Shown here: piece after piece, positions 1 through 37,203 of the stretch
How positions within the stretch are numbered: position 1 is the first letter of the stretch
Layout of the letters: the number at the start of each line of letters is the position of its first letter
Source of the DNA: Sphingobacteriales bacterium
GTDB lineage: Bacteria; Bacteroidota; Bacteroidia; Chitinophagales; Chitinophagaceae
Direction of reading: 5' to 3'
Assembly (NCBI GenBank): GCA_004295245.1
Contig: REAR01000071.1
Span: 1-37,203 of the forward strand
Length of the DNA: 37,203 nucleotides
Program-made: the position numbers and the translations under genes
The notes under the pieces: model-generated
What the model was told of the DNA's origin: nothing
Database searches by the model: none
The model's input: only the letters and a program-made list of their open reading frames with translations

Positions 1-2
1 CT

Positions 3-1337
3 ATGAACCAGGCTTTGCAAGAAGTAGTAGTGGTAGGTTATAGCTCTGCACGCAGAAGAGACCTTAGCGGCAGTATTAACATTGAAGATGACAGGGAAGT
101 AAAAACAACAGACTTTGCCCAGGTATTGCAAGGACGGGCTGCAGGGGTGGCCATAACCAACAATAATGGCAGGCCCGGCAGTGCTGCTAAAATAAAAATA
201 CGTGGCAGTAGTAGTGTAAATGGTAATGCAGCGCCTTTGTATGTGGTAGATGGAGCAATTACCAATACACTTCCTGCTTCTGATGATATTGACAATGTAG
301 AAGTACTGAAAGATTTAGCGGCCACCAGCTTATACGGCAGCCGCGCCGCCAACGGTGTGGTAATAGTAACTACCAAAGAACAGGCAGGCAATAACAATAG
401 CAACCTCAATAAAACACCCAAGGGCATCAGTGCGGTGGAGTGGAAGCCTGAGCGCAGTTATTTAAAGAAAATTGCAGCGGCCGATAAAGCCACCCGTTAC
501 CAGCAATACCTTAGCCTGCGCAAAGAATACCTGCTCACCCCTTCTTTTTATTTTGATATGGCTTCTTATTTTTTGCAAAACAATGACACCAGCACCGGCC
601 TGCAAATACTGGGCAACCTGGCCGAACTGGATGTAGAAAACCACGAGCTGTACCGGCAACTGGGTTATACACTAAGAGCCTGCAACCAGCACGAAGAAGC
701 TATTTATATTTTTAGAAAAGTACTGCAATGGCGGGCTATGGAGCCACAAAGCTTTCGTGATTATGGGCTAAGCCTTGCCGGTGGTGGTTATTACCAGCAG
801 GCATTAGATACGTTGTATGCCGCACTCACACACCCATACAGCAACAATGCCCTTAGCAATTACCTGGGTATAGAAGAAGTGATTGTTACAGAAATAAACC
901 AGTTGGTTAGTTTACATAAAGAGCAACTGGATATTACTAAAATAAACAGCCAACTGCTAAGCCCCATGCCGGTAGATGTGCGGGTGGTATTAAACTGGAA
1001 CACCAACGATACCGATATTGATTTATGGGTAACCGACCCCAACAATGAAAAATGTTACTACGCCCATAAGAACACAGCCGTGGGTGGCCGTATATCCGAT
1101 GATATGACGAATGGCTACGGCCCCGAACAATTTATAATAAAGCAGGCCATTAAAGGCACATATAAAATTGAAGTGAATTATTACGGAGAGCGGCAGGTAA
1201 AACTAACCGGCCCCGCCACCGTGCTGGCAGAAGTGTACCTGCATTATGCCAGTGGTAAAGAAGAACGCCGGCTGATAACATTGCAAATGAGTAAAGAAAA
1301 AAAGGCTGGTGTTTTTATAGGCAGTTTTGAATTTTAA
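3..1337 (+). CDS. TonB-plug / DUF2135 multidomain protein, 5' partial
   Basis: This is the C-terminal 444 residues of a larger protein whose start lies left of the window, so the first visible Met is probably internal. Residues 5-125 match the plug domain of SusC/RagA TonB-dependent transporters (EVVVVGYSS, LQGRAAGV, IRGSSSVNG, YVVDGA, LYGSRAANGVVIVTTK). No beta-barrel follows. Residues 150-300 are helical and TPR-like, and residues 310-444 resemble the YfaP/DUF2135 beta domain (VVLNWNTNDTDIDLWVTDP, then GTYKIEVNYYG). A plug detached from its barrel suggests a regulatory or protein-interaction use rather than transport. Related Bacteroidota proteins often carry VIT or von Willebrand domains upstream, but that part cannot be seen here. 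The gene converges on the Bat cluster. Domain calls are fairly sure; the function is unknown. Confidence 0.8.
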   Translation: MNQALQEVVVVGYSSARRRDLSGSINIEDDREVKTTDFAQVLQGRAAGVAITNNNGRPGSAAKIKIRGSSSVNGNAAPLYVVDGAITNTLPASDDIDNVEVLKDLAATSLYGSRAANGVVIVTTKEQAGNNNSNLNKTPKGISAVEWKPERSYLKKIAAADKATRYQQYLSLRKEYLLTPSFYFDMASYFLQNNDTSTGLQILGNLAELDVENHELYRQLGYTLRACNQHEEAIYIFRKVLQWRAMEPQSFRDYGLSLAGGGYYQQALDTLYAALTHPYSNNALSNYLGIEEVIVTEINQLVSLHKEQLDITKINSQLLSPMPVDVRVVLNWNTNDTDIDLWVTDPNNEKCYYAHKNTAVGGRISDDMTNGYGPEQFIIKQAIKGTYKIEVNYYGERQVKLTGPATVLAEVYLHYASGKEERRLITLQMSKEKKAGVFIGSFEF

Positions 1338-1352
1338 AATAAAAGGAATAGT

Positions 1353-1402
1353 GTTACCAGCATAGCTCCGCTATTAAGCATCGTTGCGTCGCACCCTTCA
1401 GC
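1353..1402 (+). repeat. Dispersed repeat copy R1, tail type B
   Basis: The head GTTACCAGC is followed by the exact core GTTGCGTCGCA (1383-1393) and the tail CCCTTCAGC. It faces copy R2 at 1711-1770 as an inverted pair around the two hairpins. Confidence 0.85.
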
Positions 1403-1477
1403 CATTGAAGGTTGGCGGAGCAATGGTGCTTAAATATTTTTTACAAAAAAGATTAGCCATTTACATAATTCGCTAAA

Positions 1478-1540
1478 CCAGCTTGCTGACGTTTGCCCCT
1501 ATCTGGTCTAAGTATGTACTCTTAACATTCAGCAAGCTGG
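1478..1540. repeat. Inverted repeat, 12-bp perfect arms
   Basis: CCAGCTTGCTGA at 1478-1489 is the exact reverse complement of TCAGCAAGCTGG at 1529-1540, with a 39-nt loop. The right arm overlaps the first bases of the larger hairpin at 1537, so the two structures cannot both form fully. Confidence 0.85.
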
Positions 1541-1654
1541 CGCAGGAATGAGGCAAGGGTTTTGTGCTTTAGCTTCCTGTGCCCAAATATAATTCTGCCA
1601 ACCTCGAAGGCACAGGAAGCCAGCACACATTGCTTCGCCTCATTCCTGCGCCAG
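1537..1654. repeat. Long imperfect hairpin, 18-bp and 12-bp perfect arms
   Basis: The outer arms CTGGCGCAGGAATGAGGC (1537-1554) and GCCTCATTCCTGCGCCAG (1637-1654) are perfectly complementary over 18 bp. Inside them GCTTCCTGTGCC (1572-1583) pairs perfectly with GGCACAGGAAGC (1609-1620). The stretch between is partly complementary, giving one hairpin of about 118 nt with a 25-nt loop. It could be a MITE-like element, a structured RNA or a strong bidirectional terminator. Confidence 0.9.
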
Positions 1655-1710
1655 ACTACCTTTTTATGGCCTTTGCATACTTGGACTATTAGGGGGGTTA
1701 AAGCTTCAAC

Positions 1711-1770
1711 CGTACAAGTGTGCGACGCAACAATGCCTCACCGGAGTTACCCCGGTTGGTTACCAAAAAA
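1711..1770 (-). repeat. Dispersed repeat copy R2, tail type A
   Basis: On the minus strand the head GGTAACCAACC leads to the exact core (1721-1731 on the + strand) and the tail CACTTGTACG. It is in inverted orientation to R1. Confidence 0.85.
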
Positions 1771-1780
1771 CAACTAGCAC

Positions 1781-1996
1781 TTACGGAAATGTTCTGAAGA
1801 GGGTGTGGCGTAATAGTATCTCCAGCAGCAAAAAGAAAAGGGCGGCTAAAGCAATGGGAAAAAATTTTTCGTTGTAGCGTTTTAAAGCAGTTACTTCTAC
1901 CCGGGTTTTTTCCAGCTTATCTATTTCACTATAAATATTTTTTAGTCCTTCGTTATCTTTTGCCCTGAAGTACTTGCCACCGGTGTTTCTCATCAA
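1781..1996 (-). pseudogene. BatA C-terminal fragment, out of frame
   Basis: This frame encodes the missing end of the BatA-like protein: the last strand and helix of the von Willebrand domain (NTGGKYFRA, then LKNIYSEIDKLEKT) and the C-terminal membrane helix (about residues 46-62). It overlaps the N-terminal part (1953-2765) in another frame. The coding is intact up to the join, so the break is recent or a sequence error. A purine-rich GGGAGAAAG lies about 10 nt before the ATG at 1993, so separate translation of this fragment cannot be excluded, but I think a broken gene is more likely. In relatives batB usually follows; here the cluster ends in the repeat region. Confidence 0.75.
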
Positions 1997-2765
1997 TATT
2001 TACTTTCTCCCGCTGCAGCACTACGCCGCCGCCAGGTGTTTGCACCGGCACGTTGGCCATGCCTTCTGTACCCACGCCAATGGTATACACTCTTACGCCG
2101 GTTGCTTTGGCCAGCTCCTTAGCCGTTAGTGGGGGTATTTGCCCGCCGTTATTTTCTCCATCGGTTAATAAAATAGCCACTTTGCTTTTAGATTGTGAGG
2201 CCCGTAACCGGTCTACACTGGTAGCAAGGCCAGAACCGATGGCCGTACCATCTTCCAGCAAACCACTTTGTATATTGTATATCTGAGAACGCAGCACATT
2301 CTGATCGGTAGTAAGCGGACAAAGGGTAAAACTTTCTCCGGAAAAAATAACCACACCAATACGATCTGTGGGGCGGCCGGCTGCAAAGTTTGCGGCTACA
2401 TCTTTGGCCGCTTCTAATCGGTTGGGTGTAAAATCCTGCGCCAGCATACTGCCGCTAACATCAATACATAAAATTATGTCTATACCTTCTCCGCTCACCA
2501 ATTCTTCATCGTTACGGGTTTGTGGCCTTGCCAAAGCTATAATAATGCAGCTGATAGCCAGCATTCTTAAAGCCGTTAAAAGCCAGCGCAGGCTGCTCTT
2601 CCACGATCGGATATTTTTTATACCCGCAATAGAAGAAACCGTAATGCTGGCCTTTTGCTTTTTGCCACCTGTAAATTGCCACCACAGTAATATTGGCACC
2701 AATGCAAACAATGCAAAGAACCATGGTTGCGCAAAGCTGATATGTTGAAAGTATTCTGTTATCAC
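1953..2765 (-). CDS. batA: BatA-like von Willebrand factor A protein, frameshifted
   Basis: This is the N-terminal 270 residues of a membrane-anchored VWA protein of the Bacteroides aerotolerance (Bat) type. It has membrane helices at about 14-30 and 60-78. The metal-site motif DVSGS is at 102-106, with Thr174 and the D of LTDGEN at 202, so the MIDAS is complete. The frame ends in HRWQVLQGKR instead of the expected family continuation. That continuation appears in another frame at 1781-1996. From the usual family spacing after NIDE I estimate a deletion of about 23 nt near 1990. It is the last gene of the moxR-DUF58-BatD-like-batA cluster, 6 nt after its neighbour. The cluster is thought to act in envelope stress or complex assembly. 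Family certain; functional state doubtful. Confidence 0.8.
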   Translation of the reverse strand: MITEYFQHISFAQPWFFALFALVPILLWWQFTGGKKQKASITVSSIAGIKNIRSWKSSLRWLLTALRMLAISCIIIALARPQTRNDEELVSGEGIDIILCIDVSGSMLAQDFTPNRLEAAKDVAANFAAGRPTDRIGVVIFSGESFTLCPLTTDQNVLRSQIYNIQSGLLEDGTAIGSGLATSVDRLRASQSKSKVAILLTDGENNGGQIPPLTAKELAKATGVRVYTIGVGTEGMANVPVQTPGGGVVLQREKVNIDEKHRWQVLQGKR

Positions 2766-2771
2766 AAAAGT

Positions 2772-3668
2772 TTAATGTATCAGTTTATCTAATTGCTGAA
2801 TGGTGTTTGTTACTTGTTGCCATGCGTTTTCATTTTCTGTTGCATCTGGTACAAAACGGGCAAACTTCACCGCATCGTTCAGGCGCAGTGTTTGTGCCAA
2901 TACAATCAAATCATCTTGCGGCATTTTATAAGTTTGCACCTGCAGCAATAGTTCGCCACTGGTTTTTTCTGCTGTAGCTATACCGGTTTTACGGTAAATA
3001 TAATTTCGCAACACATCATTTAACCGTATATGAAATTGTTTTACAGATAGCTGCACCTGTTCTTCTTTTAGCTGGGCCAGCATTTGCAAGGCTTGTTGCA
3101 GCGGGGGGTGCATTGCTTTGCTTGCTGGGGCAGCTGGTTGTTGTTTACGCCTGCGCCACCATATATACAAAAATATAAGTAAGGCCAGCAGCCCGGCTGC
3201 ACCTGTTATCCATAATAAATAATCTGTAGCAGTTGCCTCGATGGTAATAATGTCTTTTATATCATGATAGTCCTGGTTGGCATCCATATTTGTAAAAGCA
3301 ACCGATATGGGCAAAGAATCTGTAAGATAATTTTTATTACCGCTGGTAATTACCAATGCTGGTATGGCCCACCTGCCAGAATCGAAACTGGTGATGATAA
3401 GTTGTTGTTTATAGATTGTGGTGGCACCGTTGTTGGTGGTATCAATTTTTCCTTTATCAATATATTCAAAGTGGGGCAATGAGTCTGTATCAAACCACTG
3501 AAAAGCAACGGCACCCTCTACAACAGCTTCTAATTGCAGATTTATGGGCTCTCCTATTAAAATTTTATTACGGTCTGCCGCCGCTTTTACCCGTATGGTT
3601 TGTGCTTGCAGGCAAAGATTGCTTAGCAATAACATCAGTAAAAAAAAATATGTGCGTTGTTCCTTCAT
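2772..3668 (-). CDS. BatD-like membrane protein of the Bat cluster
   Basis: A 298-residue protein with a signal peptide (hydrophobic stretch ending LQAQ at about 20-23), an extracytoplasmic beta-rich part (about 24-148) and one membrane helix at about 150-172 followed by the basic stop-transfer WWRRRKQQ. The remainder is a cytoplasmic helical domain of about 125 residues. I start at the ATG at 3668 because it puts the signal peptide at the N-terminus; a longer frame from 3701 would overlap the DUF58 gene and add a charged leader. The architecture and place between DUF58 and batA resemble BatD or DUF4381-type proteins. BatD itself is usually longer, so this is a short or diverged form. The exact role is unknown. 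Confidence 0.75.
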   Translation of the reverse strand: MKEQRTYFFLLMLLLSNLCLQAQTIRVKAAADRNKILIGEPINLQLEAVVEGAVAFQWFDTDSLPHFEYIDKGKIDTTNNGATTIYKQQLIITSFDSGRWAIPALVITSGNKNYLTDSLPISVAFTNMDANQDYHDIKDIITIEATATDYLLWITGAAGLLALLIFLYIWWRRRKQQPAAPASKAMHPPLQQALQMLAQLKEEQVQLSVKQFHIRLNDVLRNYIYRKTGIATAEKTSGELLLQVQTYKMPQDDLIVLAQTLRLNDAVKFARFVPDATENENAWQQVTNTIQQLDKLIH

Positions 3669-3687
3669 TGTTACTACGGTTCTTCTG

Positions 3688-4557
3688 TCAGGCCCTTCCA
3701 ATAAAAAATTTCTGGAGCACTTTTACATAATCTTCATCGGTGCGTACGTGCAATAAATCACAGCCGCTTTTTAAAAAGGCACTTTTACACCAGTCGGTAT
3801 GCTTAAAAAAATGTTCTTCGTATTGTTTGCGCACCCAATAATCGCTGCTGTCAATAATATGTTGTTCTCCGGTTTCTGCATCGTTTACCTGTAGCAGGCC
3901 GGCATCGGGCAACTGCATTTCCATAGGGTCGTACACTTTAATACCAATGATATCATGCTTGCGGCCTACTACTTTTAATGCATCTTCAAACCGGTGGTCC
4001 ATAAAATCGCTTAGCACAAAAGCAATACTGCGTTGGCGGGTGGTGCCATTAAAACGCCGCAGGGCTTCTGCTATTTGTGTGCCTTTGCTTTTAGGTTCGG
4101 CAGTTAATAGCTCTCGTACTATATACAACGCATGTTGTTTGCCTTTTTTGGGTGGTATGAATAACTCAATTTTATCGCTAAAGAAAATAACGCCTACTTT
4201 ATCGTTATTGCTAATAGCAGAAAAGGTAAGCACGGCGGCTATTTCTGTTACCAGATCTTTCTTGGTGGCATTTACGGTGCCAAATAATGAGCTGGCACTG
4301 ATGTCTATCATAAGCATTACGGTTAACTCTCTTTCTTCTTCAAACAGTTTGGTAAATGGGTGGGAGAAGCGGGCACTTACGTTCCAGTCTATAAACCGAA
4401 TGTCATCACCAGCATAATATTCTCTTACTTCTCTAAAGCTCATACCCCTGCCTTTGAAGGCAGAATGATACTCTCCGGTAAAAAGGTGCTGGGTAATTTT
4501 CTTACTTTTTATTTCCAGCTCTCTTACTTTTTTTAATATTTCGGTAGTGGTGAGCAA
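3688..4557 (-). CDS. DUF58 domain protein (von Willebrand-like)
   Basis: A 289-residue DUF58 protein. The family signature (SFREVREYYAGDDIRFIDWN) spans about residues 40-59. A VWA-like fold follows, with LMIDISAS at about 87-94 in the metal-site position. There are no membrane helices, so it is probably cytoplasmic or peripheral. DUF58 proteins are regularly encoded next to MoxR ATPases and are thought to be partners or substrates of that chaperone-like ATPase. Here moxR lies upstream, 102 nt away, with a dispersed repeat in the gap. The BatD-like gene begins 19 nt downstream. Family certain; biochemical role inferred from context. Confidence 0.9.
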   Translation of the reverse strand: MLTTTEILKKVRELEIKSKKITQHLFTGEYHSAFKGRGMSFREVREYYAGDDIRFIDWNVSARFSHPFTKLFEEERELTVMLMIDISASSLFGTVNATKKDLVTEIAAVLTFSAISNNDKVGVIFFSDKIELFIPPKKGKQHALYIVRELLTAEPKSKGTQIAEALRRFNGTTRQRSIAFVLSDFMDHRFEDALKVVGRKHDIIGIKVYDPMEMQLPDAGLLQVNDAETGEQHIIDSSDYWVRKQYEEHFFKHTDWCKSAFLKSGCDLLHVRTDEDYVKVLQKFFIGRA

Positions 4558-4589
4558 ACAGGTGTATTTAATTTTATTAGTTGCTATTT

Positions 4590-4650
4590 GTACAACAGTT
4601 GAAGTGATTGCGACGCAACGATGATGCCATGAAAAACCATTGCTGGTATT
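4590..4650 (-). repeat. Dispersed repeat copy R3, tail type C
   Basis: On the minus strand the head ACCAGCAATGG leads to the exact core and the tail AATCACTTCAAC. It sits between moxR and the DUF58 gene, inside an otherwise compact gene cluster. Confidence 0.75.
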
Positions 4651-4659
4651 ATGCTTTAT

Positions 4660-5661
4660 TTACGGCACATTGATGGTACGCAAAATTTCGTCTATAATAT
4701 TTTCAACGTTTACATTTTCTGCTTCGGCCTCGTAGGTTAGCCCAATGCGGTGGCGCAATACATCTTTTGAAATGGTGCGCACATCTTCGGGTATTACATA
4801 ACCACGTTTGTTTAAAAAGGCGTTTGCTTTGGCCGCCAGGGCCAGGTTAATACTGGCACGGGGAGAGCCGCCATACGCAATCAATGGTTTTAATTTTTGT
4901 AAACCATACTGCTCTGGAAAGCGGGTGGCAAAAACAATATCTAATATATAGGCTTCTACTTTTTCATCCATATAGATGCTGCGGCTTAACTCTTTTGCCT
5001 GTAGTATTTCCTGTACCGAAACTACTTGTTTAATGGCATCTGCTTTTATGCCTTGCACGTTTTGCCGAATGATTAATTGCTCTTCTGTTTTTGAAGGGTA
5101 GCCCACTATTACTTTCATTATAAAACGGTCTACCTGTGCTTCTGGCAAAGCATACGTGCCTTCTTGCTCTAATGGGTTTTGTGTGGCCAATACTAAAAAA
5201 GGTTCATCCAGTTTAAAAGTGGTATCGCCAATAGTTACCTGCCGCTCTTGCATAGCTTCTAGCAAGGCGCTCTGCACTTTGGCGGGAGCCCGGTTAATTT
5301 CATCGGCCAAAATAAAGTTGGCAAAAATGGGCCCTTTGCGTACCATAAATTCATTTTTCTGCTGGTTGTAAATCATGGTACCAATTACATCGGCCGGCAA
5401 TAAATCTGGCGTAAACTGTATACGGCTAAAGTTGGCATGTATAGCCTGCGCAAGAGATTTTATGGTTAATGTTTTGGCCAACCCCGGCACCCCTTCTAAC
5501 AGCACATGGCCGTTACTTAAAAGGCCAATTAGTAAACGGTCCAGCATGTATTGCTGGCCTACAATTACCCTTCCTACTTCTTCACGCAGGCGGTCTATAA
5601 AAGCGCCATGGTATTGAATTTTTTCATTTAATTGTCTGATGTCTTCTGCGGTTTGGAGCAT
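4660..5661 (-). CDS. MoxR-family AAA+ ATPase
   Basis: A 333-residue AAA+ ATPase of the MoxR family, full length. Walker A is GVPGLAKT at 57-64, Walker B is ILADE at 117-121 with the family motif INRAPAKVQSALLEAMQER, and sensor 1 is ATQNP at 159-163. The C-terminal lid carries GGSPRASINL. MoxR proteins act as chaperone-like ATPases that help mature or insert partner proteins, often the VWA/DUF58 proteins encoded beside them, as here. It is the first gene of the Bat cluster and is divergent from the lipoprotein at 5912. The 250-nt gap between them should hold both promoters; I could not pick a convincing -7 box for either. Confidence 0.95.
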   Translation of the reverse strand: MLQTAEDIRQLNEKIQYHGAFIDRLREEVGRVIVGQQYMLDRLLIGLLSNGHVLLEGVPGLAKTLTIKSLAQAIHANFSRIQFTPDLLPADVIGTMIYNQQKNEFMVRKGPIFANFILADEINRAPAKVQSALLEAMQERQVTIGDTTFKLDEPFLVLATQNPLEQEGTYALPEAQVDRFIMKVIVGYPSKTEEQLIIRQNVQGIKADAIKQVVSVQEILQAKELSRSIYMDEKVEAYILDIVFATRFPEQYGLQKLKPLIAYGGSPRASINLALAAKANAFLNKRGYVIPEDVRTISKDVLRHRIGLTYEAEAENVNVENIIDEILRTINVP

Positions 5662-5911
5662 ACAAAAAAGTTTAAAAAAGTTCAGGCATTATAATTGGTA
5701 TTAGTAACTAAGCAATCTGTTTTTTTTAAACTAGTTATTGCCCTGTAACAGCATACCCTAAACTGCCTGCGGGTAAAAATACGAACAACCTGCTTGCAAT
5801 TCTTTTGCCAATATGACCATTTATAAAAGTTTTCACGCTTTAATACCAGGGTGGTGGCACAATAAAACAAAGAAAAAAACAGTTTATACCACGTACAAAA
5901 AATCAAAACAC

Positions 5912-6364
5912 ATGAAAAACACAACACTTATCCTTTCTGCGTTTATCATGCTGGCTTTGGCCACTGCTTCTTGCAAAAAAAGCAGTACACCGGGCAAATC
6001 TGCAGCAGAATTGCTCACACAAAAAGTATGGCTCTACCAAACATCGGGTATAGATGCTGATAGAAACGGTACTATTGATACCGCAGACGACACAGATGAT
6101 TGCGAAAAAGACAACAGTTTTACTTTTAATACCAACGGCACCGGCGTTATGGACGAAGGTGCTACCAAATGCGATAGCGCTGACCCGCAAACAGAAAATT
6201 TTAATTGGGTTTTAACCAACAATACACAATTAACATTAACTGGTGGCACTAACACCACCATGAGTGGTACGGTGCAAACACTTTCAGAAACCGCATTAAC
6301 TGTTTATCAGGATGTAAGTTTTGGCGGCGCCAGCTTCAGAGTCATCATTCAATTCAAGCATTAA
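5912..6364 (+). CDS. Small lipoprotein, lipocalin-like
   Basis: A 150-residue predicted lipoprotein. The chosen ATG at 5912 gives a normal type II signal peptide ending in a lipobox (ATASC, Cys at about 20) followed by KKSS. An upstream in-frame ATG at 5813 would add a highly charged leader and is unlikely. The mature part is rich in Thr, Asn and Asp (DADRNGTIDTADDTDDCEKD), with alternating strands resembling small Bacteroidota lipocalin-like lipoproteins. Two further Cys residues may form a disulphide. It is probably anchored in the outer membrane. The ligand is unknown. A terminator follows at 6390. Confidence 0.75.
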   Translation: MKNTTLILSAFIMLALATASCKKSSTPGKSAAELLTQKVWLYQTSGIDADRNGTIDTADDTDDCEKDNSFTFNTNGTGVMDEGATKCDSADPQTENFNWVLTNNTQLTLTGGTNTTMSGTVQTLSETALTVYQDVSFGGASFRVIIQFKH

Positions 6365-6389
6365 AATTTAGATTTCATAAACAACCAAT

Positions 6390-6423
6390 AAGCCGCCCTT
6401 ATTCTTAGGGGTGGCTTTTTTTG
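6390..6423 (+). terminator. Rho-independent terminator of the lipoprotein gene
   Basis: AAGCCGCCC pairs with GGGTGGCTT (one G-T pair) around a short loop and is followed by a T run. The T run leads directly into the head of repeat R4. Confidence 0.8.
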
Positions 6424-6474
6424 TTACCAGCTGCAGCACTTTATGCAGCTTTGGTTGCCACGCTCGTTTCAACA
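6423..6474 (+). repeat. Dispersed repeat copy R4, tail type D
   Basis: The head GTTACCAGCTGCAG is followed by a changed core GTTGCCACGCTCG and the tail TTTCAAC. The same tail occurs at 26852-26905 and, diverged, at 28421-28471. Confidence 0.75.
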
Positions 6475-6642
6475 GCAGTATTTCATAGCAGCAATCATAG
6501 GTCCGTATTTTCTGCAAAAGCAGTACCCTCTTACGCGTATTTTTTAACGCAAACTTTAAGTTGGCATATTTTTAGTTACACTATAAACGTATCTATCCGC
6601 CCCCTCTGAACACTGTTTACCAAAAAACTAAATGGAAAACTC

Positions 6643-7029
6643 ATGAAAACCTATCAGGGGCTCATATTATTTGTGCTTACATTTTTTCTCAGTTCTTTTA
6701 CCACTACCTTAGAAATGGATGATGTGGTAACAGCCTTAAAAACAGGTAATGCCAACCAACTTTCCCGCTACTTTGATAACCGGGTAGACTTAACCCTACC
6801 CGATAAATCTGATAACTATAGCCGCACACAGGCCGAAATGATTTTGAAAGATTTTTTCAATAGCAACAATGTTAAAAACTTTGAACTGAAGCATAAAGGC
6901 GAAAACAACGGCTCTAAATTCTGCATTGGTATATTACATACAAAAAACGGTAATTATCGCACCAAGCTGTTTATGAAACTAAAAGATAATAAACAAGTAT
7001 TGCAAGAAATAGCTTTTCAATCTGAATAA
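6643..7029 (+). CDS. DUF4783 family exported protein
   Basis: A 128-residue protein with an N-terminal signal sequence (hydrophobic residues 7-22). The small domain resembles DUF4783, an NTF2-like fold common in Bacteroidota (DDVVTALKTGNANQLSRYFD, then AEMILKDFFNSN and LKHKGENNGSKFCIGIL). No catalytic residues are known for the family. It is encoded just before nadC, a pairing that I believe is frequent in this phylum, but a strong terminator at 7042 separates the two transcripts. Its role is unknown; it may bind a small ligand or partner in the periplasm. Confidence 0.8.
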   Translation: MKTYQGLILFVLTFFLSSFTTTLEMDDVVTALKTGNANQLSRYFDNRVDLTLPDKSDNYSRTQAEMILKDFFNSNNVKNFELKHKGENNGSKFCIGILHTKNGNYRTKLFMKLKDNKQVLQEIAFQSE

Positions 7030-7041
7030 CCACTACATACA

Positions 7042-7074
7042 CAAAAAAGGCCTGCAGTTTGCAGGCTTTTTTTA
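7042..7074 (+). terminator. Rho-independent terminator of the DUF4783 gene
   Basis: Perfect stem GCCTGCA / TGCAGGC with a GTT loop, flanked by an A run and a T run. Confidence 0.9.
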
Positions 7075-7100
7075 TGCCCCTGCTACTTGGCAGTTTTATG

Positions 7101-7108
7101 TAGTTTTG
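7101..7108 (+). promoter_or_regulatory. Bacteroidota -7 box before nadC
   Basis: TAGTTTTG matches TAnnTTTG and ends only 4 nt before the nadC ATG. A transcript from it would have almost no leader. No clear -33 TTG lies at the usual distance, so confidence is moderate. Confidence 0.5.
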
Positions 7109-7112
7109 TTGC

Positions 7113-7967
7113 ATGCAAACGTATGATGAGCAATTACAGCATTTAATTGAACAGGCTTTAAAAGAAGATATTGGCAACGGAGACCACAGCACCCTATGCT
7201 GCATACCTGCCAGTACCCGTGGCAAAGCCATTCTAAAAATTAAACAGGGCGGTATTTTAGCAGGCATGGATGTGGCCGAAAAAATTTTCAGATATAAAGA
7301 GCCCTCCATTTTATTTACCCCATTTAAAAAAGATGGCGCAACCATGCAGCCCGGTGAAATTGCTTTTGAAGTAACGGCTACGGTACCTACCATTTTACAA
7401 TGCGAAAGACTGGTGTTAAATACAATGCAGCGCATGAGTGGCATTGCCACGCTAACTCATATTTATGCCGATAAACTAAAGAACTATAAAACCAATATTT
7501 TAGATACCCGTAAAACCACACCCAATTTCAGGCTGTTGGAAAAAGAGGCCGTTCGTATTGGTGGCGGGTTTAACCACCGGATGGGTTTGTATGATATGAT
7601 AATGCTAAAAGACAATCATATTGATTATTGTGGCGGTATTGAACAAGCAATTGAAAGGGCTTATCATTATACGCAAACCCTTGCCCCAAATTTAAAAATT
7701 GAAGTAGAGACTCGCTCTATTGAAGATGTAAAAAGGGTTTTAGCTGTGGGTAAAGTACACCGTATTATGCTGGATAATTATACCCCCGCACAAATCATTG
7801 AAGCATTGTTATTAATAAACGGCCAGTACGAAACAGAGGCCAGCGGCGGTATTAACTTAGAAAATTTAGAAAGCTATGCAGCCACCGGTGTTGACTATAT
7901 TAGTATAGGCGCCCTTATTCACCAGGCTAAGAGTATAGACCTTAGCTTAAAAGCAGTAATTGACTGA
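7113..7967 (+). CDS. nadC: Nicotinate-nucleotide pyrophosphorylase (carboxylating)
   Basis: A 284-residue quinolinate phosphoribosyltransferase, normal in length. It converts quinolinate and PRPP to nicotinate mononucleotide, CO2 and pyrophosphate in de novo NAD synthesis. Family marks are EDIGNGDHST at 18-27, DTRKTTP at 131-137 (phosphate binding), RIGGGFNHRMGLYDMIMLKDNHI at about 148-170 and the late SGGINLENL and ISIGALIH blocks. The ATG at 7113 gives the expected N-terminus. The SUI1-like gene follows 17 nt later and may share its transcript. nadA and nadB are not in the window. Confidence 0.97.
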   Translation: MQTYDEQLQHLIEQALKEDIGNGDHSTLCCIPASTRGKAILKIKQGGILAGMDVAEKIFRYKEPSILFTPFKKDGATMQPGEIAFEVTATVPTILQCERLVLNTMQRMSGIATLTHIYADKLKNYKTNILDTRKTTPNFRLLEKEAVRIGGGFNHRMGLYDMIMLKDNHIDYCGGIEQAIERAYHYTQTLAPNLKIEVETRSIEDVKRVLAVGKVHRIMLDNYTPAQIIEALLLINGQYETEASGGINLENLESYAATGVDYISIGALIHQAKSIDLSLKAVID

Positions 7968-7984
7968 TTAGAAAATAAATTGGT

Positions 7985-8326
7985 ATGTCAAAAAAAAACA
8001 AAGCCGCCGAAAATGGATTGGTATACAGCACCGACCCAAGTTTTAAAATAGAAGAAGATGAAGCAGTTGTTGAAACGCTGCCGCAGGCACAACAAAAACT
8101 ACGCATTCGGCTAGATACTAAACACCGGGCTGGCAAAGCAGTTACATTAATTACGGGTTTTATTGGTACTGTGCCTGATTTAGAAGAACTGGGCAAAAAA
8201 CTAAAAAATCATTGTGGTAGTGGCGGTACTGCAAAAGATGCAGAAATTATTGTGCAGGGAGATCACCGAGATAAGGTTTTGCAGTGGTTGTTAAAAAATG
8301 GCTTTAGCGGCTCAAAAAAAATTTAA
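7985..8326 (+). CDS. SUI1/eIF1-like translation factor (YciH family)
   Basis: A 113-residue protein of the SUI1/YciH family. The conserved fold is visible as RIRLDTKHRAGKAVTLITGF at about 39-58, followed by LKNHCGSGGTAKDAEIIVQGDH and KVLQWLLKNGF. In eukaryotes eIF1 monitors start-codon choice; the bacterial homologue binds the small ribosomal subunit region but is dispensable, and its role is poorly defined. The N-terminal 35 residues are low in conservation. The gene lies 17 nt after nadC and is followed without a gap by a small membrane-protein frame. Confidence 0.92.
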   Translation: MSKKNKAAENGLVYSTDPSFKIEEDEAVVETLPQAQQKLRIRLDTKHRAGKAVTLITGFIGTVPDLEELGKKLKNHCGSGGTAKDAEIIVQGDHRDKVLQWLLKNGFSGSKKI

Positions 8327-8530
8327 TTGCTTTACCCAATTTTTATAATTGCTGTTATTGCCTGTAGTATTACTGCTATTATATTTTTTATACTATATGC
8401 CCGTGCCCGCATGCAAGAACGGGAACAAGATGAAAAAAAGTATTTAAGTTGCCACTACATAGCACTCTTTGCACTGTTTGCACTAGGCATTTTATACATG
8501 CTATATATGGTAGTTTATACCACTGACTAA
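8327..8530 (+). CDS. Small two-helix membrane protein
   Basis: A 67-residue frame that starts with TTG directly after the stop of the SUI1-like gene, so it would be translated by coupling. It encodes two hydrophobic helices (about 4-24 and 46-64) joined by a charged loop (ARARMQEREQDEKKYLSCH), a believable small membrane protein. I do not recognise a family. Its end overlaps the end of the convergent ferredoxin gene by 4 nt. The unusual start codon and small size make it only a moderately safe call. Confidence 0.5.
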   Translation: MLYPIFIIAVIACSITAIIFFILYARARMQEREQDEKKYLSCHYIALFALFALGILYMLYMVVYTTD

Positions 8531-8955
8531 CCCTGAAAGCCATTGCTGCGATGGCTGCCATCGCAATACGGTTTTTTTTGCGATGCTCCGCAACGGCATA
8601 AAGCTACTTTACCTGTTTTAATTTCTTCGCTGCCATCACTGTGTTTAATAAGGCATTCGCTATTAATAATAAATGGGCCGTTAGGCAGTACGTTTATTGT
8701 AGTATTTGCAGTGGCGGCCGGTGCTGTGGCTTCTGTGGCATTGCTTAACACATAACTGATAGCACCACTGGGGCATTTGCGTACCTGCTCAATAATAGCT
8801 GCAGTATCTGCCTGCTCCATATCTATCCAAGGCCGGCGTTGCGGATTAAAAACACCGGGTAAGCCCTTTACACAAACTGCTGAATGGATGCATACATCGG
8901 GTTTCCAAATAACCGTTACATCATTTTTTGTATACTTCATTGTTGTTTGAGACAT
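8527..8955 (-). CDS. Ferredoxin-like Fer4_19 plus CDGSH iron-sulphur protein
   Basis: A 142-residue fusion of two iron-sulphur modules. The first 70 residues resemble Fer4_19 (DUF1271): WKPDVCIHSAVCVKGLPGVF, then VRKCPSGAISY, giving Cys at about 22, 28 and 60. The C-terminal part has a perfect CDGSH motif, CRCGASQKKPYCDGSH (three Cys and one His for a 2Fe-2S cluster). A linker rich in Ala and Thr separates the parts. The protein is soluble and probably an electron carrier or redox sensor. It lies downstream of icd on the same strand, with a terminator and a repeat between them. Domain calls are firm; partners are unknown. Confidence 0.93.
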   Translation of the reverse strand: MSQTTMKYTKNDVTVIWKPDVCIHSAVCVKGLPGVFNPQRRPWIDMEQADTAAIIEQVRKCPSGAISYVLSNATEATAPAATANTTINVLPNGPFIINSECLIKHSDGSEEIKTGKVALCRCGASQKKPYCDGSHRSNGFQG

Positions 8956-8997
8956 AGACTATTTATTTAACTGGCACACAAGTTACACCTATGCCAT

Positions 8998-9025
8998 AAA
9001 AAAACCCGGCACTAACCGGGTTTTG
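8998..9025 (-). terminator. Rho-independent terminator after icd
   Basis: AACCCGG / CCGGGTT with the loop CACTAA. The T run lies on the minus strand, so it ends the icd transcript. Confidence 0.85.
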
Positions 9026-9051
9026 CTGAATTATAATTATACAGTAAAAGA

Positions 9052-9096
9052 GTGCGACGCAACAGCAGCTGAAAAAAAATCTACTGCTGGTTAACA
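9052..9096 (-). repeat. Dispersed repeat copy R5, diverged tail
   Basis: On the minus strand the head GTTAACCAGCAGTAG, a T run and CAGCTGCTG lead to the exact core. The tail (TCTTTTACTG) fits none of the other classes. Confidence 0.8.
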
Positions 9097-9103
9097 AATT
9101 TGT

Positions 9104-10555
9104 TTACTGCCCTTGTGCCAGGCTATATGCTTTTTTACCTGCCCACATATTTAACACCTCCATACTGCACACTTTAAAATTTGCAGTTAAGCTTTGGTAT
9201 AATGCTACAATATGCTGTTGTGTTAAAGGTGCATCATTGATACTTTCAAAACGGCAACGGTATTGATTTACTACATTGGTAAACACACTGCCTTTGGGCC
9301 ATACTTGTGTGCCGCGGTTAGTAATGGTTACCAGCTTGTACAAACTACCTTCATGCAGGAGGCACTTGTTGGCAACATCTAAGGGTTGTTCTGAACTTTC
9401 AATAAAAAAGTCGGCCCCTACAATGGTTTCTTCTTCCATTTCTTTACTCATTATAAGAGGGTTCTTATCCAATTTATAAATGGTTTGAGTAATGGGTTTG
9501 TTTGGCAATAGTGGTTTAAGGCCATGTGCCGGTGTTTTACCAAAATTGGCAATAATTGTATTGGCAAATTGGGTGGTATTTACAGATGGTTTTGTTTTAT
9601 CTCCAAAGTCGCCGGTGTGTACGCCTTGCTCTAACGTATATAGCAAAGCATTCTCAATAACAGCGGCATTTTCCATTAAACCCAGGTGGCGCAGCATTGC
9701 TAAGCCACTTAATAATAATGCTGTTGGGTTGGCAATATTTTTACCCATTATATCTGGCGCTGTACCGTGTACGGCTTCAAATATGCAAATATGGTCGCCA
9801 ATGTTTGCAGAAGGTGCAAAGCCTAAGCCTCCTACCAAACCGGCACACAAATCACTTACAATATCTCCCTGCAGGTTAGTAAGCACCACCACATCAAACT
9901 CATGCGGCCTAACCACCAGCTTCATGCATAAATCATCTACTATTACATCATCGGCTTTCAGCTCAGGATATTCTTTTGCCACTTCATAAAAACATTCTAA
10001 AAAAAGCCCGTCTGTAATTTTCATGATGTTGGCTTTGTGACCGCAAGTAATGCGGCGGGCGCCTTTTTTTTGCGCCATTTCAAAAGCATATTTTATTACC
10101 TGCATACTTCCGGGGCGGGTAATAAAGCGGCGGCCCAATGCCACATCATGGGTAAGCATATGCTCTATACCACCATAAGTATCTTCAATGTTTTCTCTTA
10201 CAATGGTAATATCAATAGGTATACCGGCTTTACTAAATACTGTATCTACGCCGTGTAATGTTTGAAATACTCTTTTGTTAGCATAAGTGTTCCATGTTTT
10301 GCGGGCAGTAACGTTTACGCTTTTTACACCTTTTCCTTTGGGTGTTTCCATGGGGCCTTTAAATAAAATACCCAGGCTTTCTATAGTTTGTTGCGCTTCG
10401 GGCGTCATACCGTTGCTGAAGCCTTTATCAAATACCCACTTTCCCATATCAACAAATTCATACTCCAACGGTACTTTATTGGCTGAAAAAATATCTAACA
10501 CTGCTTGCATTATTTCCGGGCCTATGCCATCTCCTTTTGCTACTGCTATTTTCAT
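9104..10555 (-). CDS. icd: Isocitrate dehydrogenase (NADP-type, Thermus-like long form)
   Basis: A 483-residue isocitrate dehydrogenase that oxidatively decarboxylates isocitrate to 2-oxoglutarate in the citric acid cycle. The beta-decarboxylating dehydrogenase core is clear: GDGIGPE at 8-14, KSVNVTARK at 78-86, RENIEDTYGGIEH at 120-132, NLQGDIVSDL at 227-236 and HGTAPD at 263-268. After about residue 340 there is an extra domain of about 140 residues, typical of the longer Thermus/Bacteroidota form and absent from the E. coli enzyme. Cofactor choice cannot be proved by eye. A good promoter lies about 70 nt upstream, and a terminator follows. Confidence 0.92.
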   Translation of the reverse strand: MKIAVAKGDGIGPEIMQAVLDIFSANKVPLEYEFVDMGKWVFDKGFSNGMTPEAQQTIESLGILFKGPMETPKGKGVKSVNVTARKTWNTYANKRVFQTLHGVDTVFSKAGIPIDITIVRENIEDTYGGIEHMLTHDVALGRRFITRPGSMQVIKYAFEMAQKKGARRITCGHKANIMKITDGLFLECFYEVAKEYPELKADDVIVDDLCMKLVVRPHEFDVVVLTNLQGDIVSDLCAGLVGGLGFAPSANIGDHICIFEAVHGTAPDIMGKNIANPTALLLSGLAMLRHLGLMENAAVIENALLYTLEQGVHTGDFGDKTKPSVNTTQFANTIIANFGKTPAHGLKPLLPNKPITQTIYKLDKNPLIMSKEMEEETIVGADFFIESSEQPLDVANKCLLHEGSLYKLVTITNRGTQVWPKGSVFTNVVNQYRCRFESINDAPLTQQHIVALYQSLTANFKVCSMEVLNMWAGKKAYSLAQGQ

Positions 10556-10625
10556 ACTTGCTTATAAATTTTCTGTTTAAAATTACTACAATCGGTTACT
10601 GTGTAATTACTTATTTTTTCCGGCG

Positions 10626-10658
10626 CAAAGGTACGTTATGAGGCAAATAAAAAACCAA
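10626..10658 (-). promoter_or_regulatory. Promoter of icd
   Basis: On the minus strand TTG (10658-10656) is followed after 22 nt by TACCTTTG (10633-10626), a full match to the Bacteroidota -33/-7 pattern. It would give a leader of about 65 nt before icd. Confidence 0.6.
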
Positions 10659-10698
10659 CAGTTGTAAACAAAAATAATAGCCGGCGGCTCTTTTTTAG

Positions 10699-10706
10699 TA
10701 TCTTTC
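10699..10706 (+). promoter_or_regulatory. Candidate -7 box of apaG
   Basis: TATCTTTC differs from TAnnTTTG in its last base and lies 19 nt before the apaG ATG. The leader contains an AGAAGAAA stretch. Confidence 0.4.
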
Positions 10707-10725
10707 CTACCAGAAGAAACCTGTT

Positions 10726-11112
10726 ATGAACTCTATCGTATCTGAAGGCATTGCAATTTCGGTAGAAACATTTTACCAGCCAGATTACAGTAATCCGGTG
10801 CAGGGAGAGTTCATGTTTGCTTATCGCATTCACATAGAGAATCTCAATAATTTTCCCGTTAAACTACACCGCCGTCATTGGTATATTTTTGATAGTAATG
10901 GCAGCCACCGCGAGGTGGAAGGAGAAGGTGTGGTGGGTGTGCAGCCGGTATTAAAGCCCGGTGAAAATTACCAGTATGTAAGTGGCTGTAACCTGCGTAC
11001 AGAAATGGGCAAAATGTATGGCACTTATCAAATGGAAAATCTGAACAATAAAAAATCGTTTCAGGTAACTATCCCTGCTTTTGAAATGGTGGTTCCATTT
11101 AAAAACAATTAA
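10726..11112 (+). CDS. apaG: ApaG domain protein
   Basis: A 128-residue ApaG-family protein, normal length, all beta with an immunoglobulin/FN3-like fold. Family blocks are FMFAYRIHIENLN, VKLHRRHWYIFDSNGSHREVEGEGVVGVQPVLKPGE and YVSGCNLRTEMGKMYGTYQM. In enterobacteria apaG lies with apaH and is linked to magnesium/cobalt phenotypes; the molecular role is unsettled. Here it stands alone, divergent from icd and convergent with the di-haem protein gene. The same domain occurs in some F-box proteins as a binding module. Family call is secure. Confidence 0.93.
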   Translation: MNSIVSEGIAISVETFYQPDYSNPVQGEFMFAYRIHIENLNNFPVKLHRRHWYIFDSNGSHREVEGEGVVGVQPVLKPGENYQYVSGCNLRTEMGKMYGTYQMENLNNKKSFQVTIPAFEMVVPFKNN

Positions 11113-11120
11113 TTTTTTTT

Positions 11121-11173
11121 GTTACCGGCTGTAGTGCATGGCCCGGCAGTGGTTGCGTCGCACACTTGTGCAG
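11121..11173 (+). repeat. Dispersed repeat copy R6, tail type A
   Basis: The head GTTACCGGCTGTAGTGC follows a T run after apaG; then comes the exact core and the tail CACTTGTGCAG. It is paired with inverted copy R7 88 bases further on. Confidence 0.85.
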
Positions 11174-11260
11174 TAAGTCGGTATTTCAGCAACACTTAAA
11201 GTCAGAAAGGGTTATGCTATTTATGTAAGCCGCTTCCTCAATTGCAGACCGGTATTCTTT

Positions 11261-11349
11261 AACACAAGTGCGCCCCGATAGCATCGCACAAATCTACTCG
11301 TGGTTTGCAACGAGCAACAATATTTAACCGGAGTTGCACTGCTGGTTAC
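11261..11349 (-). repeat. Dispersed repeat copy R7, long tail type E
   Basis: On the minus strand the head AACCAGCAGTGCAACTCCGG is followed by GTTGCTCGTTGC and a long tail containing GAGTAGATTTGTGCGATGC and TATCGGGGCGCACTTGTG. Nearly the same tail occurs at 25164-25216 on the other strand. Small stems (CTCGT/ACGAG, GTGCG/CGCAC) lie within it. Confidence 0.85.
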
Positions 11350-11355
11350 AAAATT

Positions 11356-12399
11356 TTATTGGGGCTGCGCAAAACGTTTATCAGCAATAAAAACAGAATC
11401 GGTGAGTGTGGTTAAAAACGCTTTTAACTGCGTACGCTCTGTAGTAGTTAATACAATTTTATTAGTAAGCAACGGGTCTAAGGTGGGGCTGCTTATAATG
11501 CCAGTTGCATAATGGTTCAATACCTGATCTATTGAATAGAATCTTCCATCGTGCATATACGGAAAAGTAAGCAATACATTTCTTAGACTGGGTACTTTAA
11601 ACTTTAGCGAGTCTTCTTTTTTATTGGTAATACGCATGCGGCCATTATCTAATAAAAAAGGATGCAGATCCATACCGTTGTTACGATAACTTAAATCAGT
11701 AAGTAGTGGTTCTTTATGGCAGGCGGCACATTTATTTTGAAAAATGGTATAGCCAGATTGCTCTGTGTTGGTAAAACTGGCCTGCCCGTTTCTTACTTTA
11801 TCGTACTTACTGTTTGCAGATACCATGGTAACCATAAACTGCGCCAATGCTTTTAACATACGTTGGCTGTTTACTTCTTCAGTACCAAAAGCAGCTTTAA
11901 ACTGTGCGGGGTATTTGTTATCTGCTTTTAATTTATTAATAACAGTGCCTATATCTTCAGCCATTTCATTAGAAGCTGTTATGGGTGCCAGTGGTTGTAC
12001 TTCTATATGATTGATGCCCCCATCCCAATGCAGTTCTGTATGCCATGCCAAATTAAAAATACCCGGCGAGTTGCGGGTGGTAAACTGGTTGTTAAAACCA
12101 TGGCTCAAATCATGATCAAAAGTGGCAAAGGCGGCAAATTGCTGGTGGCAGCTACTACAGGGAAAATTACCATCTTTTGATAATTGCCCATCGTAAAACA
12201 AACGCCGGCCTAGGCTGATGCCTTCTTGTGTTAGCGGGTTATTGGTAAAACTATATTGCGGTACTGGAAAGCCCGGCGGTGTGGTAAACGTAACCGGTGT
12301 GGGGCCTGCTTTAGTGTCGTTTTTTTTACAACTGTTTACCTGCATCCAGGCTATTGCACCTGCGCATAAAAATAATATGGTAAGCAGTTTTTTTTTCAT
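11356..12399 (-). CDS. MauG/MbnH-like di-haem cytochrome c peroxidase family lipoprotein
   Basis: A 347-residue di-haem c-type protein. The haem sites are CSSCH at 81-85 and CAACH at 224-228. Family blocks LGRRLFYD, TRNSPGIFNLAW and PYMHDGRF are present. The N-terminus has a lipoprotein-type signal peptide (VNSC, Cys24), so it is probably membrane-anchored facing the periplasm. The family covers bacterial cytochrome c peroxidases and the tryptophan-oxidising enzymes MauG and MbnH. The preceding gene, 6 nt away, encodes an MbnP-like protein. That pairing favours an MbnH-like role, oxidising a Trp of the partner, over simple peroxidase activity. The family is sure; the MbnH role is inference. 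Confidence 0.88.
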   Translation of the reverse strand: MKKKLLTILFLCAGAIAWMQVNSCKKNDTKAGPTPVTFTTPPGFPVPQYSFTNNPLTQEGISLGRRLFYDGQLSKDGNFPCSSCHQQFAAFATFDHDLSHGFNNQFTTRNSPGIFNLAWHTELHWDGGINHIEVQPLAPITASNEMAEDIGTVINKLKADNKYPAQFKAAFGTEEVNSQRMLKALAQFMVTMVSANSKYDKVRNGQASFTNTEQSGYTIFQNKCAACHKEPLLTDLSYRNNGMDLHPFLLDNGRMRITNKKEDSLKFKVPSLRNVLLTFPYMHDGRFYSIDQVLNHYATGIISSPTLDPLLTNKIVLTTTERTQLKAFLTTLTDSVFIADKRFAQPQ

Positions 12400-12405
12400 T
12401 GTTAT

Positions 12406-13194
12406 TTATTCGTTCTTAACAGCAGTTACCGTAAACATCTTAGAATAATTTTCTGATACACTGCGGGCCAAAATACCGGGTGTGGTTACCACAGGGTTCT
12501 CTTCAATTTTTAAATCATGCGGGTTATAAAACCAAGCGTTTACGTTTGCATTTACACTAATAATACTTTTTGTGTTGGGTTTAATTTCTGAGTACAACCC
12601 AAACGGAAACAAAAGTAACGGTTTTCTAATGGCGTTTTCAACACCTTTAAAACCACCAATATGATATTCGAATTTTCCATTAGGCTGGTTGCTTACTGGA
12701 GAAGTGCCTTCCAGCTTTGCCATAATGTAGCCACTGTTCCAGGTCCAAAACATACCTTTGGCAGGGTCTAATGCACCCGTTTGTGCCCCGCTTACATTGC
12801 GTACACTATCCACACCTATCGTAAATGAAATTCGGTTGTAGCGAAAGGGTACTGCAGAAAGTTTCACCGTCCAGGTAGTAGAGTCGGCGGCATCTATTAA
12901 AAAGTATTTGTCTTTATTAACATTGTAAACCCTGTTGCTATCTGTATTAATTAAATCAAACTGGCAGATATAAAATTTAAAGGCAGCAACTTTATAGGGC
13001 TCATCAAAATAATTTTTATAGGTAGAGTCAAAACTCAGCTTTAAAGTATCTACCACAGGTGTAAAGTTAATAACCAGGTTATAATCTTCTTTAGGGGTGG
13101 CCCATCCGCTGCCGCTGTATTCTTTGGCGCAAGAATTAAATAACACCAGCATCAATAGTAAAGCCGGCAAATGTAGTTTCAGTAGTTTTTTCAT
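12406..13194 (-). CDS. MbnP-like lipoprotein (partner of the MauG/MbnH enzyme)
   Basis: A 262-residue predicted lipoprotein (lipobox FNSC, Cys22). The ATG at 13194 is chosen because it places the signal peptide first; a TTG at 13218 would overlap arfB. The mature part is beta-rich: LVINFTPVVDTLKLSFDS, AAFKFYICQFDLIN and RISFTIGVDSVRNVSGAQ. It has GMFWTWNSGYIMAKLEG at about 147-163. The FWTW segment is the kind of conserved Trp site that in MbnP is oxidised to kynurenine by its di-haem partner to make a copper site. The next gene encodes such a di-haem enzyme. MbnP family assignment is good; copper binding here is inferred. Confidence 0.8.
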   Translation of the reverse strand: MKKLLKLHLPALLLMLVLFNSCAKEYSGSGWATPKEDYNLVINFTPVVDTLKLSFDSTYKNYFDEPYKVAAFKFYICQFDLINTDSNRVYNVNKDKYFLIDAADSTTWTVKLSAVPFRYNRISFTIGVDSVRNVSGAQTGALDPAKGMFWTWNSGYIMAKLEGTSPVSNQPNGKFEYHIGGFKGVENAIRKPLLLFPFGLYSEIKPNTKSIISVNANVNAWFYNPHDLKIEENPVVTTPGILARSVSENYSKMFTVTAVKNE

Positions 13195-13214
13195 AGAAAA
13201 AGTGTTGTCAGTTT

Positions 13215-13619
13215 TCAATCGGCAAACCGTACTTTTTTTCGTTGTTCTTTTGTACTGCTTTTTTTCTTTTTACCCTCCAGCCTTTTTTGTTTAATGGCTT
13301 TAGAGGGTCTGGTAGCAATACGGGCTTTCTTTTTTACCAGTGCCTGTTGTATTAAAAGCAACATTTTATCTATTACTGCCGCTTTATTTTCCAACTGGGT
13401 ACGATATGTCTGGCTTCTTACTTGCAAAAACCCTTCCGAATTAATACGATTAGCCAGTTTCTGACCTATAATTTCTTTTTGTTCTGGTAATAATATTTTA
13501 GCCGTAGAAACGTTCAGGCTGCCCTCTACAGCAGTTTCCACCTTATTTACATTTTGTCCGCCCTTACCCCCGCTTCTGAATGTTTTAAAACTTATTTCCG
13601 CTGTTAATGCTGTGCGCAT
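13215..13619 (-). CDS. arfB: Alternative ribosome-rescue hydrolase ArfB
   Basis: A 134-residue member of the release-factor-like ArfB (YaeJ) family. The catalytic GGQ lies at 20-22 within SGGKGGQNVNK. The C-terminal tail is strongly basic (KKKARIATRPSKAIKQKRLEGKKKK), as needed to enter the empty mRNA channel of stalled ribosomes. The protein lacks the codon-recognition domains of RF1/RF2, so it would hydrolyse peptidyl-tRNA on non-stop ribosomes. The Lys before GGQ replaces the Ser/Pro usual in E. coli. It is the first gene of a probable operon with the MbnP- and MbnH-like genes, although no functional link is obvious. Confidence 0.93.
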   Translation of the reverse strand: MRTALTAEISFKTFRSGGKGGQNVNKVETAVEGSLNVSTAKILLPEQKEIIGQKLANRINSEGFLQVRSQTYRTQLENKAAVIDKMLLLIQQALVKKKARIATRPSKAIKQKRLEGKKKKSSTKEQRKKVRFAD

Positions 13620-13665
13620 AAATAGTAATTTGTGTACTTAAAATTAAAACAAGTTTTACCAACAC

Positions 13666-14118
13666 ATGAAAGCGGTCGTACAACGGGTAACCACAGCCAG
13701 CGTAACCATAAATAATACCATACGCAGCAGCATACAAAAAGGTTTGCTGGTACTGCTGGGTATTGAAGACGCTGACAACAGTGAGGATATTGTATGGCTA
13801 AGTAATAAAATAGTGGGCCTGCGCATTTTTAACGATGCCGAGGGTGTAATGAATTGCTCTGTTAAAGAAACCAATGGTCAAATTTTATTAGTCAGCCAGT
13901 TTACCTTGCACGCATCTACCAAAAAAGGCAATCGTCCCTCGTATATAAAAGCAAGCAAGCCCCCTGTTGCCATACCACTATATCAGCAAATGATAACACA
14001 ACTATCGCAAGATTTAGAAAAACCCATTGCTACCGGCGAGTTTGGTGCCGATATGCAGGTGCAATTATTAAATGATGGGCCGGTAACTATTATTATTGAC
14101 ACAAAAAATAAAGAATAA
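13666..14118 (+). CDS. dtd: D-aminoacyl-tRNA deacylase
   Basis: A 150-residue Dtd enzyme, normal length. It removes D-amino acids (and Gly from tRNA-Ala) from charged tRNA. The two signature blocks are SQFTLHA at 77-83 and NDGPVT at 136-141, which build the chiral-proofreading pocket with the Gly-Pro motif. The N-terminal MKAVVQRVTTASV is typical. It is divergent from arfB, 46 nt away, and is the first of three + strand genes linked to translation or nucleotide hygiene (dtd, MazG-like, glyS), each separated by a dispersed repeat. Confidence 0.97.
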   Translation: MKAVVQRVTTASVTINNTIRSSIQKGLLVLLGIEDADNSEDIVWLSNKIVGLRIFNDAEGVMNCSVKETNGQILLVSQFTLHASTKKGNRPSYIKASKPPVAIPLYQQMITQLSQDLEKPIATGEFGADMQVQLLNDGPVTIIIDTKNKE

Positions 14119-14120
14119 TA

Positions 14121-14172
14121 CTACCAGCCGCAACGCTCCGGTTGGGCATCGTTGCGTCGCAATCCGTTCAAC
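14121..14172 (+). repeat. Dispersed repeat copy R8, tail type C
   Basis: Head CTACCAGCCGCAACGCTCCG, then GGCATC, the exact core and tail AATCCGTTCAAC. The same core and tail occur in inverted form at 17821-17880. Confidence 0.9.
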
Positions 14173-14226
14173 GGCAGTACTGCTATTAAACACTGCTTTA
14201 TTATACCTTTACATAAATACTATTAT

Positions 14227-14559
14227 ATGGATCTTACCATTAACCAGGCACAACAGCAGGTAGACAACTGGATTAAAACCGTTGGCGTACGTTACTTTAA
14301 TGAGCTTACCAACCTGGGTATTTTAATGGAAGAAGTAGGCGAGCTATCGCGGCTAATGGTGCGTAAATATGGAGACCAGTCTTTTAAAGAAACTGATAAA
14401 GGCAAAGAACTGGCCGATGAAATGGCCGATGTATTATGGGTATTAATTTGTTTAGCCAATCAAACCGGTGTGAACCTTACCGATGCTTTGCAAAAAAATT
14501 TTGACAAGAAAAATATACGGGATGCGCAACGGCATATTAACAACGAAAAGCTGCATTAA
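14227..14559 (+). CDS. MazG-like nucleotide pyrophosphohydrolase
   Basis: A 110-residue single-domain MazG-type protein. Metal-binding acidic motifs are MEEVGEL at about 37-43 and DEMADVLW at about 70-77, arranged as the usual EExxE and ExxD pairs on two helices. Such enzymes hydrolyse (d)NTPs to monophosphates and clean the nucleotide pool. I choose the ATG at 14227; the frame extending to 14152 runs into repeat R8 and has no family similarity. The gene is bracketed by two inverted dispersed repeats, R8 and R9, with tails pointing at it. Family secure; substrate unknown. Confidence 0.92.
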   Translation: MDLTINQAQQQVDNWIKTVGVRYFNELTNLGILMEEVGELSRLMVRKYGDQSFKETDKGKELADEMADVLWVLICLANQTGVNLTDALQKNFDKKNIRDAQRHINNEKLH

Positions 14560-14569
14560 CGTACAAAAA

Positions 14570-14622
14570 GCTGAAGGGTGCGACGCAACTATTGCCCAAT
14601 AGCAATACTACTGCCCGTTCAC
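14570..14622 (-). repeat. Dispersed repeat copy R9, tail type B
   Basis: On the minus strand a diverged head (GGGCAGTAGTATTGC) leads to the exact core and the tail CCCTTCAGC, identical to the tail of R1. It is inverted relative to R8 on the other side of the MazG-like gene. Confidence 0.8.
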
Positions 14623-14690
14623 AAAAAAAGAACATGTAAAAAAGGCCATTTACTGGCCGGCTTGCCCCGGTTTCAACAAAGAAACTCTCT

Positions 14691-14698
14691 TATCTTTG
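14691..14698 (+). promoter_or_regulatory. -7 box of glyS
   Basis: TATCTTTG, a full match to TAnnTTTG, ends 8 nt before the chosen ATG. Transcription would begin a few bases before the start codon or at it. Confidence 0.6.
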
Positions 14699-14706
14699 CC
14701 GCCACT

Positions 14707-16176
14707 ATGGCAAACGATACAAATAAATTTCAGGCAATTATTGGCCACTGTAAAGAGTATGGTTTTATTTTTCCCAGCAGCGAAATATATGATGGGTTAA
14801 GCGCTGTATACGACTATGGCCAATGGGGTGCCGAGTTAAAAAAGAATATTAAAGATTATTGGTGGAAGAGCATGACCCAATTGCATGAAAACATTGTGGG
14901 TATAGATGCCGCCATTTTTATGCACCCCACCACCTGGAAAGCCAGCGGGCATGTTGATAATTTTAACGACCCCATGATTGATAATAAGGATAGCAAAAAA
15001 CGCTACCGGGTAGATCATTTAATAGAAGCGAAAGCAGATGAACTGCTAAAGGCAGAAAAACAAGAAGCAGCTGCTGCCTTGCTTGCAACGATGGATAAAT
15101 TATTAGCGTCTGATGATTTTAGCGGGCTTAAATTACTAATAGAAGAAAGTAAAATTAGTTGTGCCGTAAGCGGTACCTGTAACTGGACGGATATACGGCA
15201 GTTTAACCTGATGTTTGCTACTGAATTTGGTTCAACGGTTTCATCAGACGGAGAAGACAATAAGGTTTACTTACGGCCAGAAACCGCACAGGGTATTTTT
15301 GTTAATTTTTTAAATGTGCAAAAAACCGGCCGTATGAAGATACCGTTTGGTATTGCACAAATTGGTAAGGCTTTCAGAAACGAAATTGTAGCCCGGCAGT
15401 TTATTTTTAGAATGCGTGAGTTTGAGCAGATGGAAATGCAGTTCTTTATAAGGCCCGGCACACAAAAGCAATGGTATGAGCGGTGGAAAGAAGAAAGATT
15501 AAAATGGCATCTGGCATTAGGCATACCTGCAAGCAACTACCGCTATCACGACCATGTAAAGCTGGCGCACTATGCAGATGCCGCCTGCGATATTGAATAT
15601 GATTTTCCTTTTGGTTTTAAAGAATTGGAGGGCATACACAGCCGCACCGATTTTGATTTAAAGAGCCATCAGGAATTTAGTAAGAAAAAGCAACAGTATT
15701 TTGATAATGATATTGATCCGGCAACAGGCAAACCATATGGCAACTATATTCCGTATGTAATAGAAACATCCATTGGTTTAGACCGTATGTTTTTGGCAGT
15801 AATGAGTCACTCTTATGTAGAAGAAGATTTAAGCACACCAGAAAAACCAGATAGCAGGGTGGTATTAAAGTTTCCGGTAAAGCTGGCACCTATAAAACTG
15901 GCAGTATTGCCTTTATTAAAAAAAGACGGCTTGCCTGAAATTGCCCGTCAGCTGATGGATGCATGTAAAAGTTCTTTTAAGTGCTTTTATGAAGAAAAGG
16001 ACGCCATTGGCAAACGTTACCGCAGAATGGATGCATTAGGTACGCCTTTCTGTGTTACTATTGACCATCAAACCAAAGAAGATAATACGGTAACCATACG
16101 CTACAGAGATACTATGCAGCAAGAACGAATACCTATTAGCGAAATACAAACACTGGTGGAAAAACATTTGAACTGA
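14707..16176 (+). CDS. glyS: Glycyl-tRNA synthetase, single-chain class II type
   Basis: A 489-residue glycyl-tRNA synthetase of the homodimeric alpha2 type found in Bacteroidota, eukaryotes and archaea, not the alpha2beta2 form of E. coli. It attaches glycine to tRNA-Gly. Class II marks are LRPETAQGIFVNF, motif 2 FRNEIVARQFIFRMREFEQMEMQFF and motif 3 ETSIGLDRMFLAVM; the N-terminus begins YGFIFPSSEIYDGLSAVYDYG. The C-terminal anticodon-binding domain starts near KLAPIKLAVLPL. The ATG at 14707 matches the family start; the longer frame from 14578 passes through repeat R9. A -7 box sits 8 nt before the start. Confidence 0.97.
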   Translation: MANDTNKFQAIIGHCKEYGFIFPSSEIYDGLSAVYDYGQWGAELKKNIKDYWWKSMTQLHENIVGIDAAIFMHPTTWKASGHVDNFNDPMIDNKDSKKRYRVDHLIEAKADELLKAEKQEAAAALLATMDKLLASDDFSGLKLLIEESKISCAVSGTCNWTDIRQFNLMFATEFGSTVSSDGEDNKVYLRPETAQGIFVNFLNVQKTGRMKIPFGIAQIGKAFRNEIVARQFIFRMREFEQMEMQFFIRPGTQKQWYERWKEERLKWHLALGIPASNYRYHDHVKLAHYADAACDIEYDFPFGFKELEGIHSRTDFDLKSHQEFSKKKQQYFDNDIDPATGKPYGNYIPYVIETSIGLDRMFLAVMSHSYVEEDLSTPEKPDSRVVLKFPVKLAPIKLAVLPLLKKDGLPEIARQLMDACKSSFKCFYEEKDAIGKRYRRMDALGTPFCVTIDHQTKEDNTVTIRYRDTMQQERIPISEIQTLVEKHLN

Positions 16177-16213
16177 TAAAAGGATTAATTACTGTTATTA
16201 AAGCCAATATCTT

Positions 16214-16221
16214 TAATTTTG
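16214..16221 (+). promoter_or_regulatory. Candidate -7 box of the first coiled-coil gene
   Basis: TAATTTTG matches TAnnTTTG and lies 50 nt before the ATG at 16272. It would separate this gene from the glyS transcript. Confidence 0.4.
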
Positions 16222-16271
16222 TACGGTAAGGCATCTAAGACAAACCATTAAATAATAGAAACAAGAATACA

Positions 16272-16589
16272 ATGCTTGCATCATTAGAGCTGAGTCATAT
16301 TTTATTATTAGTAGTTTTTTCAGTGCTTTTTTTCATTGCTGGCTACATAATCAGTAACCAAAAGCAAAAGGGGTTTCAAAAAAACATGCTGCAGCTAGAG
16401 CAGGATATGCTAAAGAGTCACGCCGAAATTTTACGCCTGCAAAAAGAATTGGCCGATAAAAAAGCCGAAGCACACAAAACACCCATTGTCTCCATAACAG
16501 CTCCGGCCTCAGAAACCACTAAAGAAAACTTGCCGGATGGTAATTTGAGAAAAAAAATTTTAACCGGGGGGGCAAAGTCTAATTCATAG
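16272..16589 (+). CDS. Small membrane-anchored coiled-coil protein, paralogue 1
   Basis: A 105-residue protein with one N-terminal membrane helix (about 9-27) and then a charged helix likely to form a coiled coil (FQKNMLQLEQDMLKSHAEIL, continuing to about residue 72). The C-terminal 35 residues look disordered. The core HAEILRLQ is repeated in the next gene, with the same order of membrane helix and coiled coil, so the two are tandem paralogues. I do not recognise a named family. It may be a scaffold or envelope-associated adaptor, but nothing in the sequence proves this. Confidence 0.75.
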   Translation: MLASLELSHILLLVVFSVLFFIAGYIISNQKQKGFQKNMLQLEQDMLKSHAEILRLQKELADKKAEAHKTPIVSITAPASETTKENLPDGNLRKKILTGGAKSNS

Positions 16590-16652
16590 ATAATCAATCT
16601 TTAATATTAAGTTGCCCTAAGGGGCTACTCTTACACACAATAAAAAAATTAG

Positions 16653-16680
16653 AAAGCTGTTATATATTACAGCTTTTTTT
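16653..16680 (+). terminator. Terminator between the two paralogues
   Basis: Perfect stem AAAGCTGT / ACAGCTTT with an 8-nt AT loop and a T run, so the two paralogues are probably expressed separately. Confidence 0.85.
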
Positions 16681-16692
16681 CATTTTATTTAC

Positions 16693-16962
16693 GTGAGCAA
16701 ACTTGCCACTATGAATACCCTTGTTTACGTAACACTCTTTATTGCTTGCTTTTTTGCCGCTGTTTTTGTGTGGAAGACCATCCGCCTTAAATCTCAGGAG
16801 AAAAGAATACTAGACTTAGAAAAAGAAGTTTTGCATGCTCACGCAGAAATATTAAGGCTGCAACAAGCACTGGGTAAATTAACCGATAATCAAAAAGATA
16901 CCAAAGCAGCCCAGATAATAAAAATAAGTACCGATAAAGAATTTAAAACTAAAACCAGTTAA
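16693..16962 (+). CDS. Small membrane-anchored coiled-coil protein, paralogue 2
   Basis: An 89-residue protein with an N-terminal membrane helix (about 8-26 from the GTG) and a charged helix (SQEKRILDLEKEVLHAHAEI, then LRLQQALGKL). It shares HAEILRLQ and the overall plan with its neighbour at 16272. Its start is either GTG at 16693 or ATG at 16711; neither has a clear ribosome site, and both keep the membrane helix. It ends 3 nt before the convergent reductase gene. Function unknown. Confidence 0.7.
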   Translation: MSKLATMNTLVYVTLFIACFFAAVFVWKTIRLKSQEKRILDLEKEVLHAHAEILRLQQALGKLTDNQKDTKAAQIIKISTDKEFKTKTS

Positions 16963-16965
16963 GTA

Positions 16966-17733
16966 TTACCCATACAATTCCTGGTGGATGGCTTTTCTAT
17001 CATAACCAAGGGCCTGTATTCTTTGTTTGGCTTCATCAATCATATTCTTCCAACCACATAAGTAAAAATTAGCCGGCGGCAATTGCTTGTTGCCTTCAGC
17101 ATCTGTAATGGTAGCTGCATTAATTAATTCTTCATACACTCCGTGTACATAACCAATGCGCACCAAATGATCGTGGTTGCCCGGTTCTTCTCTTGAGTAA
17201 GCAGTTAAAAATAAAAAGCTGGGCACTTTACGGGTAAGCTCTTTTAACTCGGGGGCATAAAGCGCATCTCCAAACTTTCTGCAGCCAAAAATGAGGTAGA
17301 TATTTTTATGCGCAATATTCTTATTTAATATATGATGCGCCATTGAACGGAAAGGGGCAATGCCCGTACCAGTACAAATAAAGTATAAATCCTTCTCAAT
17401 TACCTCTGGTAATATAAATACTCCTTGAGGCCCTCTTACCAGTATTTCTGTACCTACCGTTACCTCGTTAAATAGATAGGTAGTGCCTGCGCCACCTTCC
17501 AGCAATACAATTACCAGCTCAAACACATTGGTGCCATTTGGCCAGCTTGCTATTGAGTAACTACGCCAGCGTTTATTGGGCTTCTCATGTATGGGTAAAT
17601 CTAAGGTTACAAATTGGCCGGGTTCAAAATCAAAAGAAGCCAGCTCTGGTATTTCTATCCAAAACCTGCGGGTGCTGGGGGTTTCATTTTCTATGCGTAT
17701 TACTTTACCAGTGCGCCAGGGTTGCAAAGCCAT
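16966..17733 (-). CDS. Ferredoxin/flavodoxin-NADP reductase-like oxidoreductase
   Basis: A 255-residue FAD/NAD(P)-binding reductase. The FAD domain carries RSYSIAS at 57-63 (the RxYS flavin motif) and GTTYLFNEV. The NAD(P) domain has CTGTGIAPFRSM at 119-130, IFGCRKFGD, then LCGWKNMI. The C-terminus ends in ELYG, similar to the C-terminal aromatic end of ferredoxin-NADP reductases. No ferredoxin domain is fused. It probably moves electrons between NADPH and a small iron-sulphur or flavin carrier. The transketolase gene lies upstream on the same strand, but a terminator and repeat R10 lie between, so they are likely separate units. Confidence 0.9.
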   Translation of the reverse strand: MALQPWRTGKVIRIENETPSTRRFWIEIPELASFDFEPGQFVTLDLPIHEKPNKRWRSYSIASWPNGTNVFELVIVLLEGGAGTTYLFNEVTVGTEILVRGPQGVFILPEVIEKDLYFICTGTGIAPFRSMAHHILNKNIAHKNIYLIFGCRKFGDALYAPELKELTRKVPSFLFLTAYSREEPGNHDHLVRIGYVHGVYEELINAATITDAEGNKQLPPANFYLCGWKNMIDEAKQRIQALGYDRKAIHQELYG

Positions 17734-17820
17734 CGTTATAGTTTTGCCTATTAAGTTAAGTAAATTGTTTGATGTGCCGTGCTTGCTAAAAAAAAGTTGC
17801 CGGCTGCGTTCAAGCTTGTA

Positions 17821-17880
17821 CTGCTGTTGAACGGATTGCGACGCAACGATGCTTTACCGGAGCCACTACTGCTGGTACAT
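17821..17880 (-). repeat. Dispersed repeat copy R10, tail type C
   Basis: On the minus strand the head GTACCAGCAGTAGTGGCTCC is followed by AAGCATC, the exact core and AATCCGTTCAACAGCAG. This is one of the best-preserved copies. Confidence 0.9.
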
Positions 17881-17910
17881 AAAAAAACCCTTCAATTGAG
17901 GTGAAGGGTT
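17881..17910 (-). terminator. Terminator of the transketolase gene
   Basis: AACCCTTCA pairs with TGAAGGGTT around a short loop. The T run lies on the minus strand and runs directly into the head of repeat R10. Confidence 0.85.
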
Positions 17911-17932
17911 GTAGTGTCTTATGCAAAGAAGG

Positions 17933-18889
17933 CTATTTTCTTTTTATTACTTTTTCTGCAGCTGCAATAATATCGGGCACATCTAAACCATATTTTTTAA
18001 GCAATTCTTTAGGGGTGCCGCTTTCTCCAAACGTATCTTTAGTGCCAACCATTTCAATAGGCACCGGGTTATTTTTTGCAGCACATTGGGCAATAGCATC
18101 GCCCAAGCCTCCAATAATATTATGCTCTTCTACCGTTACGGCGCATTTAGTTTTTGTAAGGCTGGCTAAAATAGCTGCTTCATCTAAAGGCTTAATAGTG
18201 TGTATGTTTATTACTTCCACGCTAATGCCTTTTTCTTCTAACTGCACACCTGCTTGTATGGCATTCCACACCATGTGGCCACAGGCAAAAATAGTAACAT
18301 CTGTACCCTGGCTAAATTGTTGGGCCTTGCCAATTTCAAAAGGCAAACCGGTTGTAAATATGGGCCAGCTGGGGCGGCCAAAACGCAGGTAAACAGGCCC
18401 TTCATATGCTGCAACAGCCATAGTAGCAGCTTTTGTTTGCTCATAATCGCAGGGTACAATCACTGTCATACCCGGCAGCATTTTCATTAAACCAATATCT
18501 TCTAAAATCTGATGGGTGGCACCATCTTCTCCTAACGTTAAACCGGCATGGCTGGCACAAATTTTTACATTCTTATTACTATACGCAACAGCCTGGCGAA
18601 TTTGATCATACACCCGGCCGGTAGAAAAATTGGCAAATGTTGTTGTAAACGGAATTTTTCCGCCAATAGTTAACCCCGCAGCAATACCAATCATATTTGC
18701 TTCGGCAATACCGCATTGCACAAAACGCTCCGGAAACTCTTTAATAAATTGGTTCAGTTTCATAGAACCGGCCAGATCGGCAGTAAGTGCCACCACATTA
18801 GGGTTTTTACGGGCAGCTTCCACAATACCATCACCAAAACCACTGCGGGTATCTTTGCTGCCAACACTCTGAATATCTTTAAGTGCCAT
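17933..18889 (-). CDS. Transketolase, C-terminal subunit
   Basis: A 318-residue protein equal to the C-terminal half of transketolase: the pyrimidine-binding domain (SGFGDGIVEAARKNPNVVAL, GIAEANMIGIAAGL, SHAGLTLGEDGATHQ) and the C-terminal domain (VTIFACGHMVWNAIQAG, TVEEHNIIGGLGDA). The catalytic Glu of GIAEANM, which activates thiamine diphosphate, is present. The N-terminal half, which binds the diphosphate, is normally encoded next door in split transketolases, but no such gene is nearby in this window. It must pair with a subunit made elsewhere. The complete enzyme works in the non-oxidative pentose phosphate pathway. Confidence 0.92.
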   Translation of the reverse strand: MALKDIQSVGSKDTRSGFGDGIVEAARKNPNVVALTADLAGSMKLNQFIKEFPERFVQCGIAEANMIGIAAGLTIGGKIPFTTTFANFSTGRVYDQIRQAVAYSNKNVKICASHAGLTLGEDGATHQILEDIGLMKMLPGMTVIVPCDYEQTKAATMAVAAYEGPVYLRFGRPSWPIFTTGLPFEIGKAQQFSQGTDVTIFACGHMVWNAIQAGVQLEEKGISVEVINIHTIKPLDEAAILASLTKTKCAVTVEEHNIIGGLGDAIAQCAAKNNPVPIEMVGTKDTFGESGTPKELLKKYGLDVPDIIAAAEKVIKRK

Positions 18890-18953
18890 TTAAGTTGTTT
18901 TAAGATGGCGCAAAGTAAAGGAGAAGTTGCCATTTTTAAGGCATTTTTTTGAG

Positions 18954-19004
18954 CCCGGCTGCAGATAGTTATTCACCATCGTTGCGTCGCACACTTGTAC
19001 AGCC
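18954..19004 (+). repeat. Dispersed repeat copy R11, tail type A
   Basis: Partly diverged head (CCCGGCTGCAG), then ACCATC, the exact core at 18981-18991 and the tail CACTTGTACAGC. It lies between divergent genes. Confidence 0.8.
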
Positions 19005-19139
19005 ACCGCTTTAATAAGCTTTGTACAAAACAAGCTGTTACCTAAACGCATGCAGCTTTTTTTTAGCAGTTAAACAACACAACTCTTTTTCTGATTATTA
19101 CGTATTTTGTGTACTATACAGAACTATAATACTGTTGTC

Positions 19140-22115
19140 ATGCTAAGAAAATTAATTTTAGGTTTATTGCCCGTTGCTCTTATTAGTTACGGTGGTTGGT
19201 GGTTGTTTAAAAATGAAATTACACCCCAAAAAAAACTACAAGTAAAAACAGAAACCGAAGCAAGCGAAACAGATGAAGAAAGCCAAAAAGCCTTCTTTGT
19301 AAAAGAGCGCCTGCGGTACGAGTTTGATATGCTTAAAGATCCTGTTACAGGAAAAATTCCTAAAGACATTTACAAGCAAGCCTTACAACAGGCAGAACGT
19401 ATCCCAATTCGTCAGGCAGACCCCGGTCAGTTTGGAATGTTTGTAAATAACAACTACATACAAGCAGGCCCCAATAATGTAGGTGGCCGCACCCGCGCCA
19501 TTGCTTTTGATAAACGTTTTGGCACCGCAGGTAACCAGGTTATTATTGCAGGCAGTGTTAGTGGCGGTTTATTTCGCTCAACAGACGGAGGCACCAATTG
19601 GACACGTGTAACACCTACTGGTGAATTGCACAACGTAACCGCATTAGCACAAGACACTCGCACCGGTTTTGAAAACACCTGGTATGCTGCAGGCGGAGAA
19701 GCACTGGGCAACACGGCATCCGGCACTGGCGCTTTTTATCTGGGTTATGGTATTTTAAAATCTACTGACAATGGTATTACCTGGTCTCGGTTAACATTAG
19801 ACGTAACTGGGGTTACGCCACCCCCCGGTGGCTTTACCTTAGAGGCCTTTGATAACTCGTTTGACATTGTTCATAAACTTATTGTAAACCCCACAAACGG
19901 CCATCTATATATTTGTGGCCATAGAAGAGTAATCCGTTCAACTGACGGTGGCACTTCTTTCCAGCTAATATTTAATGGCCGCAGTCCTTCTACAGCAGAT
20001 GCTGGTCAAATGGATATGGTATGCACCAGTACCGGCAAACTTTACTTAGGTGTAAATGGTGGCTTTCCTAATATTGCTCAAAGAGGTTTATGGAGCTCTA
20101 CTACCGGCAATGCTGGTTCATGGGTTCGTTTTGCTGGTGGGCCGGGTGGTGCAGCAGATTCTATTGCCAACTGGCGGGGTAATTCATACGATGTTTTAAG
20201 TGCATCGGCTACAGACACCTCTTACATCAGCAAACGTATTGTATTAGCCTTGGCTCCATCAAATCAAAATATTTTATATGTTACTTATGAAAACGGACTT
20301 TCGCAAGAAAGTGCCGGCGGGGCCAACCCCGAATTAGATATGTTTAAGTTTGATTTTGGAGCCAGCACCTTTACCAATTTATCTGCTAATATGCCCGATT
20401 TTAATGGGCAATTAAATACAATAGACCCCATTGCTTCGCAAGGTGGCTATAATATTTTATTAGCCGTAAAGCCAGATAATGCCAATGTGGTTTTTTTAGG
20501 CGGCACTAATTTATATCGCTCTACAGATGGGTTTGCTACCAGCAATAACACTTCTTGGATTGGGGGTTACGAATGGTGGGGCGCCACCGGTACCCCCGGC
20601 ATTTCTTTTTATGATAATAGCCACCCCGATATGCATGCGTTGATATTTGACCCCACAAATGCTAACCGAGCTATTTGTGCTAATGATGGAGGCTTACAGG
20701 TTGCCAACGATATCAGTGCTACAGTAACAGCTATTAATCCTGTAAGCTGGACAAATCTCAACAACTATCCAACGCTTCAGTACTATCACGTAACATTAGA
20801 TAATTTTTCTGGTGCCATGAATTTTATGGGTGGTGCGCAGGATAATGGTACTTATTTACGACAGGCTGCATCAACGGTTCCTGATAATTACGATAGAGTT
20901 AACTCTGGCGATGGAGGTGCTGCTTTTATTGGCGCATTGGGTTCTGGTACTGCCCGTGTTTTTACTTCTTCTCAGCTTGGTAGTATTTTAAGACAAACCA
21001 CTGCAGCAGCCACCAACATCCGTCCAACAATTGATATTACAGCAAACCCCGGTGGCGGGCATGGCGAATTTGTAACCTATTTTAAAGGAGACTTTGACAA
21101 CCCGGAAGATTTATACTACGTTAATTACAACAAAGTTTTTAGAACTACCAGTGCTTCTACGGTTACTGGTTCCACCTGGAGTTTCATGTCGGGCATTGCA
21201 AGTGCTGTAAACCCGGCAAACCCCAACAGTACTAATATTGCTATCCGTGCTTTAGAAGTGAGTCGTGGTCCATACATCTCTGCACATGTACTTTATATTG
21301 GTACTACCAATGGTAAAGTTTTTCGATTAAACGATCCTCGCAATGTAGCTGCCACTACCGTGCCTGTAGACATTACACCCTCTGGTTTGGGAGGTAATAT
21401 TTCTGATATTGCAATCAACCCAAACAACGATGAAGAAGTAATGATTACAGTATCCAACTATAATACCATCAGCGTTTATTGGACCAAAAATGCTAAAGCA
21501 GCCACCCCAACCTGGTTCAATGCAGAGGGTAATATTACACTGCCTTCATTCCGCAGTTGTATGATTGTAGTAAAAAAAGATGGATCTAATAATTCTGTAA
21601 AAGAATATTATATCGGCACTTCTACAGGCTTATACAGTGCCACAAATATTGGTACCACTTTAGAAGCAGGTGGCAGCATAACATGGACACGCGAAGGATC
21701 TACCAGCTTAAATTTTGCTGTCATACAATCTATGGATTACAGACCACAGGATAATATTTTATTATTAGGCACGCATGGTAACGGCATGTATTACGCAAAT
21801 TTGGGTACTCCTGATTTTCAGCCTAACCAAAGTACCGGCATTAATGACCCCGTAAGAAACGACAAGAACTTTATTTCAAAAGTATTTCCGACCGTTGCTA
21901 ACACAACCATAGATTACCGCATCGGTAATATGTTTACTATACAGCGTGTGGTTTTACAGGTTTACAATACGGGTGGACAATTACTGCTCAAAAAAGAAAA
22001 CGGTTATCAAAACGGTAGTCTGGATGTTAGTAGGCTGAGTAAAGGCGCATATATTTTAACCATTACCAGTAGCGATTATAAACAACAGTTCATACAGCGG
22101 TTTGTGAAGGAATAA
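19140..22115 (+). CDS. Large exported BNR/sialidase-repeat protein with T9SS C-terminal domain
   Basis: A 991-residue protein with an N-terminal hydrophobic export segment (about 4-24), then repeated Asp-box-like motifs of the BNR type (FRSTDGGTNWTRV, KSTDNGITWSRL, IRSTDGGTSF, YRSTDGFATSN), as in seven-bladed propellers of the VPS10/sialidase-like superfamily. The last 75 residues form a type IX secretion sorting domain (VFPTVANTTIDYRI, then VYNTGGQLLLKKENG and LSKGAYILTI). It is therefore probably carried across the outer membrane and attached or released. No glycosidase active-site set is obvious, so binding or a structural role is as likely as catalysis. ATG 19140 is chosen over 19107 because it leaves a clean export signal. 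A strong terminator follows. Confidence 0.88.
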   Translation: MLRKLILGLLPVALISYGGWWLFKNEITPQKKLQVKTETEASETDEESQKAFFVKERLRYEFDMLKDPVTGKIPKDIYKQALQQAERIPIRQADPGQFGMFVNNNYIQAGPNNVGGRTRAIAFDKRFGTAGNQVIIAGSVSGGLFRSTDGGTNWTRVTPTGELHNVTALAQDTRTGFENTWYAAGGEALGNTASGTGAFYLGYGILKSTDNGITWSRLTLDVTGVTPPPGGFTLEAFDNSFDIVHKLIVNPTNGHLYICGHRRVIRSTDGGTSFQLIFNGRSPSTADAGQMDMVCTSTGKLYLGVNGGFPNIAQRGLWSSTTGNAGSWVRFAGGPGGAADSIANWRGNSYDVLSASATDTSYISKRIVLALAPSNQNILYVTYENGLSQESAGGANPELDMFKFDFGASTFTNLSANMPDFNGQLNTIDPIASQGGYNILLAVKPDNANVVFLGGTNLYRSTDGFATSNNTSWIGGYEWWGATGTPGISFYDNSHPDMHALIFDPTNANRAICANDGGLQVANDISATVTAINPVSWTNLNNYPTLQYYHVTLDNFSGAMNFMGGAQDNGTYLRQAASTVPDNYDRVNSGDGGAAFIGALGSGTARVFTSSQLGSILRQTTAAATNIRPTIDITANPGGGHGEFVTYFKGDFDNPEDLYYVNYNKVFRTTSASTVTGSTWSFMSGIASAVNPANPNSTNIAIRALEVSRGPYISAHVLYIGTTNGKVFRLNDPRNVAATTVPVDITPSGLGGNISDIAINPNNDEEVMITVSNYNTISVYWTKNAKAATPTWFNAEGNITLPSFRSCMIVVKKDGSNNSVKEYYIGTSTGLYSATNIGTTLEAGGSITWTREGSTSLNFAVIQSMDYRPQDNILLLGTHGNGMYYANLGTPDFQPNQSTGINDPVRNDKNFISKVFPTVANTTIDYRIGNMFTIQRVVLQVYNTGGQLLLKKENGYQNGSLDVSRLSKGAYILTITSSDYKQQFIQRFVKE

Positions 22116-22132
22116 TTAAAAAAAAGCTTTTT

Positions 22133-22164
22133 AAAGCTCTGGCTCCTAGCCAGGGCTTTTTTTA
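22133..22164 (+). terminator. Terminator of the BNR-repeat gene
   Basis: AGCTCTGGCT pairs with AGCCAGGGCT around CCT, with one G-T pair, followed by seven T. Confidence 0.9.
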
Positions 22165-22218
22165 TGCAACTTTATACTATCAGCATCCTACTTATATTAA
22201 TAACACAATTACACTTGT

Positions 22219-22749
22219 ATGAAAAAAATAGTAATTACACTCTTATCAGCTATTACTACATTAATATCAATAGCGCAAAAAAGCCCCATAGTAAAACTGC
22301 ATGTTTACAGCAGAGAAGTATTGGGTGGTGCGCAGCAAAAAAAACAATCTGTTAGCGAGAGCGGGGTAGTAACAGATATACCTCTTAAAAAACCATTGCA
22401 ATATTTTATATATGCCGAAACCAAGCACATGGAAAAACCAGCCATTAAAAATGTTTGGATAGGAAGCCAAAAATACGAGGTGCTGGTAAACGAGAATATT
22501 ATTAAAAGTCCGGTGATATTTAGTAATACAACAGTACCCGGCCTGCAAAACGATACCCTTATAAAAGCAACTATTAATAAAATATGGATGGTAACATTAA
22601 AAGAACCCTTAGCAAAAATCAACAATTCTACAGCTGTTAGTAAGTTGCTGGCAGGCAATGAAGCGCTTATAAGCTATCAGCAGGGTAAAACAGTAAAATA
22701 CCTGGGCTCAAAAAAAATAAAGAAATTACAGCCAATGGTTGTTTTGTAA
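22219..22749 (+). CDS. Secreted protein of unknown function
   Basis: A 176-residue protein with a signal peptide (MKKIVITLLSAITTLISIAQ, probable cleavage after about 20). The mature part is basic and beta-rich, with repeated short strands (PIVKLHVYSREVLGGAQQ, KNVWIGSQKYEVLVNENI, NKIWMVTLKEPLAKI). I do not recognise a family. It lies alone between two terminators, after the T9SS-exported protein. It could be a periplasmic or outer-membrane-associated protein; no catalytic motif is visible. Confidence 0.7.
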   Translation: MKKIVITLLSAITTLISIAQKSPIVKLHVYSREVLGGAQQKKQSVSESGVVTDIPLKKPLQYFIYAETKHMEKPAIKNVWIGSQKYEVLVNENIIKSPVIFSNTTVPGLQNDTLIKATINKIWMVTLKEPLAKINNSTAVSKLLAGNEALISYQQGKTVKYLGSKKIKKLQPMVVL

Positions 22750-22780
22750 AAAATTTCAATACATTAGCAGAACGATTGCT

Positions 22781-22797
22781 TGCCATATTATATGGCA
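22781..22797. repeat. Short perfect palindrome TGCCATAT-T-ATATGGCA
   Basis: Two 8-bp arms around one base, downstream of the 22219 gene and 5 nt before a terminator. It could be a protein-binding site, or simply part of the 3' structure. Confidence 0.5.
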
Positions 22798-22802
22798 TAA
22801 AT

Positions 22803-22830
22803 AACCCCGGCTAAAACCGGGGTTGTTTTT
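22803..22830. terminator. Bidirectional terminator between convergent genes
   Basis: Perfect stem AACCCCGG / CCGGGGTT with the loop CTAAAA, followed by GTTTTT on the + strand and lying between convergent genes. Confidence 0.8.
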
Positions 22831-22851
22831 AAATATAGCTGCCTTATTTTA

Positions 22852-23505
22852 TTATAGCTTAACCTTTCTTTTGCCTTTTAAAACTTCCAGTATATTCTTT
22901 TGCTTACCAATTTCTTCTTTTTGTTTTACCTGCTCATTCTTGTTTTCAGCTAACTTATCCTGCAAGTTTTTAATTCTTTTTTCCAGATCTTTCTGCTCGT
23001 CTTCAAGTGAAGCGGCTTTCTTTTCATACTTTTTAACTGATTCTTCCTGCCCCGTAATATCTACTTCAAGGTTATAAGCATCAATAGAAGGGTTCATGTC
23101 TGTTAACAAAGCAGCAGCGCCAACCGCAACCGGTGCACCAGCCAATGTGCGTGTTTTAAGGTCTTCGCCATTTTTTGCAGTTACTAAATAAAGCACCGTA
23201 ATATCTTTTTCTTTACGGCTCTTCCGTTCTGTTTTAAAATACAAGTCGCTGTTAAACTCATCTGTATCCTTTAATTTATAATTACGCACCACTTTAAAAC
23301 CTCTTGTTTCTGTAGCCTTCAGCCCCTTTTTCTTCAGGTAATCTTCAATGGCTTTTTCAACTACGGCTTCGGGGTAAGGCAATTCAATAACAGTAGCGGG
23401 TTGTTTGGTGCCCTGAAATTCTACAGTACCTTCTACAGGTTGTATCTGGGCTTGCGTAAACACGGCAGCAAATATTACAACGACTAATAAGCATATCCTT
23501 TTCAT
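22852..23505 (-). CDS. Exported protein with C-terminal coiled coil, unknown function
   Basis: A 217-residue protein. A signal peptide ends at about residue 19 (VFTQAQ). Residues 20-130 form a mixed alpha/beta part (VIELPYPEAVVEKAIEDYLK, then ETRGFKVVRNYKLKD), and residues 148-208 are a long charged coiled coil (SVKKYEKKAASLEDEQKDLE and on). I start at the ATG at 23505; the longer frame from 23583 adds a non-signal leader. The N-terminal part resembles small Bacteroidota periplasmic domains, but I cannot name a family. It is convergent with the 22219 gene and divergent from the flippase. Confidence 0.7.
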   Translation of the reverse strand: MKRICLLVVVIFAAVFTQAQIQPVEGTVEFQGTKQPATVIELPYPEAVVEKAIEDYLKKKGLKATETRGFKVVRNYKLKDTDEFNSDLYFKTERKSRKEKDITVLYLVTAKNGEDLKTRTLAGAPVAVGAAALLTDMNPSIDAYNLEVDITGQEESVKKYEKKAASLEDEQKDLEKRIKNLQDKLAENKNEQVKQKEEIGKQKNILEVLKGKRKVKL

Positions 23506-23596
23506 GAGTTTTAATTTAAAGGTAAAGATGTAACAACAAACTGATTCGTTGCAAGTATTTCTAAGGTAAAAAACAAGCAGCACCCGGCAAAAAAAC

Positions 23597-23604
23597 TATT
23601 TTTG
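23597..23604 (+). promoter_or_regulatory. -7 box of the flippase gene
   Basis: TATTTTTG matches TAnnTTTG and lies 15 nt before the TTG start at 23620. Confidence 0.45.
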
Positions 23605-23619
23605 TATAAATAGCACGTT

Positions 23620-25125
23620 TTGAGCAGTATAAAAAAATTGGCAGGGCAAACACTCTGGTATGGCATTCCCACAATTGTCAATCGTTTTTTAGGTTACTTA
23701 CTTAATTTTTCGCTGCCGTTGATTTTTCCTCAACCGGCAGACACGGCCGACCTTTCGCAGGTTTTTGCCATCATTCCTTTTTTAAACGTGTTGTTTACTT
23801 ATGGTGTTGAAACGGCTTATTTCCGTTTCTCGCAAGAGAAAGACCGTAATCAACTCTACAATACTTTATCCATTTCTATTTTCAGCACTACCATTTTATT
23901 TACGTTGCTGCTGTTGTTTTTTCGTAACCAAATAGCTGCTGTTGCCGCTTTAGAAAATGTACCCGTGTACATCACTTTTATGTGCTGGATTCTTTTTTTT
24001 GATACCCTAACCACACTGCCCTTTGCCCGGCTGCGCCAGGAAAACCGCCCCCGTAAATACGCTTTTGTAAGAGTAGCCGGAACGCTTACTACTATTTTAG
24101 TGGTGGTTTTATTTATGGGCGTAATACCGGCACAGGTAGAAAAAAACAGTAACAGCTTTCTAAATTTTATTTATAATAAAGATTTTGGCATTGGTTATTA
24201 TATGGTAGGTTACCTGGCCGGTAGTATTGTAACCTTTCTATTACTGGTTACAGAATTAAAAGACCTGAAGTTTGAATTCAATACCCGGCTTTGGAAAGAA
24301 ATAATGAAATACAGCTATCCGCTTATAATAGTAGGTCTGGGCGGCATGGTAAACGATGTGCTAAGCAGATTAATATACCAACAGGTAGTTAATTTACCCG
24401 CGCAAGAAGCCAAACACGAGCTGGGAATTTTTGCAAATATCTATCGTCTTGCAGTACTCATCACTATTATGATACAAGCTTTTCGCATGGCAGCCGAGCC
24501 TTTTTTCTTTAGCAAAGCAAAAGATGAAGACGCCCCTAAAACCTATGCACGTGTAATGAAGTTTTTTGTAATTGCCTGTTGCTTTATGTTTTTAATAGTG
24601 GGGCTTTATCTGGATGTATTAAAATGGTTCATCACGCTTACTTCAGATAATTGGGGAGAAGGCATTTACATAGTACCCCTGCTAGCCTTGGGCAATATTT
24701 TTCTGGGCGTTTATTACAACCTCAGCATCTGGTACAAGCTTACTAATAAAAATATGTACGGTGCATATATAACATTGGCAGGTGCCGCAGTTACCATTCT
24801 GCTTAATATTTTACTCATACCTAAATGGCATTACCTTGGTGCGGCTATTGCTACTTTTATTTGCTATTTGTTTATGATGATATTGAGCTATAAACTAGGG
24901 CAAAAACATTACCCCGTGCCCTATGCCCGCAAAAAACTAACCGCCTATATTGTATTGGTGGTTATTATTGTGCTGGTGCATATGGGGCTGCAGCAATTAT
25001 ATACTAATTTATGGTTTAGCACCATTACAGGCACTTTGTTTTTTGCATTGTTTACAGCCTTTGTAGTAAAAATTGAACGCAAAGAATTAAAGCAAATGCC
25101 CTATATAGGCAAGTTCATAAAATAG
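23620..25125 (+). CDS. Polysaccharide flippase (Wzx/MATE-like)
   Basis: A 501-residue polytopic membrane protein of the MOP/Wzx type, with about 12-14 hydrophobic helices along its length. The opening GQTLWYGIPTIVNRFLGYLL is typical of Bacteroidota lipopolysaccharide biosynthesis flippases. It would move lipid-linked glycans across the inner membrane. The start is TTG; no in-frame ATG gives a better N-terminus. No glycosyltransferase neighbours are visible, so it stands apart from a polysaccharide cluster. Fucosidase genes follow after a repeat pair, but a link is only suggestive. Family sure; substrate unknown. Confidence 0.88.
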   Translation: MSSIKKLAGQTLWYGIPTIVNRFLGYLLNFSLPLIFPQPADTADLSQVFAIIPFLNVLFTYGVETAYFRFSQEKDRNQLYNTLSISIFSTTILFTLLLLFFRNQIAAVAALENVPVYITFMCWILFFDTLTTLPFARLRQENRPRKYAFVRVAGTLTTILVVVLFMGVIPAQVEKNSNSFLNFIYNKDFGIGYYMVGYLAGSIVTFLLLVTELKDLKFEFNTRLWKEIMKYSYPLIIVGLGGMVNDVLSRLIYQQVVNLPAQEAKHELGIFANIYRLAVLITIMIQAFRMAAEPFFFSKAKDEDAPKTYARVMKFFVIACCFMFLIVGLYLDVLKWFITLTSDNWGEGIYIVPLLALGNIFLGVYYNLSIWYKLTNKNMYGAYITLAGAAVTILLNILLIPKWHYLGAAIATFICYLFMMILSYKLGQKHYPVPYARKKLTAYIVLVVIIVLVHMGLQQLYTNLWFSTITGTLFFALFTAFVVKIERKELKQMPYIGKFIK

Positions 25126-25133
25126 TTTTTTTT

Positions 25134-25220
25134 AACCAGCCATAGTAACTCCGGTTAAACATCCTTGCTCGTTGCAAACCCCGAGTAGATTTGTGCGATG
25201 CTATCGGGGCACACTTCAGC
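25134..25220 (+). repeat. Dispersed repeat copy R12, long tail type E
   Basis: The head AACCAGCCATAGTAACTCCG is followed by GCTCGTTGC and the long tail with GAGTAGATTTGTGCGATGC and TATCGGGGCACACTT. It is nearly identical to the inverted copy at 11261-11349. Inner stems CTCG/CGAG and GTGC/GCAC are kept, while the flanking base differs. Confidence 0.85.
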
Positions 25221-25244
25221 ATTTGAAATTTTCTGATTTCAAAT
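25221..25244. repeat. 9-bp inverted repeat between R12 and R13
   Basis: ATTTGAAAT and ATTTCAAAT are perfect complements around TTTCTG. It lies exactly between the two facing repeat copies. Confidence 0.7.
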
Positions 25245-25265
25245 CTTAAATCAAAAATTCCTTAG

Positions 25266-25320
25266 TACAAGTGTGCGACGCAACAACTGCCGCCATAAGC
25301 ACCGCTGCCGGCTACAAAAA
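25266..25320 (-). repeat. Dispersed repeat copy R13, tail type A
   Basis: On the minus strand a T run, GTAGCCGGCAGCGGTGC, the exact core (25274-25284 on the + strand) and the tail CACTTGTA. It is inverted relative to R12. Confidence 0.85.
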
Positions 25321-25379
25321 AATCTACCACAATTATAAACCAGCTTTGCTAACTTGAGTATACTAAAAATGCTTCAGCT

Positions 25380-26846
25380 ATGAGAAGAATACTGATTGCC
25401 TGCCTTGTTATAACCGCAATGCAGGTGGCTGCACAACCTTACCAACCCAATTGGCAAAGCTTAGACAAACGCCCAACCCCGGTTTGGTTTAAAGATGCCA
25501 AGTTTGGCATTTTTATACATTGGGGTGTATATGCCGTGCCGGGCTGGTGTACCAAGGGTAATTATGCAGAGTGGTATCAATACGGGTTGCAAACCAACGA
25601 TACAGCCCGCCAGCAATTTCACGCGGCCAAATTTGGCAACCGCAGTTACTACGATTTAGCCACCGACTTTAAAGCAGAGCTATATAACCCTGATGAGTGG
25701 GCCAAATTATTTGAGCGCAGCGGTGCTAAATACATTGTGCTTACTTCAAAACATCACGATGGGTTTGCACTGTGGCCCAGTAAAGAAGCAAACACCACCT
25801 GGGGCTTTCCGTGGAATGCAGTAGACGCCGGCCCCAAAAGAGACCTGCTGGGCGATTTGTTTAAAGCCGTAAGAAAAACTTCGGTGCGACCCGGCATGTA
25901 TTATTCTTTATACGAATGGTTTAATCCCTTGTGGAAGAGTGACCCTGCAAAATTTGCTGCCACACATACCTGGCCGCAAATGAAAGACCTTATTAATACC
26001 TATAAGCCCGATGTTTTTTGGACCGATGGCGATTGGGATGCCCCGCCAGAAACATGGAAGAGCCAGGAGTTTTTAAGCTGGGTGTATAATGAAAGCCCGG
26101 TAAAAGAGAAGATTGTTGTGAACGATCGCTGGGGCAAAGATGTTCGCTTTAAACATGGCGGTATTTTTACCCCCGAGTACCAGCCCGATATGGATTTTCC
26201 AAACCATGATTGGGAAGAAAGCCGCGGTATGGGTTTTAGTTATGGCTATAACCGCGAAGAAGATGCTTGGGATTATAACAGCACACAATCTTTAATAATT
26301 GCACTGATAGATAAAGTAAGCAGGGGTGGTAACTTTTTATTAGATATTGGGCCTGATGAACACGGAAAAATTCCGCCCATTATGCAAGAGCGTTTATTAC
26401 AAATGGGCGAATGGTTACAAATTAATGGTGCTGCTATTTACAACACCCGCCGCTGGAAACAACCCTTTCAGTGGAGCGAAGGCCGCAAAGATTATAAATA
26501 CAAAAACGCACATGCTACCGACGATTGGAAAACCGGTGGCGATGTAATGCTGAAATTAACTGTAGACCCCGACCCCGGTTTTGCAGTTAGAGAATTATTT
26601 TTTACTTACAACCCGCAACAAAATAATTTGTATGCCATTTTTCCGCGATACCCTAATGATAATAAACTTGTTTTAAAAGATATGGTTTTGCCTGCAGGTA
26701 CCACTATAGAATTTTTAAGCACCCAACAAAAACTGGTATGGAAACAACAGGGAAAAAATGCAGTGGTGCAGTTACCGGCTTACAACCCCAATAAAATGAA
26801 AGCGCCGTATGCTTATGCCATATGCATTAAAAATTATGGTAAATAA
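25380..26846 (+). CDS. Alpha-L-fucosidase, GH29
   Basis: A 488-residue GH29 fucosidase. A signal peptide is present (about 1-18, VAAQ). Family blocks are KFGIFIHWGVYAVPGW at 41-56, NYAEWYQYG at 61-69, LTSKHHDGFALW at 121-132 and the nucleophile segment DVFWTDGDWD at 211-220 (nucleophile Asp216). NFLLDIGPDEHGKIP follows. The C-terminal beta-sandwich is present. It would remove alpha-linked fucose from glycans in the periplasm or at the surface. The block plan matches the general GH29-A type, but subgroup assignment by eye is weak. A second GH29 gene follows after repeat R14. Confidence 0.95.
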   Translation: MRRILIACLVITAMQVAAQPYQPNWQSLDKRPTPVWFKDAKFGIFIHWGVYAVPGWCTKGNYAEWYQYGLQTNDTARQQFHAAKFGNRSYYDLATDFKAELYNPDEWAKLFERSGAKYIVLTSKHHDGFALWPSKEANTTWGFPWNAVDAGPKRDLLGDLFKAVRKTSVRPGMYYSLYEWFNPLWKSDPAKFAATHTWPQMKDLINTYKPDVFWTDGDWDAPPETWKSQEFLSWVYNESPVKEKIVVNDRWGKDVRFKHGGIFTPEYQPDMDFPNHDWEESRGMGFSYGYNREEDAWDYNSTQSLIIALIDKVSRGGNFLLDIGPDEHGKIPPIMQERLLQMGEWLQINGAAIYNTRRWKQPFQWSEGRKDYKYKNAHATDDWKTGGDVMLKLTVDPDPGFAVRELFFTYNPQQNNLYAIFPRYPNDNKLVLKDMVLPAGTTIEFLSTQQKLVWKQQGKNAVVQLPAYNPNKMKAPYAYAICIKNYGK

Positions 26847-26851
26847 ATTTT

Positions 26852-26905
26852 GTTAACCGGCAGCGGTGCTGCTATTGAGCATTGTTGCCACGCTCGGTTC
26901 AACAT
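26852..26905 (+). repeat. Dispersed repeat copy R14, tail type D
   Basis: The head GTTAACCGGCAGCGGTGCTG is followed by GAGCATT, the altered core GTTGCCACGCTCG and the tail GTTCAAC, as in R4. It separates the two fucosidase genes. Confidence 0.8.
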
Positions 26906-26969
26906 TTAATTATATGGGCAACAGCAAATAGCATTCTTTTTAAATTAACGGTACTATCATATATAAACA

Positions 26970-28382
26970 ATGAAGCAATTATTTTTTTGGCTGGCTTATG
27001 TTTTATTACAAATACATGCCACCGCACAAACGCCCAAACCCAGTGTGCAACAATTAAACTGGCAAGGCATGGAGTTTTACTTATTTGCACATTTTGGCCC
27101 TAATACATTTACCAATAAAGAATGGGGCCATGGCGATGAGCCGGAAGATATATTTAACCCTACTCATTTAGATTGCCGCCAATGGTGCCGTGTGGCAAAA
27201 GCAGCAGGTGCTAAAGGCATTATTATTACTGCCAAACACCACGATGGTTTTTGTTTATGGCCCAGCAAATACTCAACACATACCGTAAGAGAAAGTAAAT
27301 GGCGCAATGGTAAAGGCGATGTGCTGAAAGAATTATCGGACGCTTGTAAAGAATACGGTTTGCGTTTTGGTGTATATATTTCTCCCTGGGATAGAAACCA
27401 CCCCGACTATGGCACCGATAAATACAATGATGTGTTTATAAACATGATGAAAGAATTGTTTACTAATTACGGACCCATTTGGGAGCTGTGGTGGGATGGC
27501 GCTAATGGTGAAGGGCCCAACGGAAAGAAACAGGTGTACGATTGGGCAAGGTTTAGAGCAACGGTAAAAAAACTATCGCCCAACACAGTAGTGTTTAGCG
27601 ATGTTGGGCCGCACATAAGATGGGTGGGCAATGAAAGAGGTATTGCCGGAACCACCAATTGGAACACTTTGGATACAGCTGGCTTCACTGCAGGTTTGGG
27701 TGCCCCATCAACAGACACACTGAACAGTGGCAACAAATTTGGCAAGGCTTGGGTGCCGGCGGAGTGTGATGTTAGCATCAGGCCGGGTTGGTTTTGGCAT
27801 AAAGAAGAAGATGAAAAAGTAAAAACACCGGCGGAGCTTTTTCAATTGTATTTAAAAAGTGCAGGCCGTGGGGCTAACTTACTATTAAATGTTCCGCCAA
27901 CTGAAACAGGGCGTTTTCATACAAACGATTCTGCAGCGCTGGTTGATTTTAAAAAACTAAGGGATGAAAATTTTAAAAATAATCTTGCGCTTAAAGCAAG
28001 TGGCTTTTTAATACCTCACAATGGTAAGGTGGCCTGCCCTGCGTTGAATGACGGTAAAACGGTAACCACACAGGCAATAAAACTTACTGAACTGTACACA
28101 GTAGGTATACAATTTAAACAGGCAACTACTGTTAATTGTATTCGCCTGCGGGAGGATTTAAGTAAAGGGCAAAACGCAGCGGCCTTTGTTATACACCTGT
28201 TGAATGAAAAACAGGAACTGGTAAAAGAAATTAAAGGCACTACTATTGGCAATAGTCGTATTATCAGTTTTCCGGCGCAGCAAGTAACTACAATACAACT
28301 TAAAATTACTGAACAGAAAAGGCCAACAGGTATTGCAGAATTTGAGCTATACCAAATTGAAGAAGTCTTAATTGAAAAATAA
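26970..28382 (+). CDS. Alpha-L-fucosidase, GH29, with C-terminal beta domain
   Basis: A 470-residue GH29 enzyme, clearly different from its neighbour. The signal peptide ends ATAQ at about 20. Family blocks are FYLFAHFGPNTFTNKEWG at 36-53, IITAKHHDGFCLWPSKYS at 85-102, FGVYISPWDRN at 133-143 and the probable nucleophile in WELWWDGANGEG (Asp176). GANLLLNVPPTETGRF follows. Residues from about 345 form a beta domain similar to discoidin-type carbohydrate-binding modules. The HFG and WWDGANG pattern recalls the more linkage-selective GH29-B group, which is inference. The tandem pair suggests use of several fucosylated linkages. Confidence 0.93.
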   Translation: MKQLFFWLAYVLLQIHATAQTPKPSVQQLNWQGMEFYLFAHFGPNTFTNKEWGHGDEPEDIFNPTHLDCRQWCRVAKAAGAKGIIITAKHHDGFCLWPSKYSTHTVRESKWRNGKGDVLKELSDACKEYGLRFGVYISPWDRNHPDYGTDKYNDVFINMMKELFTNYGPIWELWWDGANGEGPNGKKQVYDWARFRATVKKLSPNTVVFSDVGPHIRWVGNERGIAGTTNWNTLDTAGFTAGLGAPSTDTLNSGNKFGKAWVPAECDVSIRPGWFWHKEEDEKVKTPAELFQLYLKSAGRGANLLLNVPPTETGRFHTNDSAALVDFKKLRDENFKNNLALKASGFLIPHNGKVACPALNDGKTVTTQAIKLTELYTVGIQFKQATTVNCIRLREDLSKGQNAAAFVIHLLNEKQELVKEIKGTTIGNSRIISFPAQQVTTIQLKITEQKRPTGIAEFELYQIEEVLIEK

Positions 28383-28400
28383 TACCTGACAAAAAAAACT

Positions 28401-28430
28401 CAGTTCAACCAATGATATGTGGTTGAACTG
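28401..28430. terminator. 10-bp hairpin between convergent genes
   Basis: CAGTTCAACC and GGTTGAACTG are perfect complements around a 10-nt loop, after an A run. The right arm is also the tail of repeat R15, so terminator and repeat share sequence. No long T run follows on the + strand, but one is present on the minus strand (complement of the A run at 28391-28398). Confidence 0.6.
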
Positions 28431-28471
28431 AGCGTAGCAACGATGTTGCTTTATTTACCAATGCTGGTAAA
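28421..28471 (-). repeat. Dispersed repeat copy R15, diverged, tail type D
   Basis: On the minus strand the head TTTACCAGCATTGGTAAAT is followed by GCAACATC, the altered core GTTGCTACGCTC and the tail AGTTCAAC. Confidence 0.65.
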
Positions 28472-28477
28472 TAACTA

Positions 28478-29875
28478 TTACTTTACAAAAAAATGTACAA
28501 TATAATAAACAATACCCGCTAGCACGGCACTTACAGGTATGGTTAGTATCCATGCCCAAAGCAAATTAATAGTAACCCCCCAGCGTACGGCACTTAAACG
28601 TTTTGTGGCGCCTACACCAATGATAGAACCAGTAATTGTGTGTGTGGTACTTACGGGTATGCCCCATTGTTCTGTCATAAACAAGGTCATAGCACCTGCA
28701 GTTTCTGCACTTACTCCTTCTAGCGGTGTAACTTTTGTAATACGTGTGCCCATTGTTTTTACAATCTTCCATCCACCACTCATAGTGCCTAAACCAATAG
28801 CCGTATAGCAAGCCAGTGGCACCCAATTGGGCAACTCTTTAAAGTCTTGTATTTGTCCGCCTGCAATTAATGCAGCACCAATAATACCCATTACTTTTTG
28901 TGCATCGTTACCGCCATGGCCAATACTAAATGCTGCAGAAGAAAGCAATTGCAATCTTTTATACATGCCAGCAATACGGTTAGCATTGGGTTCTTTAATT
29001 TTTTCATAATAAATATAAGAAATCATGAAAATAAGGATGGCACCAATTAAGCAATAGCGCAGTATACTATTATCTGCCTTAGCAATTTCTTTTTTAAGTT
29101 TGTCTTTATCAACATTAACATCAACTGTAGCAATTTGTGCTACTACTTTATCTGCACCCAGCTTATCAAAATTAGAAAGAAACGGCACTGCCGCATTTAA
29201 TTTGGCTTTAGCGGCATCTAATTCTACCTGCTTTTCAGGGTGTTCAGCCACTTCTTTCTTCAGTTTATCTATCTTGTAAAATTTTTCAACATTCTTGGCC
29301 ATTTTATTGGTCTGAAAATTTCCAAACATCCATATGGTAAGAGAGCCCATAATAATAATAATTGCCAGCCGCAGCCAAACATTTTGCATAATTGTGACTA
29401 TCGAAATAAACATGGATAGAAGCATACCAATGACTGGCGCAAGAAAAATGAACAAGAGAATTTGAATGATGTATTGGCTCTCAACAATTTTTTTGAGCGA
29501 AACCGAGCCTGTTGTTATATATGCATGTGCAATGGCCGCTCCAGCAAATCCTCCAATGAGTGTATGAGAAGAAGAAGAAGGAATACCATACCACCAGGTT
29601 AATAAATTCCAGAAAATGGCAGCTATTAACCCTGATAAAATAACCGGAAGTGTAATAAATTCTTTCTGCACACTTTTTGAAATAGTATTGGCAACTGCAT
29701 GATCTTTAAAAAGAAAGAACGCCACAAAGTTAAAAAGTGCCGCCCACAGTACTGCCTGAAAGGGCGTTAATACTTTTGTAGACACCACCGTGGCAATAGA
29801 ATTGGCGGCGTCATGAAAACCATTGATATAATCAAATATCAACGCTAGTACAATTATGATTACAACTAATGACAT
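28478..29875 (-). CDS. PiT-family inorganic phosphate transporter
   Basis: A 465-residue inner-membrane phosphate permease of the PiT family, about 10-12 membrane helices. The two inverted signature halves are DYINGFHDAANSIATVVSTK at 11-30 and GHGGNDAQKVMGIIGAAL near the middle. GIPSSSSHTLIGG and GIPVSTTHTITGS are the paired family loops. A charged cytoplasmic insert of about 90 residues (about 200-290) separates the halves. It moves metal-phosphate with protons or sodium. The DUF47 gene lies 24 nt upstream and the porin gene before that, so the three form a phosphate-uptake operon. Confidence 0.95.
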   Translation of the reverse strand: MSLVVIIIVLALIFDYINGFHDAANSIATVVSTKVLTPFQAVLWAALFNFVAFFLFKDHAVANTISKSVQKEFITLPVILSGLIAAIFWNLLTWWYGIPSSSSHTLIGGFAGAAIAHAYITTGSVSLKKIVESQYIIQILLFIFLAPVIGMLLSMFISIVTIMQNVWLRLAIIIIMGSLTIWMFGNFQTNKMAKNVEKFYKIDKLKKEVAEHPEKQVELDAAKAKLNAAVPFLSNFDKLGADKVVAQIATVDVNVDKDKLKKEIAKADNSILRYCLIGAILIFMISYIYYEKIKEPNANRIAGMYKRLQLLSSAAFSIGHGGNDAQKVMGIIGAALIAGGQIQDFKELPNWVPLACYTAIGLGTMSGGWKIVKTMGTRITKVTPLEGVSAETAGAMTLFMTEQWGIPVSTTHTITGSIIGVGATKRLSAVRWGVTINLLWAWILTIPVSAVLAGIVYYIVHFFVK

Positions 29876-29899
29876 GTAATTTTTTTAAGTAATTAAAAA

Positions 29900-30547
29900 T
29901 TAAGCGTATTTAATTACAATGGATTCAATAACATTGGCGGCATCTTCGCATTTATCTGTTACCATTTCCATTACCTGGTAAATTTCTCTTTTCTTAATTA
30001 CTTCTTTAGCATCTGGTTCTGTTTCAAATAATCTATCAATGCTCATATCAAAAATATCATCTGCCTGGTTTTCTATGCTGTTTACTTTAACCAAAGCATC
30101 TGTTATCTGGCGCATATTTTTCATATTGCGTAATTCAGTAACTGCATTCTTAATTTGTTCGCAGCCCTGTTCTATAAGGTCAGCCATTTTCTGAATACCT
30201 ACATCATTAGGGTTTACTTTATAGAAATTTATCTTCTTAACAGAAGCATAGATATAATCAGCAATATCATCTAAAGCACTAGCCAGATAGTGAATGTCTT
30301 CACGATCAAAAGGGGTAATAAAATTACGGCCCAATTCGGTAAAAATTCGATGGGTATAATCATCGTTAATATGCTCAAAATCTTCCATTTTAGAAATTAG
30401 GCCGGCACGTTTATCATAATCCGGCTCAGCTACTATTTCTTTCATTAGCTTACCCATTTGAGAAACGGTACCCGCTACATCTTCAAACAAAGAATAAAAC
30501 ACTCTGTCTTTAGGCATGAAGATTTTTAAGAATGAATTTGCTGCCAT
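29900..30547 (-). CDS. DUF47 / PhoU-like phosphate transport regulator
   Basis: A 215-residue all-helical protein of the DUF47 (TIGR00153, YkaA) family, related to PhoU. Family marks are RVFYSLFEDVAGTVSQMGKL near the N-terminus, FITPFDREDIHYLASALDDI at about 75-94 and the last helix KCEDAANVIESIVIKYA. DUF47 genes are typically paired with PiT transporters and are thought to bind the permease and regulate phosphate import. Here the gene lies between the porin and PiT genes, 12 nt and 24 nt from them. The pairing supports the role strongly. Confidence 0.94.
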   Translation of the reverse strand: MAANSFLKIFMPKDRVFYSLFEDVAGTVSQMGKLMKEIVAEPDYDKRAGLISKMEDFEHINDDYTHRIFTELGRNFITPFDREDIHYLASALDDIADYIYASVKKINFYKVNPNDVGIQKMADLIEQGCEQIKNAVTELRNMKNMRQITDALVKVNSIENQADDIFDMSIDRLFETEPDAKEVIKKREIYQVMEMVTDKCEDAANVIESIVIKYA

Positions 30548-30559
30548 AGTTTAGTTGTT

Positions 30560-31789
30560 TTAAAAGTTTAATTGTGCCTGCAAGCGTAATAAGCGGCCCG
30601 ATTGTAAATTATTTTTAAGTTTAGAATCTTCGAATCTTCTTTTTGAAAAGGTATAGGCTGTGGTAAATTCAAAATTTTTATTCACCTGCCACTCCAATCC
30701 AACTTCCAGTTCATCTACATTATAATTGCGTGCATCCAATTCGTGTTTCTTTCCACCAGTATAATGTTGTGCACGAGTATAGGGAAAGAAAACCATTTCA
30801 TTCTTTCCTTTTATTTTATAAGATAAGGTTATATATCCCCCATTCAGGCGTTTCACTTCTATAGAATCTTTAGCCGGGTTATACTGAGGACCTTTCCCCA
30901 CATTATATTCCGCCTGTATTCCGAAGGGCTGGGGATATAATATTAAACTAGCAGCTGCACGTTGGTCTTTAAACTCAAAGCTTTTTACAGCCTTAACACC
31001 AGTTGTTCTTAAATCAGCCGGCAACACATAATCTCCGGCATAAGCTTGTATACCCGGTTCAATAATTTGTTTGCCAATTTTTATCGGGTAGCTAAATCTT
31101 GAAACCACATGAAGTTTTTTATTTAACTCTGCCCGATTAGCAGTTTGGCCATTATACAATCCAAATGCAAACACGCCATAATCTCCACTACCCTTTAGGT
31201 TATCTCTAACAAACATGGCAAACATATCCCGTTTTTCTTTAGGTGCCCAATAAAAAAATGCTCCTAGGTCTCGCTCATTTGAAAGAGCACTGTTTATCCC
31301 ATCATTACGGTCTAATGGCAAACGGTTTTGGCTGCTTTGCATATTTTCAAAACCAAAAGGCACTTTACTTTGGCCTATTCGTACTCTAAACTCATTGTCT
31401 TTATCAAAACCAATATCAAAGTATGCATCCCTTAGCTGAAAAATATGCTGGGTCGTTCCTGTTGAGCTTCCAAAATCGGGCTGTAAGTAGAAATAAATGT
31501 TTTTTGTAAGATTGCCACTAAAAATTAATCGGCCACGGCGAATAAAGATACCCCCTCCTTCTCCCCAGCTTTTATCACACTGTTCGCATTTCAGTTTATC
31601 GTTTGTTTCCAGTAAACGGTTATAGCGTACCTGCATATAACCTCTTAAAGAGATGGTTTCATACCAATGCTTTTTCTCTTCTTTTTTTGAAGTAGTGATT
31701 GTTTTTTCTGAAGCATTGGTTTGCGACATCAGTTTTGTGCTACTAGTAATAAATAATACTAAGAATAGCCAGCCAATTCGGGCATTCAT
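30560..31789 (-). CDS. Porin, OprO/OprP-like (Porin_O_P family)
   Basis: A 409-residue outer-membrane porin with a signal peptide (about 1-22) and many amphipathic strands ending in the aromatic C-terminus LQAQLNF. GGGIFIRRGRLIFSGNLTKN at about 76-95, QLRDAYFDIGF and RIGQSKVPFGFENMQSSQN are typical of the Porin_O_P phosphate/polyphosphate-selective porins. The order porin, DUF47, PiT supports phosphate uptake. Before the barrel there is an unusual CEQC pair (residues about 68-71) that could bind metal or form a disulphide. The leader lies in an inverted repeat (31796-31923). The family is good; selectivity is inferred. Confidence 0.88.
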   Translation of the reverse strand: MNARIGWLFLVLFITSSTKLMSQTNASEKTITTSKKEEKKHWYETISLRGYMQVRYNRLLETNDKLKCEQCDKSWGEGGGIFIRRGRLIFSGNLTKNIYFYLQPDFGSSTGTTQHIFQLRDAYFDIGFDKDNEFRVRIGQSKVPFGFENMQSSQNRLPLDRNDGINSALSNERDLGAFFYWAPKEKRDMFAMFVRDNLKGSGDYGVFAFGLYNGQTANRAELNKKLHVVSRFSYPIKIGKQIIEPGIQAYAGDYVLPADLRTTGVKAVKSFEFKDQRAAASLILYPQPFGIQAEYNVGKGPQYNPAKDSIEVKRLNGGYITLSYKIKGKNEMVFFPYTRAQHYTGGKKHELDARNYNVDELEVGLEWQVNKNFEFTTAYTFSKRRFEDSKLKNNLQSGRLLRLQAQLNF

Positions 31790-31795
31790 GTTGGG

Positions 31796-31923
31796 TTATC
31801 TTTTAATTGCAGCGCAAATGTGATATTATAATTTTGTAAGCCCCCCAAATGTGTATTACCAAATTGTTAACTCTTACCAAGAAACCCCACCAAGATTGGC
31901 AGGGTTTTGCAATTAAAAGATAA
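31796..31923. repeat. 16-bp perfect inverted repeat flanking the porin promoter region
   Basis: TTATCTTTTAATTGCA at 31796-31811 and its exact complement TGCAATTAAAAGATAA at 31908-31923 enclose 96 bases just before the porin start (31789). One arm covers the likely ribosome-binding region. No matching direct repeats flank the arms, so a transposon scar is not supported. Confidence 0.8.
31856..31880. promoter_or_regulatory. Candidate direct-repeat operator before the phosphate operon
   Basis: TTACCAA at 31856 and TTAACTC at 31867 are spaced 11 bp apart, and a second TTACCAA follows at 31874. It lies 67-91 nt before the porin ATG. An 11-bp direct repeat is the usual site form for PhoB/OmpR-type regulators; the match is only by spacing and is tentative. 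Confidence 0.3.
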
Positions 31924-32070
31924 TATATGCCTTATCTCGTGGCCTGATTTTCAGTACCGTGCACAGTTCATGCCCCGCTTTTCATAACAGATCTACAAAC
32001 GGTAGCAGCAAAAATTAGCCATTAATGTTACCTAATCATTACCTAAGTGTTATTTGTATATTATGCCTTT

Positions 32071-32130
32071 GTTAACCAGCGTCAACAAGCACTTGAGCGG
32101 CCGTTGCGTCGCACCCTTCAGCAGTTGTAC
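32071..32130 (+). repeat. Dispersed repeat copy R16, tail type B
   Basis: Head GTTAACCAGCGTCAACAAGC, then the exact core at 32103-32113 and the tail CCCTTCAGC followed by AGTTGTAC. Confidence 0.85.
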
Positions 32131-32143
32131 GTTACCCAGCAAC

Positions 32144-32180
32144 AAAAAACCCGCTGCCAGGCAACGGGTTTTTATTTTTT
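32144..32180. terminator. Bidirectional terminator after the hydratase gene
   Basis: CCCGCTGCC and GGCAACGGG pair with one mismatch, between an A run and a T run. On the minus strand it ends the hydratase transcript. Confidence 0.8.
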
Positions 32181-32193
32181 TAAACTAATAGTT

Positions 32194-32973
32194 TTAAATG
32201 CCTTTAAAAACAGGTTGTCTTTTTTCTAAAAAAGCGGTTGCCCCTTCTTTTGCATCTGCTGTGTCAAACAGTTCTCCAAACGCAGCCACTTCTTTTTGTA
32301 AGCCATCCGCATCTCCAACAGCTGCAATATTGGTTAAAGCAATAACATGTTTTATAGCAACAGGCGCTTTGCTTATTATCAGCTCCAGTAAGCTGGTGGT
32401 TTTTGTAATTAAATCTGCAGCAGGCACCACATAATTCACCAACCCCGATTGCAAAGCTTCCGCAGCGCTGATCATTGCTCCTGTCATCATTAATTCCATT
32501 GCTTTGCCTTTGCCTACCAATTGCGTTAATCGTTGTGTGCCGCCATAGCCAGGTATTAAGCCAAGGTTTACTTCTGGCTGGCCAAATCGTGCATTTTCTG
32601 CCGCCAGTCTGAAATGACAAGCCATTGCCAACTCGCAACCACCACCTAATGCAAAACCATTTACGGCGGCAATAATTGGCTTGTGGCTATTTTCTATTTT
32701 ATTAAACACCAGGTCTTGTCCTTTTTGGGCCAGCATTTTTCCACCATCTCCATTCAGCCCGGTAAACTCACTAATATCTGCACCGGCCACAAATGCTTTT
32801 GGGCCACTGCCCGTAATAATAGCCGCTTTTATAGATGAGTTGCTATATACTTCATCTAAAGCTGCACCCAGCTCTTCTATCACTTTTTTATTCAGTGCAT
32901 TTAATTTATCAGGTCGGTTAATAGTAATGGTGGCAATGCCATTTTCTATTTGTGTGAGAATGGTTTGATACAT
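32194..32973 (-). CDS. Enoyl-CoA hydratase/isomerase family protein
   Basis: A 259-residue crotonase-fold enzyme. Both catalytic Glu positions of true hydratases are present: Glu114 in GGGCELAMAC and Glu134 in QPEVNLGLIPGYGGTQRL. The oxyanion-hole segments AGADISEF and NGFALGGG are also typical. It would add water to trans-2-enoyl-CoA in fatty-acid or short-chain acyl-CoA degradation; a crotonase-type short-chain preference is likely but unproven. The start at 32973 (ATG, MYQTIL) fits the family; the longer frame from 33006 adds 11 residues without similarity. It stands alone between terminators. Confidence 0.92.
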   Translation of the reverse strand: MYQTILTQIENGIATITINRPDKLNALNKKVIEELGAALDEVYSNSSIKAAIITGSGPKAFVAGADISEFTGLNGDGGKMLAQKGQDLVFNKIENSHKPIIAAVNGFALGGGCELAMACHFRLAAENARFGQPEVNLGLIPGYGGTQRLTQLVGKGKAMELMMTGAMISAAEALQSGLVNYVVPAADLITKTTSLLELIISKAPVAIKHVIALTNIAAVGDADGLQKEVAAFGELFDTADAKEGATAFLEKRQPVFKGI

Positions 32974-33015
32974 GGTATATAGTTTATAAAAATTCATTAC
33001 AAACATAAAGAAAAT

Positions 33016-33044
33016 AAGAAGGCGGCCCTATGTGCCGCCTTCTT
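33016..33044 (-). terminator. Terminator of the outer-membrane protein gene
   Basis: AAGAAGGCGGC pairs perfectly with GCCGCCTTCTT around a 6-7 nt loop. It lies just after the end of the minus-strand gene at 33065. Confidence 0.85.
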
Positions 33045-33064
33045 AAATAAAACATGCAAACATT

Positions 33065-33727
33065 TTATTTTCGCTTTCTTTTAAAGTCCTTTTTAATATC
33101 AAAATCATACCCCAGAGTAACATAAAATACTTTAGCATCCATACCAGCATACGGCTTTACATTATTGGCACTAAAATCTGGATTTAAAAAATTATTAAGA
33201 AAGTACTGAAACTTAAGACCAACACCGTTTTTGGTATGAACGCCGGCAAAAACAGCGGGCATAAATAATGGAGTGCGGTTGCTAAACCATTCGTTAAACT
33301 TACCCGCACGGTCTCCGCTTATAAATTGCTTTTCTTTATAATTAATGGCAAGATTGGCCTCTGCACCTATATAACCAAAATTTCTTTGCGCTAAGTTGCC
33401 AAACTTTAATGCCACCGGTACGCCAACCGTATACACTCTTCTTTTATAGCGGATATTAATACCATCATCGTGTATAATACCTATATTTTTCATATTAATG
33501 CCGGTAAACAAACCTGCATGCTCACTAAAATCGTAATGTAAATTGGTGCCTGCGTGAAAGAAAGCGGTAAAGCGACCTGCGCTGTTTAATGTATTACCAT
33601 TTCTTTCAACTTGTGAAAAAGATAAGATGGCTCCTTCAGCACCACTGGTACTATATACTTTTTTTTCTTGTGCGGTTACTGCTGATAAAAGGCTTACGGC
33701 TACTGCCAGTGTAAAAATGCGTTTCAT
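33065..33727 (-). CDS. Small outer-membrane beta-barrel protein
   Basis: A 220-residue protein with a clear signal peptide (MKRIFTLAVAVSLLSAVTAQ). The rest alternates amphipathic strands (AGRFTAFFHAGTNLHYDFSE, LFTGINMKNIGII, VYTVGVPVALKFGNL, NFGYIGAEANLAINY, VFYVTLGYDFDI), typical of small PorT-like or OmpW-size barrels in Bacteroidota. A short basic tail (KKDFKRKRK) follows the last strand, which is unusual for a barrel. I cannot assign a role. It lies between the hydratase and the B12-binding protein genes on the same strand, with a terminator after it. Confidence 0.8.
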   Translation of the reverse strand: MKRIFTLAVAVSLLSAVTAQEKKVYSTSGAEGAILSFSQVERNGNTLNSAGRFTAFFHAGTNLHYDFSEHAGLFTGINMKNIGIIHDDGINIRYKRRVYTVGVPVALKFGNLAQRNFGYIGAEANLAINYKEKQFISGDRAGKFNEWFSNRTPLFMPAVFAGVHTKNGVGLKFQYFLNNFLNPDFSANNVKPYAGMDAKVFYVTLGYDFDIKKDFKRKRK

Positions 33728-33797
33728 AATGCGTTGTGTTTTTATACCAGTATAACGATGTATAAAAACAAAGGTTACAGCAACACCAAAAAAATAA

Positions 33798-34205
33798 TTA
33801 AAACTTACGGTTATTAACAGCCCAGTTCTTAATATAATCAGCTATTTCGTGTGTATTGGTACCGGGGGTAAAAATTTTACCCACCCCCATTTCGTTTAAT
33901 TGTTTAATGTCTTCATCGGGTATAATGCCACCACCGGTTAACAAAACATCATTTAAACCTTTCTCTTTCATTAACCCCAATACTTTTGGAAATACCGTAT
34001 TGTGGGCCCCGCTTAATATACTAATGCCAATGGCATCCACATCTTCTTGTAAAGCGGCGCTTACCACCATTTCCGGCGTTTGGCGCAACCCGGTATATAT
34101 TACCTCCATACCCGCATCTCGTAAAGCAGTGGCAATTACTTTGGCGCCACGGTCGTGGCCATCTAAACCTACTTTTGCTACCAGCACACGTATTGGTCTG
34201 TTCAT
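33798..34205 (-). CDS. Cobalamin-binding domain protein (methylmalonyl-CoA mutase C-terminal type)
   Basis: A 135-residue stand-alone B12-binding domain. It carries the base-off motif DGHDRG at 15-20, with His17 as the lower cobalt ligand, then SILSGAH at about 62-68 and [11 protein letters not shown] at about 90-100. This equals the C-terminal domain of methylmalonyl-CoA mutase or the small subunit of related acyl-CoA mutases (isobutyryl-CoA type). A separate catalytic subunit must exist but is not in the window. It is divergent from the ABC ATPase gene, with repeat R17 between. Confidence 0.93.
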
Positions 34206-34271
34206 ACAGCTTTATTTACGTGGTAAAAGTAAACAAATAAGTATTAGTTTTTGCTGCTGTAGTTACTATGG

Positions 34272-34323
34272 CACAAGTGTGCGACGCAACGGCTGCTGAA
34301 AAAAGTTACTGTTGCAGGTAACA
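34272..34323 (-). repeat. Dispersed repeat copy R17, tail type A
   Basis: On the minus strand the head GTTACCTGCAACAGTAAC, a T run, CAGCAGCC, the exact core and the tail CACTTGTGC. It lies between divergent genes. Confidence 0.85.
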
Positions 34324-34354
34324 TAATTATATTTTTATTAATAGAAACGCTTGC

Positions 34355-34362
34355 TATCTTTA
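34355..34362 (+). promoter_or_regulatory. -7 box of the ABC ATPase gene
   Basis: TATCTTTA differs from TAnnTTTG in the last base and ends 4 nt before the ATG at 34367, predicting a leaderless or nearly leaderless mRNA. Confidence 0.45.
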
Positions 34363-34366
34363 ATAC

Positions 34367-35497
34367 ATGCCTGTACATATTACCGCAGAAATTGCTGCAC
34401 ACCTTGAACACAATGATTTTTCGCTGGCCGTGCGCCGTATGTTAGATGCTTGTTACGATACGGCTGCGCCGCAATTAATAAGGCAAGCCATAGAATGGAG
34501 CCAGGCCTACCGTAAACAGCCCGATGCGGCCAACCCAACAAAAGATTGGCAGCAGCTAGCCAATAGCCTGCTGCAACAGATTAATGCAGCTACCAACAAT
34601 ACACCGAGGCCTCAGTTGCTGGTAACAGCAAAGCAACTTTCTAAAACATATAGCTCTGGAAATTTTAGTTTACAGCCCATATCGTTACAATTACAACAAG
34701 GTGCTATTTTAGGAGTGGTTGGTGAAAATGGTAATGGCAAAACTACGCTGCTGAGATGCCTTGCAGGCCAGCTGGCCTTAGACAATGGCAGTATTGAATA
34801 CACTCTTTTACAAAAGCCCGATTATTTTGCTATTAAGAACTACGTGGTATTTATACCCCAGCGTATACCCCGGTGGTATGGTTTGTTAAAAGACAACCTG
34901 CATTTTAGTGCTTCTATTGCCGGTATTTATGGCGATGAAAATATTTTGATGGTTGATTTTATGCTGGAGCGTCTGAATCTTTCTAAATACGCTAACCTTA
35001 CCTGGAACCAAATAAGCAGTGGTTACCGCACTCGTTTTGAAATTGCCCGCATATTATTGCAAAAACCACAGCTATTAATATTAGATGAGCCATTAGCCAA
35101 TCTCGATATTAATGCACAACAAACCATACTTACTGATTTAAAATACCTGGCAAAATCTGCCCTCCAGCCAATGGGCATCATCCTCAGTTCGCAACAGCTG
35201 CACGAAGTGGAGAAGATTGCTGATGATGTAATGCTTATTAAAAACGGGCATTGCATTGTAAACACCAGCAGCCTTCAAAACAAGGGTGTGGCCATAGAGG
35301 TAGAAACAACGGCGAGCCGCGATGCATTAATGCAATTATTAACAACACATCAGGTGCAACTGCAATACAACGGCGGGTTTTACACCATTACATCTACGGC
35401 ATACAGTGCACAGCAAATAATAACCACACTGGTAAATGGCAATATACCTATCAATTATTTCAGAGATATTACTTACTCAACCAAAAGATATTTTTAA
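34367..35497 (+). CDS. ABC transporter ATP-binding protein with N-terminal extension
   Basis: A 376-residue ABC ATPase. Residues 1-80 are a helical extension not seen in simple ATPases. Walker A is GENGNGKT at 119-126, the Q-loop Gln is 165 and Walker B with catalytic Glu is LLILDE at 236-241. The D-loop ANLD is at 244-247. Two motifs are degenerate: the signature reads SSGYR (217-221) instead of LSGGQ, and the H-loop His is replaced by Gln276 in LSSQQLHEVE. The C-terminal 85 residues are a separate alpha/beta domain. The next gene, 85 nt on, encodes a polytopic membrane protein and may be its partner. Substrate unknown. Confidence 0.88.
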   Translation: MPVHITAEIAAHLEHNDFSLAVRRMLDACYDTAAPQLIRQAIEWSQAYRKQPDAANPTKDWQQLANSLLQQINAATNNTPRPQLLVTAKQLSKTYSSGNFSLQPISLQLQQGAILGVVGENGNGKTTLLRCLAGQLALDNGSIEYTLLQKPDYFAIKNYVVFIPQRIPRWYGLLKDNLHFSASIAGIYGDENILMVDFMLERLNLSKYANLTWNQISSGYRTRFEIARILLQKPQLLILDEPLANLDINAQQTILTDLKYLAKSALQPMGIILSSQQLHEVEKIADDVMLIKNGHCIVNTSSLQNKGVAIEVETTASRDALMQLLTTHQVQLQYNGGFYTITSTAYSAQQIITTLVNGNIPINYFRDITYSTKRYF

Positions 35498-35518
35498 TGA
35501 CGCAAACATGGCAACAAA

Positions 35519-35549
35519 GCCCGGCGGCTGTTGCGTCGCACACTTGTAC
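35519..35549 (+). repeat. Dispersed repeat copy R18, short, tail type A
   Basis: Only the GCCCGGCGGCT part of the head is left, followed by the exact core at 35530-35540 and the tail CACTTGTAC. It sits between the ABC ATPase and the membrane-protein genes. Confidence 0.8.
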
Positions 35550-35582
35550 TAAACCAATACTATTCAACCACAAGTTGTAATA

Positions 35583-37148
35583 ATGAGAATAAAAAGACCC
35601 CTTGCCCCCGATTTTATAAATAAGCTGGATACACAGTTACTATTGCACAAACCTAACACCTGGAGTAGTAGAACCCATTTGGTGGTGTATTACGGCTTGT
35701 TGTTTATTGTAGGTATTACGATATTAAGTTTTATGAGTAATGCAGACCCAAGAAATAACTCTGGCATTGCCGTTTGGGCCACCTTAATAAGCCTGCTTTG
35801 TGTAATTGGTTTTATTGTATGGATCATTTATCTGCTGCGTTTTAATGTATTTAAACGGTTTGGTATTCAAAAACCGGGAGATGGATTAAAAACTTTTACC
35901 CTTTATTTTATTGCAATTGGGTTAATGGCGTTTTGCCCTTTTGTACCAGCGATAGTTGAAAGCTATGTTGCCAACCGGGCGTATAACAGTACAGAACTAG
36001 TGAAAGACGTAAATAACATTAATACCAAAATTTGCCTGGTAGAATACGATTCTCTGGAAAAAAACTGGGACCTGGATACCATTAAATTATCTGCTAAAAT
36101 TACAAGACCAATAAAAGCTGATAATACAATTGAAGAAGTTACTGTACTGGTTGATTCAGTAGCTTCAGCAGGCACTTATGATAAAGTCTATTACCCGATT
36201 GGCAATAATTTCAAATTTTTAGACAGTGCTGAATTTTATTCTACTATTAATACTGCAGACAGTCTTATTAAAATCAGTGATTCAACTTATAAAATTTACA
36301 CCTGCCCAAACTACCAGTTACTAACCACCACTTCAGACGCTGATGAACATAGCCCGGATTCTATATTAACCCGTTTAGATTTATACAAAACCATTATAAA
36401 GAACTACCAGCCTGTTAATCGCAAAAAAGTATTAGAAGAGTTAGAATTGCTTATAAAGAAATACTACCCGCAATATGAACGGGGAAAAAATACATACCTT
36501 CAAAACTTATTGCCTGAAGAGTATAGAGATTTAAGCCAATATGCCAAGGCTAGTTTTAAATATGAGTTATCTGACGTAGGGGGCGCTATTAATAATATTA
36601 CAGAAAAAAAATACCGGTGGGAGGGTTCGAAATTATATGAACTTATAAGAACTTGGTATTATACTATACTTATTATTACCCTATTAGTATTTATTTTCAG
36701 GCATAGCACCACTAAAATTTTCTTTCTGTCATTACTAACAGCTGCGTTACTAAGTATTTTTACTGCTATATTTTTATTATTAGGCGATGCCAATGCTTTA
36801 ACCACATGCATTGTTGCATTGGTTTACATTTTAATTTTTGCCTTAACCAGCATCAGCCTGTTTAAAGATAAAATCCGCAGTACACCTATAGGCATCAGCC
36901 TAAATCTTTTTACGTTTTCTTTTGTGTTTATCCCCTTGTTATTGGTAAGTACTTACTATGCTTACCTGCACTATATACATACTGATGTGTACTATTATCA
37001 AAACGTTGTTTTACACCAGCAGTTATTTGGAAGAGAGAAGTTGCATTACTTGATTGCTGAAATTGCAGGCAGCTTTTTGTTATTTATTGCTATAGAACCC
37101 TTGTTTAAAAAATTATACCGCGCCTGGTATGCACAACCAGAACAATAA
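35583..37148 (+). CDS. Polytopic membrane protein, possible partner of the ABC ATPase
   Basis: A 521-residue protein with three N-terminal membrane helices (about 31-51, 61-85 and 104-128), a hydrophilic middle part of about 220 residues (130-350) and four or five C-terminal helices. The layout of helices around one large soluble domain resembles ABC-2-type permeases and FtsX-like exporters, but no family signature is visible. The soluble part is rich in charged and Asn residues without obvious catalytic motifs. It follows the ABC ATPase with repeat R18 in the gap. A partner role is inferred from position alone. A terminator follows at 37152. Confidence 0.75.
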   Translation: MRIKRPLAPDFINKLDTQLLLHKPNTWSSRTHLVVYYGLLFIVGITILSFMSNADPRNNSGIAVWATLISLLCVIGFIVWIIYLLRFNVFKRFGIQKPGDGLKTFTLYFIAIGLMAFCPFVPAIVESYVANRAYNSTELVKDVNNINTKICLVEYDSLEKNWDLDTIKLSAKITRPIKADNTIEEVTVLVDSVASAGTYDKVYYPIGNNFKFLDSAEFYSTINTADSLIKISDSTYKIYTCPNYQLLTTTSDADEHSPDSILTRLDLYKTIIKNYQPVNRKKVLEELELLIKKYYPQYERGKNTYLQNLLPEEYRDLSQYAKASFKYELSDVGGAINNITEKKYRWEGSKLYELIRTWYYTILIITLLVFIFRHSTTKIFFLSLLTAALLSIFTAIFLLLGDANALTTCIVALVYILIFALTSISLFKDKIRSTPIGISLNLFTFSFVFIPLLLVSTYYAYLHYIHTDVYYYQNVVLHQQLFGREKLHYLIAEIAGSFLLFIAIEPLFKKLYRAWYAQPEQ

Positions 37149-37151
37149 AAA

Positions 37152-37187
37152 ACGGCGATTCATTTTTTGAATCGCCGTACTTTTTTA
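37152..37187 (+). terminator. Terminator after the membrane-protein gene
   Basis: ACGGCGATTCA pairs perfectly with TGAATCGCCGT around a T loop, followed by a run of T. Confidence 0.9.
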
Positions 37188-37203
37188 AAACTGTTTCAAG
37201 CCT

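Follow-up and report, generated by a model that had tools for sequence, protein, structure and literature searches.

The gap behind batA in this Sphingobacteriales genome is crowded with long, overlapping hairpins, and the question it raises is what kind of element they form. Analysis of the window, meaning the whole 37,203-nt stretch of DNA, points to a REP doublet of two inverted, convergent units. The arrangement resembles a REPIN or BIME, and the doublet very probably belongs to a family that lacks the GTAG tag and whose cognate transposases form one clade of Chitinophagaceae RAYTs (REP-associated tyrosine transposases).

Stems and fold of the region downstream of batA

The preliminary description reported three perfect stems at 1478–1654, and all three are present: 1478–1489 with 1529–1540 (12 bp), 1537–1554 with 1637–1654 (18 bp), and, enclosed by the latter, 1572–1583 with 1609–1620 (12 bp), which is also recovered inside an 81% stem. 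The window contains six perfect inverted repeats whose arms measure 12 nt or more and whose loops do not exceed 100 nt, against a mean of 0.675 and a maximum of 3 in 40 dinucleotide shuffles, and three of the six fall within the 177-nt stretch 1478–1654. Folding of 1470–1660 as RNA, a check suggested at the outset, gives −84.9 kcal/mol (z −7.84), with none of 200 shuffles as low, and the fold of the doublet region is very stable on both strands. Elsewhere in the window, a further perfect inverted repeat with 16-bp arms and a 96-nt loop lies between listed ORFs (31796–31811/31908–31923).

The coincidence of two unrelated inverted repeats has virtually no probability as an account of the whole region. 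A lone 12-bp stem such as 1478–1489/1529–1540 is nothing unusual in 37 kb of sequence, as the mean of 0.675 per shuffle indicates, but arms of at least 18 nt occur in 0 of 40 dinucleotide shuffles of the window and conserved copies exist in other genera. Chance is refuted for the 18-bp structure and is plausible only for the 12-bp stem 1478–1489/1529–1540.

The region contains two convergent copies of one unit

Within 1496–1695 a single ~89-nt unit is present twice, the copies converging on opposite strands with 21 nt between them, and the 18-bp and inner 12-bp stems are the pairings between these two inverted copies. Aligned copies define the layout of the unit, in which a linker joins the 5′ module CCCC...TAGTCCAAGTATG to a hairpin of 10 bp, GGCGCAGGAA/TTCCTGTGCC (GGCGC.../...GTGCC). 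The module, common to both strands (1496–1516 on the plus strand, 1676–1695 on the minus strand), and the shared unit to which it belongs were absent from the earlier account. Each window copy also folds alone, 1539–1548 pairing with 1574–1583 and 1643–1652 with 1609–1618. A covariance model, R1, was built from five copies that include both window units, whose scores in the following list are therefore matches by construction.

1478..1540, plus strand: first hairpin of the preliminary description, 12-bp arms 1478–1489/1529–1540, one arm outside the ~89-nt unit
1496..1516, plus strand: left unit, 5′ module, reading CCCC...GGTCTAAGTATG (from sequence)
1497..1585, plus strand: left unit of the doublet, comprising module, linker and hairpin (model R1, 89.5 bits)
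1539..1548, plus strand: left hairpin, 5′ arm, reading GGCGCAGGAA and pairing with 1574–1583 (from sequence and stem covariation)
1574..1583, plus strand: left hairpin, 3′ arm, reading TTCCTGTGCC (from sequence, covariation and doublet pairing counts)
1607..1695, minus strand: right unit, convergent with the left (model R1, 98.8 bits)
1609..1618, minus strand: right hairpin, 3′ arm, reading TTCCTGTGCC on that strand (from sequence and covariation)
1643..1652, minus strand: right hairpin, 5′ arm, reading GGCGCAGGAA on that strand and pairing with 1609–1618 (from sequence and covariation)
1676..1695, minus strand: right unit, 5′ module, reading CCCCTAATAGTCCAAGTATG on that strand (from sequence)

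Taken literally, the earlier statement that the two overlapping hairpins cannot both be fully formed holds, but in the minimum-energy fold the first is simply trimmed to 10 bp while the second stays whole. A switch between the two is unsupported, the stem 1478–1489/1529–1540 having no counterpart in the four other aligned doublets and one of its arms lying outside the unit.

In many copies the module is 20 nt long and stands ~20 nt upstream of the hairpin. At the hairpin foot, compared across 60 hairpins, position −1 is T in 95% and position −2 is C in 85%, while positions −6 to −3 most often carry G, T, T and A, respectively, at 40–57%; a GT[AG]G tag was not found at the foot of these 60 hairpins. 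A laxer comparison of modules with hairpin feet gave 83 of 83, but its short pattern would match many stretches by chance.

The arrangement of modules also bears on whether the locus is a MITE derived from a conventional DDE transposon, with the 20-nt module CCCC...TAGTCCAAGTATG as terminal inverted repeat and the hairpin as internal filler. The window doublet does carry the module at each outer end, the two modules being inverted relative to one another, and in the stretch L077 single hairpins bear modules on both sides. Nevertheless, the module tracks the hairpin core, which lies 3′ of it in 42 of 46 distinct modules from the fetched stretches (shuffles, 0 of 46), hairpins without a module are present in L082 and L087, and RAYT genes recur beside the unit, all of which makes a DDE-type MITE very improbable.

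Genomic setting and the enclosing palindrome

The doublet lies between two convergent genes and inside a larger repeat, arranged as follows.

3..1337, plus strand: upstream neighbour, a TonB plug/DUF2135 protein, transcribed towards the element (domain scan)
1354..1402, plus strand: left half of an abundant ~100-bp palindrome, designated REP2 in this analysis (the dispersed repeat of the preliminary description)
1711..1764, plus strand: right half of the REP2 palindrome, the doublet sitting in its 325-nt centre
1781..2765, minus strand: batA, with BatA and VWA domains, convergent with the upstream gene (domain scan and a relative's ortholog)

The ORF at 3–1337 joins a TonB-receptor plug to DUF2135, with a TPR match below the cut-off. 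The batA gene itself seems broken near 1985: its reading frame runs over 1953–2765 on the minus strand, and the C-terminal part, at ~1781–1985, lies in another frame relative to the ortholog of a relative, either as a real break or as an assembly error. In the nearest relative with a close batA, the neighbouring gene is different and synteny differs, so an empty site beside batA, which would point to movement of the doublet, was not found there.

The inverted pair of a dispersed repeat that had been described as enclosing the hairpins (1378–1413/1701–1736) is real, but its members are the two halves of one palindromic repeat. REP2 is a near-perfect ~100-bp palindrome, GTTACCAGCAG...GTGCGACGCAAC...CTGCTGGTTACC, whose centres measure from 14 to more than 100 nt and are often palindromic again. 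Other half motifs lie at 4608, 9052, 11153, 14152, 14578, 17836, 18982, 25273, 32104, 34279 and 35531; with 13 half motifs in the window alone, the palindrome occupies much of the intergenic space. REP2-like sequence is found in 16 of 58 relatives. The other unit locus of the host genome, C154, likewise sits just inside a REP2 half, and the placement of both loci within REP2 may reflect an insertion preference or, REP2 being very common, chance. In an inverted-flank test of 45 element clusters, the window scored 22 against a maximum of 13 in its 60 shuffles; L082, L044 and L081 exceeded their own shuffles by one or two points, as expected by chance among 45.

The position between convergent genes, together with the very stable fold on both strands, would fit an RNA-level structure, whether a terminator, an mRNA-end stabiliser or a small RNA, and REPs between convergent genes are reported in other species (PMC3733652). 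Set against this are the lack of any Rfam match in the window at gathering score, the lack of a terminator-like site with a T run in 1250–1900, and the occurrence of the unit in varied gene contexts, so that an RNA function carries very little probability as the identity of the element; an RNA effect could arise as a side effect of the unit. The preliminary description had offered three options: a folded RNA, a MITE and a recombination site read as single strand. The folded RNA is unsupported, whereas a miniature mobile element recognised as folded single-stranded DNA comes close to the best reading, in which a Y1/HUH transposase serves the REP doublet.

Distribution of the unit

Searching the host genome with 1340–1800 retrieves a second place, C154:40–128, which is 90% identical to the query's right part, and searching with 1480–1700 additionally shows the two halves matching each other in inverse orientation. 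The window's genome holds three unit copies at two places. Matches were obtained in four of the 58 relatives searched, those in L040 and L041 being copies and those in L042 and L043, which lie inside genes, looking by eye like chance. With the covariance model, the unit is detected in 69 of 394 genomes of Chitinophagaceae at E ≤ 0.01, a threshold at which about four genomes are expected by chance, the E-values of the model being rough. A scan of named genomes for the unit pattern returned four stretches, three from Chitinophagaceae bacterium and one from Taibaiella soli, and the exact pattern is absent from viral_contigs. Copies exist in other genera, and the similarity search that had been proposed to look for them did not end in their absence, the outcome named as a refutation.

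Copy numbers per genome reach at least 12, with few candidates scored, and the densest stretch carries 22 unit matches in 12 kb of genome G082 (L081). The unit is extragenic: 93 of 94 matches lie no more than half inside an ORF of at least 150 aa, and such ORFs make up 72% of the stretches. Unit pairs less than 150 nt apart are convergent in 15 cases (the window included), tandem in 21 and divergent in 6, and the 21-nt gap of the window doublet is shared by six pairs of L081.

Gene neighbourhoods of the unit

Several neighbourhoods were recorded in passing. In genome G183, L077 4223–10305 is an island of small genes split by unit copies and containing Imm26 and SUKH-3 immunity domains; two related proteins within it (4223–4627 and 9280–9717) resemble one beside the unit in another genus (L085 6679–7098). 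In genome G027, L044 9163–14571 presents an Ntox15 effector with its Tdi1 immunity gene, followed by a pair of units and, beyond them, by two tyrosine recombinases in tandem. Defence-like genes adjoining units at L078 13691–16921, L091 6522–7616 and L093 5837–6820 encode two SIR2_2 proteins and a DNA methylase.

The attC sites of integrons are single-strand hairpins with an asymmetric stem, and recombinase-associated immunity arrays (rAID) occur in Bacteroides. The unit resembles attC in forming a single-strand hairpin with an asymmetric stem, and it could be an attC-like, single-strand recombination site of a cassette system that shuffles small genes such as immunity genes. Seven minus-strand copies in L077 lie between small genes, two of which carry the Imm26 and SUKH-3 domains; copies in L044 stand beside Ntox15/Tdi1 and the two tyrosine recombinases; and copies in L045 and L086 stand beside genes that resemble, by eye, RHS C-terminal parts, for which Pfam gave no family. 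Unlike attC, however, the unit has no tied integrase in the inspected regions and forms gene-free tandem arrays, in L082 and L087. Copies also lie between ordinary genes in L078 and L080, tyrosine recombinases were noticed in L044 alone, by inspection, and RAYTs recur as neighbours, which leaves a cassette site very improbable. Genes near and far from units yielded 71 and 93 Pfam families, respectively, counted as families and not as proteins and compared over the best 25 of each, figures from which an enrichment of immunity genes near the unit does not emerge. The corresponding PADLOC counts were 76 and 5, many of the 76 being models of one methyltransferase and 25 of them being compared. The near set comprised 56 of 61 ORFs, four RAYTs and one 2,127-aa ORF being left aside, and the far set 56 of 107 ORFs, namely 61 random draws minus the last five.

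Covariation and the form of the hairpin that is kept

Across 95 unit matches (91 distinct, from 21 stretches), 95.5% of stem cells are paired and double changes occur in 8 of the 10 pairs. Four of five covariation measures beat all 500 shuffles, and the fifth, further pair types, was reached by 30 of 500. Fitting the alignment to the model favours structure, and the stronger evidence accordingly comes from the slid control stems, which are 38–56% paired, and from 97 double-change cells. The five starting copies alone yield weak covariation at 2 pairs, a level that 100 of 500 shuffles attain. Among six copies folded alone, that of L041 does no better than shuffles, and the left window copy with its module included likewise does no better. 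The covariation search called for in the preliminary description thus shows copies in other genera staying complementary through compensating changes, the opposite of the lack of complementary arms in relatives that was to have refuted the structure.

For REP doublets, two folds have been proposed, of which the form with separate hairpins is open to the transposase (PMC3116915). In the 15 convergent doublets studied here, stems within a copy retain 9.67 of 10 pairs and stems between copies 8.87, and in the nine doublets whose 5′ arms differ the values are 9.44/10 within copies versus 8.11/10 between them. The clearest cases, in L080, L088 and L093, have arms that differ and that are each complementary within their own unit, while two pairs of L081 show better pairing between copies than within them. 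These observations indicate that the within-copy hairpin is the form kept across relatives, suggestively rather than strongly, because several of the nine doublets are close to one another (three in L081, two in L093).

A clade of RAYTs as the likely transposase partner

RAYT genes lie inside element clusters in 7 of 17 stretches around unit matches (L077, L078, L080, L081, L082, L087 and L090). All six RAYTs scanned have NCBIfam NF047646 (REP-associated tyrosine transposase) as their best match, three of them above the cut-off. Starting from the element, a RAYT stretch is found within ~1.5 kb at 6 of the 29 best element loci, one of them a fragment; the query for this search, A5, had itself been assembled from element-adjacent RAYTs, whose genomes account for three of these six positives. 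Starting from the transposase, 17 of the 30 best RAYT loci hold unit matches at E ≤ 0.1. Inverted flanks, with a plus copy upstream and a minus copy downstream within 400 nt, occur at 8 of these 30 loci (6 at E ≤ 0.01), and seven more have a unit on one side.

A tree of 42 RAYT rows, one of them a duplicate place, separates into clade A and clade B with 100/99 support. Units lie within 400 nt of 15 of 29 distinct clade-A genes versus 0 of 12 distinct clade-B genes (p = 0.001), 10 of the latter being hand-chosen loci. Omission of the duplicate and of the long-branched L105 gives a split support of 100/100 and counts of 14/28 versus 0/12. Without the loci that supplied the query the counts are 10/24 versus 0/10 (p = 0.017), with E ≤ 0.01 matches only they are 11/29 versus 0/12 (p = 0.018), and with both restrictions together they are 7/24 versus 0/10 (p = 0.08). 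The unit is likely specific to clade-A RAYTs, a conclusion that rests on small numbers, and 14 of the 29 clade-A genes have no unit match within 400 nt.

Clade-B RAYTs were rejected as partners: another long inverted repeat lies beside the gene at three of four inspected loci, the fourth, L107, having a weaker 16-nt pair, and units within 400 nt are lacking. L107 and L139, both of clade B, do hold units, but farther from the gene. Among twelve additional RAYT loci, of which 11 belong to clade B and one to clade A, 11 lack a unit match, and in the twelfth, L139, the units lie at least ~840 nt from the gene. The nearness of clade-B RAYTs to units in L077 and L080 is probably clustering and not cognacy, since the genes of clade B are accompanied by other long repeats at three of the four inspected loci. 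Several copies of another repeat family, CGGTTGGTG...CACCAACCG, were observed beside clade-B RAYTs (L139 800–2700, L132 1470–2308).

Genomes with a RAYT of either clade make up 60 of 69 element-positive and 216 of 325 element-negative genomes (p = 0.0005), nine of the 69 showing no RAYT. In the window's genome, no RAYT was detected by profile at E ≤ 10, although the same profile finds one in 276 of the 394 family genomes; with an assembly that is 96% complete, this absence is likely but not certain. The sole Y1 transposase found there is of the IS200 type. With three copies and no RAYT found in their genome, the window's copies are probably passive.

Relation to known systems

The closest counterparts are the structures flanking TnpA_REP of subclass 2.6 (RAYT group 5), a mostly Bacteroidetes subclass in which atypical structures without GT[AG]G, identified by manual inspection, accompany the transposase and have further copies genome-wide (PMC6006769). 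The unit matches them in its Bacteroidota host, its GT[AG]G-less hairpin, its adjacency to RAYTs and its copies elsewhere (PMC6006769). The transposase motifs tabulated for the subclass are NH[LIV]H, WQ, YIH[QN]NP and SS (PMC6006769). YIHNNP is shared by many clade-A RAYTs, many clade-A RAYTs have TSHxH where the table has NHxH, and SS is present in seven aligned RAYTs. A paper naming the ~89-nt unit was not found in the literature listings searched, the comparison covering parts of the text of PMC6006769, whose supplement lists such structures. On the best reading, the unit is a further member of this known GTAG-less, RAYT-associated kind in Bacteroidetes and not a classical GTAG REP, a placement based on its host, its lack of GTAG and its RAYT neighbourhood.

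Like a REPIN, the doublet consists of two inverted units able to form either one long or two separate hairpins (PMC3116915), and the pairing of two inverted REPs into a long hairpin is found in the window fold and in the 15 convergent pairs. It differs from a REPIN in that the unit contains no GTAG-type REP, that each unit has its own complete hairpin and often an upstream module, and that 9 of the 15 doublets have differing arms (PMC3116915). With BIMEs and classical GTAG REPs, the family shares extragenic palindromes, inverted and tandem grouping, and a RAYT partly flanked by inverted copies, but it lacks the GT(A/G)G head, and the window's genome has few copies and no RAYT that could be found, whereas REPs are usually abundant (PMC2817692). 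In the sections of that work drawn on here, RAYTs flanked by inverted REPs are described, with the qualifying cases confined to gammaproteobacteria (PMC2817692).

Proposed mechanism and implications

The doublet of RAYT-associated units suggests a mechanism in which a DNA strand that becomes transiently single would expose the within-copy hairpins, which a RAYT would bind, cut and rejoin, so that the unit would spread. The long hairpin formed between copies would then represent the silent state of the unit. In the window's genome, where no RAYT was found, the two loci may be immobile remnants or immigrants, and their sole likely effect at present would be passive, through structure where two convergent genes have their 3′ ends.

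A more specific version, tentative and rather unlikely, supposes a two-part site, in which a single-stranded module, CCCCnnnTRGTCYAAGTATG, situated ~20 nt 5′ of the hairpin replaces the GTAG foot as the cleavage guide and in which selection acts on the separate hairpins and not on the long doublet hairpin, as the mixed doublets with unlike arms would show. If the site were built in this way, these RAYTs would read a distant guide. Several doublets have two unlike arms and so provide a natural test between the two folds of a REP doublet, one long hairpin or two separate hairpins. The striking double hairpin behind batA is accounted for without a riboswitch, and an atypical class of REPs gains a concrete sequence, a structure backed by covariation and a likely transposase clade.
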